A stretch of 64,000 nucleotides of DNA, from the NCBI GenBank assembly GCA_016194905.1, contig JACQAP010000008.1:62001-126000 (forward strand), in the 5' to 3' direction. The DNA comes from Betaproteobacteria bacterium (lineage in GTDB: Bacteria; Pseudomonadota; Gammaproteobacteria; Burkholderiales; JACQAP01). The notes under the pieces are model-generated. The model was not told where the DNA came from. It saw only the letters and a list, made by a program, of their open reading frames with translations, and made no database searches. The position numbers and the translations under genes were made by a program. How positions within the stretch are numbered: the first letter of the stretch is position 1; each line of letters opens with the position of its first letter. Shown in pieces: positions 1 to 64,000 of the stretch.

Positions 1-66
1 GAACTCCAGCTCAAGGGTTTTCTGAAGCCGGTATCCGCATACAACGTGATCAGGCTCACTGTGTAG
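1..66 (+). CDS. Possible C-terminal tail of a gene entering from the left edge
   Basis: Frame 1 is open from the first base to a TAG at 64-66 and would encode the 21-residue tail ELQLKGFLKPVSAYNVIRLTV. It is too short to assign to a family. The only support is that the frame is open from the edge and the composition is amino-acid-like; it could be chance. Confidence 0.22.
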   Translation, partial: ELQLKGFLKPVSAYNVIRLTV

Positions 67-166
67 GTCTCTGTCGGTGCACGGTCCGGCGAGTCACCGC
101 ACTGCGCTCGGAAGTCCCGGCAGCGAGTCTTCGTCGATCCAGGATGTGAAGTGCTGAACTCACTCG

Positions 167-631
167 TTGGTGGAGGACGCCACGCGGATCGGGGTTTTCG
201 GCATCGGCTTCAAGCTGTTCGATCCCAACGGCGCCTTCATGATTCGCTACGGGGCCACGGTGCTGCAGTTGAACCAGTGGGTGCACGTCGCCGGGGTGTA
301 CGACGCGGCGGCGCAGACCATGGCGGTCTACCTCAATGGCGTGGCCGACAACGGCACGCTGCTCGGCACGGTGGCCGGCATGCAATTGAACTCGACGCTG
401 GATCTGTTCATCGGACGGCGCGCCGACACGGCCGGGCAGTACAATTTCAACGGCACGATCGACGAGGTGCGCCTCTACAACCGCGCGCTGTCCCAGGCCG
501 AGATCCAGGCCGACATGAACACGGGACTGGGGAGTACGTCGCCGGTGGCGCTCTACTTCATCCAGCCGGACCCATTGAACACCCCGCGGGTCATCACCAA
601 GGAGGGGGGCTACGGGGTCGTGCCTGCATAA
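167..631 (+). pseudogene. LamG/concanavalin-A-like lectin domain protein, N-terminally truncated remnant
   Basis: The frame encodes the C-terminal two thirds of a LamG-type jelly-roll domain. The diagnostic strands are present: a QWVHVAGVYD segment, the MAVYLNGV segment, FIGRRAD, and the closing motif GTIDEVRLYNRALSQAEIQ. Such domains usually sit in secreted proteins and bind glycans. The first LamG strands, any signal peptide and any partner domain are missing. An in-frame TGA lies at 155-157, just upstream of the first possible start (TTG at 167), and no Shine-Dalgarno sequence precedes it. The tail after the domain, ending GGYGVVPA, is unassigned. I read it as a gene fragment left by deletion, though a very short LamG-only protein cannot be excluded. 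An intrinsic terminator follows directly. Confidence 0.6.
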
Positions 632-651
632 CTGTATAACGAAGCCCTCCA

Positions 652-677
652 ACGCCCGCATTCCTGCGGGCGTTTTT
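652..677 (+). terminator. Rho-independent terminator after the LamG remnant
   Basis: A perfect 9-bp stem (ACGCCCGCA at 652-660 with TGCGGGCGT at 665-673) and a 4-nt loop run into five T (673-677). It would end rightward transcription before the convergent PIN toxin gene. Confidence 0.85.
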
Positions 678-690
678 GTCTCAGCCGCTC

Positions 691-1110
691 TCAGGCGCCG
701 GCGATGATCGCCAGTGCTGCGGTTGCGGTGAGGATGCGGATGCGCCGATAGCTTTTGAGATCGAGCAGATGCGCATCTCCCGACACGATGAGATCGGCCT
801 GGGCCGAGAGCGCACAGGCGATCACGTGCTCATCGTTGGGATCGGCGCTGCCGGTGCCTTCGATCATCGCGGCAGCCGTCAAATTCGCGATCGTCATGAA
901 ACGGCCGATGCACCGATCGACCGAATCACCGTTGGCGGTGATGCGCTTGGCGAACTTCGCATAGGCGAGCGCCTCGCGTAACTCCATGGCGAGCACCGCG
1001 CTGGTATAGATATCAACCGTCCCGCTGATCGCCGCATCGAGCAGTCTGCGCGGCGGGCCGTTCCATAAAAGCCCCGAAATGACGATGTTGGTATCGAGGA
1101 CCAGGCGCAT
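691..1110 (-). CDS. PIN-domain ribonuclease toxin (COG1569-type TA system toxin)
   Basis: This is a 139-residue PIN nuclease. The N-terminal MRLVLDTNIVISGLLW contains the first metal-binding Asp and the conserved DTNI. A mid-protein Glu lies in AVLAMELREAL, and the C-terminal acidic cluster is DPNDEHVIACAL followed by the IVSGDAHLLDL signature. These are the acidic metal ligands of PIN RNases. The family (putative toxin component, PIN family) is broader than classical VapC and its RNA target is unknown. The ATG at 1110 overlaps the stop of the antitoxin gene (TGATG), which indicates translational coupling; a TTG one codon earlier is less likely. All key acidic residues are present, so it should be active. 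Confidence 0.88.
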   Translation of the reverse strand: MRLVLDTNIVISGLLWNGPPRRLLDAAISGTVDIYTSAVLAMELREALAYAKFAKRITANGDSVDRCIGRFMTIANLTAAAMIEGTGSADPNDEHVIACALSAQADLIVSGDAHLLDLKSYRRIRILTATAALAIIAGA

Positions 1111-1358
1111 CAAGTAGCGCCGCGCTTGCGCCGCTCGGCGCGCACCGCGCGCACTTCAGCCACGATCTCCTGCTCCATCGCTTCGGTGAGTTCCTCTTGC
1201 GGCATGCGCGCCCACATCGCGCGCAGTTCCTCGCCGGCCTGACGGCGCTGCTCCTGTGTTGCCAGGAAATCCACGAAGTCGGCGATCTGCCCCAGACGCT
1301 CGGGCGGCAGGGCTTTTAACTTGGCGAGCAATGCTTCGGCGGTAATAGGGGCGTTCAT
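1110..1358 (-). CDS. Antitoxin of the PIN toxin (DUF2281-like)
   Basis: This is an 82-residue protein, first in a two-gene unit with the PIN toxin. The N-terminal part (TAEALLAKLKALPPERLGQI, then ADFVDFL) matches the small DUF2281/MazE-like antitoxins that precede COG1569 toxins. The C-terminal half is a charged helix rich in E and R, typical of a toxin-binding tail. A strong AAAGGAGG ribosome-binding site lies upstream of the ATG at 1358. The TGA stop overlaps the toxin ATG, so the antitoxin is made first. No clear palindromic operator was found upstream. Confidence 0.8.
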   Translation of the reverse strand: MNAPITAEALLAKLKALPPERLGQIADFVDFLATQEQRRQAGEELRAMWARMPQEELTEAMEQEIVAEVRAVRAERRKRGAT

Positions 1359-1764
1359 GGGCTGGCCTCCTTTAGCGGCTTGCTTGCGCGAGCACAGTCA
1401 TCACGCTTCAATTGTCTCGAATTATCTACCTGTTTCGTTTGCCTTACAAAAGCTTGCTCAAATCACGCGCGCAACTAAAAGTGCGCCTCTAGGCAAAAAT
1501 CTGGAATGAGTGGAGGTGTATCTTCGTTTCGCGCGTGCAACTGAATGAGGCGTCTTGAGAAATCGCCTGCGACTACGACGAATGCGCGTCAGGCGGTTCT
1601 GTTTACAAGTACTTCAGGGATTACTCGCCTGATATTGGTGCGCACGCGCCCTTCGATGCTATTGCCTCTCTACCGCAGGCGGCTTGGGTGACCCCTTTCC
1701 GCTCCTGTTTACGAGAGCTTGCGTTGACACGGTATTCACCTGTCCCCTAGTCGCGAAGCCGACC
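1359..1764. other. Intergenic, no gene recognised
   Basis: About 400 bp upstream of the antitoxin are more AT-rich than the neighbours. No frame shows a start with ribosome-binding site plus protein-like composition. It should hold the toxin-antitoxin promoter, but I could not place one. It may be decayed coding sequence. Confidence 0.4.
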
Positions 1765-1793
1765 AAAAAAAAGGCCCGCTGTAAAGGCGGGCC
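1765..1793 (-). terminator. Rho-independent terminator of the small exported protein gene
   Basis: Read on the minus strand: a 7-bp GC stem (GGCCCGC at 1787-1793 with GCGGGCC at 1773-1779), a 7-nt loop, then eight T (A-run 1765-1772 on plus). It lies about 20 nt after the stop at 1815. Confidence 0.85.
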
Positions 1794-1814
1794 AAAGCCG
1801 GGAGGGTCTTCGGT

Positions 1815-2030
1815 TCAGTTGGAGGTGGACGAAGCCACGCGCACCGGTGCGGCCGGAATCGGTGCGCAGTGGATCTTGTCGTCGATCAGAACGCACTTGT
1901 CGTTGCCGTTGAGGCTGAAGTCGACGTGCTGCTTGCCGTTTTCCATGGAGACGCGCAGCGTGTCTTCGGCGAAGGCGGTGGAGCAGGACAATATGGCTGC
2001 GATCACCAGGGTGCTGAGAATCTTGTTCAT
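1815..2030 (-). CDS. Small exported protein, unknown function
   Basis: This encodes 71 residues. The first 21 (MNKILSTLVIAAILSCSTAFA) form a textbook Sec signal peptide with an AxA cleavage site, leaving a mature protein of about 50 residues. Two cysteines (DKCVLIDDKIHCAP) could form one disulfide in the periplasm. The ATG at 2030 is chosen because GGAGG sits 8 nt upstream, not the earlier in-frame ATG at 2045. A strong terminator follows the stop, so it is a complete monocistronic unit. I do not recognise a family. Two further small exported-type proteins follow on the same strand in this low-density region. Confidence 0.72.
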   Translation of the reverse strand: MNKILSTLVIAAILSCSTAFAEDTLRVSMENGKQHVDFSLNGNDKCVLIDDKIHCAPIPAAPVRVASSTSN

Positions 2031-2260
2031 GGTTGGTTCCTCCAAAAGCGTTTCGTGTTGGAGAAACTTTACGTTTGAGGGGGGTGTAGGCGCGTTGAAC
2101 TATTACCGCCTTTGCGTGTGATTTATTCACGGGCAATGCGCGAGGGCCAACTAGCCCGCGGAAGGCCTTTTGATGTCCCATGCCGACGGGCCGATAGCGG
2201 GCCAGTACCGGAACTTGAGTTGAGCCGGTGGTTTCGAATCGCCTCCGGCGCGAGTCGCTT

Positions 2261-2521
2261 TCAGTGAATATTCACACAGTCGCGTTGGTCGGTGCCCATC
2301 GCGTTCAGCTGTCGATATTCGCTTGACCAATAGCGGGCGAGATCGTCGTTCGCATGTCCGGCCACGCAATCGGGGCCCGGGTTCCATTCGACGACTTGCC
2401 AGGCCCGGTTATGGCGGGCGGATTCCTGTTCTTCAGCCCCGAGTCCCAAGCCGTCGACAATCAAGGCTGCCGCCGCTAAATGCAGCGCGATCAATACGGG
2501 CAACAGCATTTTCGGGTTCAT
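2261..2521 (-). CDS. Small membrane-anchored or exported protein, unknown
   Basis: This encodes 86 residues beginning MNPKMLLPVLIALHLAAAAL, a hydrophobic N-terminal segment that is either an uncleaved anchor or a weak signal peptide. The remainder is polar, rich in Trp and Asn, with two cysteines (PDCVAG and RDCVNIH near the C-terminus). The ATG at 2521 is preceded by an AAAGGGGAT ribosome-binding site; the longer open frame upstream has no such signal and runs through the next gene. No family recognised. It lies 55 nt downstream of another small exported protein, so the two may be co-transcribed. Confidence 0.55.
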   Translation of the reverse strand: MNPKMLLPVLIALHLAAAALIVDGLGLGAEEQESARHNRAWQVVEWNPGPDCVAGHANDDLARYWSSEYRQLNAMGTDQRDCVNIH

Positions 2522-2576
2522 GAGCGATCCCCTTTCGCCGGCGTGTGACTTATTCACGCTTCCCCAGCCTGTCGAT

Positions 2577-2870
2577 TCAGCCGTTGACACGGGCACGCTC
2601 GTCCACACCACACACGCCTGACAAGACGCATTCGAATTCCTGGCGCGTGACATTGGAGCCAATACGCAAGGCCTCGTCGGCCTGCCGCACACGGCAGGGC
2701 TGCAGGCCACGCGCCCCGCCTTCCTGATGCGTACAGCGAATGACGGACTCTCCGGCGCGCTGCGTTTGTTGAGGTCTTGCGTCCGGGGTCGAAACGGGCT
2801 GGGCATGGGCAAACATTCCCGGCCAGGCGGTCAACGCACTATATATTGCGATTGCTGTCATTCGGTTCAT
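2577..2870 (-). CDS. Small exported protein with four cysteines, unknown
   Basis: This encodes 97 residues. The N-terminus (MNRMTAIAIYSALTAW, then PGMFAHAQP) is a Sec signal peptide with an AHA-Q cleavage site. The mature part has four cysteines (IRCTHQ, QPCRVR, FECVLSGVC), which suggests two disulfides. The start at 2870 is preferred over 2885 because AAGGAG lies 6-7 nt upstream of it. No homologous family comes to mind. It is the upstream member of a run of three small exported proteins, followed about 55 nt later by the next one. Confidence 0.6.
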   Translation of the reverse strand: MNRMTAIAIYSALTAWPGMFAHAQPVSTPDARPQQTQRAGESVIRCTHQEGGARGLQPCRVRQADEALRIGSNVTRQEFECVLSGVCGVDERARVNG

Positions 2871-3114
2871 GGCTTTCTCCTTCATCGGTCCGGTTGTCTA
2901 AAGGCACGAAGCGATGCCAGATTAATGCGGCCAACCCGATTGATCCCGTACGTTTGACACAGATGTCCTGTGAAAAATTACCGCTCGCCACCGGGGGAGC
3001 GGGATTGGGGGCGGGATCGGATGGGACGGCCAGAGGTCGTGCCTGCCTTGTCGCCCCCGGGTAATAGGCGCAGAATTTTGCGGCGCGGACAATTCAAGGC
3101 CAGGGAGAGGAGCG

Positions 3115-3765
3115 ATGACAGCGTCGTTTGATGAGAGTACCCAGTTCTGGAGTTTGCCTCCGCAACATCTCAAAACTCTTTCCGATCAGGGAAGCGTGAA
3201 GGCCTATCCGAAGAACACGATCATCATCAGCGAGGGTGAGCGTAGTGAGTCGCTGTTTATCGTTCTTTCGGGTAAGGTCAAGGTCTTCCTTGCCGACGAG
3301 GATGGCAAGGAAGTCCTGTTAAGCACGCAGGGACCCGGAGAGTATTTCGGCGAAATGATCCTGGACGAGGGACCGCGTTCCGCCTCGGTGATGACGCTGG
3401 AGCCTTGCCGCTTCGCGGTCATCACCACCGATCAGTTCAAGCAGTTCCTTGCCAAGAACCCGGAAGCCGGCCTGGAGCTGGTCAAGAGCCTGATTCATCG
3501 GGTGCGCGCGCTGACCAAGGCGGTTGGCAATCTGGCTTTGCTCGACGTGTACGGCCGGGTCGCGCGGCTGCTGCTCGACCTGGCAACCGAGATTGACGGC
3601 CGGCAAGTCATTACCGAGCATCTGACTCAGCAGGACATGGCCAGCCGCGTGGGATGTTCGCGCGAAATGATCAGCCGCATCATGAAAGACCTGCGGGTGG
3701 GCGGCTACATCAAGATGGACGGGGAAGACATCATCGTTGCCAAGACCCCGCCGCGCAATTGGTAA
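3115..3765 (+). CDS. Crp/Fnr-family transcriptional regulator
   Basis: This is a 216-residue two-domain regulator. Residues about 20-130 form a cyclic-nucleotide-binding beta-barrel, including the segment GEYFGEMILDEGPRSASV, whose Glu and Arg-Ser match the phosphate-binding cassette of cNMP-binding proteins. Residues about 145-210 form a Crp-type winged helix, with the recognition helix in QDMASRVGCSREMISRIMKD. The N-terminal cysteine cluster of FNR is absent, so it is not an iron-sulfur oxygen sensor; the effector could be cAMP or none. The ATG at 3115 follows GGGAGAGGAG. It is monocistronic, and its targets are not visible from sequence. Confidence 0.88.
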   Translation: MTASFDESTQFWSLPPQHLKTLSDQGSVKAYPKNTIIISEGERSESLFIVLSGKVKVFLADEDGKEVLLSTQGPGEYFGEMILDEGPRSASVMTLEPCRFAVITTDQFKQFLAKNPEAGLELVKSLIHRVRALTKAVGNLALLDVYGRVARLLLDLATEIDGRQVITEHLTQQDMASRVGCSREMISRIMKDLRVGGYIKMDGEDIIVAKTPPRNW

Positions 3766-3903
3766 GCCTCGCGCCGGCTTCGGCGACATCTTCATCGTGA
3801 ATTTTCATGTTCCGCAACGGCAATCCTCACGAGATTGTCCGCACCCTCCTCGATATTCTGGAATCGTGGGCATGTGCTCACGCAACCTCTCGCGAGGAGT
3901 GAT

Positions 3904-4374
3904 ATGAGAACTCAGTCGAAATCCGTTGTGGTATCCGTGGTTGCGGCATTGTTCGCAGTCGCGGCATTCAATATCCACGCAGCAGATCAGGTGAAGTCCG
4001 GCGGACCCTCCGACCGGCCTGCCCGCGCGCTCGATGCTGAAGGCGTCAAGTCGCAAGGTGCAAGCAGCAAGCCAGGCCGTGCACTCGAGGAAGGTTCGGT
4101 CAAGGCGCAGGGCGCATCGAACAAGGCCGGCCGTGCGATCGATGAAGGCACGGTGAAATCCGCCGGGACGTCGAACAAGCCGGCTCGTGCTATCGAAGAG
4201 GGTGCAGTGAAGTCAGGTGGCGCGTCGAACAAACCTGCCCGCGCGGTCGATGAAGGCGTGGTGAAGACCAGCAAGCACAAGAAAGCACATGACCGTGCGA
4301 TCGAAGGCGGTGCAGTAAAGTCGCAAGGAGCTTCCGACAAGGCCAGCCGCGCGGTGGATCAGGGAAACAAGTAA
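3904..4374 (+). CDS. Exported protein built of seven 18-residue tandem repeats
   Basis: This encodes 156 residues. A Sec signal peptide ends in FNIHAA near residue 27. Almost all the rest is seven consecutive 18-residue units with consensus xVKSxGASxKPxRAxxEG; the sixth unit is degenerate (VVKTSKHKKAHDRAIEGG) and the last ends DQGNK. Each unit carries two to three Lys/Arg and one or two acidic residues near its end, giving a periodic, strongly basic, low-hydrophobicity periplasmic protein. The ATG at 3904 follows GAGGAG; the upstream in-frame extension lacks a ribosome-binding site and a signal peptide. A strong terminator follows, so it is monocistronic. I do not recognise the repeat. Possible roles are surface or polyanion binding, or stress protection, both speculative. 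Confidence 0.75.
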   Translation: MRTQSKSVVVSVVAALFAVAAFNIHAADQVKSGGPSDRPARALDAEGVKSQGASSKPGRALEEGSVKAQGASNKAGRAIDEGTVKSAGTSNKPARAIEEGAVKSGGASNKPARAVDEGVVKTSKHKKAHDRAIEGGAVKSQGASDKASRAVDQGNK

Positions 4375-4396
4375 ATCAGCGGACTTTGCCTAGCCA

Positions 4397-4425
4397 GGCC
4401 GACCGATCTGGTCGGCCCTTTTTTT
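4397..4425 (+). terminator. Rho-independent terminator of the 18-residue-repeat gene
   Basis: A perfect 8-bp stem (GGCCGACC at 4397-4404 with GGTCGGCC at 4410-4417) and a 5-nt loop are followed by seven T (4419-4425). Confidence 0.92.
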
Positions 4426-4575
4426 GTCGGCTGCGACGTACAACGGCCGGCATCTTCCCTGCAGCGACGTTGGTCGAAAGCTGGTGGAGTACATAAGAAT
4501 GCTGGACACCAGGTGCCTAGCATATTGCCATCCCAACGAGGAGACTCCGCTGCTACCGGCCTCGGGCGATCCGCA

Positions 4576-7266
<2,691 letters not shown>

Positions 7267-7432
7267 TGCTTGGCTCCTCGCTTAGGCGGTGGCCGGACTC
7301 AAGCAACCCGGCTGCCATTTTCTGCAAGGCGGAATGCTACCCTGATTCGAAAAGCACAGGGTTTCGTTTTGCACATGAAAAATCCATATTTAAGGCATAA
7401 TTATTCGAAATTGACATTCTGGAAAGCATTAA
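7267..7432. promoter_or_regulatory. Divergent promoter region between the E1 gene and the Lrp regulator
   Basis: This 166-bp spacer is the only AT-rich stretch nearby. It holds two copies of the palindrome-containing heptamer ATTCGAA (7345-7351 and 7403-7409), 58 bp apart, flanking an AT-rich tract. Lrp-family proteins bind such paired AT-rich sites between divergent target genes, so this is the expected operator. Exact sites are inference. Confidence 0.35.
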
Positions 7433-7951
7433 ATGCCGGAATTGCAGCTGGATTCGATAGACTGGAAAATTCTCGGCTTGCTCCAGGCAGACGCGCGCAT
7501 ACCCAACGTCGAGCTGGCGAAAGCGATCGGGCTGTCGCCATCGCCTTGTCTGAACCGCGTGCGCGCGTTGGAAGAAGCCGGCTATATCAGCCGCTACGTT
7601 ACCTTGCTCGACGCGTTGCGCGTCGGCCTCAAGGTCAGCGTATTCATCCAGGTCACGCTCGAACGTCAGATCGAATCCGCGCTGGAAAGGTTCGAAAACG
7701 CCATCCGTGGCCGGCCCGAAGTCATGGAGTGCTACCTGATGACCGGCGATGCCGACTACCTGATACGTGTCGTCGTGGCGGACATCCAGGTGCTGGAAGA
7801 ATTCATCCTCAAGTTCCTGACGAAACTGCCCGGAGTGGGAAATATCAAGTCGAGTTTCGCACTGAAGCAGGTGAAGTACCAGACGGCGTTGCCGCTGCCC
7901 TCGGCAGCGGTCGCGCGAAAACCGGGCGCTAAGGGGAAAGGGAAAAGGTGA
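7433..7951 (+). CDS. Lrp/AsnC-family transcriptional regulator
   Basis: This is a 172-residue Lrp-type regulator. An N-terminal winged helix (about residues 4-60) begins [18 protein letters not shown], with [28 protein letters not shown] as the helix-turn-helix. The C-terminal RAM effector domain (about 70-150) contains [19 protein letters not shown]. It is divergent from the E1 gene across a 166-bp AT-rich spacer, so it most likely controls that gene in response to an amino acid or its 2-oxo acid. The last six residues (GKGKR and the preceding K) are encoded by a purine-rich repeat arm that also contains the stop codon. The C-terminal tail is therefore probably repeat-derived and not ancestral. 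Confidence 0.9.
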
Positions 7952-7979
7952 AAGCTTAAAGGGTAAAGGTAAAAGTAAA
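7931..7979 (+). repeat. Left arm of a purine-rich inverted repeat (element A)
   Basis: A pure purine-like run of AAAGG/GGGGAAA units begins inside the end of the Lrp gene and includes its stop codon. It shares the 12-mer AAGGTGAAAGCT (7945-7956) and a similar flanking pattern with the reverse complement of 10121-10165. The arms point toward each other around an inserted 612-codon gene. Confidence 0.7.
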
Positions 7980-8085
7980 TTGTAGTAGTCGCGACTTGAT
8001 TTCACATACAGCGCCCGATGTGGTCAAGAGTTTTGTTCCATCAAAGGCAGGAACCAGTCAGAAGCTGCTGCTCGGGCATGCTTAA

Positions 8086-9924
8086 GTGAGAGACACCATT
8101 CAGACTGACATGAGCCATTCGTCTTCGACTATCATCGACCGCACACGACTGCTAGGCACGGACGGCCAGAACGACGAAAATTTACAAAGACAAACACCGA
8201 ACGTATCGTCCATGAGACGCTTTAAGAAATCAGAGTTGGAAGCTCTCACAGAATGCCCCGATCAGGGTGCAGCGGAATGGCTCGCCGGTGCAGAGGACTC
8301 GGTGTCCTACCTGAAAGTCAATGCTGAAAACGACGAGCTGGTGATCTACGCCAGTGCGAAATCTGTCTTGGTCCATGGGGTGCTTGCGCCAACCTCCAAA
8401 GTTACGCCACCGGACGGACACGATTTGCAACATGGTTCTTTTCCGATGGCTGACGATTGCTGGGCCATTCAACGTGTTTGGGGCGGCGGGCAAGGGCACC
8501 GCATATACCTAGAACCTCCTCTCAGTTCATGGGGTAGCAAATCATTCGAGGGCGGCGAGAAGCTGATTTACCGGCGGTCATTTGATGGAGTACAACAAGG
8601 CCCTTCGCCTATCGAATTGAGTCAAAAGCTCGTACACAGCCTGGACCTCTACTTCGTACCCGAACGCAAAGCGTATTGCAGGCTTGATCGTCGGGGCGAA
8701 ATCGAGGATGTGATCAAAATCATCCAACGCGAGTCAGCCGAGGTGTGGGAAGGCTTGGACGTGGTCACGATCCTTCGCAAGGATCTGGACAAGTTCATGG
8801 CGCTGTCGGAAACGTCTCTGGTCCTCAGGTTTGATTTTACGCGTGTAAGGTGGGGAGCCTTTGGCGGCTGGGGCGAGATTGATCGATACGAGAGGGATGA
8901 GCCTGACCTGTTCTATCACGGGGGCAAGGATGGTCAAGGTAGCTTTGCGAACGGAGCCATCATCGTCAGGCCTAGAGTCACCGTCGATGAATTGGTAGAA
9001 GCATGGAAAGACGAGGAAGACCCAAAGAAGCGCCAGTACGCGATATTCAAGATCTACGACCGCAAGAACAAAACCAACGTCGAGACCTCCTGCGCCCCCG
9101 AATTCCTGTCTAACTACTTTCAGAAGTCTGATCTGCCGTGGGAGTTGTCCCCGGCCTTCTTCCGGCCGGAAGTCTTGCTCCGTTTTAAAGCCGATCCCGA
9201 AAGATTTACATTAGAGGATCGAAGCATCACGTCCCGGAGCGCGTGGCACCTTAAAACGTTTGACATCAATGAGGCTGGCCATGTGCACTCGTACATCGGT
9301 TACTTGGCAGCCCTGCCGTATGAAGAACAGCTCTACTGGCAATCCTTCAACGAATGGCCGCAGGGGTCGATATCCGAGCGCGCTCACCAAACCGATATTC
9401 TGGGCGAGTGGGACACCGCATATGACCCGCTGAACGCCCTGAAACATACGATCCGCCGACTCGATAAATCGCCGCCTGAATGGTGGAAACCAAGGGGCGA
9501 AGCACTGTCCGACGCGACACGGTATCCGGCGACGGATTCCCCGAAGGAGTGGGCAGACGAAATCTTGGCGCTCGATCAGTTCCTTGTCGAAGGCTTCCTC
9601 GGTAAACCCCTGAGAGCGCTGGCTGAAGTGGCTGGGCGCAAACTTGACCCGAACTGGGGACCGCTCAAGGTCATGCAGGAAGTACTGGTCGCGAAAGGGC
9701 GGAGCGAAACAGAGGCAAAAGCTGCTGTGGCACCCATGCAGAAAGTCCACGGCCTGCGGACTGAACTAAAAGGCCACGCGACAACTGACAAAAGGAGGAA
9801 GGCCGAAATTGAGGCGCGGGTCAAGCACGGTAGCTTCCGTTCGCATTTCACTCAGTTAGCGGCAGAGTGCGACAAGGCACTTAACGAGGTGCTTTCTACT
9901 TTCGGCATTGTCCTTGAGTCGTAG
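8086..9924 (+). CDS. Unrecognised 612-residue cytoplasmic protein
   Basis: This is a soluble protein with no signal peptide, membrane segment or motif I can name. It is rich in Trp and in acidic residues. Landmarks are an N-terminal AAEWLAGAEDSVSYLKVNAE segment, RRSFDGVQQGPSPIELSQKL near residue 170, LVLRFDFTRVRWGAFGGWGE near 250, and a C-terminal basic helical region (about 540-612) with KVHGLRTELKGHATTDKRRK. ATGs at 8110 and 8212 are alternatives to the 8086 start (GTG), which has no clear ribosome-binding site; the N-terminal 40 residues look poorly structured, so 8212 is attractive. Base composition is lower in GC and codon use less biased than in flanking genes. It sits alone between two inverted repeat arms. 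Acquisition by transfer is inferred; no function is proposed. Confidence 0.7.
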   Translation: MRDTIQTDMSHSSSTIIDRTRLLGTDGQNDENLQRQTPNVSSMRRFKKSELEALTECPDQGAAEWLAGAEDSVSYLKVNAENDELVIYASAKSVLVHGVLAPTSKVTPPDGHDLQHGSFPMADDCWAIQRVWGGGQGHRIYLEPPLSSWGSKSFEGGEKLIYRRSFDGVQQGPSPIELSQKLVHSLDLYFVPERKAYCRLDRRGEIEDVIKIIQRESAEVWEGLDVVTILRKDLDKFMALSETSLVLRFDFTRVRWGAFGGWGEIDRYERDEPDLFYHGGKDGQGSFANGAIIVRPRVTVDELVEAWKDEEDPKKRQYAIFKIYDRKNKTNVETSCAPEFLSNYFQKSDLPWELSPAFFRPEVLLRFKADPERFTLEDRSITSRSAWHLKTFDINEAGHVHSYIGYLAALPYEEQLYWQSFNEWPQGSISERAHQTDILGEWDTAYDPLNALKHTIRRLDKSPPEWWKPRGEALSDATRYPATDSPKEWADEILALDQFLVEGFLGKPLRALAEVAGRKLDPNWGPLKVMQEVLVAKGRSETEAKAAVAPMQKVHGLRTELKGHATTDKRRKAEIEARVKHGSFRSHFTQLAAECDKALNEVLSTFGIVLES

Positions 9925-10120
9925 AATGCGCTGACCTTCGCGATCGACCGGTTTTTCTGTGTTGCTGCCGCTCAAAACCCGGGGCTGAATGTCTGCAGAG
10001 GGTCGACAGTTGCCGGCCACGTTTACGAAACGCTTCCGGTCAATTCGTGTACGCTCCGACACTATCTATCCGGTCGCGTCTTAAAGTTCTACAAGTAAAT
10101 ACGGAGTGCAGTCCCGGCCC

Positions 10121-10165
10121 TTTGCTCTTCCACTTTCCCCTTTAACCTTTCAGCTTTCACCTTCT
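10121..10165 (-). repeat. Right arm of purine-rich inverted repeat (element A)
   Basis: On the minus strand this is the purine-rich tail at the 3' end of the MFS gene. The shared core AAGGTGAAAGCT reads at 10163-10152 and overlaps the MFS stop codon at 10152-10150. It pairs with the left arm at 7931-7979, so the two convergent genes each end inside an arm of the same inverted repeat. Confidence 0.7.
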
Positions 10166-11409
10166 TCCTGGAACGGCTGCTCGGGCCGCATCGCGAATGC
10201 CATTACCGCACCGAGCAGCATCAACACCATCGATCCGACGAACGGCAGATTCCAGTTGCCGGTGGTATCGATGATCCAGCCGGCCACCACCGGCGAGACG
10301 ATCGCGGCAAAAGCCGAGCCGACGTTCATCAATCCGGCTGCGGTACCGGAGAATTGCGGTGCGATGTCCATGGGGATCGCCCACATGGGGCCGATGGTCA
10401 GTTCGGCAAAAAAGAAGCCCAGGCTCAGACACATCACCGCGACCGCGAGGTCCCGCGTGAACAGCAGCGGCAGCAGCGACAGCATCGCGCCGAGCATGCC
10501 GAACACCACGAGGTTGCGCCGGGCGACAGTGCGGCTGCCAGTCCGGCGCAGCAGCCAGTCGCTTGCGATGCCGCCGATCGTGTCGCCGACCACGCCGGCG
10601 AAGAACACGCCGGAGGCAAAGATCGCAGATTGCTTCAGGTCCATGCCATAACGCTGCAGGAAGTACATCGGAATCCAGCTCAGGAACAGCCACAGCGTCC
10701 AGCCATAGCAGAAATACACCAGGGTGACCGGCGCCATGCGCCGCATCAGCCTTGCCCATGGAACCGGCTGGCCTGTGCGGCCGCCAGTATAGGCAGGGAG
10801 GATCTGCAGTTCGTGCTGCGTCATGCCGGGATGGTCCTTCGGATCGTCGCGAAAATAGAGCACCCAGACGACCGTCCAGGCGAGGCTCGCCGCGCCCAGC
10901 ACGAAAAACGAACCCCGCCAGGTCAGCACTATCATCAGCCAGGCGACCATCGGCGGCGTGATCGCATTGCCGATGCGCGCAAAAGCGTGGGTGATGCCCT
11001 GCGCGAAACCGCGCTGCGAGGCCGTCGTCCAGTGCGACATTGCGCGGGTGGCGGCCGGAAAAGTGGCGCCCTCGCCGAGGCCGAGCAGCACCCGCGCGGC
11101 CAGCATCGAAGCCAGTCCGCCCGCGAAACCGGTCAGGATGGTGGCGCCCGCCCAGACGACACCGCAGATGAACAGGGTTCGGCGCGCGCCGAAGCGATCG
11201 CTAAACCAACCACCGACGATCTGGAACACGAGGTAAGGATAGGCGAAGGCCGAAAATACGAGTCCGACCTGCGTGTTGCTGAGCCCGAGTTCCTGTTTGA
11301 AGGCGGCCGCCGCCGTGCTGACATTGACGCGATCGACGTAAGTGATGAAGTACATCAGGCACAACATCGCGAGGACGCCGTGGGTTGCGCTGATTTTTTT
11401 GATGTTCAT
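10150..11409 (-). CDS. MFS transporter, anion:cation symporter (ACS) type
   Basis: This is a 419-residue inner-membrane transporter with twelve predicted helices. The early segment CLMYFITYVDRVNVSTAA and the loop-2 signature GGWFSDRFGARRTL are typical of the ACS group of organic-anion carriers (hexuronate, glucarate, tartrate, phthalate). The loop motif is conserved, and a central loop around DDPKDHPGMTQHE also fits the group. It most likely imports a carboxylate with H+ or Na+; the substrate cannot be read from sequence. A thioesterase gene is divergent, starting 126 bp away. The C-terminal codons EGES and the stop fall in the right arm of repeat element A. Confidence 0.88.
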   Translation of the reverse strand: MNIKKISATHGVLAMLCLMYFITYVDRVNVSTAAAAFKQELGLSNTQVGLVFSAFAYPYLVFQIVGGWFSDRFGARRTLFICGVVWAGATILTGFAGGLASMLAARVLLGLGEGATFPAATRAMSHWTTASQRGFAQGITHAFARIGNAITPPMVAWLMIVLTWRGSFFVLGAASLAWTVVWVLYFRDDPKDHPGMTQHELQILPAYTGGRTGQPVPWARLMRRMAPVTLVYFCYGWTLWLFLSWIPMYFLQRYGMDLKQSAIFASGVFFAGVVGDTIGGIASDWLLRRTGSRTVARRNLVVFGMLGAMLSLLPLLFTRDLAVAVMCLSLGFFFAELTIGPMWAIPMDIAPQFSGTAAGLMNVGSAFAAIVSPVVAGWIIDTTGNWNLPFVGSMVLMLLGAVMAFAMRPEQPFQEEGES

Positions 11410-11535
11410 ATATGCGACGTGCCGGCAGGTCCGCGCAGTGTACCGTCAGGTGGCGCGGCACATTTGAATGGCCGCGGACAAGTCGTGCTAAATTCGCACA
11501 GAACGCGTCGATCGTACGATCGGGGGGAAGATCTA

Positions 11536-12054
11536 ATGACTGTGGAAGCCTGGACCAAGCTGGAAGAAGAAGTCGCGATGCGCGTGACCAATCCCGGCGT
11601 GAGCCCGCTGGAGGAAATGCGCAAGCGCTCGGGGCTGGAATTTCTGCGCGACATCGCCTCGGGCGTGCTGCCGTTGCCGCCGATCGGAAAAACGCTGAAT
11701 TTCTTCTTGATGGAAGCGGAAGAAGGGCGGGTGGTCTTTCAGGGCACGCCGACCTTCGATTTCTACAATCCGATCGGTACGGTTCACGGCGGCTGGGCAG
11801 CGACTCTGCTGGATTCGTGCATGGCCTGCGCGATACAGACCACGCTCAAGAAAGGTTACGGCTACACGACCGCCGAGCTCAAGGTCCATCTGGTGCGGCC
11901 GATGACCGACCAAACCGGCCCGGTGCGCGCCGAAGGCAAGGTCATCCATCCCGGCAGGCAGGTGGCGACTTCGGAAGGGCGGCTGTTCGGTCCGGACGGG
12001 AAACTCTACGCGCACGGCACGACGACCTGCGTGATTTTTCAGATACCAACCTGA
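11536..12054 (+). CDS. PaaI-family hotdog thioesterase
   Basis: This is a 172-residue single-hotdog acyl-CoA thioesterase. The family signature is in FYNPIGTVHGGWAATLLDSC, in which the HGG loop and the following acidic Asp are the active-site elements, and a later VRPMTDQTGPVRAEGKVIHPGR strand fits the fold. PaaI-like enzymes hydrolyse aromatic or medium-chain acyl-CoA thioesters in the cytoplasm. The ATG at 11536 is chosen because the fold starts near there; the open frame extends far upstream, but that part is antisense to the MFS gene. It is divergent from the MFS carboxylate transporter, which suggests, weakly, a shared pathway. Confidence 0.82.
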   Translation: MTVEAWTKLEEEVAMRVTNPGVSPLEEMRKRSGLEFLRDIASGVLPLPPIGKTLNFFLMEAEEGRVVFQGTPTFDFYNPIGTVHGGWAATLLDSCMACAIQTTLKKGYGYTTAELKVHLVRPMTDQTGPVRAEGKVIHPGRQVATSEGRLFGPDGKLYAHGTTTCVIFQIPT

Positions 12055-12240
12055 GATTTCCGCGCCTCGTTACCTCGCGCCGCACATCTTTAGGAAGGTT
12101 GCAAACTCTCTCGAAAGGGATATTGTGACCTTGGCGGTCGACTCGCCATGATTGCCAGAGCCGCATTTCCCTTGCCGTGACTGAATCGCTACCGGACAGG
12201 CGTTGATCACGGCCCTGGTCTGCTCGGAGGGGCCCACTTG

Positions 12241-15200
12241 ATGGAGCCTGGTCGCAGCCTACCAGAAGAAAAGCACGATCGCGAGGACGCAGCGGCGCCG
12301 TCCCGTCTTGTGCCGGGAGGAAGCCCGCCGCCGGCACCCGCTGGTGCGCGCGAGCTTTCTGTCGAAGTCGGGCAGGCCGGTCAGTCGCAGGAGGAATTGC
12401 GCTTGTTACGCGAACGGCAACGAGCAGCGGATGCGCGTGTCGACGAGCTGGCACGCGTCAACGAATCCTTGCGCGCGGAACCAGTCGAGGTCGGCCGCGT
12501 TCGACGCACAATTCCGCTCGAGCCCGCGGCCGTCGATAGCGTATCCCGCGCCCAGATCGCGGTCATCACCACCACCCTGGCGTCGCTGACGACGGAACCG
12601 AGCCTCGACGCATTCATCGGACCGTTGCTCAAGACCATTGTGCAGCAGGTGGGCGGCCAGGAAGGCGCTTTGTGGAGGAGCGAAAACGTATCCGGGACCC
12701 AGCGCCTGGCTTTGAACTATGAAGCTGGACAACTGGTGCGCGGCGAAGACGCACAGCACCCGGGGCGCTCGCCGCAGAAGATCCCGCGTCAACTGATCGA
12801 AAGATGGAAAAACGGTGATTCGCGTCCGATCGTGTTCGATGCCGCTTCCGCGGCCGACGAGCCGGAATGGGCCGTCTATTGCGACTACTACTCGCGGCGC
12901 GGCATCAAAACGGTACTGATGCTGCCACTGATTTCCGGCGATCAACTGATCGGAAATTTTGCGGTGCGGTTCATCGGCGTGAGAACGTTCCGTCCGCACG
13001 AACTGGAGCTCGCCCAGGCACTCGCGCTGCAGGCAACGCTGGCGTTGCATCTTGCGCAACTGGGCGAAAAAGCCCAACAGGCCGCCGCGGTGCGCGAACG
13101 CGAATCTGCGGAGCGGGAGAAGGCGGCCGAACTCGCGCGGACCAACAAAGCGTTGCTGGCGGAAATCAGCGAACGCCAGCGCGCCGAACAGATGCTGCGC
13201 ACTCATGGCGCGGTCATCAATACCACGCTGAAGTCCTTGACGACGGAATCCAGCCTCGATGGATTCATCCGCAATGTGCTCAAGACCATCGTGGAGCAGC
13301 TCGGCGCCATAGGCGGGGCGCTGTGGATACCGAGCGAAATACCGGACCGCGCGCAGGTCGTGCTCAACTATTACCTGGGCGAGTTCGACGACGGGGAAAA
13401 CATGGCGCACCCCGGCCGCGTTCCGCAGCGCCTGCCTGACGATGTCTCGCGGCATTGGGTCAACAATCGAAACGCCGCGCCGCTGGTGTATGACCGGTCC
13501 TACATCGAGACCAATCCCAACTACGCGCCCTATCGCGAATGGGCGAACAAGCTGGGAATCAAGAGCGTGTTGCTGGTGCCGCTCATGTTCGGAGACGAAT
13601 CGCTGGGCGGGCTGTCGCTGCGCTTCAGCAACGACCGCAAATACACGCCGGAAGAATTGCAGCTCGCGATGACGCTGGGGCAGCAGGCCACGCTGGCGCT
13701 GCAGTTGAAGCGTCTGGGCGAGAAGGCGCAACAAGCCGCTGTCGCTCAAGCGCAGGAGAAAGCGGCGCGCGAACAGGCGGCCAGGCTGGCGGAGGCCGAT
13801 CGGGCGCTGCGTAACAGCGAAGAACGTTGGCGCTTCGCGCTGGAAGGGGCCGGCGACGGAGTTTGGGATTGGAATGTCAAGACCGACGAAGCGTTGTTCT
13901 CGAAACGCTGGAAGGAGATGATCGGCTACGCGGAGGACGAGTTCGAGAATCGCGGCGCGGAATGGATGGCGCATCTCGACCCGGCTGACAAGCCACGGGT
14001 GCTTGCCACCCTGGACGATTATTTCAAAGGCAGGATTGCAAACTACATCGTGCAGTTCCGGCTCCGCTGCAAGGACGGAAGCTGGAAATGGATACTCGCC
14101 CGCGGCATGGCGGTCAGCCGCGATAAAGACGGCAAGCCATTGCGCATGCTGGGCACCCATACCGACATTACGACCGAGGTCGCCGCAAAGGCGGCACTGC
14201 AAGCGGAAGTGATCGAGCGGCGGCGAGCCGAGCAACTGGTCCGCGCCAACGCCGCGCTGATCACGGATACGTTGCGGTCGATCACGCGCGAACCCACGCT
14301 GGAAGCCTTCATCGAGCAGGTATTGAAGACCATCGTCGAGCAATTGGGCGGCATGGGCGGCACGTTCTCCGTGCCCGGCAGTGTGCCCGGCACGGTGCTG
14401 GCTTATCTGCACTACCAGGACGGACGGGTCCTACCCGGGCAGGCATCGGACCATCCCGCCCGCGTGCCGCAGAAAGTTCCGCATCCTTCCAGCGGCTGGA
14501 CGGCACAGACCGCGGAACCCGAGATTCTGGACGCGGAGTACATGCGGACCAGTCCTGATTACGCTCCTTACCGTGAATGGGCGAGCCGGCAAGGCGTGAA
14601 GACGGTGCTGCAATTCCCGCTGTTATTCGGCGGCGATGCTTTTGGCGTGCTTGCCGTCCGCTTCCCGGTGGAACGGCAATTCAACCGCGACGATCTCGAG
14701 CTCGGCAAGGCGCTTGCGCTGCAGGGAACGCTCGCCGTACGGCTCGCACGGCTCGGCGAAACCGCACTGCAGACCGCGGCGCTGCAGGAACGGGAGCGTG
14801 CCGCGCAGCAGCGCGTCGGCGAGCTGGATCGCGCCAACGCGGCTCTGCAGCGCACCCTGTCGAAGCTGGTCGGCGTCCAGGACCTGACACCGCTGCTGGA
14901 ACACATCCTGCGCGAAGCCGGCAATGTGGCGCAGGCGAGGATGGCGACAATTTTCCTGCACGATGAGCGTACCGACACGCTTTCGCTCGCCTGGTGTGTG
15001 CGCGACGGCGCACCGGTCGATGTGGCGAAGGATCCGCGCTTCGAAATCTGGCGCAAACCCGTTCCGGCGCTCTCCTCCAAGGCATGGAACAAGATCGCCG
15101 AAACCGGAGGTTATTCCTGGTTTTCTTACGACGACGAGGACTACCACACACCGCCCTACGCGCTCGAGTGGCAGCGCTCGATGGGACACCACGCGATCCT

Positions 15201-17799
15201 GCCCGTGCCGCTGCTGGTCGGCGATCAACCGCTGGGCTTCATGGCGCTGTTCTTCGATCACGCGTCATTGCCGGTGCAGGAGCACGTCGAGTTTGCGCGG
15301 GTGTTCGCGCATCAGGCGGCGGCCGCAATCCAACTGGCGCGCCTCGGGGAGCAGGCCCGGCAGGCAGCCATCAGCCAGGAGCGCGAGCGCGCGGCGCAGG
15401 AGCGCGTCGCGCAACTGGTACTGACCAACGATGCGCTCACCCGCACACTCGACCGCCTGGCCTCCGAACCGTCCCTGGACGCCGCGCTCGGACATGTCAT
15501 GGTCGCGATCACGCAGCAACTGGGCGCGGTATCGGCGGCACTCTGGCTGTACGACATTCCGGCCGGAATGTCGCGCATGCATATGACCTGCGAAGGAGGG
15601 CGGATCATCCCGGGCGGCGAATCCGATCATCCGCACTCGCGGGTGCCGATTCCCATTACCGGATCGAATTTCCAGAGCAGGATATTGGACGGCCGGGTGT
15701 CCCTCACCGTAGTTTCACCCGAGAACGGGTTCCACTCGAGCGTATGCGAGTACTTCAGGGCGCAAGGCGTCCACTCGATCCTGAGTGTGCCGATGATGGC
15801 GGGTGGCGAATCGGTGGGCTGCTATCTCGCGCGGCTGACAAAAGGACAGAAGCCGGATGCCGAGCAGATCGAACTGGCTCGTGTGTTGGCACAACAGGCG
15901 ACCCTTCTTGTCCAGGTCACGCGGGTGGCGGATCTGGCCCGACAGGCGGCCGTCAGCCAGGAACGCGAACAGGCCGCGCGCGAGCAGGCGGCTGCGCTGG
16001 AAACGCTCAACGAGGTACTGCGCAATGAGATCGCCGAGCGCCAGCGTGCAGAGCAGCTTGCGCGCGCCCACGCCGCGGTGATCAGCACGACCCTGGAGTC
16101 GATCCGTCAGGATGCAGCGGCGGATGCCTTCGTCGCCCAGGTGCTGAAGATCCTGGTGGAACGGCTGGGCGGGATTGGGGGAGCACTGTGGATGGCCGGG
16201 TCGGACGATGAAGTCGGCCGGGTCGTGCTCAACTATCACCTGGGCGTTTTTCAAAGGGGTGCGGAGATCGATCATCCCGGCGGCGAGCCGAGCAAGCTCG
16301 CGCAGGAGGAATGGCAGACGTGGAACCGAAACAACGCCGAACCGCTGGTGCTGGACTCTCATCACATTGCAACGTCGCCCCGTTACGAGCGGGTCCGTTC
16401 GTGGGCACACAAGCTCGGGATCAAGACCGTCCTGCTGGTGCCGCTTGTCTTCGGCGACGAGTCCATAGGCACGCTGGCGGTGCGCTTCGCCGACGAGCGC
16501 CGGTTCTCCGCCGAGGAGATGCAACTGGTGAAAGCGCTCGCGTTGCAAGCCACACTATCGCTGCAACTCGCACGTCTGGGCGAGCAGGCCAAGCAGACCG
16601 CCGTTCTCGAGGAACGCGAACAGGCCGCGCACGACCGTGCCGCGGAACTCGCCAAGGCCAACAGCGTGCTGCAGGAGTCTCTCGCGGTGCTCGCCTCGCA
16701 ACCGGAGCTGGACCGGTTCCTGGAGCACGTGCTGGCCGCCATCGCCGAACCGCTGCATGCGCACAGCAGCGTGCTGCTGCTGATCGACGAGTCGAGTGGA
16801 ACCATTCGTCCGCACCTCTCATACCGGAACGGCGTGATCCAGACTGCCGAGGAACTGGGCACCTCGGGTCTTGCCCGGGCCCTGGAAGCCTGTCGCGGCG
16901 ATCCTGCCTTCAAGGCCGAGTTCGAAAGCGCCGTTCCCCACGTGTACACCGATGTTTCAAGCACCGACAGGCTTCCCGAAGGGCTCCGCCGAGCGCTGGT
17001 TGCCCTCGGCGCGCAATCGGCGATCTCGATTCCGGTAAGAGTGGGAGAACGCGTGCTGGCGCGGTTCGCCGTGCGTTTTGACCGCGAGCACGTGCCCGTG
17101 CCGGGCGAACTGGAATTGCTGCAGGCGCTTACGCATCAGGTCGCGCTTGCGCTGCACCTGGCCAGTCTGGGCGACCGCGGACGCAAGTCCGCGGTGCTGG
17201 AAGAACGCAACCGGATGGCGCGCGACATTCACGACACGCTGGCCCAGGGCTTTACCGGCGTCATCATCCAGCTCGAAGCGGCGACCGACGCACTCGTCCG
17301 CCGGCGCAGCAAGGAGACCCGGGGACATATTCAAAGCGCCGCGGATCTCGCGCGACAGAGCTTGGCAGAAGCGCGCCGCTCCGTCCATGCACTGAAGACC
17401 CTGGCGCTGGAGGACGCGGATCTGCGCACCGCTTTCGAGGGATTGTTCAACCGCATGACCGCCGGGACCGGCATCCGCGCCCGCGTTTCGGTGGCGGGCG
17501 TGGCGCGGCCGCTGCCAGCCGATTGGGAAGAGCACTTGTTCCATATCGGCCGGGAGGCGTTGACCAACGCCATCCGTCACGCCAATCCGTCGCGGTTCGA
17601 AGCCGTGCTTGCCTATGAAGACTCGCGGGTCACGCTAACCCTGCGCGACGACGGCACGGGCTTCGATCCCGCCACGGCGGCAGGCGAGGGGATCGGCCTG
17701 ATCGGAATGCATGAGCGCGCCGCAGCCATCGGCGCGCATCTCCAGTTGCACAGCGTCGCCGGCAAAGGCACCGAAGTCGTTCTGACGCTGGAGCTTTGA
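12241..17799 (+). CDS. Giant soluble sensor histidine kinase with seven GAF domains and one PAS
   Basis: This is a 1852-residue NarL/DegS-type kinase (HisKA_3 plus HATPase). Order: GAF1 (about 100-280), GAF2 (320-500), PAS (520-650), GAF3 (670-840), GAF4 (870-1040), GAF5 (1060-1230), GAF6 (1275-1450), GAF7 (1475-1645), then the dimerisation/phosphoacceptor segment EERNRMARDIHDTLAQGF (His about 1664) and an ATPase with DDGTGFDPA and GIGLIGMHERA. GAFs are joined by near-identical coiled-coil linkers of the type LGExAxQxAxxxERExAA. GAF1, 2, 3 and 6 are close paralogues, each opening TTLxSLTTE-like and each containing a conserved IKTVLxxPLxxG segment. There is no membrane segment, so it is cytoplasmic. 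GGAGG lies about 10 nt upstream of the ATG; a TTG at 12238 is an alternative. Its response regulator follows. Confidence 0.92.
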   Translation: MEPGRSLPEEKHDREDAAAPSRLVPGGSPPPAPAGARELSVEVGQAGQSQEELRLLRERQRAADARVDELARVNESLRAEPVEVGRVRRTIPLEPAAVDSVSRAQIAVITTTLASLTTEPSLDAFIGPLLKTIVQQVGGQEGALWRSENVSGTQRLALNYEAGQLVRGEDAQHPGRSPQKIPRQLIERWKNGDSRPIVFDAASAADEPEWAVYCDYYSRRGIKTVLMLPLISGDQLIGNFAVRFIGVRTFRPHELELAQALALQATLALHLAQLGEKAQQAAAVRERESAEREKAAELARTNKALLAEISERQRAEQMLRTHGAVINTTLKSLTTESSLDGFIRNVLKTIVEQLGAIGGALWIPSEIPDRAQVVLNYYLGEFDDGENMAHPGRVPQRLPDDVSRHWVNNRNAAPLVYDRSYIETNPNYAPYREWANKLGIKSVLLVPLMFGDESLGGLSLRFSNDRKYTPEELQLAMTLGQQATLALQLKRLGEKAQQAAVAQAQEKAAREQAARLAEADRALRNSEERWRFALEGAGDGVWDWNVKTDEALFSKRWKEMIGYAEDEFENRGAEWMAHLDPADKPRVLATLDDYFKGRIANYIVQFRLRCKDGSWKWILARGMAVSRDKDGKPLRMLGTHTDITTEVAAKAALQAEVIERRRAEQLVRANAALITDTLRSITREPTLEAFIEQVLKTIVEQLGGMGGTFSVPGSVPGTVLAYLHYQDGRVLPGQASDHPARVPQKVPHPSSGWTAQTAEPEILDAEYMRTSPDYAPYREWASRQGVKTVLQFPLLFGGDAFGVLAVRFPVERQFNRDDLELGKALALQGTLAVRLARLGETALQTAALQERERAAQQRVGELDRANAALQRTLSKLVGVQDLTPLLEHILREAGNVAQARMATIFLHDERTDTLSLAWCVRDGAPVDVAKDPRFEIWRKPVPALSSKAWNKIAETGGYSWFSYDDEDYHTPPYALEWQRSMGHHAILPVPLLVGDQPLGFMALFFDHASLPVQEHVEFARVFAHQAAAAIQLARLGEQARQAAISQERERAAQERVAQLVLTNDALTRTLDRLASEPSLDAALGHVMVAITQQLGAVSAALWLYDIPAGMSRMHMTCEGGRIIPGGESDHPHSRVPIPITGSNFQSRILDGRVSLTVVSPENGFHSSVCEYFRAQGVHSILSVPMMAGGESVGCYLARLTKGQKPDAEQIELARVLAQQATLLVQVTRVADLARQAAVSQEREQAAREQAAALETLNEVLRNEIAERQRAEQLARAHAAVISTTLESIRQDAAADAFVAQVLKILVERLGGIGGALWMAGSDDEVGRVVLNYHLGVFQRGAEIDHPGGEPSKLAQEEWQTWNRNNAEPLVLDSHHIATSPRYERVRSWAHKLGIKTVLLVPLVFGDESIGTLAVRFADERRFSAEEMQLVKALALQATLSLQLARLGEQAKQTAVLEEREQAAHDRAAELAKANSVLQESLAVLASQPELDRFLEHVLAAIAEPLHAHSSVLLLIDESSGTIRPHLSYRNGVIQTAEELGTSGLARALEACRGDPAFKAEFESAVPHVYTDVSSTDRLPEGLRRALVALGAQSAISIPVRVGERVLARFAVRFDREHVPVPGELELLQALTHQVALALHLASLGDRGRKSAVLEERNRMARDIHDTLAQGFTGVIIQLEAATDALVRRRSKETRGHIQSAADLARQSLAEARRSVHALKTLALEDADLRTAFEGLFNRMTAGTGIRARVSVAGVARPLPADWEEHLFHIGREALTNAIRHANPSRFEAVLAYEDSRVTLTLRDDGTGFDPATAAGEGIGLIGMHERAAAIGAHLQLHSVAGKGTEVVLTLEL

Positions 17800-17856
17800 G
17801 TCCGGCGGGTACAAAGAATAAACAACAACAAGCGAGACAGCGAGACCTGAAGCATC

Positions 17857-18528
17857 ATGACATCAGATAAAAATAGAAACACATTGAACGCCGCCTCGGC
17901 GAATACCGGCAGGAAGATCACCGTATTGCTTGCCGACGATCATGCGGTCGTGCGCGAGGGGCTGGTCGCCATCATTGACCGCCAGGCGGACATGACTGTG
18001 GTGGGCGAAGTAAACAACGGCAAGCAGGCGTGCGCCTTATGGCAGGCGCACCGGCCCGACGTCACGCTCGTCGATCTGCGCATGCCGGAGATGGACGGCG
18101 TCTCGGTCATCTCGGCCATCCGGGCGATCGAACCGAAGGCGCGCATCCTGATCCTGACCACCTACGACGGTGACGAGGACATTTATCGCGGCATGCGTGC
18201 CGGCGCGAAGGCCTACCTGCTGAAGGACACGCCAAGGGAGGATCTCCTCGCCTGCATCCGCGCCGTGAATGCGGGCGAGACCTACATCCCGCCGGCCCTG
18301 GCAGCCAAGCTTGCCTCCCAGGTCAGCGGCGAGCGTCTTACCCAGCGCGAGCAGCAGATACTCGAGTTGCTGGCCGATGGCAAGAGCAACAAGCTGATCG
18401 CCCGCACGCTGCTCATCACCGAGGGAACCGTGAAGACTCACGTCAAGAGCATCCTGGAGAAGCTCGGCGTTACCAGCCGCACCCAGGCGGTATCGCTCGC
18501 CGCCAAGCGTGGATTGATCAAGCTCTGA
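17857..18528 (+). CDS. NarL/FixJ-type response regulator, partner of the GAF kinase
   Basis: This is a 223-residue response regulator. The receiver domain (about 20-140) has the acidic pair in LLADDHAVV, the phosphoacceptor Asp73 in TLVDLRMPEMDG, the Thr of ILTTYDGDED and the Lys of YLLKDTPRED. The C-terminal LuxR helix-turn-helix (about 155-220) reads LTQREQQILELLADGKSNKL. It starts 57 nt after the kinase stop on the same strand, so the two form a cognate operon. Phosphorylation by the kinase should drive dimerisation and DNA binding; the targets are unknown. An N-terminal extension of about 18 residues before the receiver is unusual but short. Confidence 0.92.
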   Translation: MTSDKNRNTLNAASANTGRKITVLLADDHAVVREGLVAIIDRQADMTVVGEVNNGKQACALWQAHRPDVTLVDLRMPEMDGVSVISAIRAIEPKARILILTTYDGDEDIYRGMRAGAKAYLLKDTPREDLLACIRAVNAGETYIPPALAAKLASQVSGERLTQREQQILELLADGKSNKLIARTLLITEGTVKTHVKSILEKLGVTSRTQAVSLAAKRGLIKL

Positions 18529-18997
18529 GAGGCGGATATCCGTCTCGGCCGCGAAGATGCCTTCCTGGCCTGCCATGGCGAGGGTGGCAGCAAAGCGCAG
18601 GCAGACGACCGGCATGCATCGCCGGCGGGCTTCTATCCCTAAAGAGGCACTCCCTTCTATCCCGCTGTCCATAGGCGGACCTCCGGAAGATTGAGCACTG
18701 AAAAATCCTGCTTGCTGCCGATGGCCCCGGCGCACGCCGCGGACGACACTGTGCATCATCCGTGGCGCGTGCTGGCCCGTTGTCGAACGATGTTCGAACA
18801 GTGCAAGCGCCGCTGCCCCGGATCCGAAGGATTGCTGGAGTAGCGACGATGCAGCAGGCACCGAACCATTGTGGCCGCACAGGGACGGAATCCCGTCCCG
18901 CCGGTGGCATCGCCACGGAGCAGCAAGGCGGCAGCGTCCTTGATCTCGTGTTTCCTCCCCCGAACAAGGCCTTCGGGCCCGCTGTTCGGTTATCCAG
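18529..18997. other. Intergenic stretch without a recognised gene
   Basis: About 470 bp after the response regulator hold no convincing frame. A 15-bp palindrome, TCGAAC-GAT-GTTCGA, lies at 18783-18797 and could be an operator. A strong rightward terminator closes the stretch, so it may carry the 3' leader of the upstream operon or a small RNA. I could not match a known riboswitch. Confidence 0.4.
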
Positions 18998-19035
18998 CGG
19001 CTGGGCTGTTCCCCTGCGGTCCAGCCGTTTTTTTT
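18998..19035 (+). terminator. Rho-independent terminator upstream of the GGDEF/EAL gene
   Basis: A 7-bp stem (CGGCTGG at 18998-19004 with CCAGCCG at 19021-19027) and a 16-nt loop are followed by eight T (19028-19035). It lies 470 bp after the nearest upstream stop and about 170 bp before the next start. It therefore either ends a long 3' tail or a small RNA, or acts as a leader attenuator. Confidence 0.8.
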
Positions 19036-19202
19036 GAGGTGCTGGTAGCGCAACCGAACTCTTCCAATTCTGCAGTAACGATGAATATTCGAAGGACGGC
19101 GTTGCGCCTGGAACACGGCATCCCGGGACACTCTGTCGCGGGTACGCTTGCGCGTGTCCGCAGCGATGCCGTTGCCAATGCGCTGATTTATCCGTGCTGC
19201 CG

Positions 19203-22160
19203 ATGATGCCGAGACTGCCGGCGACTGCAATGTCACGCCAGGGCGGCAGCGCGCGCCCGGCGTTGCTCGGTTTCCTGCTTGCTGTTCTTGTCGTCGGGTT
19301 GCTGATGCTGAAGCACTGGCGCGAAACCGGTGTGCATCAACTATGGGGTTCCTCGGCGGTTCTGCTCGTCATCCTGGTTGCGGCCTTCGCGTCGCTGTGC
19401 TGGGCGATCGCATGCTCGCAGCGGGGTGCGCGGCGGGCGCTGTCATCGCTTCGCGAGAGCGAAGAACGCTTCCGCAACCTGACAAACCTGTCGTCGGACT
19501 GGTACTGGGAGCAGGACGACAAGTTGCGCTTCACTTTCCTGTCCACCGGCTTGTTCACGCGTTCCGGGTTTGCGGACGCCAGCGCTCTGGGACGCCTGCG
19601 ATGGGAACAGCCGGGGATAGATCTTGCATCCGCGGATTGGGAATCGCACAAGGCAGCCTGCCACGCGCATGAGCCGTTCCGTGATTTCGCATACCGACGG
19701 ACGCATGAGGACGGATCCGCCTGCTGGATCGCAATCAGCGGCGAGCCCGTGATCGATGCGGACGGACGGTTCCGGGGCTACCGCGGCGTGGCGAGCGATA
19801 TCACTCACAAGAAGCGGACCGAACAGGAAATCACGCGGCGCAAGGACTTCTATGCGGCGCTGTCGCACACCAACCGTGCCCTGCTTCATATCCGCGAGCC
19901 GGAAGCGCTGTTCCATGAGGTGTGCCGCGGCGCCGTGGAGTACGGCCACTTTTGCCTGGTCTGGATAGGCTTGCTGGACGAGCAGACCGGCTGGGTCCGC
20001 CAGATTGCCACCGATGGTCCGGCCAGCCGTGGCTGTCCGCCGATCCGGGTTTCCGTCGACCCGGAAATTCCCGAGGGACGGGGCTTCTCGGGCGCGGTAC
20101 TGCGCGAGGGCAAGTCCTACGTCGTCAACGACTACTTCGCCGAGGCACGCATAGGACCCTGGGCGGACCAGGCCCGCGCCGCCGGAGTCAAGTCGATGGC
20201 GACACTTCCCCTGACGAGGAGCGGCCGCTGTGTCGGAGTGCTCAATCTGCACGGCGACGAGGTCGGCTTCTTCACCGACGATCTGGTGGCACTGCTCGAG
20301 GAGATGGCGGCGAACATCTCCTTTGCGCTCACCGGCATGCAACACGAGACCGAGCGCGAGGCCGCGCAATGGGCGCTGCGCGGCAGCGAGGAGAAATTCC
20401 GGCTGCTCGCCTCCAGCATTCCGGAAGTGTTCTGGATCTCCGAACCGGGCTGCACCCGTGTCATCTACGTAAGTCCCGCTTATGAGCAGATGTGGGGGCG
20501 TAGCGTCGAGGAGACACTGGCGAACCCGCTCGACTGGATCGAGTCGGTGCACCCCGATGATCGGCAACGCGTGGCGGGCGTCGTGCGTCAAAGCGACACC
20601 GGCAGATTCGATCACGAATACCGCATCGTTCGCCCGGATGGAAGCCTGCGCTGGATCCACGACCGCGCTTTTCCGGTGCTGGACGAGTGCGGCAAGGTCA
20701 TGCTCGTCACCGGGATCGCCGAGGACATCACCGCTCGCAAGGAGACGGAGGAATGTCTGCTGTACCTGGCCCACTACGACAGCCTGACCGGGCTGCCCAA
20801 ACGGTTGTTGTTCTACGACCGGTTGCGGCAGTCGCTGGCCCATTGCAAGCGATACGGCAGCGGCGTCGCGGTAATGTTCGTGGACCTGGACCGCTTCAAG
20901 CTCGTCAACGATAGCTTCGGCCATGCGGAGGGCGACCGGCTGCTGCAGATGGTGGCGGTCCGGCTCAAGGAGAGCCTGCGCGACGGCGATACGGCCGGTC
21001 GTTTGGGCGGCGACGAGTTCGCGATCATTCTTTCCGATCTGGGTTCCGCGGACGATGCTTCGGCCATCGTGCAAAAGCTCATGCATGCCCTGGAACGGCC
21101 TTTCGATCTGGACGGTCACGAGATCTTCGTTACCGTCAGTGCCGGCATTTCCCTGAGCCCGCTCGACAGCGACGATCCGGACGTGCTGATCGGGAATGCG
21201 GATGTGGCCATGCATCTGGCCAAGGAGCAGGGGCGAAGCTGCTTTCAGTACTACAAGGCGGAGATGAACGCCCGTTCGATCGATCGCTTGTCCATCGAGA
21301 ACCGGCTGCGACGGGCGCTCGAACGCAACGAGTTTCTGCTGCATTACCAGCCGAAGGTGGATCTCGCCAGCGGCGACATCACCGGAGCGGAGGCGCTGCT
21401 GCGCTGGAATCATCCGGAGTCCGGACTGGTCCCGCCCGCCCGCTTCATCCCCATCCTGGAGGACAACGGACTCATCGCGCCGGTCGGGGAATGGGTGCTT
21501 GCCGAGGTCTGTCGCCAGATCAACGCCTGGAGCGCGGATGGACTGGTGCCGGTCCCAGTCGCCGTCAACCTGTCCGGCCGCCAACTGCAGCAGCCCGGTC
21601 TGGACCGGCGCTTTCAGCGCATCCTGTCGGAGTCCGGCATCGATCCGCGATTGATCGAACTCGAGATTACCGAGAGCGTGCTGATGCGCAATGCCGAGCA
21701 CGCCGCCGGCATGCTGTGCGGGCTCAAGCAGTTGGGCGTGCGCTTGTCGGTGGACGATTTCGGCACCGGCTATTCGAGCCTGAGCTACCTCAAGAGCTTT
21801 CCGCTCGACGGCCTCAAGATCGACCGATCCTTCGTGAGCGACATTACGGCCAATCCCGACGATGCGGTGATCACTCGCACCGTGATCGCCATGGCTCATG
21901 GCCTGCACATGAAGGTGGTCGCGGAGGGCGTGGAAACCGAGGAACAGCTTGCCGTCCTGGCTGCGAACGGCTGCGACGAGATGCAGGGATATTACTTCTC
22001 GGCTCCGGTCAGTGCCGGGAACTTCGTGCAGATGGTGCGCGAGCGCCGGCAATTGCGCGTCCCGGGGCCGGCAAGAAGGAGCGGTCGGAACGTGCGGTCA
22101 TTGCCGCGCGACGAACACTCCGCCGCCGAATCCGAACCACGTACGCCAAGCATGCGATAG
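19203..22160 (+). CDS. Membrane-bound PAS-GAF-PAS-GGDEF-EAL cyclic-di-GMP enzyme
   Basis: This protein of about 985 residues has two N-terminal membrane helices (ALLGFLLAVLVVGLLML and VLLVILVAAFASLCWAIA), a PAS domain (about 85-210), a GAF domain (about 225-380), a second PAS (about 395-510), GGDEF (about 515-680) and EAL (about 695-950). GGDEF is intact (GRLGGDEFAIIL), so diguanylate cyclase activity is possible. EAL has EALLRW, NLSGRQL, ELEITES, DDFGTGYSS and AEGVETE, so phosphodiesterase activity is also possible; which dominates cannot be told. The start is uncertain: GTG 19194, ATG 19203, 19206 or 19230, none with a clear ribosome-binding site. The last 35 residues are a low-complexity tail. 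Confidence 0.9.
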   Translation: MMPRLPATAMSRQGGSARPALLGFLLAVLVVGLLMLKHWRETGVHQLWGSSAVLLVILVAAFASLCWAIACSQRGARRALSSLRESEERFRNLTNLSSDWYWEQDDKLRFTFLSTGLFTRSGFADASALGRLRWEQPGIDLASADWESHKAACHAHEPFRDFAYRRTHEDGSACWIAISGEPVIDADGRFRGYRGVASDITHKKRTEQEITRRKDFYAALSHTNRALLHIREPEALFHEVCRGAVEYGHFCLVWIGLLDEQTGWVRQIATDGPASRGCPPIRVSVDPEIPEGRGFSGAVLREGKSYVVNDYFAEARIGPWADQARAAGVKSMATLPLTRSGRCVGVLNLHGDEVGFFTDDLVALLEEMAANISFALTGMQHETEREAAQWALRGSEEKFRLLASSIPEVFWISEPGCTRVIYVSPAYEQMWGRSVEETLANPLDWIESVHPDDRQRVAGVVRQSDTGRFDHEYRIVRPDGSLRWIHDRAFPVLDECGKVMLVTGIAEDITARKETEECLLYLAHYDSLTGLPKRLLFYDRLRQSLAHCKRYGSGVAVMFVDLDRFKLVNDSFGHAEGDRLLQMVAVRLKESLRDGDTAGRLGGDEFAIILSDLGSADDASAIVQKLMHALERPFDLDGHEIFVTVSAGISLSPLDSDDPDVLIGNADVAMHLAKEQGRSCFQYYKAEMNARSIDRLSIENRLRRALERNEFLLHYQPKVDLASGDITGAEALLRWNHPESGLVPPARFIPILEDNGLIAPVGEWVLAEVCRQINAWSADGLVPVPVAVNLSGRQLQQPGLDRRFQRILSESGIDPRLIELEITESVLMRNAEHAAGMLCGLKQLGVRLSVDDFGTGYSSLSYLKSFPLDGLKIDRSFVSDITANPDDAVITRTVIAMAHGLHMKVVAEGVETEEQLAVLAANGCDEMQGYYFSAPVSAGNFVQMVRERRQLRVPGPARRSGRNVRSLPRDEHSAAESEPRTPSMR

Positions 22161-22174
22161 GAGCCGAGAGGACC

Positions 22175-22560
22175 ATGATTCGCATTTGTACCGACGCAGA
22201 CCTTCCGGCAATCCTCGAGATCATCGGCGAGGCTGCGCAAACCTGCCGCGGTCCTGTTCCGCTGGACGGCTGGACGGAATCGTACATGTCGGAGCTGCGC
22301 CGCGAAGTCGCCAGCCATGTCGTCTTCTGGGGTTACGAAGAAGGCGGCCAGTTTCTGGGCGTGATGGGCGTCCAGGATGTCGCCGATTTCACCCTGGTGC
22401 GGCACGTCTATGTGCGGATTCCGCATCGCAATCGTGGAATCTCCACGGCGTTGCTCTCCCATCTGCGCACACTGACCGGCAAACCTATCCTGATCAGTTC
22501 CTGGAAACCGGCGACCTAGGCGACAGTTGTCGCCGCACACGCGGCTTCCGTTTGATCCCC
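22175..22560 (+). pseudogene. GNAT acetyltransferase, C-terminus lost by a frame disruption
   Basis: The ATG at 22175 (ribosome-binding sequence GAGAGGACC upstream) opens a GNAT N-acetyltransferase. MIRICTDADLPAILEIIGEA is the first strand and helix, EEGGQFLGVMGVQDV the central strand, and HVYVRIPHRNRGISTALLSH the acetyl-CoA loop (R/Q-x-x-G-x-A equivalent). After GKPILISSWKPAT the frame stops at 22517-22519. The family normally continues with a WA..FYEKHGFRLVP segment; GFRLIP is found just downstream in another frame (22542-22560), separated by a stretch that no longer matches. So a deletion plus frameshift has removed the last helix and strand. At 114 residues it is probably inactive. Confidence 0.6.
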
Positions 22561-22866
22561 CAAAAAAGGAATTCCTGCCAACGAGGCACGCGCCGGTCCG
22601 GCTGGCCGCCGGCGCCGCGCTGCTGTGTCTCTGACAACAATATGGTTCGATCGGATTGACGGCGGTACCGCAATCGTCCGCGGCCCCGATGCACAACAGT
22701 CAGGCGCTCAGGCCGTCGTCATGCGCAAAATCGGTGCCGCGTGCTGCTTCCCCATTTTGCGCCACGTGAAAAATCCGCTCGCCGACCCTCTGCAAGTCAT
22801 AGATTGATTTCGTTGTTTCCTTCGGGGAAACCTCACCCCCGAAAGAGCGGCCTGCTCGCGTTGCGA

Positions 22867-22882
22867 TGGCGCGCTTGTTGCG
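22867..22882 (+). promoter_or_regulatory. Sigma-54 promoter of the formamidase gene
   Basis: TGGCGCGCTTGTTGCG has the -24 GG (22868-22869) and -12 GC (22880-22881) separated by exactly 10 nt, and matches the sigma-54 consensus TGGCAC-N5-TTGCW except for A to G in the -24 box and the last base. It lies about 95 bp before the ATG. It is nearly identical to the promoter in front of amiC. No clear NtrC site was found upstream in the otherwise gene-free stretch 22561-22866. Confidence 0.55.
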
Positions 22883-22976
22883 ATGTGAATGCCGGACAGT
22901 CGGTTCGGCACCCCGCGTTCTTCCGGTTTGCCCGGAGTGTTTTCCCGGTGCCCGTCATTTTCCTGAAGAGGGATTC

Positions 22977-24449
22977 ATGTCCGAGCAACACGCCAGTTCC
23001 TGCAATCACGACCACGCTGCCGAGGAAACATCCACCGCAGCGCAGGAGTCGCCGCAAATCGACGCAAGCCGCAGGAACTTCGTCTGGGGAACGCTCGCCG
23101 CCGGCGGTGCCGCGGTGTCGGCGGCAACCATGTCGATCCCCTATGTGTCGACCGCACAGGCGCAGGGCCTCGATCCGGTCAAGACGGGCGTACGCAACCA
23201 CTACTATGTGGCTGCGACGGACAAGACCGTGCACTGGGGATACTTCAGCAAGAAGCTCAAGCCGGTCGTGACCGTCGACTCCGGCGATTTCGTGACCGTC
23301 GAAGCCATCACGCATCACGCTTACGACGACTACGACCGCCTGATCAAGGGCGATCCGGGCGTCGAGAGCATCTTCCACTGGGACAAGAAGAAAAAGAACG
23401 TCAACCGCCGCGGAGCGGGTCCGATGGACGCGTCTATCAAGGGACGCGGCGCCGGCGAAGGATTCGGCGTACATATCTGCACCGGACCGGTGTTCGTGAA
23501 GGACGCGGAACCGGGCGACATTCTCGAAGTGCGCATCGTCGATGTCAGCCACCGGCCGTGCGCCAATCCGGCGTACAAGGGCAAGAGCTTCGGCATCAAT
23601 GCCGCCGCCTGGTGGGGATTCCACTACAACGACTTGATCGAAGAACCGAAGAAACGCGAAGTCATCACTGTTTACGAAGTGGACTCGACCAAGGAGCGCA
23701 GCTGGGCGAAAGCGGTCTACAACTACCGGTGGGTAGCGCAGACCGATCCGTTCGGCGTCGTCCACAGCATCATCGACTATCCCGGCGTGCCGGTGGACCA
23801 CAGCCTGGTCAAGGAGAATCACGGCATCCTCAAGGACGTGCGCATTCCGGTGCGGCCGCATTTCGGCGTCATCGGCCTGGCACCGAAAGAAGCGGACATC
23901 GTCGACTCGATTCCGCCGGGGCCGTTCGGCGGCAACATCGACAACTGGCGCATCGGCAAGGGCGCCACGATGTATTACCCGGTACAGGTGAGCGGCGCGC
24001 TGTTCTCGGTAGGCGATCCGCACGCATCGCAGGGCGATTCGGAACTGTGCGGGACGGCAATCGAATCCTCGCTGACTGGCACCTTCCAGTTGATCCTGCA
24101 CAAGAAGGCGACGCTCGCCGGCACGACGCTCGAAGATCTCAAGTACCCCCTACTGGAAACCCAGGAAGAATGGGTGCTGCACGGATTCAGCTTTGCCAAC
24201 TATCTCGAGGAGCTGGGCCCGGAAGCGCAATCGCAGATCTACTCGAAATCATCCGTGGACCTGGCAATGCGCGACGCATTCCGCAAGGTGCGCCATTTCC
24301 TGATGACGACACAGGGGCTTACCGAGGACGAAGCCATCTCGCTGATGACGGTCGGCGTCGACTTTGGCATCACCCAGGTGGTGGATGGCAACTGGGGTGT
24401 GCACGGTATCGTCAAGAAAGGGCTGTTCGCGGGGCGCAGCGATTTCTGA
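22977..24449 (+). CDS. Tat-exported formamidase/acetamidase (FmdA/AmdA family)
   Basis: This is a 490-residue amidohydrolase. The first 60 residues hold a twin-arginine signal: polar start, S31-R32-R33-N-F-V, a hydrophobic stretch and a TAQAQ cleavage site. The rest fits the FmdA_AmdA fold, with HWGYFSKKLKPVVTVDSGDF near the N-terminus of the mature part, GPVFVKDAEPGDILEVRI and a later GDPHASQGDSELCGTAIE. These enzymes hydrolyse formamide or short amides to the acid and ammonia. Most characterised members are cytoplasmic, so Tat export is unusual and suggests periplasmic hydrolysis. The ATG at 22977 follows GAAGAGGG. A sigma-54 promoter upstream fits nitrogen control, and a strong terminator follows, so it is monocistronic. 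Confidence 0.88.
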   Translation: MSEQHASSCNHDHAAEETSTAAQESPQIDASRRNFVWGTLAAGGAAVSAATMSIPYVSTAQAQGLDPVKTGVRNHYYVAATDKTVHWGYFSKKLKPVVTVDSGDFVTVEAITHHAYDDYDRLIKGDPGVESIFHWDKKKKNVNRRGAGPMDASIKGRGAGEGFGVHICTGPVFVKDAEPGDILEVRIVDVSHRPCANPAYKGKSFGINAAAWWGFHYNDLIEEPKKREVITVYEVDSTKERSWAKAVYNYRWVAQTDPFGVVHSIIDYPGVPVDHSLVKENHGILKDVRIPVRPHFGVIGLAPKEADIVDSIPPGPFGGNIDNWRIGKGATMYYPVQVSGALFSVGDPHASQGDSELCGTAIESSLTGTFQLILHKKATLAGTTLEDLKYPLLETQEEWVLHGFSFANYLEELGPEAQSQIYSKSSVDLAMRDAFRKVRHFLMTTQGLTEDEAISLMTVGVDFGITQVVDGNWGVHGIVKKGLFAGRSDF

Positions 24450-24470
24450 ACCAGGCTGGGGGAAACGAAA

Positions 24471-24495
24471 AGGGCGCCTCGCGGCGCCCTTTTTT
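24471..24495 (+). terminator. Rho-independent terminator of the formamidase gene
   Basis: A perfect 8-bp stem (AGGGCGCC with GGCGCCCT) and a TCGC tetraloop are followed by six T. Confidence 0.93.
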
Positions 24496-24525
24496 CACGG
24501 AATTCGTGAAATCAGTCGCGGATGG

Positions 24526-24810
24526 CTATTCCCGGCGAATGAGCTTCTTCAGGTTTTCCGGATCCTCCCAGAAGGCCTGCGCCCGCGTCAGATATTCCTT
24601 GGGCGATTGCAGGAATTTCTGCTTGGCCGCCTGGTTGGCGAAGCAATAAAGCTTGTCATCGGGCCCGACCCAGAGGATGGAGCAGTCGGTGGCGTGTTTC
24701 TTTCCTTCCGCCATGCCCATCGTGCATTGCCCGTTGAATTCGGGATCCGCGGCGTAAGCGTTCGAGAACAGGTAAAGCAGGGCAGCGAACAGGAGACTGA
24801 AGAATTTCAT
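24526..24810 (-). CDS. Exported YHS-like domain protein
   Basis: This encodes 94 residues. A signal peptide (MKFFSLLFAALLYLFSNAYA) is followed by a short YHS-like domain: FNGQCTMGMAEGKK, then DKLYCFANQAAKQKFLQSPKEYL, which matches the Y-C-F/..K..F..NP..Y signature. Two cysteines flank the domain start and one sits in the YCF motif. YHS domains bind metals or act as small redox/metal-handling modules, here in the periplasm. The ATG at 24810 has GAGGAAAA upstream. It is convergent with the formamidase gene across the terminator. The function is not established. Confidence 0.7.
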   Translation of the reverse strand: MKFFSLLFAALLYLFSNAYAADPEFNGQCTMGMAEGKKHATDCSILWVGPDDKLYCFANQAAKQKFLQSPKEYLTRAQAFWEDPENLKKLIRRE

Positions 24811-24908
24811 GACGTTTTCCTCGAAGTGCAGTCACTGGCTGGGAGATTTTACAGGAAGAAAGCGGCAAGATGCTGCGGGGTACTTCCCGGCGCGCAGAAC
24901 GCACCAGA

Positions 24909-25838
24909 CTACTTTCTCACGCCCATCCGGCGTTCCTTCGCCCGCACCAGGGCGCTGATGACTTCGTTAAAGGGTGCCGCGATGCCGACGGCTTTTGCGG
25001 CTGCGGGGATCGCGCCGTTGATCGCCTCGATCTCCGACATCCGTCCGGCCATGTGGTCGAGCAGCATCGACGGCCGCGCCTTCGGGATCTTCATGCCGAA
25101 GGCGTGCACATAGGCAACGGGGTCGTCGAAGTCGAGCCTGATGCCGCGTGCACGCGCTACCTGATAGGCCTCGGTCGCGCATCCCGAAGCCACTTTCCAG
25201 GTGTCCGGATCCTCGATCACTTCGACAATGGTGCGCTCGGTCACGGCGCAGGGTCCTGAGAAGCAGACATTGCAGATCAGTTTTTCCCATACCAACTGGT
25301 CGATGTCGTCGAAACACTTCACGCGAAATCCGCCGGAGCGCCAGACTTCGGCCACCGCTTCCAGTCGCGGCGAGATCGGCCCGGCGAGTTCGCCAAGACG
25401 AACCAGTTCCCAGCCGTTGTGATGGGCATGGCCCGGCGCTTTCATCGATGCGCCGAAGCCGCCGACGACACCGACGAGTACGCGTTCGCGGCCGAGGACC
25501 TTCGCCGCGCTGTCCGGTCCGCCGAGTCCGTTCTGGATCGAAAGCACGACCGTGTCCCGATGCAACAGCGGCTGCATCGACTTCGCTGCCTTCTCGACGT
25601 GCATCGCCTTGGTCGCCAGGATCGCCAGATCGCAAGGTCCCGCATCCGCGGCATCCATCGTCGCATTCACGCGCACGGTGCGGTCTCCGGATGCGCCTTC
25701 AACGCGCAAGCCATTGGTCATAATCGCGTCGACGTGCTCCTTCCAGTTGTCGATCGCCCACACTTCGTGCCCCACATCGGCAAGCAGCGCCGCGTAGACG
25801 CTGCCCATGGCACCACAACCGACTACGGCTATCTTCAT
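24909..25838 (-). CDS. 2-dehydropantoate 2-reductase-family oxidoreductase (ApbA/PanE-like)
   Basis: This is a 309-residue NADPH-dependent dehydrogenase. The Rossmann fold opens MKIAVVGCGAMGSVYAALLA with GxGxxG. A central LAILATKAMHVEKAAKSM, then LSIQNGLGG, carries the Asn-Gly segment of the family, and DQLVWEKLICNVCF supplies the conserved catalytic Lys and Asn. PanE reduces ketopantoate in CoA synthesis, but catabolic clusters often hold paralogues acting on other 2-oxo acids. Its position, divergent from an aldo/keto reductase and a CoA-transferase operon, points to such a role. The ATG at 25838 has AAAAGGAG upstream; the longer open frame is not needed. Confidence 0.85.
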   Translation of the reverse strand: MKIAVVGCGAMGSVYAALLADVGHEVWAIDNWKEHVDAIMTNGLRVEGASGDRTVRVNATMDAADAGPCDLAILATKAMHVEKAAKSMQPLLHRDTVVLSIQNGLGGPDSAAKVLGRERVLVGVVGGFGASMKAPGHAHHNGWELVRLGELAGPISPRLEAVAEVWRSGGFRVKCFDDIDQLVWEKLICNVCFSGPCAVTERTIVEVIEDPDTWKVASGCATEAYQVARARGIRLDFDDPVAYVHAFGMKIPKARPSMLLDHMAGRMSEIEAINGAIPAAAKAVGIAAPFNEVISALVRAKERRMGVRK

Positions 25839-25989
25839 GCGTAGTTCTCCTTTTCTGTCCGGCGATTCTAATGAACTATGGCGTTTCGCGTGCGGCGCCG
25901 TTCGATGGGCCCTGGCGCGTGCCGTTGAATTACAATCCGACTCTGCATAGTTCACAACCCGGCTCTGTGGCCAGATAGAGGAACGATCG

Positions 25990-27021
25990 ATGGAATTCAG
26001 GCAGCTTGGTGGTTCGGGTTTCAAGGTTCCGGTGTTGAGTCTGGGTACCGGCACCTTCGGCGGAGGCAATGAGTTTTTCAAATCCTGGGGTGCGAGCGAT
26101 GTAGCCGAAGCCACGCGGCTTGTCGATGTCTGTCTCGAGGCCGGCCTGACGATGTTCGACTCGGCGGACGTCTATTCGAACGGAATGGCGGAGGAAATCC
26201 TCGGACAGGCGATCAAGGGCCGGCGCAACCAGGTGCTCATCTCCACCAAAGGCACCTTTCGCACCGGTCCGGGTCCGAACGATCTGGGTTCGTCGCGCTT
26301 CCATCTGACCGAAGCCGTCGAAGCGAGTCTGCGGCGGCTGGGAACGGATCATATCGATCTGTATCAGCTCCACGGCTTCGATGCCAGGACGCCCATGGAA
26401 GAGGTGCTCCTGACCCTCGACAACCTGGTACGCGCCGGCAAGATCCGCTACATCGGCTGCTCGAATTTTTCCGGCTGGCACCTGATGAAGTCGCTAGCGA
26501 TTTCGGAAAAATACGGCCTGGCGCGCTACGTCGCCCACCAGGCTTACTACAGCCTCGTCGGACGCGACTACGAATGGGAACTCATGCCGCTGGCCCTCGA
26601 CCAGAAAATCGGCACCGTCATCTGGAGTCCGCTCGGCTGGGGCAAACTGACGGGCAAATTGCGCCGCGGACAAGCGTTGCCGGAAACCACGCGCTTGCAG
26701 AGCAAGCTCTCGAACGACAAAGGCCCGCCGGTTGCGAACGAGCATATCTACAAAGTGGTCGATGCCTTGGACGAAGTGGCCCGGGAGACGGGCAAGACCC
26801 TGCCGCAGATCGCGCTCAACTGGTTGCTCCAACGCCCATCGGTGGCGACCATCATCGTCGGCGCGCGCAACGAAGAACAATTGCGCCAGAACCTCGGCGC
26901 AACCGGCTGGAGTCTGACCCCGGCGCAGATTGTAAAACTGGATGCCGCCAGCGCCACGACACCGGCTTATCCCTATTGGCATCAACGCGGCTTTCCCGAA
27001 CTCAATCCGGCGCCGGTTTGA
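25990..27021 (+). CDS. Aldo/keto reductase
   Basis: This is a 343-residue NADPH-dependent aldo/keto reductase with a complete catalytic tetrad: Asp57 in TMFDSADVY, Tyr62, Lys87 in ISTKGTF and His128 in DLYQLHGFD. The (beta/alpha)8 fold markers RYIGCSNFSGWHL and the C-terminal NADPH loop PSVATIIVGARNEEQL are present. It belongs to the AKR group close to YajO/Tas-like proteins and reduces aldehydes or ketones in the cytoplasm. The ATG at 25990 follows GAGGAACGATCG. A 73-nt gap separates it from the CoA-transferase gene, so it may be the first gene of that operon. Confidence 0.88.
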   Translation: MEFRQLGGSGFKVPVLSLGTGTFGGGNEFFKSWGASDVAEATRLVDVCLEAGLTMFDSADVYSNGMAEEILGQAIKGRRNQVLISTKGTFRTGPGPNDLGSSRFHLTEAVEASLRRLGTDHIDLYQLHGFDARTPMEEVLLTLDNLVRAGKIRYIGCSNFSGWHLMKSLAISEKYGLARYVAHQAYYSLVGRDYEWELMPLALDQKIGTVIWSPLGWGKLTGKLRRGQALPETTRLQSKLSNDKGPPVANEHIYKVVDALDEVARETGKTLPQIALNWLLQRPSVATIIVGARNEEQLRQNLGATGWSLTPAQIVKLDAASATTPAYPYWHQRGFPELNPAPV

Positions 27022-27094
27022 ATTGCTGCAGTCGGCCTGACGTTGAACTCTGAAAAACAATGATTTGTTCTGGTTGGTAACGAGGATCGGATAG

Positions 27095-28273
27095 ATGCGT
27101 CCATTGGATGGAGTAACCGTTGTAGCTCTTGAACACGTGATTGCCGCGCCTTTCTGCACACGGCAACTGGCGGACCTCGGCGCCAGGGTGATCAAGATAG
27201 AGCGTCCGGGCGTGGGCGATCCCGCGCGAGCTTACGATGAGCGGGTGCGCGGCCTGGCCTCGCACTTCGTGTGGACCAATCGATCCAAGGAAAGCATCAC
27301 GCTGGACCTGAAGCAGGAGGACGCCAGGAAGATCGTCCGCAAACTGCTGCAGAACGCTGACGTGCTGGTGCAGAACCTCGTACCGGGTGCCGCGGCCCGC
27401 ATGGGTTTTTCCTACGAGATGCTGAAGGACGAATTCCCCCGCCTGATCGTTTGCGACATCTCCGGCTACGGCGCCGACGGGCCTTATCGCGACAAGAAAG
27501 CCTACGACCTGCTGATCCAGAGCGAATCGGGATTGCTCTCGATTACGGGAACGCCCGATGCACCGGCGAAGGCCGGCTGCTCGATCGTCGATATTGCCGC
27601 CGGCATGTATGCCTATACCAACATCCTCGCGGCATTGATCCAGCGCGGCAAGACCGGGCAGGGATGCCGCATCGACGTGTCGATGCTGGAAAGCATGGCG
27701 GAGTGGATGAGCTTCCCGCTCTACTACGCCTATGACGGGGCGGAACCGCCCGCGCGCGCCGGCGCGGCGCATGCCACCATCTACCCGTACGGACCGTTTC
27801 CCGTGGGCGACGGCAATGTGGTCATGCTTGGGCTTCAGAACGAGCGCGAGTGGGCGATTTTCTGCGACAAGGCGCTGGAGAAACCGGAACTGAAAACCGA
27901 TCCACGTTTCTCGACGGGTCCGCGCCGATCCTCCGCCAGGCAGGAATTATATGGAATCATCGTCGAGTCGTTCTCGCGCCTGACAGCCGCGCAGGTCGTG
28001 AAGCGGCTCGATGACGCGCAGATCGGCAATGCGGCCATGAACGACATGCGCCAGGTGTGGGAACACGCGCAACTCGAAGCGCGCAAGCGCTGGGCCGAAG
28101 TCGACACGCCGAACGGTAAAATTCTCGCGATGCGGCCTCCGGGTGTGCCGGAAAGCTTCAATGCGCGCATGGATCCGATTCCGGCGATCGGCGAGCACAC
28201 CACGGCGATACTCGAAGAGATCGGTTACAGCGAATTCGAGATCGCGCGGCTGCGCGCCGGGCAGGTGATCTGA
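27095..28273 (+). CDS. Family III CoA-transferase (CaiB/BaiF), itaconate/mesaconate-type candidate
   Basis: This is a 392-residue class III CoA-transferase. The N-terminus has the usual MRPLDGVTVV and DLGARVIKIERPG segments. The catalytic Asp166 lies in CSIVDIAAGMYAYTNILAAL, followed by GQGCRIDVSMLESM. Such enzymes move CoA between carboxylates (for example succinyl-CoA to itaconate, oxalate or mesaconate). The neighbours are a CitE-type lyase, an HTD2-type hydratase and an acyl-CoA dehydrogenase, the gene set seen in the Pseudomonas itaconate (rip) locus. Itaconate or mesaconate is therefore a reasonable substrate guess, not a proven one. The CitE gene starts 14 nt after its stop. Confidence 0.88.
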   Translation: MRPLDGVTVVALEHVIAAPFCTRQLADLGARVIKIERPGVGDPARAYDERVRGLASHFVWTNRSKESITLDLKQEDARKIVRKLLQNADVLVQNLVPGAAARMGFSYEMLKDEFPRLIVCDISGYGADGPYRDKKAYDLLIQSESGLLSITGTPDAPAKAGCSIVDIAAGMYAYTNILAALIQRGKTGQGCRIDVSMLESMAEWMSFPLYYAYDGAEPPARAGAAHATIYPYGPFPVGDGNVVMLGLQNEREWAIFCDKALEKPELKTDPRFSTGPRRSSARQELYGIIVESFSRLTAAQVVKRLDDAQIGNAAMNDMRQVWEHAQLEARKRWAEVDTPNGKILAMRPPGVPESFNARMDPIPAIGEHTTAILEEIGYSEFEIARLRAGQVI

Positions 28274-28287
28274 CGCGGGCGCCGTCT

Positions 28288-29142
28288 ATGCCTTCATCAA
28301 TTCAAGCAGCAGCGGTGCAGCAGATGATCGCGCGGTCCTATCTTTTCGTTCCAGGCGATCGTCCGGACCGTTTCGACAAGGCCTGTTCAGCCGGGGCCGA
28401 TATGGTGATCGTCGACCTCGAAGACGCCGTGCCGCCCTCGAAGAAGATCGAGGCGCGCACGGCGATCAAGAACTGGTTGTCATACGATAGGACGGTGGTA
28501 TTGAGGATCAATGCGGACACGACCGAATGGTTCCGCGATGATCTGCACTTGGCCCGCGCCCCGGGCGTGGCCGGTATCATTCTGCCGAAGGCGGAACGCA
28601 TCGACCGCGCGCTCCAGACGATTTGCGCCGATGATGGAAAATTCCTGCTGCCCCAGATCGAGACCGCGCAGGGCTTCGCCAATATCCGTGCACTTGCGTC
28701 CGGCCCCGGCGTACAACGATTGATGTTCGGGACGCTGGATTTTCAGATGGACCTCGGCATCGACGGGGAAGGCGAGGAGCTGGCTTACTACCGGTCGGAG
28801 ATGGTGCTGGTATCACGCCTCGCTGAAATTCAGCCGCCGGTGGACGGACCTTGCACGGCGCTGGACGATGCGGCGCAACTGACCGCCGATACGCGCCGGG
28901 CGAAGCGCATGGGTTTCGGCGGCAAACTATGCATTCATCCCAAGCAGGTTGCACATGTGAATGCGGCGTTCGCGCCGACTGCTGATGAACTGACGTGGGC
29001 CCGGCGCGTAGTGGCGGCTGCCGCGGAGTCAAAAGGCGCCGCGGTTGCATTGGATGGCCGCATGGTGGATCGTCCCGTCATTCTCAAAGCCGAACAGATC
29101 ATCCGCGAAGCGGCGCGGCGCAGGATTGGGGCTTCGCGATAA
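28288..29142 (+). CDS. CitE-like acyl-CoA lyase (citramalyl-/malyl-CoA lyase candidate)
   Basis: This is a 284-residue HpcH/HpaI-CitE family TIM barrel. ARSYLFVPGDRPDRFDKA and VDLEDAVPPSKK are the conserved N-terminal segments; the Glu of LPQIETAQG and the Asp of FGTLDFQMDLG are the Mg2+ ligands; GFGGKLCIHPKQV near the C-terminus is the CoA-side motif. Stand-alone CitE proteins cleave (S)-citramalyl-CoA or malyl-CoA to acetyl-CoA plus pyruvate or glyoxylate. Its place after a class III CoA-transferase and before an HTD2-type hydratase matches that role. The start at 28288 is uncertain; ATG 28324 (MIARSYLFV) is also plausible, as the fold begins there. Confidence 0.87.
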   Translation: MPSSIQAAAVQQMIARSYLFVPGDRPDRFDKACSAGADMVIVDLEDAVPPSKKIEARTAIKNWLSYDRTVVLRINADTTEWFRDDLHLARAPGVAGIILPKAERIDRALQTICADDGKFLLPQIETAQGFANIRALASGPGVQRLMFGTLDFQMDLGIDGEGEELAYYRSEMVLVSRLAEIQPPVDGPCTALDDAAQLTADTRRAKRMGFGGKLCIHPKQVAHVNAAFAPTADELTWARRVVAAAAESKGAAVALDGRMVDRPVILKAEQIIREAARRRIGASR

Positions 29143-29149
29143 ACCTTTA

Positions 29150-29278
29150 GCCACAGAGGTCACAGAGGACACAGAGAACGGCAAAAAACGAACATGGGAA
29201 CCGGCCCAAGAGACAGGATATCCTGGGGTAAATTATTTTCTTCCCTCTGTTTTTGTTTTCCTCTGTGCCCTCTGTGGC
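29150..29278. repeat. Inverted repeat of CACAGAGG-type units (element B)
   Basis: The left arm (29150-29170) and right arm (29259-29278) are reverse complements over about 20 nt with one mismatch. Each arm is made of near-repeats of CACAGAGG (for example GCCACAGAGG then CACAGAGGA). The 88-nt loop contains no gene. The left arm begins 8 nt after the stop of the CitE gene. Confidence 0.85.
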
Positions 29279-29317
29279 AAATGCATTTTTTTTGGCCTTC
29301 AGAATGAGATCGGAACA

Positions 29318-30337
29318 ATGACACCCAAGACCATGCGCGCGCTGGAAGCCACGGACTTTACGATCGATGCATTGAAGCTCGGCGAGCGGCCGGTACCGAA
29401 ACCTCGTCGCGGCGAGATCCTCGTGCGTATCAAGGCCGCCAGCCTGAACTATCGCGATCTGGCGATTCTGGCGCAGAAATACCTGCCCAGTCTGGCGCTG
29501 CCTTACGTGCCGGCGTCGGACGCCTGCGGCGAAGTCGTCGAAGTCGGCGAGGAAGTGACGCGCTTCAAAGTGGGGGATCGGGTGACGCCGATCTATACCC
29601 AGGGCTGGCATGACGGTTTGCCGACGCTGGAATTGCGCACCAAGCGCACCCTCGGCGCACCGCTGTCCGGCGTGCTGCAGGAATATATTGTGGTTCCCGC
29701 GGAAGACGCCGTGTCGGTGCCCGCGCATCTGAGCGATGGCGAAGCGGCGACGCTGCCGATCGCCGCGCTGACGGCGTGGTCCACGCTGCAGGAGGGCGGC
29801 GTCAAACCCGGCGACACGGTGCTGGTGCAGGGCACAGGCGGCGTGGCGTTGTTCGCACTGCAGTTCGCCAAACTCGCCGGCGCGCGCGTGATCACACTTT
29901 CGTCGAGCGACGAAAAACTCGCACGCGCCAAACAACTCGGCGCCGACGTCGGCATCAACTACCGCACGACTCCGGACTGGAACGTCGCCGTGAAAGATGC
30001 CACGCTAGGCAAAGGCGTGGAGATCGTCGTCGAAACGGCGGGCGCCACCATGGACAAATCCCTGGCGTCCCTGGCCTTCGGAGGCTTCATCGGCGTGGTC
30101 GGATTCGTCGCGGGCTATAAAGCGGAGATCCCGCTGCGCGCCGTGATCGGGCCGATGATCCGGGTACAGGGCATTGCGGTCGGTTCGCGTGCGCGCTTCG
30201 AGGCGATGAACCGCGCGATCGCACAACACGAGCTCAAACCCGTCGTCGATTCGACTTTCCCACTGGAAAAAGCGACGGAGGCGTTCCGGCACATGGAGCA
30301 GGGCAAGCACTTCGGCAAGATCGTGGTGAAAATTTGA
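29318..30337 (+). CDS. Zinc-free NAD(P)-dependent MDR oxidoreductase
   Basis: This is a 339-residue medium-chain dehydrogenase/reductase. The N-terminal GroES-like part (ILVRIKAASLNYRDLAIL) has the Asn-Tyr-Arg-Asp pattern of zinc-independent quinone-oxidoreductase-like members. The catalytic and structural zinc cysteines are absent. The nucleotide site is in GDTVLVQGTGGVALFALQFA. It should reduce an enal, enone or quinone-type substrate with NAD(P)H. The stop overlaps the next start (TTGA), so it is translationally coupled to the hydratase. Element B separates it from the CitE gene. The start ATG 29318 is preceded by only a weak GATCGGAAC. Confidence 0.87.
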   Translation: MTPKTMRALEATDFTIDALKLGERPVPKPRRGEILVRIKAASLNYRDLAILAQKYLPSLALPYVPASDACGEVVEVGEEVTRFKVGDRVTPIYTQGWHDGLPTLELRTKRTLGAPLSGVLQEYIVVPAEDAVSVPAHLSDGEAATLPIAALTAWSTLQEGGVKPGDTVLVQGTGGVALFALQFAKLAGARVITLSSSDEKLARAKQLGADVGINYRTTPDWNVAVKDATLGKGVEIVVETAGATMDKSLASLAFGGFIGVVGFVAGYKAEIPLRAVIGPMIRVQGIAVGSRARFEAMNRAIAQHELKPVVDSTFPLEKATEAFRHMEQGKHFGKIVVKI

Positions 30338-31200
30338 GCACCGGAAATTCCAGCGTTGTGGATATCGATCATTTGCGCGAGTGGATCGGCCGTACCGAAA
30401 CGCGCCTCGACCAGGCGACCGCGGCGCCGATCGCCGCGCTGTCGGTTACGCTCGACCGCGACGATGGCGAGCCGCTGCCGGGGTCGGACGTGCCGCCGCT
30501 CTGGCACTGGCTGTACTTCCTGCCGCTGGCGCGGCAGAGCGACATCGGCCCCGACGGCCATGGCAAGCGCGGCGGATTTCTGCCGCCGGTACCGCTGCCG
30601 CGCCGCATGTGGGCCGGAGGACGACTGGAATTCCATCATCCCGTGCAGATCGGTGACAAGATCTCACGAGCATCGCGCATTGTGGACGTGAGCGGCAAGG
30701 ACGGGCGCAGCGGCACGCTGGTCTTCGTCACCGTGCGTCACGAGATTTCCAACGCAAGCGGAGTCGCGTTGACCGAGGAGCACGACATCGTCTACCGCGA
30801 GAATCCACGGCCCGATGCGCCGGTATCGAAGCCGCAACCGGCGCTGAAGGACGAGGCGTTCTCGCGCGAGATTGTGCCCGATCCGGTGCTGCTGTTCAGG
30901 TATTCGGCGCTGACCTTCAATGGCCATCGCATACACTATGATCGTTCCTACGTGACCGGGGTGGAAGGCTATCCCGGCCTCATCGTGCACGGCCCGCTGA
31001 TCGCCACGCTGCTGGTCGATTTGTTGAGGCGCAATCTGCCGCAGGTTCAGGTGCGCCGCTTCAGTTTCCGGGCGATGCGGCCGCTGTTCGACGTCCATCG
31101 CTTTGCCGTTTGCGGACGCCGTGACGGGGATCGCATCGCGCTATGGGCGCGCGACCATGAAGGCTGGCTCGCAATGGAAGCGGGTGCCGATCTTGCCTGA
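30334..31200 (+). CDS. HTD2/MaoC-type acyl-CoA hydratase (itaconyl-/mesaconyl-CoA hydratase candidate)
   Basis: This is a 288-residue double-hotdog protein. The N-terminal half is FAS1-type dehydratase-like and ends in RMWAGGRLEFHHPVQIGD. The C-terminal half has the MaoC active-site segment FNGHRIHYDRSYV followed by GYPGLIVHGPLIATLL. This is COG3777, which includes mesaconyl-C4-CoA hydratase and itaconyl-CoA hydratase. With a class III CoA-transferase and a CitE lyase in the same operon, a hydratase step giving citramalyl-CoA is the natural reading. The start TTG overlaps the preceding TGA, consistent with coupling; no separate ribosome-binding site is needed. Confidence 0.82.
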   Translation: MSTGNSSVVDIDHLREWIGRTETRLDQATAAPIAALSVTLDRDDGEPLPGSDVPPLWHWLYFLPLARQSDIGPDGHGKRGGFLPPVPLPRRMWAGGRLEFHHPVQIGDKISRASRIVDVSGKDGRSGTLVFVTVRHEISNASGVALTEEHDIVYRENPRPDAPVSKPQPALKDEAFSREIVPDPVLLFRYSALTFNGHRIHYDRSYVTGVEGYPGLIVHGPLIATLLVDLLRRNLPQVQVRRFSFRAMRPLFDVHRFAVCGRRDGDRIALWARDHEGWLAMEAGADLA

Positions 31201-31238
31201 ATGATATTCTCAGCCGAGTGATATCCTCGGACCCCGCC

Positions 31239-32402
31239 ATGCAGAATTCGACAACAGACAAGTACCATGAAATCCGTGAAGCCGTGCGGGATCTCTGCGC
31301 AGACTTTCCGGATGAGTACCACCGCAAGATCGACGAGCAGCGCGGCTATCCCGAAGCATTCGTCGAGGCGCTGACGCGGGCCGGCTGGCTCGCTGCGATG
31401 ATTCCGCAGGAGTACGGCGGCTCCGGCCTGGGCCTGACCGAGGCCTCCGTGATCATGGAAGAGATCAATCGCTCAGGCGGCAACGCCGGGGCTTGCCACG
31501 GCCAGATGTACAACATGGGTACGCTGCTGCGTCACGGTTCGGCGGAGCAGAAGCGTGCCTACCTGCCGAAAATCGCCGATGGCGAACTGCGGTTGCAATC
31601 CATGGGCGTGACCGAGCCGAGCACCGGCACCGACACGACACGGATCAAGACCACTGCGGTGAAGAAGGGCGACCGTTACGTGGTCAACGGCCAGAAGGTG
31701 TGGATCTCGCGGATCCAGCACTCGGACCTGATGATCCTGCTGGCGCGCACAACGCCGCTTGGCGACGTGGAGAAGAAATCGGACGGCATGTCGATTTTCG
31801 TCGTCGACCTGCGCACGGCGATCGGCAAAGGCATGACCGTGCGGCCGATCCGAAACATGGTCAATCACGAAACCAACGAATTGTTCTTCGACAACCTGGA
31901 GATTCCGGTAGAGAACCTGATCGGCGAGGAAGGCAAAGGCTTCAAGTACATTCTCGACGGACTCAACGCCGAGCGCACGCTGATTGCCGCCGAATGCATC
32001 GGCGACGGCTACTGGTTCATCGACCGGGTGACGAAGTACGTCAAGGAGCGGGTCGTATTCGGTCGCCCCATTGGGCAGAACCAGGGCGTGCAGTTTCCGA
32101 TCGCCGAGTCTTACATCGAGGTCGAGGCGGCGAACCTGATGCGCTGGAAAGCATGTGAACTGTTCGACGCTCACCAGCCTTGCGGCGCCGAGGCCAACAT
32201 GGCCAAGTACCTCGCGGCCAAAGCCTCATGGGAGGCGGCCAATGCCTGCCTGCAATTCCACGGCGGCTTCGGCTTCGCCAGCGAATACGATGTCGAACGC
32301 AAGTTCCGCGAGACGCGGCTGTATCAAGTGGCCCCGATCTCGACCAACCTGATCCTTTCCTACGTCGCCGAGCACATCCTCGACCTGCCGCGTTCGTTCT
32401 GA
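31239..32402 (+). CDS. Acyl-CoA dehydrogenase
   Basis: This is a 387-residue flavoprotein of the acyl-CoA dehydrogenase family. Visible landmarks are AGWLAAMIPQEYGGSGLGLTE, the substrate/FAD motif SMGVTEPSTGTDT, KVWISRIQHSDLMIL, RVVFGRPIGQNQGVQFPIAE, and QFHGGFGFASEYDVERKFRE near the C-terminus; the usual catalytic Glu is not placed with certainty. It oxidises an acyl-CoA to the 2-enoyl-CoA with electron transfer to ETF. It closes the CoA operon; an acyl-CoA dehydrogenase is also present in the Pseudomonas rip locus. A GTG at 31218 is an earlier in-frame start. I prefer ATG 31239, although no strong ribosome-binding site precedes either. Confidence 0.9.
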   Translation: MQNSTTDKYHEIREAVRDLCADFPDEYHRKIDEQRGYPEAFVEALTRAGWLAAMIPQEYGGSGLGLTEASVIMEEINRSGGNAGACHGQMYNMGTLLRHGSAEQKRAYLPKIADGELRLQSMGVTEPSTGTDTTRIKTTAVKKGDRYVVNGQKVWISRIQHSDLMILLARTTPLGDVEKKSDGMSIFVVDLRTAIGKGMTVRPIRNMVNHETNELFFDNLEIPVENLIGEEGKGFKYILDGLNAERTLIAAECIGDGYWFIDRVTKYVKERVVFGRPIGQNQGVQFPIAESYIEVEAANLMRWKACELFDAHQPCGAEANMAKYLAAKASWEAANACLQFHGGFGFASEYDVERKFRETRLYQVAPISTNLILSYVAEHILDLPRSF

Positions 32403-32518
32403 AACAAGCGGTTTATTTTCGAGTCGGCGCAAAAATCTGAGTTTTTCGGAAATGGCGGTGATAGCAGGCGTGAGAATTGGGCGGATGGCGCAGATCCAAT
32501 CCTTGGCCCAGTGACGAA

Positions 32519-33214
32519 TTAGCGAGCTGTGCGCGTTATTCTGAAACGCGGCGGCTTTTCTGCCAGCGCTTCTTCATCTTCGAGAAAGTCCTTTACCTCC
32601 CTATCTGAAAGATCTGCAAAAAGTCTTCGCTTATGTCTTGGCAGGCGATTTCGCTCAATTTTTCTCAGTCTTGCGCTTAGACTTTCAAAGTGTCTGTAAA
32701 TCTCTGCCTCTGTCGGCAGTTCGTCATGCAAAAATTTCCTGTACCGGATAGTGGCTGTGTGGTACCGGACTACCCAGTAGTAGAAAAACTCCCATGCGGC
32801 CTCTTCATCGATTGCCTTTCGGTCGACCAAGAAGCCGATCTCCTCAAAGAAATTCAATACATCATCTACGCAATCATTGCCATCTGTAGTGCTCAAAAGC
32901 AGCGCCTTTCCGGCTTTTGATCGAATTGCTCGCATCTCGGATGTGTCGAATCTTTGTCCGAACTTCAAGATCAAATCTATTGCAAGTGCATAGCGCGCTC
33001 GGTTTGCTTGTACAAGGATTCCCATTAAAGCGAAAAACGCGCTGAACCATGCCGCATATGGCAATACGGTAGCGATTAATTCTTTAATTCTGCCTTCCGA
33101 CATTGTGGCGCTCCACGTTGGGAAATATGTCGTGAAGACAGCGCCTAGTATAAAAAATACAGCACTTATTAAAAGTAAAATCGTGATGCGCCAATAAGCT
33201 TGCGCCGGAATCAA
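32519..33214 (-). CDS. DUF4760-like two-helix membrane protein
   Basis: This is a 231-residue protein. Two N-terminal membrane helices (ITILLLISAVFFILGAVFTT and LPYAAWFSAFFALMGILVQA) are followed by a cytoplasmic helical domain with LDLILKFGQRFDTSEMRAI- and FFEEIGFLVDRKAIDEEAAW-type segments, as in DUF4760 proteins. The function of that family is unknown. The gene is markedly AT-rich compared with its neighbours and stands alone on this strand between two operons, both signs of recent acquisition. The start is a TTG at 33214 without an obvious ribosome-binding site; the true start may lie within a few codons. Confidence 0.65.
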   Translation of the reverse strand: MIPAQAYWRITILLLISAVFFILGAVFTTYFPTWSATMSEGRIKELIATVLPYAAWFSAFFALMGILVQANRARYALAIDLILKFGQRFDTSEMRAIRSKAGKALLLSTTDGNDCVDDVLNFFEEIGFLVDRKAIDEEAAWEFFYYWVVRYHTATIRYRKFLHDELPTEAEIYRHFESLSARLRKIERNRLPRHKRRLFADLSDREVKDFLEDEEALAEKPPRFRITRTAR

Positions 33215-33291
33215 TTTAGTCCAAGAGATTCAAGTGAATTGTCATTTGTTATTTTCCAATAAACCGCTGCCAATGAACAGATGAACACAAA

Positions 33292-34344
33292 TCATGAGGG
33301 GTGAATTACGCCCTTCCCCGAAGTCTGCGCGTCGAAAAGCTTGTAAGCTTCCTCGGCCTGTTCCAGTTTCCAGCGGTGCGTGAACAACCGGTCGATGTCG
33401 ATGCCGCGATCGGCGATGTAGCGCGCGCAATCGGCCTGGCCGACGGTGGAGAAAGTCCACGAGCCCATCAGCGTGACTTGCCGGCGCAGCAGGTCGCTGC
33501 TGACGTCGAGCGTGACGCTGTCGCCTTCTCCCACGAAGCAGGCTTTTCCCCAGGTGCGCACGCAGCGCACGGCCTGGGCTCTCGCTTGCGGCGAGGACGA
33601 GGCGTCGAGCGACGCATCGGCGCCGCGCCCGTGGGTGAGGTCGCGAACGGCCTGCACGACGTTTTCTGTTTTCAGGGGATTGATCAGCACGTCGGCGCCG
33701 AATTCCTTTGCCCGCGCCAGCCTTTCCTCGCTGGTGTCGAGCGCGATGACTCTGGCGCCCATCTGCGCGGCGAGCAGCGTAACCGACAGGCCGACCGGGC
33801 CCTGGCCGAATACGGCGATGGTGTGGCTGCCCTGCAAGTCGAGGCGGTGTAGTGCGCCCCACGCCGTGCCGGTTCCGCAGGAAATGGCCGCGCCGGCGTC
33901 GAAGGACAATTCGTCGGGAAGCGGAACCAGGGTGCGCGCCGGGCATTTCATATAACGCGCGTGTGCCCCATGTCCCGTCGCTCCGTACACCTCCGCCACG
34001 CCCTCCACGCAAAGCTGCATCCAGCCGGTCGAGCAATGCTCGCATACGCCGCAACCGCGGTAGTGGTGCTGCATCACGCGCATGCCGACGCGCGCCTGTT
34101 TCTCCGCTACGCCGGCACCCACCGCGATGACGACTCCGCACGGTTCGTGTCCTGCGATGATGGGGCCACTGACTTTTCCCAACCCGAGGGAGGAGGCGCC
34201 ACCGACGGCACGATAGAACTTGAGATCGCTGCCGCACATGCCGGAGGCTTTGATCTCGAGCACGACCTCACCGGGACCCGGTGTCGGGTCCGGAAAATCG
34301 AGAAACTGAACCTTGCGTTCGCCGGGAAATACGACTGCCTTCAT
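33292..34344 (-). CDS. Zinc-dependent alcohol dehydrogenase family protein
   Basis: This is a 350-residue zinc-type medium-chain dehydrogenase. Catalytic zinc ligands lie in ASGMCGSDLKFYR and AGHEPCGVV, and structural zinc cysteines in CGVCEHCSTGWMQLC. The dinucleotide motif is FGQGPVGLSVTLLA. It oxidises a secondary or polyol-type alcohol with NAD(P)+ in the cytoplasm; the substrate is not determined. The ATG at 34344 is preceded by GGAGGAGAAA; the longer frame upstream is not needed. It is downstream of, and on the same strand as, the di-haem oxidoreductase, with a 130-nt gap. Confidence 0.9.
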   Translation of the reverse strand: MKAVVFPGERKVQFLDFPDPTPGPGEVVLEIKASGMCGSDLKFYRAVGGASSLGLGKVSGPIIAGHEPCGVVIAVGAGVAEKQARVGMRVMQHHYRGCGVCEHCSTGWMQLCVEGVAEVYGATGHGAHARYMKCPARTLVPLPDELSFDAGAAISCGTGTAWGALHRLDLQGSHTIAVFGQGPVGLSVTLLAAQMGARVIALDTSEERLARAKEFGADVLINPLKTENVVQAVRDLTHGRGADASLDASSSPQARAQAVRCVRTWGKACFVGEGDSVTLDVSSDLLRRQVTLMGSWTFSTVGQADCARYIADRGIDIDRLFTHRWKLEQAEEAYKLFDAQTSGKGVIHPS

Positions 34345-34474
34345 TTTCTCCTCCTCCTGTGCAGAATCTTGTTGTGGTCCGGACACCGCTCCGAGTTTAA
34401 AGCGTGCAGCCACGCGCCGCCAAGGTTTCCGCGCCGAGGCTGTTGCCCTGGATCGGTGGTGGAGTTGAAAAAAG

Positions 34475-35917
34475 TCATAAAGAGCCGAGAAAGGCGGTGA
34501 GCGCTGCGCGATCTTCGCGCGGGAATTTCCTGAAGGCTTCACGCGATACTTCGGCTTCGCCGCCGTGCCACAGGATCGCCTCGGTGAAATTGCGTGCGCG
34601 GCCGTCATGCAGAAAGGCGTTCGCGCCGTTCACCGTTTCCGAGAGTCCGATTCCCCATAGCGGTGGAGTACGCCATTCGGCTGTACCGGCCAGGAAATCC
34701 GGACGTCCGTCTGCCAGTCCTTCACCCATGTTGTGCAGCAGCAAGTCGGTGTAAGGCAGGATCGTCTGCCTTGCAAGCTGCGGCAGACTCGCCGATTCGC
34801 CGGTCTTCAACTCGGGGACATGACAGACCGAGCAATGCGCCTGGGCAAACAATTGCTCGCCCCGTACTACCCGCGCGTCGCCGGTATGCCTGCGCACCGG
34901 CACCGTCAGCGCGCGAATGTAGAGCTCGGTTGCGTCGAGCCGCAGCGTGGTGATTTCCGGTTTGCCGGCAACCATCTGCTCCTTGCAGACCTTCTGCACC
35001 GGCGGACAGTTCTGGTCGGGATAGACTGGCGAGCTCAATCCGATGTCGTTGAAGAAGGCGCTTGCGACCTGCTCGCGAACGCTGCCGTGATTGGCCTTCA
35101 GGCCGAAGCGACCGAGCACCGTTTTCCCCTGGCTTTCGTCCCACACCCGGTTGACCTTGCCGCGGATGCCGGCGACGGGTTCGCGCGCCGCCAGGGCGAC
35201 GATGGCGTCCTCGGGTATCGCCTCGAGCAGGCCGAGCCCGACCAGAGGCGGCGCGAGACGAGGCCCGATCATCGCGTCGTCGCCCAACGGTCCATAGGCG
35301 AGATCCGTGATTGTGATGATGGGCGAACGCAACCGGACCTGCTCCCCGTCGCCCAGCGTGGAAACCTGTTCGCGCCACTCGATGCCGAACTGGCCTTCCG
35401 CCGGAACGATGCCTTTTACGCCGAAGATCTGCAACTGATCGCCGTAATCGGGATGCGGCAACGGTCCGCCGTGCGGGCCGTTGCCCCTGAGGCTGATGCG
35501 AATGACCATGTTCGGTGCCGGCTCGTAGGGCACCGTGATGTGGTGATCGCGCACGGCACCATCCACCCCGGTCATCGCGGCATGCGGTGTTGCCGGCGCC
35601 AATCCCCGGCCGTTGTTGGCATGGCAAGTTGTGCAGGCTTGCGCATTCGAAGTCGGCCCGCGTCCGAATTCCGCATTCTCGAACCAGAAAAACGCCCAGC
35701 GGTTGTTGAACATCTTGTGGCCGAGTGCAAACAGTTCGGCCTGTTTTGCGTCGAGCGTGGCGGGCGGATGCAAATAGGCAGTGTTGCCCGCGTCATCGTT
35801 GCTGATGCTTCCACCCGACAGCGCCTGGGGCGGCAAATCCGCGGCAACCTGCAGAAATGCCGGCGCCGGCATCAGCAACAGTGCCGCAGTCAAACCCGCT
35901 CGCAAGAATCTGTGCAT
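34475..35917 (-). CDS. Exported di-haem oxidoreductase (DHOR/thiol oxidoreductase family)
   Basis: This is a 480-residue periplasmic protein with a signal peptide of about 26 residues (MHRFLRAGLTAALLLMPAPA). It has two c-type haem sites: C95-T-T-C98-H99 and C362-S-V-C-H366. The family segments GRGPTSNAQACTTCHANNGRG and ALWGIG-like TPPLWGIGLSETVNG are clear. COG3488 proteins are periplasmic di-haem proteins of undefined substrate, often near cytochrome-c-linked or metal-uptake systems. The start ATG 35917 is followed by a proper signal sequence. Upstream of it, starting 24 bp away, lies the 40-bp inverted repeat of element C. Confidence 0.88.
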   Translation of the reverse strand: MHRFLRAGLTAALLLMPAPAFLQVAADLPPQALSGGSISNDDAGNTAYLHPPATLDAKQAELFALGHKMFNNRWAFFWFENAEFGRGPTSNAQACTTCHANNGRGLAPATPHAAMTGVDGAVRDHHITVPYEPAPNMVIRISLRGNGPHGGPLPHPDYGDQLQIFGVKGIVPAEGQFGIEWREQVSTLGDGEQVRLRSPIITITDLAYGPLGDDAMIGPRLAPPLVGLGLLEAIPEDAIVALAAREPVAGIRGKVNRVWDESQGKTVLGRFGLKANHGSVREQVASAFFNDIGLSSPVYPDQNCPPVQKVCKEQMVAGKPEITTLRLDATELYIRALTVPVRRHTGDARVVRGEQLFAQAHCSVCHVPELKTGESASLPQLARQTILPYTDLLLHNMGEGLADGRPDFLAGTAEWRTPPLWGIGLSETVNGANAFLHDGRARNFTEAILWHGGEAEVSREAFRKFPREDRAALTAFLGSL

Positions 35918-35941
35918 CGCTGTCTATCTCTTTTCAAAGTC

Positions 35942-36171
35942 TTCACCGCAGAGGCGCGAAGGCGCAAAGGAAACGCAAAGGGGGGCAAGGGACATATTGG
36001 AAGAATGGGATTGAGGTCGGGCAGTCATCCTTTGGTAAGGGCATCCCTCGTCGAATCTTGTCCATTGCGACAATTACACCGGCGGCTCCCGTGACCCCTG
36101 CTCCCGTTCCCCGCTTTCTTTTATTGGAACTCCTTTGCGTTTCCTTTGCGCCTTCGCGCCTCTGCGGTGAA
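35942..36171. repeat. Perfect 40-bp inverted repeat (element C)
   Basis: Arms 35942-35981 and 36132-36171 are exact reverse complements over 40 nt. Each arm is composed of GCGAAGG/GCGCAAAGG-like near-repeats. The 150-nt loop holds no recognisable gene. The right arm ends 11 nt before the stop of the SnoaL-like gene, and the left arm begins 24 nt upstream of the di-haem gene start. Confidence 0.95.
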
Positions 36172-36181
36172 AGGTCTTGAT

Positions 36182-36625
36182 TTAGAGTGGTGGTAGTTCT
36201 ACGCCGATCTGCTCCAGTATTCCCCTAGGTGCGCCGCCGACGAACGGCTCGGGGAAGATGATCGTCAGTTTGTCGTTGGCTATACGGTAATAAAAGTAAT
36301 GTTCCGGAATGCGCACCGCTTTCCCCGTCGGCGCAATCGGTTCCATGCCGGGCATCGCCCAGGTGCCGGTGTGCGTGCCGCCCTGATCCCATTTGATGGC
36401 GTAATTGCCCTGGCCGCGATCCTCGATCCGCTCATAGGCATAGTTCCAGTCGGGAAAGCCGGTGTACAGCGCGGTGAGCATTTTCAAGGCCTGCTGCTTG
36501 TCGAGAATCCGCGTCGCCGAAATGAATTTGAGGTCTTCCGCCGCGGTGCTCGCGATCTTCTGAATGTCGTGCGTCTTCAGTCCATCGACATAGGTCAGCA
36601 GCACCGGTGGAATCGGTTTGTTCAC
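36182..36625 (-). CDS. SnoaL/NTF2-like ester-cyclase-family protein
   Basis: This is a 147-residue small alpha+beta barrel protein of the SnoaL-like group. Markers are VDGLKTHDIQKIASTAAEDLKFIS at the N-terminus, FPDWNYAYERIEDRGQGNYAIKWDQGGTH in the middle and KAVRIPEHYFYYRIANDKLT near the end. Family members range from polyketide cyclases to isomerases and non-enzymatic proteins; no specific role can be given. I place the start at GTG 36625, because GGAGG sits 8 nt upstream of it and would otherwise be inside the coding sequence; the ATG at 36643 would add six residues. It precedes element C at its 3' end. Confidence 0.75.
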   Translation of the reverse strand: MNKPIPPVLLTYVDGLKTHDIQKIASTAAEDLKFISATRILDKQQALKMLTALYTGFPDWNYAYERIEDRGQGNYAIKWDQGGTHTGTWAMPGMEPIAPTGKAVRIPEHYFYYRIANDKLTIIFPEPFVGGAPRGILEQIGVELPPL

Positions 36626-36655
36626 TCCCGTCTCCTCCTTCATTTATTTTTTTGG

Positions 36656-37213
36656 TCAGTACCACACTGCCACGCCGAACAGGTTGGCGTGGAATTTCAG
36701 CAGCAACGCGTAGGCGATCAGGCCGGCCACAACCGCGCCGATATCGCCCGCGATCGTGCGACGGTTTTGCGCCGGGAGGACACCGCGCCGGTTCTGCGAC
36801 CACATCGCATAGAGAGCATAAAGGCCGAACCCGCCGAACAGCAACAGACCGGCGAGGTCGCCGTTCGCGAGCAGATGCACCAGCGCCCATAGCGCGATTG
36901 ACCAAAGCATCGGATGTGCGGTGAATCGCTTCAGATTTCCGGGAATGAAGGCGGCCACGAGCAGAATCAGCGCGAAGGGCATGAACCAGATCGCCGCATA
37001 ACGCCCCCACGCCGGCGGGTCCCAGAGTTCGATCGGCGGCGCCTTGCTCATGCCGGCAACGATCAATCCGAAACCGGCCAGGGAAAGAAGCGAATAAAGG
37101 CCCTTGTATGGACCTTCCCCCAGTTTGGCGATGAGGCGCTCACGCGCCGAACGCAAGCTGGTAAAGACATGAACGCCGAGAAATAGTGCCAGACCGGCAA
37201 TCAGCCATGACAT
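36656..37213 (-). CDS. NnrU-family membrane protein
   Basis: This is a 185-residue inner-membrane protein with five to six hydrophobic segments, starting MSWLIAGLALFLGVHVFTSL. The conserved stretch HPMLWSIALWALVHLLANGD is characteristic of the NnrU family. NnrU was first noted near denitrification genes, and its biochemical role is unclear. The ATG at 37213 has AGGAGGTGGGATC upstream. It sits 30 nt upstream of the SnoaL-like gene and 19 nt downstream of another membrane protein, so these three are probably one operon. Confidence 0.85.
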   Translation of the reverse strand: MSWLIAGLALFLGVHVFTSLRSARERLIAKLGEGPYKGLYSLLSLAGFGLIVAGMSKAPPIELWDPPAWGRYAAIWFMPFALILLVAAFIPGNLKRFTAHPMLWSIALWALVHLLANGDLAGLLLFGGFGLYALYAMWSQNRRGVLPAQNRRTIAGDIGAVVAGLIAYALLLKFHANLFGVAVWY

Positions 37214-37232
37214 GATCCCACCTCCTTCTGCG

Positions 37233-37814
37233 TCAGTGTCGCTTGCGCGCCTGCACGATCGCGTCGCGCAACAGGATGCCGACGCCGAAAACGAGCAACA
37301 CCAGTCCGCTCCAGGCAATCCACATTTTCGGTTTCTCCACGCCGGTATCGATCTGCAGGCCCACGCCGGAAACCGTCAGTGGCGGGGTGCCGACTTCTTC
37401 CAGCACCAGCAGGTAGCTGCCGGGATAGAAGATCTGCAGCGGATCCAGCGCCACGGCGACATTGCCCCGGCCCCTGACCCGGATGCTGCGCTCGGCCACG
37501 CCAGTATCTCCTTGCAGCAGGCTGACCTGATAATTGTTCGTCGCGTCGGTGGCGGCGGAGTCGGCCTGCGTGACATTGAAACTGAAGCGCAGTCGATAGC
37601 CGTTGGACTCGGGCGTGAGCTCCAGCGGCAACGGCTTGTAGGCCAGCCCGCCGCGCAATCTCAGTATCGAGCCGTCCGGCAACGGCCAGCGATTGCCGCG
37701 TTCGGTGAGCGCGTAGTTCTGACCGGCGCGACCGCTGACGTGCTCGCAGAATGCATAGTAACCGGGGCCGATCAGCAGGCCGAGCACGATCAGAAGCAGC
37801 GCCTGCGGTTTCAC
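37233..37814 (-). CDS. Membrane-anchored protein of unknown function
   Basis: This is a 193-residue protein with one membrane helix at each end (ALLLIVLGLLIGPGYYAF and MWIAWSGLVLLVFGVGILL) and a large beta-rich extracytoplasmic domain between. No named domain is recognised. The start is uncertain: a GTG at 37814 begins VKPQALLLIVL with the segment GAGGGTTGG upstream; an open frame continues further upstream but is unlike protein. It precedes NnrU by 19 nt. With NnrU and the SnoaL-like protein it forms a three-gene run on the minus strand. Confidence 0.65.
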   Translation of the reverse strand: MKPQALLLIVLGLLIGPGYYAFCEHVSGRAGQNYALTERGNRWPLPDGSILRLRGGLAYKPLPLELTPESNGYRLRFSFNVTQADSAATDATNNYQVSLLQGDTGVAERSIRVRGRGNVAVALDPLQIFYPGSYLLVLEEVGTPPLTVSGVGLQIDTGVEKPKMWIAWSGLVLLVFGVGILLRDAIVQARKRH

Positions 37815-38032
37815 GCGTTTCCAACCCTCATGTTCCGGTTTGTCATTGGCATGTCCCGGGATTACCTGCTGCGCGGCGTGGATTGGGAAACACGTAACCG
37901 TGACTGCGATAGTGCGCAACCTGCATCGCGCCGAGTGAGTTGCCCAAGTTATCTCCGCCCAATAGTGATATATATACGGGTATTGTCGCATGCAGGCGAG
38001 AACGGGTTCCGTGCCTTGACATGGAACACGCG

Positions 38033-38049
38033 GCGCCATCCCATGGTGC
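38033..38049 (+). promoter_or_regulatory. NtrC-type enhancer site upstream of amiC
   Basis: GCGCC-N7-GGTGC at 38033-38049 differs by one base from the palindromic NtrC half-sites GCACC/GGTGC with the usual 7-nt spacing. It lies about 100 bp upstream of the -24 element at 38142, the usual enhancer distance. Confidence 0.5.
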
Positions 38050-38140
38050 GACGGGGGGAGCGCTCAGATGAATCACCGACCGGTCCGTCGACCGGTGAAA
38101 GCGCTGCTTTTCCATGACTTGAAGGTTTCGTCCCGCTGAC

Positions 38141-38156
38141 TGGCGCGCTTATTGCA
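38141..38156 (+). promoter_or_regulatory. Sigma-54 promoter of amiC-amiR
   Basis: TGGCGCGCTTATTGCA matches the sigma-54 consensus TGGCAC-N5-TTGCW at all but one position. The invariant GG (38142-38143) and GC (38154-38155) are 10 nt apart. The amiC start lies about 60 bp further on. Confidence 0.7.
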
Positions 38157-38214
38157 CCGCGCCTATTGCACTAAGTTCGCCGCTGACAGCACGCATGGCC
38201 AAGTGGGGGAGATA

Positions 38215-39366
38215 ATGACCGCACCGAAGGCCTGGACCCTCGGCATCCTGTTTTCGCGTACCGGGCTGATGGAGATTCCGTCGACGCAGCATGTCTACGG
38301 CGCGATGCTCGCGATCGACGAGATCAACGCGGCCGGCGGGGTGCTCGGCAAGCCCCTCGAAGCGATTCACTACGATACCCGCTCGGACCTCGGCTTGTAC
38401 CGGCAATTCGCCGACCGGCTGCTCACCGAAGATGCGGTCGGCGTCATCATCGGCTGCTGCACTTCGCTGAGCCGCAAGGCGGTACTGCCTTCGATCGAGC
38501 GGCGCAATGGGCTGCTTTGGTATCCGGACCTGTATGAGGGTTTCGAGTATTCGCCGAACGTCATCTATGTCGGCGCGGCCACCAACCAGAACAGCCTGCC
38601 GCTGGCGCGCTACCTGTTTCGCCTCGGCGCACGGCGCTTTCTGCTGATCGGTTCCGACTACATCTATCCCCGTGAAGCCAATCGCGTCATGCGCGACCTG
38701 ATCGAGCGTCATGGCGGCGAGGTACTGGACGAGATTTATGTGCCGATGCAACCGCCGGAGGAAGAACTGGACCGGCTGGTGGCGCGCGTGCGGACGCTGC
38801 GGCCGGACGTCGTCTTCAGCACGCTGGTCGGACGCAACATCTGCCACTTCTGCGAGCGCTATGCGGACGCCGGTATCGATCCTGCCGATATTCCGATTGC
38901 CAGCCACAACGTGACGGAAGCGGAATTGATCGAAGTCGGCCGCGCAGAATGCGCGGGATACATCACCGCCGCGCCGTACTTCAGCAGCATCGACAGCAAG
39001 GCAAACCGCGACTTCGTTCGCGCATTCCGGCAGCGCTTCGGCGCTTCGGCGCCAATCAGCCAGTACGCGGCATCCGCCTATTCTGCGGTGCGCCTGTTCG
39101 CGGTAGCACTCGAACGCGCCGGCGAAATGGACACTCAGCGCATGATGGTGTGCGCGCGCGGCCTGGAAATGGAGGCGCCGCACGGACGCATCGTCATCGA
39201 TTCGGATAACAATCACACCTGGCTCACGCCTCGCGTCGGCGTCTGGAACGGTGTGGATGAATTCGATCTGGTCTGGGAATCGGAGCAGGCGGTGCAACCG
39301 GATCCGTGGCTTGTATCCTACGGTGGCGTCGAAGATTTGCCCGAGACCGACCAGGCTGCGGGCTGA
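38215..39366 (+). CDS. amiC: AmiC-like amide sensor and negative regulator
   Basis: This is a 383-residue protein with a type-I periplasmic-binding fold but no signal peptide, as expected for cytoplasmic AmiC. The N-terminus WTLGILFSRTGLMEIPSTQH, YLFRLGARRFLLIGSDYIYP and the later ICHFCERYADAGIDP are AmiC-like. In Pseudomonas, AmiC binds the inducing amide and otherwise holds AmiR inactive. The ATG at 38215 follows GGGGGAGATA; an upstream ATG in the same frame (38152) lies inside the sigma-54 promoter and is discarded. amiR follows 22 nt later. Because the operon ahead is an importer plus amidase and nitrilase, the ligand should be an amide or a related nitrogen compound. Confidence 0.88.
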   Translation: MTAPKAWTLGILFSRTGLMEIPSTQHVYGAMLAIDEINAAGGVLGKPLEAIHYDTRSDLGLYRQFADRLLTEDAVGVIIGCCTSLSRKAVLPSIERRNGLLWYPDLYEGFEYSPNVIYVGAATNQNSLPLARYLFRLGARRFLLIGSDYIYPREANRVMRDLIERHGGEVLDEIYVPMQPPEEELDRLVARVRTLRPDVVFSTLVGRNICHFCERYADAGIDPADIPIASHNVTEAELIEVGRAECAGYITAAPYFSSIDSKANRDFVRAFRQRFGASAPISQYAASAYSAVRLFAVALERAGEMDTQRMMVCARGLEMEAPHGRIVIDSDNNHTWLTPRVGVWNGVDEFDLVWESEQAVQPDPWLVSYGGVEDLPETDQAAG

Positions 39367-39388
39367 CAGACAAACAAGGAGAGCATCG

Positions 39389-40048
39389 ATGTCCCTCGAT
39401 CCGATTCGTGAACTGCGCGGCACGCGCGTGTTGGTCATTCATCCAGCCGATGAGGAAATCGACGAATTGATCCGGCATTTGCGGCGCATCGGCTGCCAGA
39501 CGAGGCTCGCATGGCCGTTGCCGCCGGCTTTGCCGACGGATGTCGATGTCGTGTTCTTTTCGATCTGGCCGACCGGGTCCACGACCGTGCCGGAATCCGC
39601 CGCTGAGCCGGGACCGTCGCTGATTGCGATCGTCGACTTCGAAAATCCGACGGCACTGAGGAGCCTGCTCGACACCAATGCGCACAGCTTCGTCAGCAAA
39701 CCGATACGTCCATCCGGAATTCTTTCGAGCCTGGTTATGGCGCGTGCGCTGCACGGCTATCAGATCCGGCTGCTCAACAAAGTCGCCAAGCTCGAGGAGA
39801 CGCTGCGCAGTCGTCGCGAAATCGAGCGGGCGACGCGTATCCTGATGGAGGTAAAGGGTTCGAGCGAAGACAGCGCGTACCAGCTCATCCGCCAGCAGGC
39901 GACCGCGCAGCGTCTCGCCATGGGCGTGGTTGCGCGGTCGATCATTACCGCGCACCGGGTGTTCGACAAGAGTGTCGAAGACAACACACGCATTGCGCGC
40001 GAGACGCGCAGCAGCGTGCTGCGCTTGCCGGTTCGCAAATCGCCTTGA
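39389..40048 (+). CDS. amiR: AmiR-like ANTAR transcription antiterminator
   Basis: This is a 219-residue protein. Residues about 10-125 form a pseudo-receiver (RVLVIHPADEEIDELIRHL) that lacks a normal acidic phosphorylation pocket. A coiled coil (VAKLEETLRSRREIERAT) follows, then a C-terminal ANTAR three-helix RNA-binding domain (about 145-205; MEVKGSSEDSAYQLIRQQAT). ANTAR proteins bind a two-hairpin RNA motif and prevent intrinsic termination; such a motif follows immediately. The ATG at 39389 has AAGGAG upstream. It is co-transcribed with amiC, whose product should hold it in an inactive complex until the amide is bound. Confidence 0.9.
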   Translation: MSLDPIRELRGTRVLVIHPADEEIDELIRHLRRIGCQTRLAWPLPPALPTDVDVVFFSIWPTGSTTVPESAAEPGPSLIAIVDFENPTALRSLLDTNAHSFVSKPIRPSGILSSLVMARALHGYQIRLLNKVAKLEETLRSRREIERATRILMEVKGSSEDSAYQLIRQQATAQRLAMGVVARSIITAHRVFDKSVEDNTRIARETRSSVLRLPVRKSP

Positions 40049-40092
40049 CAGATTTGTGGGCGCCGTGAAAAACTGGTGCTGTTGGGTTGCGC

Positions 40093-40135
40093 ACGCGGCA
40101 GGGCTGCCGCGTTACATTTGAGGCTATGAAGCCTT
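40093..40135 (+). promoter_or_regulatory. ANTAR-type leader RNA motif between amiR and the importer operon
   Basis: Hairpin P1 is ACGCGGC (40093-40099), hexaloop AGGGCT (40100-40105), GCCGCGT (40106-40112), with loop position 1 A and position 4 G as in known ANTAR sites. Hairpin P2 is GAGGC (40120-40124), hexaloop TATGAA (40125-40130), GCCTT (40131-40135); its loop has G at position 4 but T at position 1. The 3' side of P2 is the start of the terminator's 5' arm, so P2 and the terminator exclude each other. This is the known antitermination architecture. Confidence 0.65.
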
Positions 40136-40172
40136 CGTTCTGACGCCGGTACGGCGGAACGAGGGCTTTTTT
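40130..40172 (+). terminator. Regulated intrinsic terminator in the amide-operon leader
   Basis: An 11-bp outer stem (40130-40140 with 40157-40167, one G-U pair) and a 5-bp inner stem (CGCCG/CGGCG) are followed by six T (40167-40172). Its 5' arm is shared with the P2 hairpin of the ANTAR motif, so it should be relieved by AmiR. Confidence 0.9.
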
Positions 40173-40424
40173 ATTTTCTGCGCAGGGTTTCGCGCTGGTG
40201 CATGCATCGAATGGATGCACGCATTCAGTGCGCGGCAGTGATGCTCGCTGTGCGCAAAGCGCCGATTCAACTGTTCTGTTGACCGCGGTTCAGCGGCATG
40301 GCGTTTGCATTGGCACTGCGCTGGCTGCGGCTGATGAAGGTAATCGATTGGAAGCGACAGCACGGACCTTCGCGACTGCAACGGCCCGTGTTACCTGAAC
40401 CGAAATCCTTATGTGGAGGTAACC

Positions 40425-41591
40425 ATGTCCCGGAAAACCATTCAATTGTCCGTCGGCGCAGCGCTGATGGGCGCATTGCTCTCCAGCTCCGTCGCCCTGG
40501 CGGAGGACGTCATCAAGATCGGCATTCCCGTGGGCCTGAGCGGGGCCAACAGCGTGGTCGCACCCTCGGTCGTGCAGTCGGCTGAACTTGCGGCCGAGGA
40601 AATCAACGCCAAGGGTGGCATTCTGGGCAAGAAGGTCTTGCTCGAAGTGGCGGACGACGGCAGCGGCGCCGCCGGCGCGCAGAAGGCTTTCGATTCGCTG
40701 ATTTTCCAGAAGAAGGTCAATGTGCTGATCTCCATGGAAACCAGCGCGGCGCGCAACGCGGGATTGCCGATCGTCACGCGCGGCAAGACGCCGTTCATCT
40801 ATACCTCGTTCTACGAAGGCCGTTCGTGCAACAAGTATCTGTACGTCAATGCCTGGGTTCCGGACCAGCAGGTCGCGCCGATCGTCGACTTCTTCAACAA
40901 GAACTACAAGGCGAAGACCTTCTTCCTGATCGGCAGCGATTACGCGTTTGGGCGCGGCATGCTCGAGTTCACCAAGGGCTATATCGAGAAAACCGGCGGC
41001 AAAGTCCTCGGTGAGGAGTACCTGCCGATGGATGGATCGGACTGGACGCCGATCATAAGCAAACTGAAGGCCGCCAAGCCCGATGCCTTGATCACGTCGA
41101 CTGCCGGCGGCGCACCCAATGTCACGCTGACCAAGCAGCTTCGCGCTGCGGGCGTGAACATTCCCTACGGCAACCTTGCCGTGGATGAGGGCACGGCGAA
41201 AAGCATGGGCCCTGATGCGGAAGGCATTTTCATTTCCGGTTCGTACTTCACGACCATCGATTCGCCGAAGAACAAGGAATTCCTGGCAGCGATGCAGAAG
41301 AAGTTCGGCGCCGGCCTGAAGACGCCGAACGACCTGTCGGTGCCGGAGTATGAAGGCGTCTACGCCTACAAGCTGGCGGTGGAGAAGGCCGGTTCGGCCG
41401 ATGCCGACAAAGTTATCGCTGCGCTGTCCGAGGTCGCCTTCGAAGGCCCGCGCGGCGTGATCAAGATGAACAAGCAGCGCCATGCCCCGCTCACCATGTA
41501 TCTCGGACAGGTGCAGAAAGACGGTAGCGTGAAGACGCTGTCGACGTTCAAGGACGTCGATCCCGGCGCACAATGCCCCAACCTGAAGTAA
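40425..41591 (+). CDS. Substrate-binding protein of an amide/urea-type ABC importer (FmdD/UrtA-like)
   Basis: This is a 388-residue periplasmic protein. The signal peptide is MSRKTIQLSVGAALMGALLS, with cleavage near VALA-ED. A type-I PBP fold of the HAAT group follows, with IKIGIPVGLSGANSVVAPSV, GGILGKKVLLEVADDGSGAA and FLIGSDYAFGRGMLEFTKGY. It resembles FmdD and UrtA, which bind short amides or urea, but the ligand cannot be fixed. The ATG at 40425 has GGAGGTAACC upstream. It is separated from the amiR gene by the ANTAR leader and terminator and from its permease by repeat element D. Confidence 0.87.
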   Translation: MSRKTIQLSVGAALMGALLSSSVALAEDVIKIGIPVGLSGANSVVAPSVVQSAELAAEEINAKGGILGKKVLLEVADDGSGAAGAQKAFDSLIFQKKVNVLISMETSAARNAGLPIVTRGKTPFIYTSFYEGRSCNKYLYVNAWVPDQQVAPIVDFFNKNYKAKTFFLIGSDYAFGRGMLEFTKGYIEKTGGKVLGEEYLPMDGSDWTPIISKLKAAKPDALITSTAGGAPNVTLTKQLRAAGVNIPYGNLAVDEGTAKSMGPDAEGIFISGSYFTTIDSPKNKEFLAAMQKKFGAGLKTPNDLSVPEYEGVYAYKLAVEKAGSADADKVIAALSEVAFEGPRGVIKMNKQRHAPLTMYLGQVQKDGSVKTLSTFKDVDPGAQCPNLK

Positions 41592-41639
41592 TGAAGTACA
41601 GGGTCGCCCACAGGATACCGGCCTTCGGCCATAAGGGGA

Positions 41640-41747
41640 GAGGGGAGAGGGGCGAGGGAACGGCGCTTTTGCCGGCTTCCTGTGGTTTTTCGTCCTTCGG
41701 ATTCTCGGGCTTTTCCCTCGCCCCTCGTCCCTCGCCCCTCTCCCCTC
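41640..41747. repeat. Purine-rich inverted repeat (element D) inside the importer operon
   Basis: The 20-nt arms (41640-41659 and 41728-41747) are perfect reverse complements and are built of GGGGAGA/GGGCGAGG-like 7-8 nt units. The loop is 68 nt. It lies between the binding-protein stop (41591) and the permease start (41760), so the permease gene has no ordinary Shine-Dalgarno sequence. Confidence 0.9.
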
Positions 41748-41759
41748 GGCGGTAGCCGC

Positions 41760-42593
41760 ATGGCGACTCTCCTCGACATCCTCACCACCGCGGCGATCTT
41801 GTACAGCGTCGCAGCCGGACTGCTGATCGTGTTCGGCGTGATGAAGATCATCAACTTCGCCCACGGTGGCTTTCTCACCGTCGGCGGCTATTCGGCGCTG
41901 CTGATCACCAAGATGGGATTGAACCCGTGGTGGTCGGTACCCTGTGCCTTCGCCATCGGATTCGTCTGCGGCATGGTCATCGAGCGTCTGGTGATGAAGC
42001 CGCTGTATTCGCGCCCGCTCGATGCGATTCTCGCCACGTGGGGACTCGGCATCATCATCGGCCAGTTGATCACGCTGGGTGTGGGCCGGGAGGTTCAGTT
42101 CGTGCAGAGTCCGGTTACCGGAACGGTCGACCTGCTCGGCGGATCTTATTCGGAGTACCGGTTGTTGCTCGTTCTGGTCGCGATCGCCATCGCGATCGGG
42201 ATCGCTCTGCTTCTCAACGGCACCCGTCTGGGGCTGGTCACGCGTGCTGTCATCATGAACGAAAACCTGGCGCGCGGACTCGGCATCAACAGCGGATTGG
42301 TGCGGTTCATCACGTTCTCGCTCGGCGCGGGACTGGCAAGCCTCGCCGGTGCATTGATTACGCCGCTTTCGAGCGTCGATCCGAACATGGGCGTACCCTG
42401 GCTGATCAACGCATTCATGCTCGTGATGGTGTCCGGCGTGTCGCTCGTGAGCCTGGCCGTGGCCTGCCTGGTACTCGGCGGCGCGCAGGTGCTGGTCAGT
42501 TCCTGGGGTAATCCCATCCTCGGTGGGCTCACCATCGTCGTGCTCGCCGCTGTGGTGTTGCGGCTGCGGCCGCAGGGGTTCAGCCGTGGCTGA
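41760..42593 (+). CDS. ABC importer permease (LivH/UrtB-like)
   Basis: This is a 277-residue membrane permease of the HAAT/branched-chain family, with seven to eight helices. The typical KIINFAHGGFLTVGGYSALLI motif and NENLARGLGINSG-type cytoplasmic loop are present. It pairs with the LivM-like half of the next protein. The start ATG at 41760 lies 12 nt after the right arm of element D, with no clear ribosome-binding site. Translation may depend on coupling or on that structure. The last codons overlap the next start by 8 nt (42586-42593). Confidence 0.9.
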   Translation: MATLLDILTTAAILYSVAAGLLIVFGVMKIINFAHGGFLTVGGYSALLITKMGLNPWWSVPCAFAIGFVCGMVIERLVMKPLYSRPLDAILATWGLGIIIGQLITLGVGREVQFVQSPVTGTVDLLGGSYSEYRLLLVLVAIAIAIGIALLLNGTRLGLVTRAVIMNENLARGLGINSGLVRFITFSLGAGLASLAGALITPLSSVDPNMGVPWLINAFMLVMVSGVSLVSLAVACLVLGGAQVLVSSWGNPILGGLTIVVLAAVVLRLRPQGFSRG

Positions 42594-44424
42594 CGGGCAG
42601 ATCGCCGCACCGGTTGCGGGCGTCGCACCCCGCGTACTCGGCCGCGCCAGCTTGCGTACGCTGACCGTCGTCTGCGGCATCGCGCTGCTGTTAACCGCGA
42701 TCGGCCCCTACGTGCTGCCGACTTACATGGTCAACAGCCTGATCCGGGCTTTCCTGTATGCCGCAGTGGCGCTGACAGTCGATATTCTCTGGGGCTATAC
42801 CGGCATTCTGACGTTCGGGCAATCGGCGTTTTTCGGCATCGGCGCCTACGCCGCCGGACTGATTTTTACGCACGCCGGCTTCGGCACCGGCTACGCGGCG
42901 CTGGCATTGGTTACCGGCATCGCTGTTGCCATCATCGTTGCAGCGGTGGTCGGCTGGCTGGCGTTTTATCACAGCGCCTCGCCGCTCTACGGATCGGTCG
43001 TCACGCTGGTATTGCCGATCGTGGTCAGCCAGATTCTCTACTCCGGGGGTAATTTCACCGGCTCGAGCAGCGGGTTGTCCGGATTCGAAAGTTTTGACGT
43101 GTCGATCGAGGCCTGGTTCTGGATCGCCGGCAGTTTCCTCGTCGTGCTCACGGCCGGCGCGTGGCTGTTCGTGCGCAGCGACGCCGGCCGCATCCTGGTC
43201 GCGATCCGGGAGAACGAGCAGCGCTGCGAATATGTCGGCATCAACGTGTCGCGCGTGAAAATCCTGCTGCTGGTGGTATGCGCGGCGATCGCCGCGGTCG
43301 CGGGCTACATGTTCGCCGGCGTGCAAATGGTGGTTGCACCGGAATACGCCGGCTTCGTGTTCGGGACCGAATTGCTGATCTGGGTGGCGCTGGGCGGACG
43401 CGGCACGCTGATCGGTCCGGTGATCGGCACGCTGGTCCTGGACGTCAGTACCTCTTACCTGAGCGGCAACCTGCCTTTCGTCTGGAAGCTGGTCATCGGC
43501 TTTGCTTTCGTCGTCGTCATCGTCGCGTTGCCCCAAGGTTTGATGCCTTTGATCAAAGCGGCCATCCGGCGCGTGTTTGGCCGGAAAAAAATGACGGCGG
43601 CTTTCGCTCCCCGGCTGGAGCCTGCCGTCGAACAACCCTATGCGGGATTGGCAGGCGCAGGCAGCCGCGCGCTGGTGGTTCGCGAAGTGCGCAAGCAGTT
43701 CGGCAGCCTCAAGGTGCTGGAAGGCATCGAATTCGAGGCGAAGCGCAGCGAGCTGTTGAGCCTGGTCGGGCCGAACGGCGCCGGCAAGACCACGCTCATG
43801 CGTTGCATTGCCGACGGCAACGAGCGCTCCGGCGGGACGGTGCTGCTCAACGACCACGACATCCGGAAGTTGCCGCCGTACGCCTGCGTCGCTTTCGGCG
43901 TGGGGCGCAAATTTCAGACCGCCAACGTATTCGAAACGCTCACGGTTGCGGAAGCGCTGCGCATCGCGCGCACACGCCTCGCTCCGCCGTCACTGTGGAA
44001 GCGCGAAGAAACGCTGGCATTGCCTCACGCATCCATGCAGGTGGTTCGCGCAACAGGCCTCCACGAGCGACTGGGTATCGAGGCGCGCCATCTCTCCCAC
44101 GGCATGAAGCAGGCGCTGGAACTTACGATGGTGCTGGCGCTCGAGCCCAGCGTCCTTCTGCTCGATGAGCCGACCGCGGGCCTGACCAAGCCGGAGCGCA
44201 CGTTGATCGGCGGAATCCTCACCGATCTCGCGCGCAATCACCAGCTTTGCATCCTGCTGGTCGAGCACGACCTGGATTTCGTGCGCGAGATCAGCTCGCG
44301 GGTGATCGTGCTGCACCAGGGCAGGATCCTGCTGGACGGCACGGTGGCCGAGGTCGTGGAGTCGGAACTGGTGCGTACGATCTACTCCGGCGGCGGCCAC
44401 GCGGTAGAGGGAGCAGGCGCGTGA
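42586..44424 (+). CDS. Fused ABC permease and ATPase (LivM-LivG/UrtC-UrtD type)
   Basis: This is a 612-residue fusion. Residues about 1-335 are a LivM/UrtC permease (8-9 helices; WGYTGILTFGQSAFFGIGAY and IRENEQRCEYVGINVSRVK). Residues about 360-612 are a LivG/UrtD ATPase with Walker A GPNGAGKTT, an atypical signature LSHGMKQALEL, Walker B VLLLDEPTAGL and H-loop VEHDLDF. In most importers the two are separate subunits; fusion occurs in some urea/amide systems. The start is GTG 42586, overlapping the upstream permease gene by 8 nt. The stop overlaps the next start (GTGA). Confidence 0.92.
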   Translation: MADGQIAAPVAGVAPRVLGRASLRTLTVVCGIALLLTAIGPYVLPTYMVNSLIRAFLYAAVALTVDILWGYTGILTFGQSAFFGIGAYAAGLIFTHAGFGTGYAALALVTGIAVAIIVAAVVGWLAFYHSASPLYGSVVTLVLPIVVSQILYSGGNFTGSSSGLSGFESFDVSIEAWFWIAGSFLVVLTAGAWLFVRSDAGRILVAIRENEQRCEYVGINVSRVKILLLVVCAAIAAVAGYMFAGVQMVVAPEYAGFVFGTELLIWVALGGRGTLIGPVIGTLVLDVSTSYLSGNLPFVWKLVIGFAFVVVIVALPQGLMPLIKAAIRRVFGRKKMTAAFAPRLEPAVEQPYAGLAGAGSRALVVREVRKQFGSLKVLEGIEFEAKRSELLSLVGPNGAGKTTLMRCIADGNERSGGTVLLNDHDIRKLPPYACVAFGVGRKFQTANVFETLTVAEALRIARTRLAPPSLWKREETLALPHASMQVVRATGLHERLGIEARHLSHGMKQALELTMVLALEPSVLLLDEPTAGLTKPERTLIGGILTDLARNHQLCILLVEHDLDFVREISSRVIVLHQGRILLDGTVAEVVESELVRTIYSGGGHAVEGAGA

Positions 44425-45128
44425 GCGCAGCCGCGCTGGACGTGAAGGGAGTGCGCAGCGGCTACGGCGAAGCGCCGGTCGTGCGCGACGTGAGCTTCGA
44501 CGTCAGGTCGGGAGAAATCTTTGCATTGCTCGGCAAGAACGGCATGGGCAAGAGCACTCTGCTGAAAAGCGTGATGGGTTTTCTTCCGCTGCACTCCGGC
44601 AGCGTCGGCCTGTTCGGCACCGACATCACCGGCCTGCCGCCGCACAAGGTCGCGCGCCGGGACATCGCCTACACGCCTCAGGAGCAGGCGCTGTTCCAGG
44701 ATCTGACGGTGGAGGACAACCTGCGCCTCGGTATGCGCGACGACACATCGTTCGATGCCGGCCTGAAGCGCATCGGCCAGTTCTTCCCGGTGCTGCCGAC
44801 GCGGCTGAAGCAGCGCGCCGGCACGCTCTCGGGCGGCGAGCAGAAAATGCTGCTGGTGGCGCGCGCGCTGATGTCTCGGCCGAAGCTCATGCTGATCGAC
44901 GAGATTACCGAAGGTCTGCAACCGTCGGTCATCGAACGGCTGGCCGGCGTGCTGCGCGCGGAGCGCGACGAGTCGAAGGTGTCGATCCTGATCATCGAGC
45001 AGAACGTGAAGTTCGCGTTGTCGGTCGCCGACCGCTACGCGGTGCTCAAGCTCGGTGAAATCGTCGATCGCGGCGATATCGGCGGAGCCGATGTCGAGCG
45101 CCGGATCACAGACCAACTGAGCGTGTGA
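44421..45128 (+). CDS. ABC importer second ATPase (LivF/UrtE-like)
   Basis: This is a 235-residue ATPase with Walker A LLGKNGMGKSTLLK, signature LSGGEQKMLLVARAL, Walker B LMLIDEITEGL and H-loop-like IIEQNVKFAL. It completes a five-component importer with the binding protein, permease and fused permease-ATPase. The start GTG at 44421 overlaps the upstream stop. The fold fits UrtE/LivF. A purine-rich repeat region follows the stop. Confidence 0.9.
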   Translation: MSAAALDVKGVRSGYGEAPVVRDVSFDVRSGEIFALLGKNGMGKSTLLKSVMGFLPLHSGSVGLFGTDITGLPPHKVARRDIAYTPQEQALFQDLTVEDNLRLGMRDDTSFDAGLKRIGQFFPVLPTRLKQRAGTLSGGEQKMLLVARALMSRPKLMLIDEITEGLQPSVIERLAGVLRAERDESKVSILIIEQNVKFALSVADRYAVLKLGEIVDRGDIGGADVERRITDQLSV

Positions 45129-45140
45129 ATCACGCAGGGG

Positions 45141-45318
45141 TTAGGGGAAAAGCAGGGACTAGGGGCTAGGGAAGAACGGGGGCTAGGGAGAAACGTAATG
45201 CCGATGCAGTGCTACGCAATGAAATTTTTAAAACAAAGGAGCGGAGAGCTTTGTAACTTTTCGCGGGAAGCTTTCCAATCTCTAGCCCCTAGCCCCTAGC
45301 CCCTAGCCCCTAGCCCCT
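45141..45318. repeat. AGGGGCT/AGCCCCT repeat block (element E)
   Basis: The left part (45137-45188) has scattered CTAGGGG units. The right part is five exact tandem copies of AGCCCCT (45284-45318) ending immediately before the ATG of the DUF1028 gene. The two parts form an inverted repeat of about 13 nt (CTAGGGGCTAGGG) with imperfect extensions. There is no Shine-Dalgarno sequence for the DUF1028 gene. The G-rich strand could form quadruplexes. Confidence 0.85.
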
Positions 45319-46047
45319 ATGACCTATTCCATCGTCGCCCATTGTCCCCGCACCGGCATGCTCGGCGTTGCGGTTGCCACGGCCGTTCCGGCCGTGGGTT
45401 CGATGTGTCCGTATGTCAAAGCCGGCGTGGGCGCCGTGTCCACCCAGTCCTGGGTCAATCCCTATCTCGCCATCGATGCGCTGCGCATGATGGAGACCGG
45501 CAAGTCGGGACCCGAAGCGCTTAATGCGGTAATGGCCGCCGATGGGGCGCGCGAGGTGCGCCAGATCGGCGTGATCGATGCGCATGGCCGCAGCGCAGCC
45601 TGGTCGGGCAGGAACTGCACGGACTGGTTCGGCCAGATCGTCGAACCGCATTTCGCGGTGCAGGGAAACATGCTGGTGTCGGCACCGACCATCGAGGAAA
45701 TGGCGAAGGCGTTCCGGGCGAGCGAGGGACTCGATCTTGCCGAGCGGCTGATGCTGGCGATGGAAGCGGGCGAGTCTGCCGGCGGCGACAAGCGCGGCCG
45801 GCAGTCGGCCGCTTTGAAGGTGCATCACACCGAAGAGTATGCGTTGCTCGACCTGCGTGTAGACGAGCATGCTTATCCGGTCGGTGAGTTGCGACGCGTA
45901 TTTACGATCGCGAAGCTGCAACTGCTGCCCTTCGTGCAAGGCATGCCCACGCGCGGCAGTCCCGGCGCGGCGGCGCCAGAGGCTGTCGTCAGGCTGCTCG
46001 GTTACCCGCCGCCGCAGCGCCCTGGCGGTGGCGGCAGCGCACCGTGA
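45319..46047 (+). CDS. DUF1028 family protein (Ntn-hydrolase-like)
   Basis: This is a 242-residue protein. The N-terminal MTYSIVAHCPRTGMLGVAVA and AVSTQSWVNPYLAIDALRMM, and the central GNMLVSAPTIEEMAKAF, are diagnostic of DUF1028, a family of predicted Ntn-type hydrolases often found beside amidases and peptide or amide importers. It may process the imported amide or its derivative. The ATG follows directly on the AGCCCCT repeats, so its initiation signal is unusual. The stop overlaps the possible GTG start of the next small gene. Confidence 0.88.
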   Translation: MTYSIVAHCPRTGMLGVAVATAVPAVGSMCPYVKAGVGAVSTQSWVNPYLAIDALRMMETGKSGPEALNAVMAADGAREVRQIGVIDAHGRSAAWSGRNCTDWFGQIVEPHFAVQGNMLVSAPTIEEMAKAFRASEGLDLAERLMLAMEAGESAGGDKRGRQSAALKVHHTEEYALLDLRVDEHAYPVGELRRVFTIAKLQLLPFVQGMPTRGSPGAAAPEAVVRLLGYPPPQRPGGGGSAP

Positions 46048-46067
46048 ATGACACCAAGGACACTGAG

Positions 46068-46259
46068 ATGAACGACCCCGACCCGTACAAAGATGTGCTT
46101 GGCCTCGACCTGTCACCCGAACGCCTGCAGGAAGTGGTCGCGGCGTATCGGGATATCCTCGCCGAGGTGAACAAGTTGCGAACGCTTGATCTGACCGACA
46201 CGCATCCGGCGATCCTGTTCGAACCGACCGCGCCCTATCGCGCAGGCGGCAAGCGATGA
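46068..46259 (+). CDS. Small GatC/AtzG-like amidase subunit
   Basis: This encodes 63 residues (71 if the GTG at 46044 is used). The C-terminal part (YRDILAEVNKLRTLDLTDTH, then PAILFEP) resembles the tail of GatC/AtzG, which pairs with amidase-signature enzymes and has a conserved aspartate/proline-rich end. Its stop overlaps the amidase start, as expected for such a partner. The ATG at 46068 has AAGGA upstream. A complex with the downstream amidase is inferred, not shown. Confidence 0.7.
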   Translation: MNDPDPYKDVLGLDLSPERLQEVVAAYRDILAEVNKLRTLDLTDTHPAILFEPTAPYRAGGKR

Positions 46260-47650
46260 CGCGCGAACTGTGGACACAGCCGATCGAGACGCTGGCGCCG
46301 GCCATCCGCGCCGGCAAAGTCTCGCCGGTGGCCCTGACCGAAGCCTGCCTCGACCGTATCGAAAAAATAGACGGCAAGCTCGACAGTTTCATTCACGTCT
46401 CGAAGCATGCGCTGGACGCCGCCCACGCGGCCGAGCGCGAGATCAAGACCGGAAAATGGCGCGGCCCGCTGCACGGCATACCGGTTGGCGTGAAGGACAA
46501 CTACGTTACGCGGGACATGCCGACCACCGCGGGCAGCGTGGCGCCCGGTTTGTCATTTCCTCTGCGTGACTCGGCTGCGGTGTCACGGTTGCGCGCAGCC
46601 GGCGCCATTCTGATCGGCAAGACGCGCACCCATGAATTCGCGTGGGGCAATGTCACGCCGCCGGTTTGCAATCCCTGGGATCTGACGCGGGTACCGTCCG
46701 GATCGAGCGGAGGTTCGGGCGCGGCGGTGGCCGCCGGACTGTGTGCAGCGGCTTTGGGCTCGGATACCGGCGGATCGATCCGCATGCCGGCCGCTGCCTG
46801 CGGAACGGTTGGTCTGAAAGCGACCTTCGGGCGCGTGAGCCGCGATGGCATTGTGCCGCACAGCTGGTCGCTCGATCATGCCGGGCCGCTGACTCGCACC
46901 GTGGCAGACGCCGCGCTGATGATGCAGGTGCTGGCTGGCTACGATGCGGCCGACCCTGCCTGCCAGGCGCAACCGGTGCCCGATTACTCGAAGGCGCTCA
47001 ACAGACCGGTCAGGGGATTGAAGATCGGTGTCTGCCGCAATCATTTTTTCGACAATCTGCAGGAAGACGTGGAGCACGCTGTCGAGAACGCGATCGCCGA
47101 TCTGGCCAGAGCCGGTGCACAGGTGCGCGAGCTGAAAATTCCCCTGCTGGAGTACGGGCTGGGCGCGATATTCGCCATCGAGTTGTCGAGTTCCACGGCC
47201 TACCATGATGCATCGCTGCGCGCGGGACGCGTGCCGCACTACCAGCCCGATGTGCGCATGCTGGTGGAAATGGGGCGGCTCGTCACGGGGCCGGATTATC
47301 TGAAGGCCGAACAGTATCGCAGCGCGCTGATGGACGAATACCGCAAGGTGTTCGAGAGCGTCGACGTCGTGATCGGTCCGACCACGCCGATCACGGCATG
47401 GAAGCGGGGCGAATGGACGGTGCAGGTCGCGGGGAGGCCGGAGAGCGTGCTGGCGGCGTCCTGGCGATTCACTTATCCGTACAACCTGACCGGATTGCCG
47501 GCGATCTCGGTGCCCTGCGGTTTCGACCGTGACGGCCTGCCGATCGGCCTGCAGATCGCGGGACGACCCTTTGACGAGACTACCGTACTGCGCGTTGCGC
47601 ATGCATATGAACGCGATCACGACTGGAAAGATCGCCGGCCGCAGCTTTAA
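46256..47650 (+). CDS. Amidase-signature enzyme
   Basis: This is a 464-residue amidase of the signature family with a complete Ser-cisSer-Lys triad: Lys80 (GIPVGVKDNY), Ser150 (VPSGSSGGSGAAVAAG) and Ser174 (GSDTGGSIRMPA). Such enzymes hydrolyse a carboxamide, a ureido amide or an allophanate-type bond; the substrate cannot be read from sequence. The close pairing with the AtzG-like small gene recalls AtzE/AtzG and GatA/GatC. It belongs to the AmiC/AmiR-controlled operon and should release ammonia or a carboxylate from the imported compound. A nitrilase gene starts 17 nt after its stop. Confidence 0.9.
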   Translation: MTRELWTQPIETLAPAIRAGKVSPVALTEACLDRIEKIDGKLDSFIHVSKHALDAAHAAEREIKTGKWRGPLHGIPVGVKDNYVTRDMPTTAGSVAPGLSFPLRDSAAVSRLRAAGAILIGKTRTHEFAWGNVTPPVCNPWDLTRVPSGSSGGSGAAVAAGLCAAALGSDTGGSIRMPAAACGTVGLKATFGRVSRDGIVPHSWSLDHAGPLTRTVADAALMMQVLAGYDAADPACQAQPVPDYSKALNRPVRGLKIGVCRNHFFDNLQEDVEHAVENAIADLARAGAQVRELKIPLLEYGLGAIFAIELSSSTAYHDASLRAGRVPHYQPDVRMLVEMGRLVTGPDYLKAEQYRSALMDEYRKVFESVDVVIGPTTPITAWKRGEWTVQVAGRPESVLAASWRFTYPYNLTGLPAISVPCGFDRDGLPIGLQIAGRPFDETTVLRVAHAYERDHDWKDRRPQL

Positions 47651-47667
47651 TCGGGAGAGAGACGACA

Positions 47668-48540
47668 ATGAATCCACAACAGGAAAGCCGGATGCGCGTG
47701 GCCTGTCTGCAGATGGAGCCCAGGATCAGGCAGGTACGCGCCAATGTCGCGCGCAGTCTGGAGTTGATCGCGCAGGCGGCAAAGGCCGGGGCGCAGCTGG
47801 TCGTGCTGCCGGAGCTGTGCAATACCGGTTACGTTTTTGAGACGCGCGAGGAAGCCCTCACCTTGTCTGAGACGGTGCCGAACGGGCCGACCTGCGATGC
47901 GTGGATAGCGGCAGCCCGCAAGCATTCGATGTTCATCGTCGCCGGCATTACCGAACGCGAAGGAGGGGATCTGTACAACTCCGCGGTCCTGATCGGATCG
48001 GAAGGCCATATCGGCACCTACCGAAAAAACCATTTGTGGGGTGCCGAGAACACGATCTTCGAACCCGGTAATCTGGGCGTCCCGGTCTTCGACATCGGCG
48101 CCGGCCGTATAGCCTGCGCAATCTGCTACGACATCTGGTTTCCCGAGATTTTCCGTCTCGCGGCCTTGCAGGGCGCCGATATGCTATGCGTGGCCACCAA
48201 CTGGGTGCCGATGCCGGCGCAGCCCGGCAATCTGCCGATGATGGCCAACATCCTGGCCATGGGCGGCGCGCACGCCAACTCGATGTTCGTGGCGGCCGCC
48301 GATCGCATCGGCGTCGAGCGCGGGCAGCCCTTCCTCGGCAACAGCGTGATCGTGAGTCATACCGGCTGGCCGCTTGCGGGTCCCGCAAGTCTGGATCGGG
48401 AAGAAATGCTCATAGCCGATATCGACCTCGCGGATGCGCGGCGCAATCGTAACCTGACCGATTTCAACGAACGGCTGCGGGATCGTCGTACGGATATGTA
48501 CGGGGAAATGCTCGGCTCCACGGCAATCCCCGGCTACTGA
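47668..48540 (+). CDS. Carbon-nitrogen hydrolase (nitrilase superfamily)
   Basis: This is a 290-residue nitrilase-superfamily hydrolase with catalytic Glu49 (VVLPELCNTGY), Lys120 (YRKNHLWGAE) and Cys153 (CAICYDIWFPE). The fold is of the amidase/carbamoylase branches. It may hydrolyse an N-carbamoyl or amide intermediate. It starts 17 nt after the amidase and is likely the last gene of the amide operon. The ATG at 47668 has GGGAGAGAG upstream. Confidence 0.9.
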   Translation: MNPQQESRMRVACLQMEPRIRQVRANVARSLELIAQAAKAGAQLVVLPELCNTGYVFETREEALTLSETVPNGPTCDAWIAAARKHSMFIVAGITEREGGDLYNSAVLIGSEGHIGTYRKNHLWGAENTIFEPGNLGVPVFDIGAGRIACAICYDIWFPEIFRLAALQGADMLCVATNWVPMPAQPGNLPMMANILAMGGAHANSMFVAAADRIGVERGQPFLGNSVIVSHTGWPLAGPASLDREEMLIADIDLADARRNRNLTDFNERLRDRRTDMYGEMLGSTAIPGY

Positions 48541-48664
48541 TCACCGCGTCGGCCGATCTTCCTGCATCGTCGGGCCGGACAACACAGTCCGGCTCGCTTG
48601 CCATCGCCGCGGCCCGCACGCTATCTTCCGTGCGTCCCCGTACAAAACGGTCCTGCGCCGGCAA

Positions 48665-49906
48665 ATGGAAACGACGGTTCTGTTGATCTTCGGCGTGGTC
48701 TACCTGGGCATGATCCTGGGCGGGCTGCCTTTTCTGCAACTGGATCGCACCGGCATCGCGCTCCTCGGCGCGATAGCGTTGATCGGCGCCGGTGCGCTGA
48801 GCCTGGAAGAGGCGTGGGAAGCAGTGCACGTTCCGACGCTGATTCTCCTGTTCGCATTCATGGTGGTTTCGGCGCAGTTGCGCATGGGCGGCTTCTATAC
48901 CTGGGTCACGCACAAGACCGGTCATTTGCCGCTGTCGCCACCGAAGCTGCTTGCGGCGCTGATCGCGATCGTCGCCGCGCTCTCGGCGGTGTTCAGCAAC
49001 GATGTCATCTGCCTGGCGATGGCGCCCGTGCTCATCGATGTCTGCCTCGCGCGGCGGCTCAATCCGATTCCCTATCTGTTGGCGCTGGCCTGCAGCGCCA
49101 ACGTCGGCTCGGCTCTGACGCTGATCGGGAATCCCCAGAACATGCTGATCGGCGGGAAGCTGAAGCTTTCCTTTTCCGGCTATCTGCTGGAAGCGGCGAT
49201 TCCGGTAGTGCTGGGGTTATTCGTGGTGTGGGCCCTGATTGCCTGGCGCAGTCGCGGGTTTTGGACGCTGGCTGCGGAGGAGGCGGCGACCGATGCGGTG
49301 CCGGCCCACCTCGAGCCGGCCCCGCGGCTCGATCGGTGGCAAACGACGAAAGGCCTGTCGGTCGCGGCGGCGGTATTCGTTTTGTTTCTCATAGCGCCCG
49401 TGCCGCGCGAGGTGATTGCCCTGACCGCGGCGGGTGTCCTGACGATGAGTCGCCGGCTGCATTCGAGAAAAATGCTCGGCTTGGTGGACTGGCAGCTGCT
49501 GGTCCTGTTTATCGGCTTGTTTGTCGTCAACCATGCACTGGAAAAGACAGGCCTGACGAATCAATTTGTCGGGCGCATGGCGGCACTCGGCGTGGACCTG
49601 CATCAGCCTTTGCCCCTGTTCATGACGACCTTCTTCTTGTCGAACGTCGTGTCCAACGTTCCGGCGGTCATGTTGTTGCTGCCGGTCGCCACCCACGAAC
49701 TGGCCGGGCCGCTGCTGGCGCTCGCCAGCACGCTGGCCGGCAATCTGCTGATCGTGGGCAGTATCGCCAACATCATCGTGGTTGATGCGGCCCAGAGGCG
49801 GGGCGTGACCATCGACTGGAGAAGGCACGCTCGCACCGGCATTCCCGTGACTCTGCTGACAATGGCGATTTCCTGGGTGTATCTGTGGTTCCGGGTGTTG
49901 CATTGA
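48665..49906 (+). CDS. SLC13/ArsB/CitM-type anion transporter
   Basis: This is a 413-residue membrane protein of the ion-transporter superfamily, with about ten helices. The segments SAVFSNDVICLAMAPVLID and LIGNPQNMLIGGK resemble the conserved loops of SLC13 and CitM/ArsB carriers. It may move dicarboxylates, arsenite or another anion, and the substrate is not determinable from sequence. It follows the amide operon by 124 nt and could be co-regulated, but a separate promoter is equally possible. The ATG at 48665 has no strong ribosome-binding site. Confidence 0.85.
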   Translation: METTVLLIFGVVYLGMILGGLPFLQLDRTGIALLGAIALIGAGALSLEEAWEAVHVPTLILLFAFMVVSAQLRMGGFYTWVTHKTGHLPLSPPKLLAALIAIVAALSAVFSNDVICLAMAPVLIDVCLARRLNPIPYLLALACSANVGSALTLIGNPQNMLIGGKLKLSFSGYLLEAAIPVVLGLFVVWALIAWRSRGFWTLAAEEAATDAVPAHLEPAPRLDRWQTTKGLSVAAAVFVLFLIAPVPREVIALTAAGVLTMSRRLHSRKMLGLVDWQLLVLFIGLFVVNHALEKTGLTNQFVGRMAALGVDLHQPLPLFMTTFFLSNVVSNVPAVMLLLPVATHELAGPLLALASTLAGNLLIVGSIANIIVVDAAQRRGVTIDWRRHARTGIPVTLLTMAISWVYLWFRVLH

Positions 49907-49943
49907 AGACTCAACGGATTGCGCCGACGGACGTTAATGGCCC

Positions 49944-50678
49944 ATGAAGCCCGCATTCCTTCTGACCCTGCTCCTGTTGTCGTGCCTTGCGGCCGCCGCG
50001 GATGTGCAGCCCGTGGAATTGCACCAGGAGCTCTCGTTACCGGCAGGTGCGATTGACAAGGTCGTGGCGCTGACGCTGGATGCGTGCGGTGGCGGCTTCG
50101 ACGCGGATCTTGTCAATTTTCTGATCGAACATCGCATTCAGGCAACCATCTTCGCGACGCGCAGATGGATCCGGCGCAACCCGGACGCGCTCGCCATCCT
50201 GAAGGCGCATGCCGACCTGTTCGACATCGAGGACCATGGAGCCAATCATCTCCCGGCGGTCATCGGAGCCGACCGGAGCGTATATGGACTGGCCGGTGTC
50301 GCCGACCTGAAGCAACTCAAGCGCGAAGTTGCTGGCGGTGCCGATGCGGTGAAAGCCGCCACCGGCACTGCGCCGCACTGGTATCGCGGAGCGACCGGAG
50401 AATACGATCCGGAGGCGCTCAAGACCATCGAAGCGATGGGATACAAGGTTGCCGGTTTCTCGGTCAACGCCGACAACGGTGCCACGCTGGCGAAAAAGCA
50501 GATCGTCGGGCGGCTGAAGAAAGTCAGGAGCGGCGACATCATCATCGCTCACCTGAACAAGCCCGCATCGGACACCGGCAAGGGCATGGCGGAAGGATTG
50601 CAGTTTCTGCTCGATCAAGGCTTCCGTTTCGTCAAACTCAACGGCTCCGAAGTGCGCCCGCTGCAAAAACGCATCTGA
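49944..50678 (+). CDS. Exported polysaccharide deacetylase-family protein
   Basis: This is a 244-residue protein. A signal peptide (MKPAFLLTLLLLSCLAAAAD) is followed by a NodB-type barrel. In place of TFDDG the first motif reads TLDACGG, retaining the catalytic-position Asp but not the usual metal-binding second Asp. The metal His motif appears as IEDHGANHLP, and the RxP-like APHWYRGATGEYD is present. Activity may therefore be reduced or specialised. It should act on a cell-wall or surface polysaccharide in the periplasm. The ATG is 38 nt after the carrier stop. Confidence 0.82.
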   Translation: MKPAFLLTLLLLSCLAAAADVQPVELHQELSLPAGAIDKVVALTLDACGGGFDADLVNFLIEHRIQATIFATRRWIRRNPDALAILKAHADLFDIEDHGANHLPAVIGADRSVYGLAGVADLKQLKREVAGGADAVKAATGTAPHWYRGATGEYDPEALKTIEAMGYKVAGFSVNADNGATLAKKQIVGRLKKVRSGDIIIAHLNKPASDTGKGMAEGLQFLLDQGFRFVKLNGSEVRPLQKRI

Positions 50679-50902
50679 TTCCCAACAGCCGCCTTCGCGT
50701 CGCCGCCGGGCGACGAGAAGCCCGCCTTTCCCCTCCAGTCTGAACACGCAATCGCTGCTGCATCGCGGCGTTACTTTGCGTGACAAAATCCTCTGTAACC
50801 CGGGGTCAACGCCGGAGTCTGACTTGCGTTGAGTTGTGTAACACCCGCGCCTTCGCGGCGGATGGAGCGTTGAATAAGTAAATAAATGGAGGAGGGCAGG
50901 CC

Positions 50903-53569
50903 ATGAGCAAGCTTTCCAGAGTTTTCGCGGTGACCAGAATAATCGCAATGACCGTAGTGGTGTCGTTTTCGCTGTCGTCGGTCGTCGTACCCGCGGCAGA
51001 TGAAGTCGTCGAACTCGGAGATGCGTCTTCCGCACAACAGACGGAGACTGCCTCGCCCGTGTCGTCGCCGTGGCCGGTGCAAGTGACCGACAATGGCCGC
51101 ACTTTCCTGATCTACCAGCCGCAGGTCGACAAATGGGAAAACAACCGGCTCGAAGGCCGCTCCGCGGTATCGGTGCGCAACGATGCCAGCGGTCAGCAGA
51201 ACTTCGGCGTGGTCCATTTCTCCGCCCGTACCGAACTTGACCAGGGCAGCCGCACGGTGACGGTTCACGACGCCGTGGTCAGCAAGGCCGACTTCCCGGC
51301 CGTGACCACTGGCGTCGACGAATATCTGTCGGTATTGCGGCCGCAGTTTGCGGCGCAATCCTGGCGGGTCGCACAGGACAGGCTGCAATCCGACATGGAA
51401 ATCGACAGGCTCGCCCAGCAGTCGTCGAAGCAGCCGCTCAAGAACGATCCGCCGCGCATCCTGTACAGCGAACGCCCCGCGGTGCTGGTCCCGATCGACG
51501 GCAACCCGGTTCTGCGCCCGGTCGCCGATACCGGACTCATGCGGATAACCAATACCCGTGCGTTGATCCTGCAGGACAAGGCAACGTCACGTTACTTCCT
51601 GTTTGTGTCCGACCACTGGATGGAGGCGCAAAGCCTGGAGGGTCCGTGGTTGGTTACAGCGAATCCATCCGCGCAACTGGAGCAGGCCAAGCAACTTGCA
51701 ATGCAGCAGGACCAGATCGACCTGCTCGACGCGGATGCCGAGGAGAGTGCCGTGACGCCCGCTGCCGTGTCTGTTTTCGTCAGCACGACGCCGACCGAAC
51801 TGCTGCAAACCGACGGTCCTGCACAATACTCGCCTATCGAGCGCACGCAATTGCTCTACGTGACCAATTCGCCGAACAAGTTGTTTCTCGACCTGAGGAC
51901 GCAGAATCACTACGCGCTGATCTCCGGCCGCTGGTATCGCACGACCACGCTGGCACAAGGCCAGTGGATTTACGTGCCGGCCGCAAGCCTTCCCACCGAC
52001 TTCGCCATGATTCCCGCCGAGCATCCGACCGAGAGCGTGCGCGCCGCTGTGCCGGGCACGCCGCAGGCCCGTGAAGCGGTGATCGCGAACACCGTGCCGC
52101 AGGTGGCGATGGTGGCACGCAGTGCCGCGCATCTGGAAATTACCTATGACGGCAATCCGGTGTTCCAGCCGATCGAGGGCACCACCTTGCAGAGTGCGGT
52201 CAATTCGCCGGTGCCCGTGATTCGCGTCAGCGAAGAATCTTTTTATGCGCTCGACAATGGTGTCTGGTTCGTTTCCTCTTCACCTTTTGGACCGTGGACG
52301 GTGACGAGTTACGTGCCACCAGTGATCTATTCCATTCCGCGCAGCTCGCCGCTCTACTATGTGACTTACGTGCGCGTGTACGACGCGACTCCCGAGGTGG
52401 TCTACGTCGGCTACACGCCGGGCTATGTCGGTTCGTATGTGTCGAGCGATAACGTCGTCGTGTACGGGACCGGCTGGCCTTATAGCCCCTGGATCGGCAG
52501 CGTCTGGTATGGCGCGCCGGTGACCTGGGGGTTCGGGTTCAGCTTTTTCTACACGTGGTGGCATCCGTATCCCTGGTACTCCTGGCACAGAGTGGCCTGG
52601 GCACCGCCGCCGCCGTGTTTTCGTCCGTGGTGGGGACCGTGGCACGCGCCGGTCTTCGGACGTCCGGGCTTCGTCGCCGGTGGTGGTCATGCCATTCGTT
52701 CTCCGGGACCGCGGTTGCATAACGTCGGCCGCATCTATGACCGCTGGGATCGCAGGAGCGTTGTCTGGAACGGACCGAGGGCGATCGCCAATCAGCAGCG
52801 GCCGACGGCGCAGTCACTTCCGCGCCCGGCTCCGGGCAATGGATTCATGGCGGGTCCCGATGGCCGCTGGCGCCGGCTTGGCGATGACGGCAATCGCGAC
52901 CGGGGCAGGCATGATGCGCAAGTCCGGGGCAATGTCGCGAAATCGCCCGCTGTGCAGACGCCGCACGCCGTTCAGACATCACCCGCCGTTCAAACACCAC
53001 CCGCCGTTCAAACACCTTGGCGTCGTCCGCCGGTTGCGAATCAGGAGCATCGGGGATCCGCGCAGCCGCGCGTTCAACCGCCATCGTTCGGAGACAACGA
53101 ACGCAGACCAGCGGATGCGAGACAGTTTCCGCCACGTGAACGCGTATTGGATCAGCGGCAGGCTAACGAAGTCCTTCCGCGCCCGCGGGTGGATGGACGG
53201 CTCATCATCGATCGCTCGCGCGTAAATGGGCAACAGGATCGGCCGGCGTCACAGGTGCAATCCCCGCAACGCATCCCCTCGGTTGCAGGCGTGCCTATCG
53301 AAAGGATGCCTTCGCAGCCGCAGCGTGCAATACCGCTGTCGCGCAGTTTTTCGCCGCCCGCGGGCCGCATCGAGCGACCCGCCATAACCGATCCTGGCCG
53401 CATCGAACGTCCGGCAATAGCCAATCCCGGTCGCGGCATGGAGCGTCCTGCGGTCAATGTGGGACGCAGTGTCGAGCGGGAGGGCGATCGGCCGCAGGCT
53501 CGCGGGGCCGAGGGGCGCAGCCATCCGGGTGCGGGTGTAGGAAGAGGACCGCGCATCGGCGAACGCTGA
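50903..53569 (+). CDS. Large exported protein with W/Y/P-rich core and repeat-bearing C-terminus
   Basis: This is an 888-residue protein. A signal peptide (about 1-32) precedes a beta-rich region (about 45-460) with repeated NPVLRPV/NPVFQPI and RYFLFVSDHWMEA/NGVWFVSSSPF-type units. A core at about 490-580 is extremely rich in Tyr, Trp, Pro and Gly. The rest is disordered, with short repeats (a PAVQT unit at about 695-710; GRIERPAI/GMERPAV units near 825-860) and an Arg/Pro-rich end. There is no LPXTG, membrane anchor or autotransporter barrel that I can identify. It may be a surface or matrix protein. The ATG has GGAGGAGGG upstream. I do not recognise a named family. Confidence 0.8.
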   Translation: MSKLSRVFAVTRIIAMTVVVSFSLSSVVVPAADEVVELGDASSAQQTETASPVSSPWPVQVTDNGRTFLIYQPQVDKWENNRLEGRSAVSVRNDASGQQNFGVVHFSARTELDQGSRTVTVHDAVVSKADFPAVTTGVDEYLSVLRPQFAAQSWRVAQDRLQSDMEIDRLAQQSSKQPLKNDPPRILYSERPAVLVPIDGNPVLRPVADTGLMRITNTRALILQDKATSRYFLFVSDHWMEAQSLEGPWLVTANPSAQLEQAKQLAMQQDQIDLLDADAEESAVTPAAVSVFVSTTPTELLQTDGPAQYSPIERTQLLYVTNSPNKLFLDLRTQNHYALISGRWYRTTTLAQGQWIYVPAASLPTDFAMIPAEHPTESVRAAVPGTPQAREAVIANTVPQVAMVARSAAHLEITYDGNPVFQPIEGTTLQSAVNSPVPVIRVSEESFYALDNGVWFVSSSPFGPWTVTSYVPPVIYSIPRSSPLYYVTYVRVYDATPEVVYVGYTPGYVGSYVSSDNVVVYGTGWPYSPWIGSVWYGAPVTWGFGFSFFYTWWHPYPWYSWHRVAWAPPPPCFRPWWGPWHAPVFGRPGFVAGGGHAIRSPGPRLHNVGRIYDRWDRRSVVWNGPRAIANQQRPTAQSLPRPAPGNGFMAGPDGRWRRLGDDGNRDRGRHDAQVRGNVAKSPAVQTPHAVQTSPAVQTPPAVQTPWRRPPVANQEHRGSAQPRVQPPSFGDNERRPADARQFPPRERVLDQRQANEVLPRPRVDGRLIIDRSRVNGQQDRPASQVQSPQRIPSVAGVPIERMPSQPQRAIPLSRSFSPPAGRIERPAITDPGRIERPAIANPGRGMERPAVNVGRSVEREGDRPQARGAEGRSHPGAGVGRGPRIGER

Positions 53570-53581
53570 GCGCGGGCGCCG

Positions 53582-54451
53582 CTACGACTGGAAGCGCAGG
53601 GGCCGGTGCCACCAGTGCTCGAAGGGGTTGGAATGCAGAATGCCGTCGATGACATCGGCGGAGATGCGTGGCAGTCCGGTGCCTTCGACCATCTTGTTTA
53701 CGTTCTTCAGTCCGTCGATGCTTTCCTGTACGCCCGAGAACGGAAAATCGGTTCCGAAAAAGATTTTGTCCGTCATCCGGTATTCCTGCGCGCAGGCGAG
53801 AATATTCCAGAATTGCCACGGCCGGTAAAACAGCGCCGATATCTCGCAATAGACATTTGGCTGCTTGCGCACCACGGCGATGGTTTCCTCGTACCACGGG
53901 TGCCCCATGTGGGCGCAGATCAGCTTGAGATCGGGATACTGTTGCGCGATCGGCTCAACGTGGATCGCGCGGCCGAGTTCGACCGGCGCATTGCGCGCGA
54001 AGGTCGTGCCCATATGCATGGTCAACGGCAGATCGTGGCGCACGCAGTATTCGTACACCGGCTTCATGCGCGGATCGGACAGCGGCACGCCATTGTAAAT
54101 CGGTCCGTACTTGACGCCTTTGAGTTGCAGATCTTCCACCGCGTGCACCAGGCGATCCATGCAATCCGGCATGCGCGGATCGACGTAGGCGAAACCGACA
54201 AACTTCGACGGATACTTTGCGACACAGGCAGCGCAGGTTTCGTCGTCGCTCTCTACGCCGGCACTGTCGCCATAGCGGATCGGAAACACGATTGCCTTCC
54301 AGACGTTCTCCATTGCCTCGAACAAGGTATCGGCATCGGCAAGCACGCCAGGCGTTCCGTCCGGACGCATGCGCGCCATCTGGCTGCGCCACAACTCAGT
54401 CAGCTGATCGCGATTCCAGATATTGACGTGGCAGTCGACGATCATCTTCAT
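53582..54451 (-). CDS. Amidohydrolase (ACMSD-like TIM-barrel family)
   Basis: This is a 289-residue metal-dependent amidohydrolase of the amidohydrolase-2 group. The N-terminal MKMIVDCHVNIWNRDQLTEL has H-x-N (His8, Asn10) where most members have H-x-H. LTMHMGTTFAR and KLICAHMGHPW provide later His ligands, and FFGTDFPFSG the catalytic Asp. Related enzymes are decarboxylases and hydrolases of cyclic acids. It is the last gene of a transport and activation operon: the acyl-CoA synthetase gene ends 4 nt before its start. The HxN variant may alter metal binding. Confidence 0.85.
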   Translation of the reverse strand: MKMIVDCHVNIWNRDQLTELWRSQMARMRPDGTPGVLADADTLFEAMENVWKAIVFPIRYGDSAGVESDDETCAACVAKYPSKFVGFAYVDPRMPDCMDRLVHAVEDLQLKGVKYGPIYNGVPLSDPRMKPVYEYCVRHDLPLTMHMGTTFARNAPVELGRAIHVEPIAQQYPDLKLICAHMGHPWYEETIAVVRKQPNVYCEISALFYRPWQFWNILACAQEYRMTDKIFFGTDFPFSGVQESIDGLKNVNKMVEGTGLPRISADVIDGILHSNPFEHWWHRPLRFQS

Positions 54452-54455
54452 GTCG

Positions 54456-56072
54456 TCAATCTCCGCGATTGCGAAGCTCGTGCCGGATGATTTTTCCAGT
54501 CGTGGTCATGGGCAGCGAATCGACGTAGCGCACCTGCCGCGGATATTCGTGGGCGGCAAGGCGCGTCCTCACGTGATCCTGCAGTTCGCGCGTCAGCGCG
54601 TCGCCGGGCGCGAAACCCGCCTCGAGCACCACGAAAGCCTTGACGATCTCGGTGCGCTCGGCATCCGGCGCGCCCACGACTGCCGCCATTCGCACGGCGG
54701 GATGGCCGAGCAGGCAATCCTCGATGGGTCCGGGTCCGATGCGATAGCCGGCGCTGGTGATCACGTCATCGTTGCGGCCGACGAATGTCACGTAGCCGTC
54801 CGCGTCCTTCATGCCGGTGTCCCCGGTGATGAGCCAGTCGCCGATGAACTTCTCCTGCGTGGCTTGGCGGTTGTTCCAGTAGCCGAGGAACATGACGGGG
54901 TCGGGGCGACGCACCGCGATGGCGCCAATCTCGCCCGCCGGCAGAATGCGCCCGGCGTCATCGACGATCTCGACGTCATGTCCGGGGGCCGCCTTGCCGA
55001 TCGCGCCGGGTTTCGACGGGAATAATGTTTCGCAGGAAGACAACACCATGTTGCATTCGGTCTGCCCGTAGAACTCGTTGATGGTAAGGCCAAAGGTGTC
55101 GCGTCCCCATTGCAGCAACTCAGGTCCCAGCGATTCGCCGCCGCTGGCGAGCGAGCGGATGTCCAGTTCCCATCGCGAATTCGCATCGGCCACGCCGCGC
55201 ATCATTTTCAACGCGGTCGGGGGCAGGAAGACATTGCGCACATTGTGTTTCGCGATCAGCGCGAAGGCCGTTTCCGGCTCGAATTTCTCGAACCGGTGCG
55301 CAAGCACGGGAATGCCGTGATGCCAGGCGGGCAGCAGGACATCGATCAAGCCGCCGATCCACGCCCAGTCCGCCGGCGTCCACATCAGATCGCCGGCTTC
55401 ACCGAGAAAGTTGTGTGACATCTCGACGCCGGGAAGATGGCCCAGCAAGGTGCGGTGGGCGTGCAGCGCGCCTTTCGGCGGGCCGGTGGTTCCCGAGGTG
55501 TAGATGATCAGCGCCGGATCGTCGGCACGGGTCTGCACCGGCTGGAAGGTTTCGCCCATCGAATTCAGGGCTGCGTGGAAATCCTCGCCGCCTCGCCTCG
55601 CCCCGTCGATGCAGAACACGGTTTCCAGATCGGGAATATCGGCGCGGATATCTTCGATCTTGCCGATGCTGCGGGTATCCGTGATCAGGACCTTGATCCC
55701 CGCATCCTTCAGGCGATAGCGCAGGGCGTCGAGACCGAACAATGTGAACAGCGGAACGACTATCGCGCCGACCTTGTAAGCCGCTACGTGCGCTATCGCC
55801 GTTTCCGGTCCCTGCGGCAATAGGATGCCGACGCGATCGCCCGCGCGCAATCCGCGGCTGACGAACAGGTTCGCGGTCTGGTTGGACAGCCGGCGGATGT
55901 CCGCAAACGTATAACGCGCTGCGGACCCGTCGCGTTTTTCGTGAATCAGCGCAATGTGCATGGGATCGGCGGCCCACTTGTCGCAGATGTCGACGCCGAT
56001 GTTGAAAAATTCCGGAATGGCCCAATCGAATCGGCTACGGACAGCTTCGTAGCTTTCGAAGCGTTGCAACAC
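54456..56072 (-). CDS. AMP-forming acyl-CoA synthetase
   Basis: This is a 538-residue adenylate-forming enzyme. The A3 motif is IIYTSGTTGPPKGALHAHRT, the A5-like motif is NEFYGQTECN, the A8 motif GRNDDVITSAGYRIGPGPIE, and the catalytic Lys of TTTGKIIRHEL is near the C-terminus. It activates a carboxylic acid to an acyl-CoA. The medium-length fold near the propionyl/benzoate clade gives no certain substrate. It lies 9 nt after the NMT1-type binding protein and 4 nt before the amidohydrolase, so uptake, activation and processing of one acid is the inferred task. The annotated start (56072) lacks a strong ribosome-binding site. Confidence 0.9.
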   Translation of the reverse strand: MLQRFESYEAVRSRFDWAIPEFFNIGVDICDKWAADPMHIALIHEKRDGSAARYTFADIRRLSNQTANLFVSRGLRAGDRVGILLPQGPETAIAHVAAYKVGAIVVPLFTLFGLDALRYRLKDAGIKVLITDTRSIGKIEDIRADIPDLETVFCIDGARRGGEDFHAALNSMGETFQPVQTRADDPALIIYTSGTTGPPKGALHAHRTLLGHLPGVEMSHNFLGEAGDLMWTPADWAWIGGLIDVLLPAWHHGIPVLAHRFEKFEPETAFALIAKHNVRNVFLPPTALKMMRGVADANSRWELDIRSLASGGESLGPELLQWGRDTFGLTINEFYGQTECNMVLSSCETLFPSKPGAIGKAAPGHDVEIVDDAGRILPAGEIGAIAVRRPDPVMFLGYWNNRQATQEKFIGDWLITGDTGMKDADGYVTFVGRNDDVITSAGYRIGPGPIEDCLLGHPAVRMAAVVGAPDAERTEIVKAFVVLEAGFAPGDALTRELQDHVRTRLAAHEYPRQVRYVDSLPMTTTGKIIRHELRNRGD

Positions 56073-56081
56073 CTTTAATTC

Positions 56082-57053
56082 CTAAGGCAGGACTTTTATC
56101 TGTCTTACGAACTCAAGCGTGTAGGCCTTGTGGACATCCACGTCGGGCTTTACCAGCCTGGCCTTCGCCATGAAATCGAAAGTCTGCTTCCAGCGCGCGT
56201 CGGTCATCGTGAACAGGCCGAGCTTCTTCGCATCGCCGCCTTCGACGATGCCGTATTCCTTGAGCCTGGCGATGCTGAAGGCAAGCTGCTCGTCGTCCAT
56301 CTGCGGATTGTCTTTCTTGATGAGCGCATTGGCCGGTGCCGGATTTTTGAGGTAACTCTTCCAGCCCAGCGCGGAAGCCTCGATGAAACGCTTGATCACA
56401 TCCGGGCGTTCCTTGACGGTCTTGTTCAGCGTCACGACGGTCTGCGCATAAGGCGGATAGCCGTACTTGGCGAGATGGAAGATCTTCGGTTTCACGCCGC
56501 CCTTCTCGATGGCATAGGGCTCGGAGGTGATATAGCCTTGCTGCGCGATGTTCTTGTCCACCAGGAACTGCTGCACCGAGTAGGCGTAGGGCCGCTTTTG
56601 CGCTTCGGTGAAACCGTACTTCGCCTTCAACCACGGCCAGTAAGTGGTCTCGCTTGCCTGGCCGATCAGCAGCGTGCGGGTCTTCAGGTCTTCGATCTTT
56701 TCCACATCGGGATGCGCGATCAAACCGACCGGTTCGCTCTGGAAATTGGCGGCGACGGTGATGAGCGGCAAGCCCTGTTCGACGGCGTTGATGGTGGCGA
56801 CGTCGTAGCCCATCACGAAATCGGCCTTTTCACCGAGCAGCAATTGATAGACGTTGACCTGCGGACCGCCCATGCCGATCTTTACATCCAGACCGTATTT
56901 CTCGTAGATCCCCTCGGCCACTGCCTGGTAGAAACCGCCGTGCTCGGCTTCGGCGAACCAGTTGGTGAGGAAGGTGACCTTGTCGAGCGCTTGGGCGGCG
57001 GCAGCGCTGAGCAAAAGCAACAAGGCGGCGGCAAGGCGGGCGAAGGTTTTCAT
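56082..57053 (-). CDS. NMT1/THI5-like ABC substrate-binding protein
   Basis: This is a 323-residue periplasmic binding protein. The signal peptide (MKTFARLAAALLLLLSAAAA) has cleavage near AQA-L, followed by the NMT1 fold: KVTFLTNWFAEAEHGGFYQA, GLDVKIGMGGPQVNVYQLLL and YSVQQFLVDKNIAQQGYITS. Such proteins serve SsuABC-type importers for sulfonates, thiamin precursors or aromatic acids. The ATG at 57053 has AGGAG 9 nt upstream. It is separated from the permease and ATPase of the same importer by an inserted toxin-antitoxin pair, so it may use its own promoter. Confidence 0.88.
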   Translation of the reverse strand: MKTFARLAAALLLLLSAAAAQALDKVTFLTNWFAEAEHGGFYQAVAEGIYEKYGLDVKIGMGGPQVNVYQLLLGEKADFVMGYDVATINAVEQGLPLITVAANFQSEPVGLIAHPDVEKIEDLKTRTLLIGQASETTYWPWLKAKYGFTEAQKRPYAYSVQQFLVDKNIAQQGYITSEPYAIEKGGVKPKIFHLAKYGYPPYAQTVVTLNKTVKERPDVIKRFIEASALGWKSYLKNPAPANALIKKDNPQMDDEQLAFSIARLKEYGIVEGGDAKKLGLFTMTDARWKQTFDFMAKARLVKPDVDVHKAYTLEFVRQIKVLP

Positions 57054-57318
57054 TTTGAACAGCTCCTGCTGGACGGGATGCCGCAGTTTACGCCGCTCAA
57101 GCTTTTCCGGCATAGGGCTTGAGCCGGATTGGCGCTTAAGCGTCCAGCCAATTCGGTAGAGAGCGGAAAGTACCTGTCGGGCCTTGGACGAAGGCCAAGA
57201 CGTCATGCAGCCGCTATCCCAATAGAGATGGGCTGTGGCACCGGTGCCGGCGAACGTGCCGGTTCTGGGCCAGGTTTCAATCAAGGCGGGCGAGCGCGCG
57301 CTGATCTGGCCTCCAGTG

Positions 57319-57846
57319 CTACTTCGTGAAATCTCTTTCTATTCGGCCTTTGACCAGTTTCGCGACTACGGGATCGAGCTTCGTCACTGCGAGGCGCTCG
57401 AACAATGCCGCCTTGTTCGTCATTGCATATCTTGCAAGAGCCTGGGTGAATTCGCGATCCTTTTCTCGTCCCGCTACATATTTGGAAATTGCGAGATCGT
57501 GAACTTCCAGACACAGACCGGCGAACCCTCCTGTATTGGGATTCTCGATGCGGACGAGACGCTTCTGCCAGTTTTTAGGAAGCGTGGCAGTGTCCGGACC
57601 TACACCTTGCGCGTAATAGCCATGGGTCCGATGGAATGTCGAACCTTCTCCAATTGCGCCGTCTATGCTGCCGGCCAGTTCGGGTCGCGACAAGGGATAG
57701 AGGTCGGCCTCCATGGATCGCGACAGTATCCCTGGCGCTTCGGGAAACTGACCGAGAACGGCCTGGCTGCCGATGATTACCAGTTCACGATCTCCGGCAA
57801 TTTTTCCGGCAGCACGAATCAGGTGTTCAAGATCGGAACGCGTCAT
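57319..57846 (-). CDS. Nucleotidyltransferase-fold toxin-like protein (DUF6036-type)
   Basis: This is a 175-residue protein. The N-terminal VIIGSQAVLGQFPEAP and MEADLYPLSRPE resemble the G-S and D-x-D segments of the nucleotidyltransferase fold (the acidic pair is ME-AD). Near the middle, DLAISKYVAGREKDREFTQA is the hallmark of DUF6036 and AbiEii-like proteins. Related proteins are toxins or partners in bicistronic modules. The upstream gene overlaps its start by 20 nt, and a palindromic operator precedes that gene. The ATG at 57846 has GGAACGG upstream. It is placed between two parts of an ABC importer operon. Confidence 0.72.
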   Translation of the reverse strand: MTRSDLEHLIRAAGKIAGDRELVIIGSQAVLGQFPEAPGILSRSMEADLYPLSRPELAGSIDGAIGEGSTFHRTHGYYAQGVGPDTATLPKNWQKRLVRIENPNTGGFAGLCLEVHDLAISKYVAGREKDREFTQALARYAMTNKAALFERLAVTKLDPVVAKLVKGRIERDFTK

Positions 57847-58294
57847 AGATCCGTTCCCGTTCTCTCATACTGAGAATGGTGGAAAAAGGCGACGATTGGC
57901 GCAGGCGGGTGGCACGTTCTCCAGGGTCGGTAATGACTGCGGAAACCTCCGCCCATGGCCGCTCAAGAAGCAGCCGCCATTCTTCCAGTGCTGATGGAAT
58001 GCCATCCTTATACCGGGCACGCCAGCCGTCGAAAATTCTTTTCACGACTCGTAGCAGCGCACGATCCTGCTCGATTTTTGCCGCCGCCAGACAGTGCATC
58101 GCAAGGCTGCGCGCATCGAGGATCCGATGCTTCAATGCTCCGGCGGAGAGTGCCTGAATCGGTGCTTCAAGCCTTGTAACAGCGCGCAGGCCCGCCGCCC
58201 GGTGTCGTGCGCGGTAGCGCCGCATGCGCTCGGCGGCAGACTGCGCTTTTCCGGTCGACGGCCGGCCGATCCTGGATCGTGAAGATTTGGGCAT
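57827..58294 (-). CDS. Probable antitoxin/regulator upstream of the nucleotidyltransferase
   Basis: This is a 155-residue protein with a very basic N-terminus (SKAQSAAERMRRYRARHRAA-like) of short-peptide DNA-binding type, and a helical middle (IFDGWRARYKDGIPSALEEW). I do not recognise a named family. Its stop overlaps the downstream gene by 20 nt, and the start at 58294 lies only 3 nt from a perfect palindromic operator, so its mRNA leader would be very short. This arrangement fits an autoregulated antitoxin of a two-gene toxin-antitoxin module. Confidence 0.6.
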   Translation of the reverse strand: MPKSSRSRIGRPSTGKAQSAAERMRRYRARHRAAGLRAVTRLEAPIQALSAGALKHRILDARSLAMHCLAAAKIEQDRALLRVVKRIFDGWRARYKDGIPSALEEWRLLLERPWAEVSAVITDPGERATRLRQSSPFSTILSMRERERIYDAFRS

Positions 58295-58297
58295 TCA

Positions 58298-58321
58298 TTT
58301 ATCGTAACGAGTTACGATAAA
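58298..58321. promoter_or_regulatory. Perfect palindromic operator of the TA-like pair
   Basis: TTTATCGTAAC (58298-58308) and its exact reverse complement GTTACGATAAA (58311-58321) flank a GA centre. The site abuts the start codon of the upstream gene of the pair and almost certainly is the operator for autorepression. Confidence 0.85.
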
Positions 58322-58383
58322 TATGGCAATCTCCATCGCGCGAACCTGCGATCGGTCATTTTCCCGGATGGGCGTCACGACAA

Positions 58384-59172
58384 TCACGACTCCTGCGGCA
58401 ATTCGCTTTCATGCCAGCGGCGCAATGCCAGCCTGGACAGCCAACTTACCACGAGAAAGAGCACAATTCCCGTTGCCGTGATCAGAAACAATGCGGCGAA
58501 CAGTCTCGGGATTTTCAGTTGCAAGCCCGCCTGCAGTATCTGGTAAGCCAGGCCCGATCGCGTGCCGCCGGTACCGGCGACGAATTCGGCGACGACGGCG
58601 CCGATCAGCGCCAGTGCAGTCGCGACGCGCAGTCCGGCAAAAAAATAAGGTGCGGCGCTCGGGATGCGCAACCGCAGCAGGATTTGCGTGCGCGACGCGC
58701 CATAGAGACGAAACAGGTCGATCAGCCCGGTATCCACGCTGCGCAGACCCACGGTGGTGTTCGCGATTACCGGAAAAATAGAAGCCACCGTCGCGCAGAT
58801 CACCAGCGCGTCGTACGGGTCGCTCACCCAGATGATGATCAGCGGCGCGATGGCAACCAGCGGCGTGACTTGGAGAATCACCGCGTACGGCAGCAGCGCA
58901 GATTCGAGCAGGCGGCTTTGCACGAACAGGATGGACAACAGGGAGCCGAGGAATACCGCGAGCAGCAGGGCCGAGCCGGTGACTTGCAGCGTGATCAGCA
59001 ATGAGTGATAGAGCGATTCCCAATCGTGCAACAGGGTCTCGAGCACCAGCAGCGGGCCGGGCACGATATAGGACGGGATCTGGTTGATCGCGACCACGGC
59101 GTGCCACAACACCAGGAAGACCAGTCCCACCACGACCGGTGCGGCGATACTCGTCCAGTGGCGGCCGTTCAT
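58384..59172 (-). CDS. ABC importer permease (SsuC/NMT1-type)
   Basis: This is a 262-residue inner-membrane permease with about six helices. The conserved cytoplasmic EAA-like loop is in FRLYGASRTQILLRLRIPSAA. It pairs with the ATPase encoded immediately upstream; their ends overlap by 4 nt. The substrate follows the NMT1-like binding protein. The start ATG at 59172 overlaps the ATPase stop. The operon is interrupted downstream by the TA-like pair. Confidence 0.9.
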   Translation of the reverse strand: MNGRHWTSIAAPVVVGLVFLVLWHAVVAINQIPSYIVPGPLLVLETLLHDWESLYHSLLITLQVTGSALLLAVFLGSLLSILFVQSRLLESALLPYAVILQVTPLVAIAPLIIIWVSDPYDALVICATVASIFPVIANTTVGLRSVDTGLIDLFRLYGASRTQILLRLRIPSAAPYFFAGLRVATALALIGAVVAEFVAGTGGTRSGLAYQILQAGLQLKIPRLFAALFLITATGIVLFLVVSWLSRLALRRWHESELPQES

Positions 59173-59945
59173 TCCCCGGCCTCCTGCATCACGGATCCGA
59201 GCATCTCCGACAACTGCGCGCTGTACGCCGCGAATTCGGCCGTGCCGCGGAAGGAGTCGGGGCGTGATCGCGGCGCATCGATACCGACCTCGGCGTGGAT
59301 CCGGCCGGGTCGGGGAGACATCACCAGCACGCGCGAGGACAGGAATACTGCTTCGTAGATGCTGTGGGTGACAAACAGGACGGTGAGATTCTCGCGGGCG
59401 CTCAACTCGGAAAATTCCCGATCGAGGCGATTGCGCGTGATCTCGTCGAGCGCGCCGAAAGGTTCATCCATCAGTAGCAGGCGTGATCCGGTGACCAGTG
59501 CGCGCGCAATCGAAACGCGCATTTGCATGCCGCCGGAAAGTTCGCGCGGAAAGGAACGCGCGAATTCCTGCAGGCCTACACGCTCGAGCGCATGGCGCGT
59601 CGTCCTGTCCGCCTCGGCGCGGGCGGTTCCAGCCAAATCGAGCGGCAGCCTGACATTGGCCTGGACGCTCGCCCACGGCATCAGCGTCGGCGACTGGAAT
59701 ACATAGGCAAGGCGGGGCGGCGTAAATCCTTCCGAAATCACGATGCCGCCGCCGGTGGGAGGGGACAATCCCGCGATCAGCCGCAACAGGGTGCTTTTGC
59801 CGCAGCCGGAGGGGCCGACGATCGTGACGAATTCGCCCTCGCGCACGGTCAGGTCGATCGGTTCGAGCGCGCGAGTGTCATTCGGGTAGGTCTTGCAGGC
59901 GCCGCGAATGTCGACAGCGGCAACGGGTGTGTCTGGATGAGTCAC
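59169..59945 (-). CDS. ABC importer ATPase (SsuB/NMT1-type)
   Basis: This is a 258-residue ATPase: Walker A VGPSGCGKSTLLRLIAG, signature LSGGMQMRVSIARAL, Walker B LLLMDEPFGALDEITR and H-loop TVLFVTHSIYEAV. It energises the permease. The start is an ATG at 59945 preceded by no strong Shine-Dalgarno; the usual coding of the Walker A region fixes the frame. It is the first gene of the transport operon, ahead of permease, TA pair, binding protein, acyl-CoA synthetase and amidohydrolase. Confidence 0.92.
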   Translation of the reverse strand: MTHPDTPVAAVDIRGACKTYPNDTRALEPIDLTVREGEFVTIVGPSGCGKSTLLRLIAGLSPPTGGGIVISEGFTPPRLAYVFQSPTLMPWASVQANVRLPLDLAGTARAEADRTTRHALERVGLQEFARSFPRELSGGMQMRVSIARALVTGSRLLLMDEPFGALDEITRNRLDREFSELSARENLTVLFVTHSIYEAVFLSSRVLVMSPRPGRIHAEVGIDAPRSRPDSFRGTAEFAAYSAQLSEMLGSVMQEAGE

Positions 59946-60269
59946 GCCGCGATTCTAACAGCGCCGCTCCGCGGCCAGCCCAGAGAAAAATATTCATCAC
60001 GGCAGCTTCAGCTCCAAGTGTTCCCTTGAGTGTTTCACCTTAAGGACACGGATACCCTGCGCGATAGCGTGGAGTACCCTTTTAGGAAAAGCAAAACTAG
60101 AAGAAGCGAATCGGGTTAATAGCAGGGTGACTATTCGCAGTTCCGTGCCGCCAACTTTTGCAGTGACGGATCATCAGTCACTGAAACAATCCAGCCCGAA
60201 CATTTTCCTCGTTCTTGCCTTTCCTCCGCGCCCTCCGTGTCAGCCGCGGTGAAAAGGCTTTCCTGATCT
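59946..60269. other. Intergenic region with a possible lone repeat arm
   Basis: No gene is recognised. The segment at about 60213-60259 (TTGCCTTTCCTCCGCGCCC and following, ending in GCGGTGAAAAGG) resembles one arm of element C and lies next to the stop of the regulator gene, but I see no partner arm. The stretch also separates the ABC operon promoter from the regulator gene. Confidence 0.4.
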
Positions 60270-61355
60270 TCACTTGCGTGTATCGATCGAAGGAAATGCC
60301 TCTGCAATCGATTCGATCTGACCTGCGCGTGGAGCGCTGTAGCCGGGCAGGCCGGCAATGAGATCGAGGAAGGCTTGCCCACGGATTAGTCCGATCAACT
60401 CCCGGGATTCCGGCAAGTCGAGCGATTCGTCGCGGCCTATCAGCATGTAGCGTTCCTTGGCCATCGGCAGGAAATCGAGCGCGAACTGGCGCGCGGCGGG
60501 TTCCACGCCGAATCCCGCGTCGGCCATGCCGCTGGCGACATAAGCTGCGATCGCGGCATGCGTGAATTCTTCGGTCTGGTAGCCATCGAGACGCTGATGA
60601 TCCACGCCGGCGTCGTCGAGCAGTTGATCGATGAGCAGACGGGTTCCGGAACCGCGCTGCCGGTTGATGAATACCACGCCCGGACGGCCGAGGTCGGCGA
60701 AGCTGCGGATATTTTTCGGATTTCCCCGCGCCAGAAACAGTCCCTGGGTGCGGGTCACGAGGTGAATCAGTTTCTGTTTGTCGGGAAGGAGCCATTTCGC
60801 GTACTGGGCGAGCGCCAACTCGCCCAGCTTGCCTTCCGGCACGTGGAAGCCGCCGAAGTTGCAGGCGCCCCGCGCGACGGATGCGAGCGATTCCTGCGCG
60901 CCCAGGTAACGCAAGTCGAGCTGGATCAGCGAGTGCGCCCGCAACAACTCCGGCAGCTTGGCGACGGCGAAGCCATGGCTGGCGTGGATCCGCAGCGTGG
61001 ATCGGGCTGTCGTGACGAGCTTGCTGATCTCCAGATTGAGTTCCGAGGCGAGGCTTTCCAGTTGCGGAGCGAGGCGTGCATTGATGCGCTGCTCCGCCCA
61101 GAGCAACTTTTCCCCCAGGGGAGTCAGGGTCGTGCCGCGACCGCGTTCAAGATTGACCAGCGGACTGCCGAAAAACTCCGACCAGCGGCCGATGAGGTTC
61201 CAGGCATGGCGATAGGAAAGGCCGGCTTTGGCGGCGGCCACCGTCAATTTCCCGGCGTCGTGAATGGCCTGCAGCACCGGGAAGAGTTGCTGATCGAGCT
61301 CATCCCCTGCCTCGTTGCTGACCAGCCAGGCTGGACGCACCAGAATCTTGCTCAC
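60270..61355 (-). CDS. ModE/LysR-like regulator with a PBP-like effector domain (fds regulator candidate)
   Basis: This is a 361-residue regulator. An N-terminal ModE-type winged helix (about 20-85) contains VAAAKAGLSYRHAWNLIGRW, and a C-terminal periplasmic-binding-like domain (about 115-350) contains NRQRGSGTRLLIDQLLDDAG. It is divergent from fdsG, as are the fds regulators (LysR-type FdsR) of Cupriavidus-like species. Because the formate dehydrogenase is a molybdo-enzyme, sensing of molybdate or of formate is possible. The start GTG at 61355 has AGAGGACG upstream. The name fdsR is avoided because the architecture differs from LysR. Confidence 0.82.
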   Translation of the reverse strand: MSKILVRPAWLVSNEAGDELDQQLFPVLQAIHDAGKLTVAAAKAGLSYRHAWNLIGRWSEFFGSPLVNLERGRGTTLTPLGEKLLWAEQRINARLAPQLESLASELNLEISKLVTTARSTLRIHASHGFAVAKLPELLRAHSLIQLDLRYLGAQESLASVARGACNFGGFHVPEGKLGELALAQYAKWLLPDKQKLIHLVTRTQGLFLARGNPKNIRSFADLGRPGVVFINRQRGSGTRLLIDQLLDDAGVDHQRLDGYQTEEFTHAAIAAYVASGMADAGFGVEPAARQFALDFLPMAKERYMLIGRDESLDLPESRELIGLIRGQAFLDLIAGLPGYSAPRAGQIESIAEAFPSIDTRK

Positions 61356-61370
61356 TGCCCACGTCCTCTA

Positions 61371-61468
61371 TATGCACGAATATTCATATTGTGGGATTAT
61401 CACCCAGGCGCTAGCTTTTGCCTCCTAAAAGGATAGCACCGTCCACCCAATATGCAATTTCCTGCATA
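61371..61468. promoter_or_regulatory. Divergent control region between the regulator and fdsG
   Basis: Two 18-bp partial palindromes share TATG ends: TATGCACGAATATTCATA (61371-61388) and TATGCAATTTCCTGCATA (61451-61468, 6-bp perfect arms). They flank an AT-rich tract with the divergent starts. They are the best operator candidates for the regulator. Confidence 0.45.
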
Positions 61469-61532
61469 AGGGTCTGTCGAAGCGTGAGAATAGACCTGCC
61501 TCGCACGTCAGGCAGGAATCTAAGGAGGCGTT

Positions 61533-62012
61533 GTGTCTGAACACGAGCAGGACCGGAACGCGGTCATCAGCCGCGTTCTCGAAGAGCGAAAGCATCAGCC
61601 GGGAGCCTTGCTGCCGATTCTTCATGGCATTCAGGATGTCCTCGGCTACATTCCTCGCGAGGCCATTGCGCAAATCGCGCAGGCGCTCAACCTGTCCCGT
61701 GCGGAAATCCACGGCGTGGTGAGTTTCTATCATCACTTCCGCACCTCGCCGCCGGGACGGCACACGGTTTATCTCTGTCGTGCAGAGTCCTGTCAATCGA
61801 TGGGGGCCAACCAGCTTGTCGAGCATGCCAAGGCGAAACTGGGCGTCGATTTCCACGAGACCACACGCGACGGTGCGTTTACCCTCGAACCGATTTATTG
61901 CCTCGGCAACTGTGCCTGTTCGCCCGCGATGATGATCGATGAAGAGGTGTACGGGCGCGTTACGCCCAAGCGTTTCGAGGAAGTTGTTCGCACTGTGAAA
62001 GAAGCAGCATGA
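61533..62012 (+). CDS. fdsG: NAD-dependent formate dehydrogenase gamma subunit
   Basis: This is a 159-residue NuoE-like subunit with a [2Fe-2S] thioredoxin-like fold. Its Cys ligands lie in VYLCRAESCQSMGANQL and later in CLGNCACSPAMMI. It sits first in the fdsGBA operon of soluble Mo/W formate dehydrogenases, which oxidise formate to CO2 with NAD+. The start is a GTG at 61533 after a strong TAAGGAGG. The stop overlaps the fdsB start (ATGA). Confidence 0.93.
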   Translation: MSEHEQDRNAVISRVLEERKHQPGALLPILHGIQDVLGYIPREAIAQIAQALNLSRAEIHGVVSFYHHFRTSPPGRHTVYLCRAESCQSMGANQLVEHAKAKLGVDFHETTRDGAFTLEPIYCLGNCACSPAMMIDEEVYGRVTPKRFEEVVRTVKEAA

Positions 62013-63562
62013 GCGTCACGATCTACGTGCCGCGTGATTCTTCCGCCCTTTCGGTGGGGGCCGAAGCCGTAGCCGGCGCGATAGCGGTCGAAGCGGCGCG
62101 CCGCAACAGCGATGTGATCCTGGTTCGCAACGGGTCACGCGGACTGTACTGGCTGGAGCCGATGGTCGAAATCGAAACGGCGCAGGGCCGGGTTGCTTAC
62201 GGCCCCGTGGCCATGAAGGATGTCGCTTCCCTGTTCGACGCCGACTTTTTGCACGGCGGACGTCACGTGCTTTGCATCGGCCCGACCGAGAAGATTCCCT
62301 ATCTGCAGAAGCAGGAACGCCTGACTTTCGCTCGTGTCGGCATCACCGATCCGTTGTCGCTCGCCGATTATGCGGTGCATGGCGGCTGGAAGGGTTTGCG
62401 CGCAGCGCTGGCGATGGATGGCGCGACCGCCGTCAAGCAGGTTACCGATTCCGGATTGCGCGGCCGCGGCGGTGCGGCGTTTCCGGCCGGCATCAAATGG
62501 AAAACCGTGCTGGATACGTCCGCCGACCAGAAGTATGTGGTGTGCAATGCCGACGAAGGCGATTCGGGTACGTACTCCGACCGCATGATCATGGAAGGCG
62601 ATCCTTATGTGCTGATCGAGGGCATGGCCATCGCCGGCATCGCCGTAGGTGCGACCCAAGGATACATCTACGTGCGTTCGGAATATCCTCATTCCTGCCA
62701 GGTGCTCGCCGAGGCGATCGCACTCGCCAAAGCCGGCGGCTATCTCGGCCCCGACGTATTGGGCAGCGGCAAGGCGTTCGAGCTCGAAGTGCGCAAAGGG
62801 GCCGGGGCCTATATCTGCGGCGAAGAAACTTCGCTGCTGGAAAGCCTCGAAGGCAAGCGCGGCATGGTGCGCTTCAAGCCGCCGTTGCCGGCCATCGCCG
62901 GGCTGTTCGGCAAGCCGACCGTCATCAACAATGTCATCACGCTTGCCTCGGTGCCGACTATTTTCGCCAACGGCGCGGCGCACTATCGCGATTTCGGCAT
63001 GGGCAGGTCGCGCGGCACCCTGCCGATCCAGCTTGCCGGTAATCTGAAATACTGCGGCCTGGTGGAAAAGGCCTTTGGTGTGACCTTGCGCGAATTGCTC
63101 TACGACTACGGCGGCGGCTCGGCGAGCGGACGTCCGCTCCGTGCAGTGCAGATCGGCGGTCCGCTGGGCGCGTACCTGCCGGAACAGCAGTTCGATACGC
63201 CGCTGGATTACGAAGCCTTCATGGCGATCGGCGCGATGGTCGGCCATGGCGGCATCGTCGCTTTCGACGACACCGTGGATATGGCCGGCATGGCGCGCTA
63301 CGCGATGGAATTCTGTGCCATCGAGTCGTGTGGAAAATGCACGCCCTGCCGGATCGGCTCGACCCGCGGCGTCGAAGTCATCGACCACATTGTCTCCGGT
63401 CTCGAGCGCGAAAAGAATATCGCGCTGCTCGAGGATCTGTGCGACACCATGCTGAACGGTTCGCTGTGTGCGCTGGGCGGCATGACGCCGTTTCCGGTGC
63501 AGAGCGCGCTGAAGTATTTCCCGAATGATTTTCGCGCGGCGCCCAAACGCAAGGTTGCGTGA
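62009..63562 (+). CDS. fdsB: NAD-dependent formate dehydrogenase beta subunit
   Basis: This is a 517-residue NuoF-like diaphorase subunit. An N-terminal thioredoxin-like part is followed by the NADH site GLRGRGGAAFPAGIKW, the FMN-related region GAGAYICGEETSLLESLEGK and the [4Fe-4S] motif ESCGKCTPCRIGS. It passes electrons from formate oxidation to NAD+. It overlaps fdsG by 4 nt and is followed 28 nt later by fdsA. Confidence 0.96.
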   Translation: MSVTIYVPRDSSALSVGAEAVAGAIAVEAARRNSDVILVRNGSRGLYWLEPMVEIETAQGRVAYGPVAMKDVASLFDADFLHGGRHVLCIGPTEKIPYLQKQERLTFARVGITDPLSLADYAVHGGWKGLRAALAMDGATAVKQVTDSGLRGRGGAAFPAGIKWKTVLDTSADQKYVVCNADEGDSGTYSDRMIMEGDPYVLIEGMAIAGIAVGATQGYIYVRSEYPHSCQVLAEAIALAKAGGYLGPDVLGSGKAFELEVRKGAGAYICGEETSLLESLEGKRGMVRFKPPLPAIAGLFGKPTVINNVITLASVPTIFANGAAHYRDFGMGRSRGTLPIQLAGNLKYCGLVEKAFGVTLRELLYDYGGGSASGRPLRAVQIGGPLGAYLPEQQFDTPLDYEAFMAIGAMVGHGGIVAFDDTVDMAGMARYAMEFCAIESCGKCTPCRIGSTRGVEVIDHIVSGLEREKNIALLEDLCDTMLNGSLCALGGMTPFPVQSALKYFPNDFRAAPKRKVA

Positions 63563-63590
63563 GCGACGCAGCCCGGTAGAGGAGACTACG

Positions 63591-64000
63591 ATGTCGCTGC
63601 AGACCAGCCCCGATTACGGCACCCCGAAGCGGGTTTCGGAAAAACTCGTCACGCTGGAGATCGACGGCGCCGAAGTTTCCGTGCCGGAGGGCACCTCGGT
63701 AATGAGCGCGGCCGTGGACGCCGGCGTACTCGTGCCCAAGCTGTGTGCGACGGACAGTCTCGAGGCATTCGGTTCCTGCCGCCTGTGCCTGGTCGAGATC
63801 GAAGACCGCAAAGGCTACCCCGCTTCCTGTACCACCACGGTTGCGCCGGGCATGAAGGTGCGCACGCAAACGCCGAAGCTCGCGGATCTGCGGCGCGGCG
63901 TGATGGAGTTGTACATCTCCGACCATCCGCTCGACTGCCTGACCTGTTCCGCCAACGGCAACTGCGAGCTGCAGGATATGGCCGGCGTGGTCGGCCTGCG
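63591..64000 (+). CDS. fdsA: NAD-dependent formate dehydrogenase alpha subunit, cut by the right edge
   Basis: The first 136 residues (MSLQTSPDYGTPKRVSEKLV onward) form the N-terminal [2Fe-2S] ferredoxin domain with Cys in KLCATDSLEAFGSCRLCLVE and ASCTTTV, then the start of a NuoG-like iron-sulfur domain (DHPLDCLTCSANGNCELQD). The full protein in this family is about 950 residues and carries the molybdenum or tungsten bis-MGD active site, which lies beyond the window. The ATG at 63591 has GAGGAGACTACG upstream. Confidence 0.93.
   Translation, partial: MSLQTSPDYGTPKRVSEKLVTLEIDGAEVSVPEGTSVMSAAVDAGVLVPKLCATDSLEAFGSCRLCLVEIEDRKGYPASCTTTVAPGMKVRTQTPKLADLRRGVMELYISDHPLDCLTCSANGNCELQDMAGVVGL

Follow-up and report, generated by a model that had tools for sequence, protein, structure and literature searches.

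Between an amiC-amiR gene pair and an ABC-transporter/amidase operon, the stretch of DNA analyzed in this study (64,000 nucleotides, hereafter the window) has two hairpins, P1 and P2, with an overlapping intrinsic terminator at 40093-40172 (Table 1). An initial annotation of the same DNA reported a dual-hairpin leader at this position, with the gene for an ANTAR protein immediately upstream and the operon to be controlled directly downstream, and each of these observations holds. The product of amiR has Pfam scores above the cut-off for both domains (AmiR_N, 124 bits; ANTAR, 51 bits), an AmiC-like gene comes before amiR, and the genes that follow the leader are of the urea/amide transporter and hydrolase types. 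The AmiR_N pseudo-receiver, the ANTAR domain, and the AmiC partner gene identify the protein as an AmiR-type regulator, and an amiC-type gene adjoins amiR in nearly all of the AmiR loci fetched. In NCBIfam, most of the best relatives of the transporter genes are urea transporter proteins (UrtA-E), all with scores below the curated cut-offs. The gap between the binding-protein and permease genes (41618-41760) has a long G/C-rich inverted repeat, GGGGAGAGGGG...CCCCTCTCCCC, and a similar element is also found 3' of a paralogous amiR (L032).

Table 1. Features of the amiC-amiR locus, the leader, and the operon that follows, in window coordinates.
Feature	Position	Strand	Remarks
amiC-like ligand sensor	38215..39366	+	Peripla_BP_5/6; relative of UrtA/AmiC
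amiR	39389..40048	+	AmiR_N and ANTAR domains
Putative -35, TTGACA	40045..40050	+	Overlaps amiR stop codon; from comparison of relatives
Putative weak -10, AAAAAC	40068..40073	+	17-nt spacer; inferred
P1 hairpin	40093..40112	+	ACGCGGC[AGGGCT]GCCGCGT; perfect 7-bp stem
Linker, ACAT	40114..40117	+	Bases 1-3 (ACA) conserved in at least 90% across the Thr172 leader class
P2 hairpin (antiterminator)	40120..40135	+	40121-40134 is AGGC[TATGAA]GCCT; core GGC[UAUGAA]GCC
Intrinsic terminator	40128..40172	+	Core arms 40131-40140 / 40157-40166; mutually exclusive with P2
Substrate-binding protein, urea/amide-type ABC transporter	40425..41591	+	First gene of the putatively regulated operon
Permease (UrtB-like)	41760..42593	+	Profile matches
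Permease-ATPase fusion (UrtC + UrtD-like)	42589..44424	+	One 633-aa frame (42523-44424); fused in relatives too
ATPase (UrtE-like)	44427..45128	+	Profile matches
DUF1028 protein, amidase-signature hydrolase, carbon-nitrogen hydrolase (nitrilase superfamily)	45319..48540	+	Likely rest of operon

A TTGAC-like -35 element is found at about the same place in most of the relatives inspected, and the leader therefore probably has a promoter of its own. The -10 element is weak, and a generic sigma-70 scan showed no promoter before the leader. If the putative -35 and -10 elements are used, transcription would start at about 40080. A sigma-54 element 5' of P1 was inspected by eye and ruled out by its wrong spacing.

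P1 has the perfect stem and the AGGGCT loop (40100-40105) claimed for it, with both A1 and G4 present. P2 is lengthened by an extra wobble pair (G40120-T40135), and its loop has T1 and G4. The arms of the terminator, GCCTTCGTTC (40131-40140) and GAACGAGGGC (40157-40166), form 10 bp including one G-U pair; A40130-U40167 brings the stem to 11 bp, the inner stem is CGCCG/CGGCG, and the T-run (U-tract) extends from 40167 to 40172. The 3' side of P2 had been said to be shared with the 5' arm of the terminator, and bases 40131-40135 are in fact common to both. The leader is more stable than shuffled sequences, with a folding z-score of -3.9 (-4.8 when only the terminator part is folded) and none of 200 shuffles equally stable. 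The minimum-energy fold contains both P1 and the terminator but not P2, as expected for a default "off" state; when the 3' arm of the terminator is removed, P1 and P2 are predicted to fold together.

The antiterminator recognized by ANTAR proteins has been described as a dual hairpin with A1/G4 loops (PMC3369931), and SELEX with NasR likewise yielded A1, G4, and a C:G closing pair (PMC7496416). Compared with the dual-hairpin definition of Ramesh 2012, the window leader has the short hairpins and short linker, A1 and G4 in P1, G4 in P2, and the overlap with the terminator, but P2 has U1 in place of A1. As for the six-base loops of that definition, also claimed in the initial annotation, six bases lie between the C:G pairs, but bases 1 and 6 are complementary in both loops, and the P1 A1-U6 and P2 U1-A6 pairs are predicted to close them further to tetraloops. 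The T at P2 loop position 1 had been noted as a departure from the usual A. The base is indeed not A; instead of fitting the A1/G4 rule poorly, however, it is an invariant mark of a separate class of leaders, being present in all 20 that were aligned.

The protein departs from the known pattern as well. For residue numbering, the AmiR of the window was aligned to EutV and to Pseudomonas aeruginosa AmiR, and EutV positions are used here. In EutV, G4 of the loop stacks on Tyr164, and Met172 is described as essential, with the M172A substitution abolishing RNA binding (PMC8934654). The window AmiR retains Arg142, Glu160, Tyr164, and Arg175, and so has a G4 pocket of the EutV type (Arg142, Glu160, Tyr164), but has Thr at the positions of both Met172 and Lys149, and thus lacks the Met plug and the Lys149 contact to G4. 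Since P2 does not have A1 and the AmiR does not have Met172, the leader is placed in a variant subclass and not among plain ANTAR members.

AmiR homologues were gathered through protein and Pfam-family searches of the order, the class, the phylum, and three families, and their neighbourhoods were fetched. Among 88 distinct AmiR-like proteins, residue 172 is Met in 62, Thr in 24, Arg in one, and Gln in one, and Lys149 is replaced by Thr, Val, Ile, or Met in all 24 of the Thr172 proteins. The other ANTAR domains of these relatives keep Met at 172 in all but three, which have Arg. The leader class is present in 21 further operons with a Thr172-type AmiR from Alpha- and Betaproteobacteria. Wherever the operon was found, the Thr172 proteins all come from loci with this leader class and every such locus carries the leader: 22, including the window, have P2 loops of the form U1-NN-G4-N-A6, and one additional locus has a P2 loop of 7 nt that still has U first and A last. 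The AmiRs closest to that of the window come from loci with the same leader downstream of amiR. In Burkholderiaceae-like genomes (the family of G157), nitrilase-fmdD follows the leader at the front of the operon and amiC-amiR is at the far end, so that leader and protein go together without adjacency.

In the tree of these proteins, the Thr172 sequences are in one starred group of 34 rows that includes nine Met172 proteins and one Gln172 protein. A single Thr172 clade is not rejected (p-AU 0.096), and the tree test could not show repeated independent origin of Thr172. The tree is therefore consistent with one or two origins of Thr172, and the co-occurrence of loop type and Thr172 then represents few evolutionary events. 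Strict exclusivity of P2 U1-A6 for Thr172 is ruled out by L206 / L162 (G1160), where a Met172 AmiR is accompanied by a leader with P1 GAC[AATGTG]GTC and P2 GGC[TATGTA]GCC; U1-A6 alone (UAUGUA) does not need Thr172, and this mixed type may be an intermediate. At the Gln172 AmiR loci (L191/L209), no clear dual hairpin was found. The genome of the window encodes both a Thr172 AmiR and a Met172 AmiR. Another genome (G1255) has six AmiR-like paralogues, one with Thr and one with Arg at 172, which makes it a natural system for testing specificity.

All 20 distinct aligned Thr172 leaders have a P2 loop of the form U-N-N-G-N-A, with U1, G4, and A6 invariant, and bases 1 and 6 are therefore U-A throughout. 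The P1 loop is A-N-N-R-N-U in 18 of the 20, with position 4 being G in 17 leaders and A in three; the 1:6 pair is A-U in those 18, U-A once (L139), and C-G once (L208). In these leaders 99.5% of cells are paired, and both 1:6 pairs are 100% standard. Double changes occur in the P1 stem and the P1 1:6 pair, and double-changed cells number 8, compared with 2.0 (sd 1.1) in shuffles. For the P1 1:6 pair, compensation amounts to just two events. The initial annotation had proposed a comparison of relatives for compensatory changes in both hairpins. P1 does covary, while the stem and 1:6 pair of P2 never vary in the class, so there is no covariation support for P2, and the comparison neither supports nor contradicts it. 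Some leaders have further hairpins. In the alphaproteobacterial L139, L140, L141, L142, L143, L144, and L207, a third hairpin (P0) abuts the 5' side of P1, for example GAGC[AGGTTT]GCTC or GGGC[AGTGTT]GCCC, with loop bases 1 and 6 again complementary; L208 has AAGCT[GAGATC]AGCTT just 5' of P1.

Leaders of Met172 AmiRs were found with a pattern that left loop positions 1 and 6 free but demanded G4 in P2, so their G4 count is biased. In 13 aligned Met172 leaders, bases 1 and 6 can pair in two P1 loops (15%) and one P2 loop (8%), and A...U P1 loops occur in three of the 15 Met172 leaders listed. The predicted probability of 1:6 pairing is 0.76-1.0 in the Thr172 leaders tried and 0.00 in most Met172 loops, and folding gives tetraloops for the Thr172 class and open hexaloops for most Met172 leaders. 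In the Met172 leaders L107, L113, L114, and L223, A replaces G at P2 loop position 4 (AAAAGA, CAAAAA), and the G4 rule is not universal among Met172 AmiR leaders either.

One explanation of these features is that the leader is an ordinary one, with loops that open on binding, 1:6 complementarity that only stabilizes the free hairpins, and Thr172 as neutral drift or compensated elsewhere, the system otherwise working as in EutV and NasR. The retention of G4 and of the G4-pocket residues is consistent with this, as are the few ordinary P1 loops with A...U and the one ordinary P2 loop with U...A. A covariance model of Met172-AmiR leaders only also gives its top score in the window to this leader (26 bits, E 0.002; the following match has 17.3), which places the leader among ANTAR-type leaders in a broad sense. 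An ordinary leader is nonetheless unlikely, since complementarity at 1:6 is present in both loops in 20 of 20 class leaders and is compensated in P1 (U-A, C-G), against the low proportions found elsewhere, and since M172A abolishes the binding of EutV (PMC8934654), loss of the Met should not be neutral.

The class can also be recognized from the RNA. A covariance model made from 16 leaders of other genera, none of them from the window or its near relatives, gives the window leader a score of 53 bits (E 8.4e-11 for the 64 kb), with a runner-up at 24 bits. The Rfam scan of the window had no ANTAR match, only chance miRNA-type matches on the G-rich inverted repeat. A match at 41149-41185 on the minus strand (23-24 bits), antisense in the binding-protein gene, is taken as chance, as is the next model match in the genome of the window (25.9 bits); pattern and model searches of that genome for other targets of the class gave this site only. 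RNA-only scans matched eight of 299 genomes in the phylum sample and eight of 110 in the family of G157, all with a Thr172 AmiR; the leaders matched were in the training set, except for a second site in G157. This second leader (L249:4350-4430; contig C152:9350-9392) has P1 AGGGCT, P2 TACGTA, and a terminator, and is followed directly by a urease operon (ureAB fusion, ureC, ureG). The AmiR of G157 probably runs a two-operon urea regulon, and the urease-operon leader in this relative suggests urea as the signal. A two-hairpin terminator answering to some different factor (translation, a ligand, or an RNA-binding protein that is not AmiR), or a constitutive terminator between amiR and the next operon, is very improbable: inter-operon terminators are commonplace, but P1, the linker, and P2 are conserved across Alpha- and Betaproteobacteria and track the Thr172 AmiR also in operons with amiR at the opposite end, the RNA-only matches are solely in genomes with such an AmiR, and the leader has a promoter-like element 5' and an operon 3' of it.

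With fair confidence, the leader belongs to a variant subclass of transcription antitermination leaders and is controlled by the adjacent AmiR in response to a ligand, and the initial interpretation as an ANTAR antitermination leader is partly supported. In the proposed mechanism, a short RNA would be made from a weak promoter where amiR ends; by default it would fold into P1 and the terminator, with transcription stopping at about 40172. Ligand, probably urea or a short amide, would act through the AmiC-like protein to release AmiR, and the AmiR dimer would grip first P1 and then P2 via G4 of the loops, using the retained equivalents of Tyr164, Glu160, and Arg142. Because P2 is built from bases of the terminator 5' arm, the terminator could not then form, and the transporter/amidase operon would be transcribed. 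In the subclass, the 1:6 pair would close the loops to AU- or CG-closed tetraloops with G as the third base (in P1, G or A). A small Thr in the AmiR takes the place of the Met plug that fills the open hexaloop in EutV; Thr172 may be an adaptation to the closed loops. More tentatively, and with somewhat less than even confidence, a second mode of ANTAR recognition can be proposed, in which Thr172 AmiRs bind pair-closed tetraloops instead of open hexaloops, with the flipped-out G as the one feature kept; cross-talk between two AmiR-leader pairs of the same genome would thereby be avoided.

A subtype with closable loops and a Thr172 AmiR is apparently undescribed; no description of the leader variant was found in the open-access papers searched. 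The class looks like a natural double change, in protein and in RNA, of the Met172/A1 rule proposed for EutV, where Met172 was suggested as an essential plug that sets the size of the loop and as a possible guard against tetraloops, and A1 as a possible guard against pairing across the loop (PMC8934654). Such a pairing of protein and RNA changes makes the Met172-plug/A1 proposal directly testable. Searches based on A1/G4 miss or under-score leaders of the Thr172 class, and the Thr172 AmiR with its leader is possibly an orthogonal antiterminator pair.

Three known or related systems are comparable. P. aeruginosa AmiC-AmiR with amiE has a similar AmiR_N-ANTAR protein with an AmiC partner, and its amide genes are preceded by a leader with a dual hairpin and a terminator (PMC3369931; PDB 1qo0). 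However, P. aeruginosa AmiR has Met at the plug position where the window AmiR has Thr, the amiE leader has A1/G4 in both loops by published report where P2 of the window has U1-A6, and the window leader precedes an ABC-transporter operon. EutV with eut from Enterococcus and NasR with nasF share with the window the two C:G-closed hairpins, the loop G4, the overlap of P2 and terminator, and the G4-pocket residues (PMC8934654, PMC7496416). These systems have open A1..G4 hexaloops and the Met172 plug, while the loops of the window are predicted to be closed and its AmiR has Thr; A1 is thought to prevent cross-loop pairing in the EutV and NasR systems, and the opposite is seen in the window class. 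The third, also from the genome of the window (G000 contig C34, L130), is the leader of a paralogous AmiR, where amiC-amiR is by an ABC transporter of the same superfamily and the leader likewise has a dual hairpin and terminator. In this paralogue, P1 is GAC[AAGGAC]GTC and P2 is GGC[ATAGAA]GCC, with bases 1 and 6 non-complementary (an open hexaloop), and its AmiR has Met172 and Lys149, whereas the window AmiR has Thr at both.
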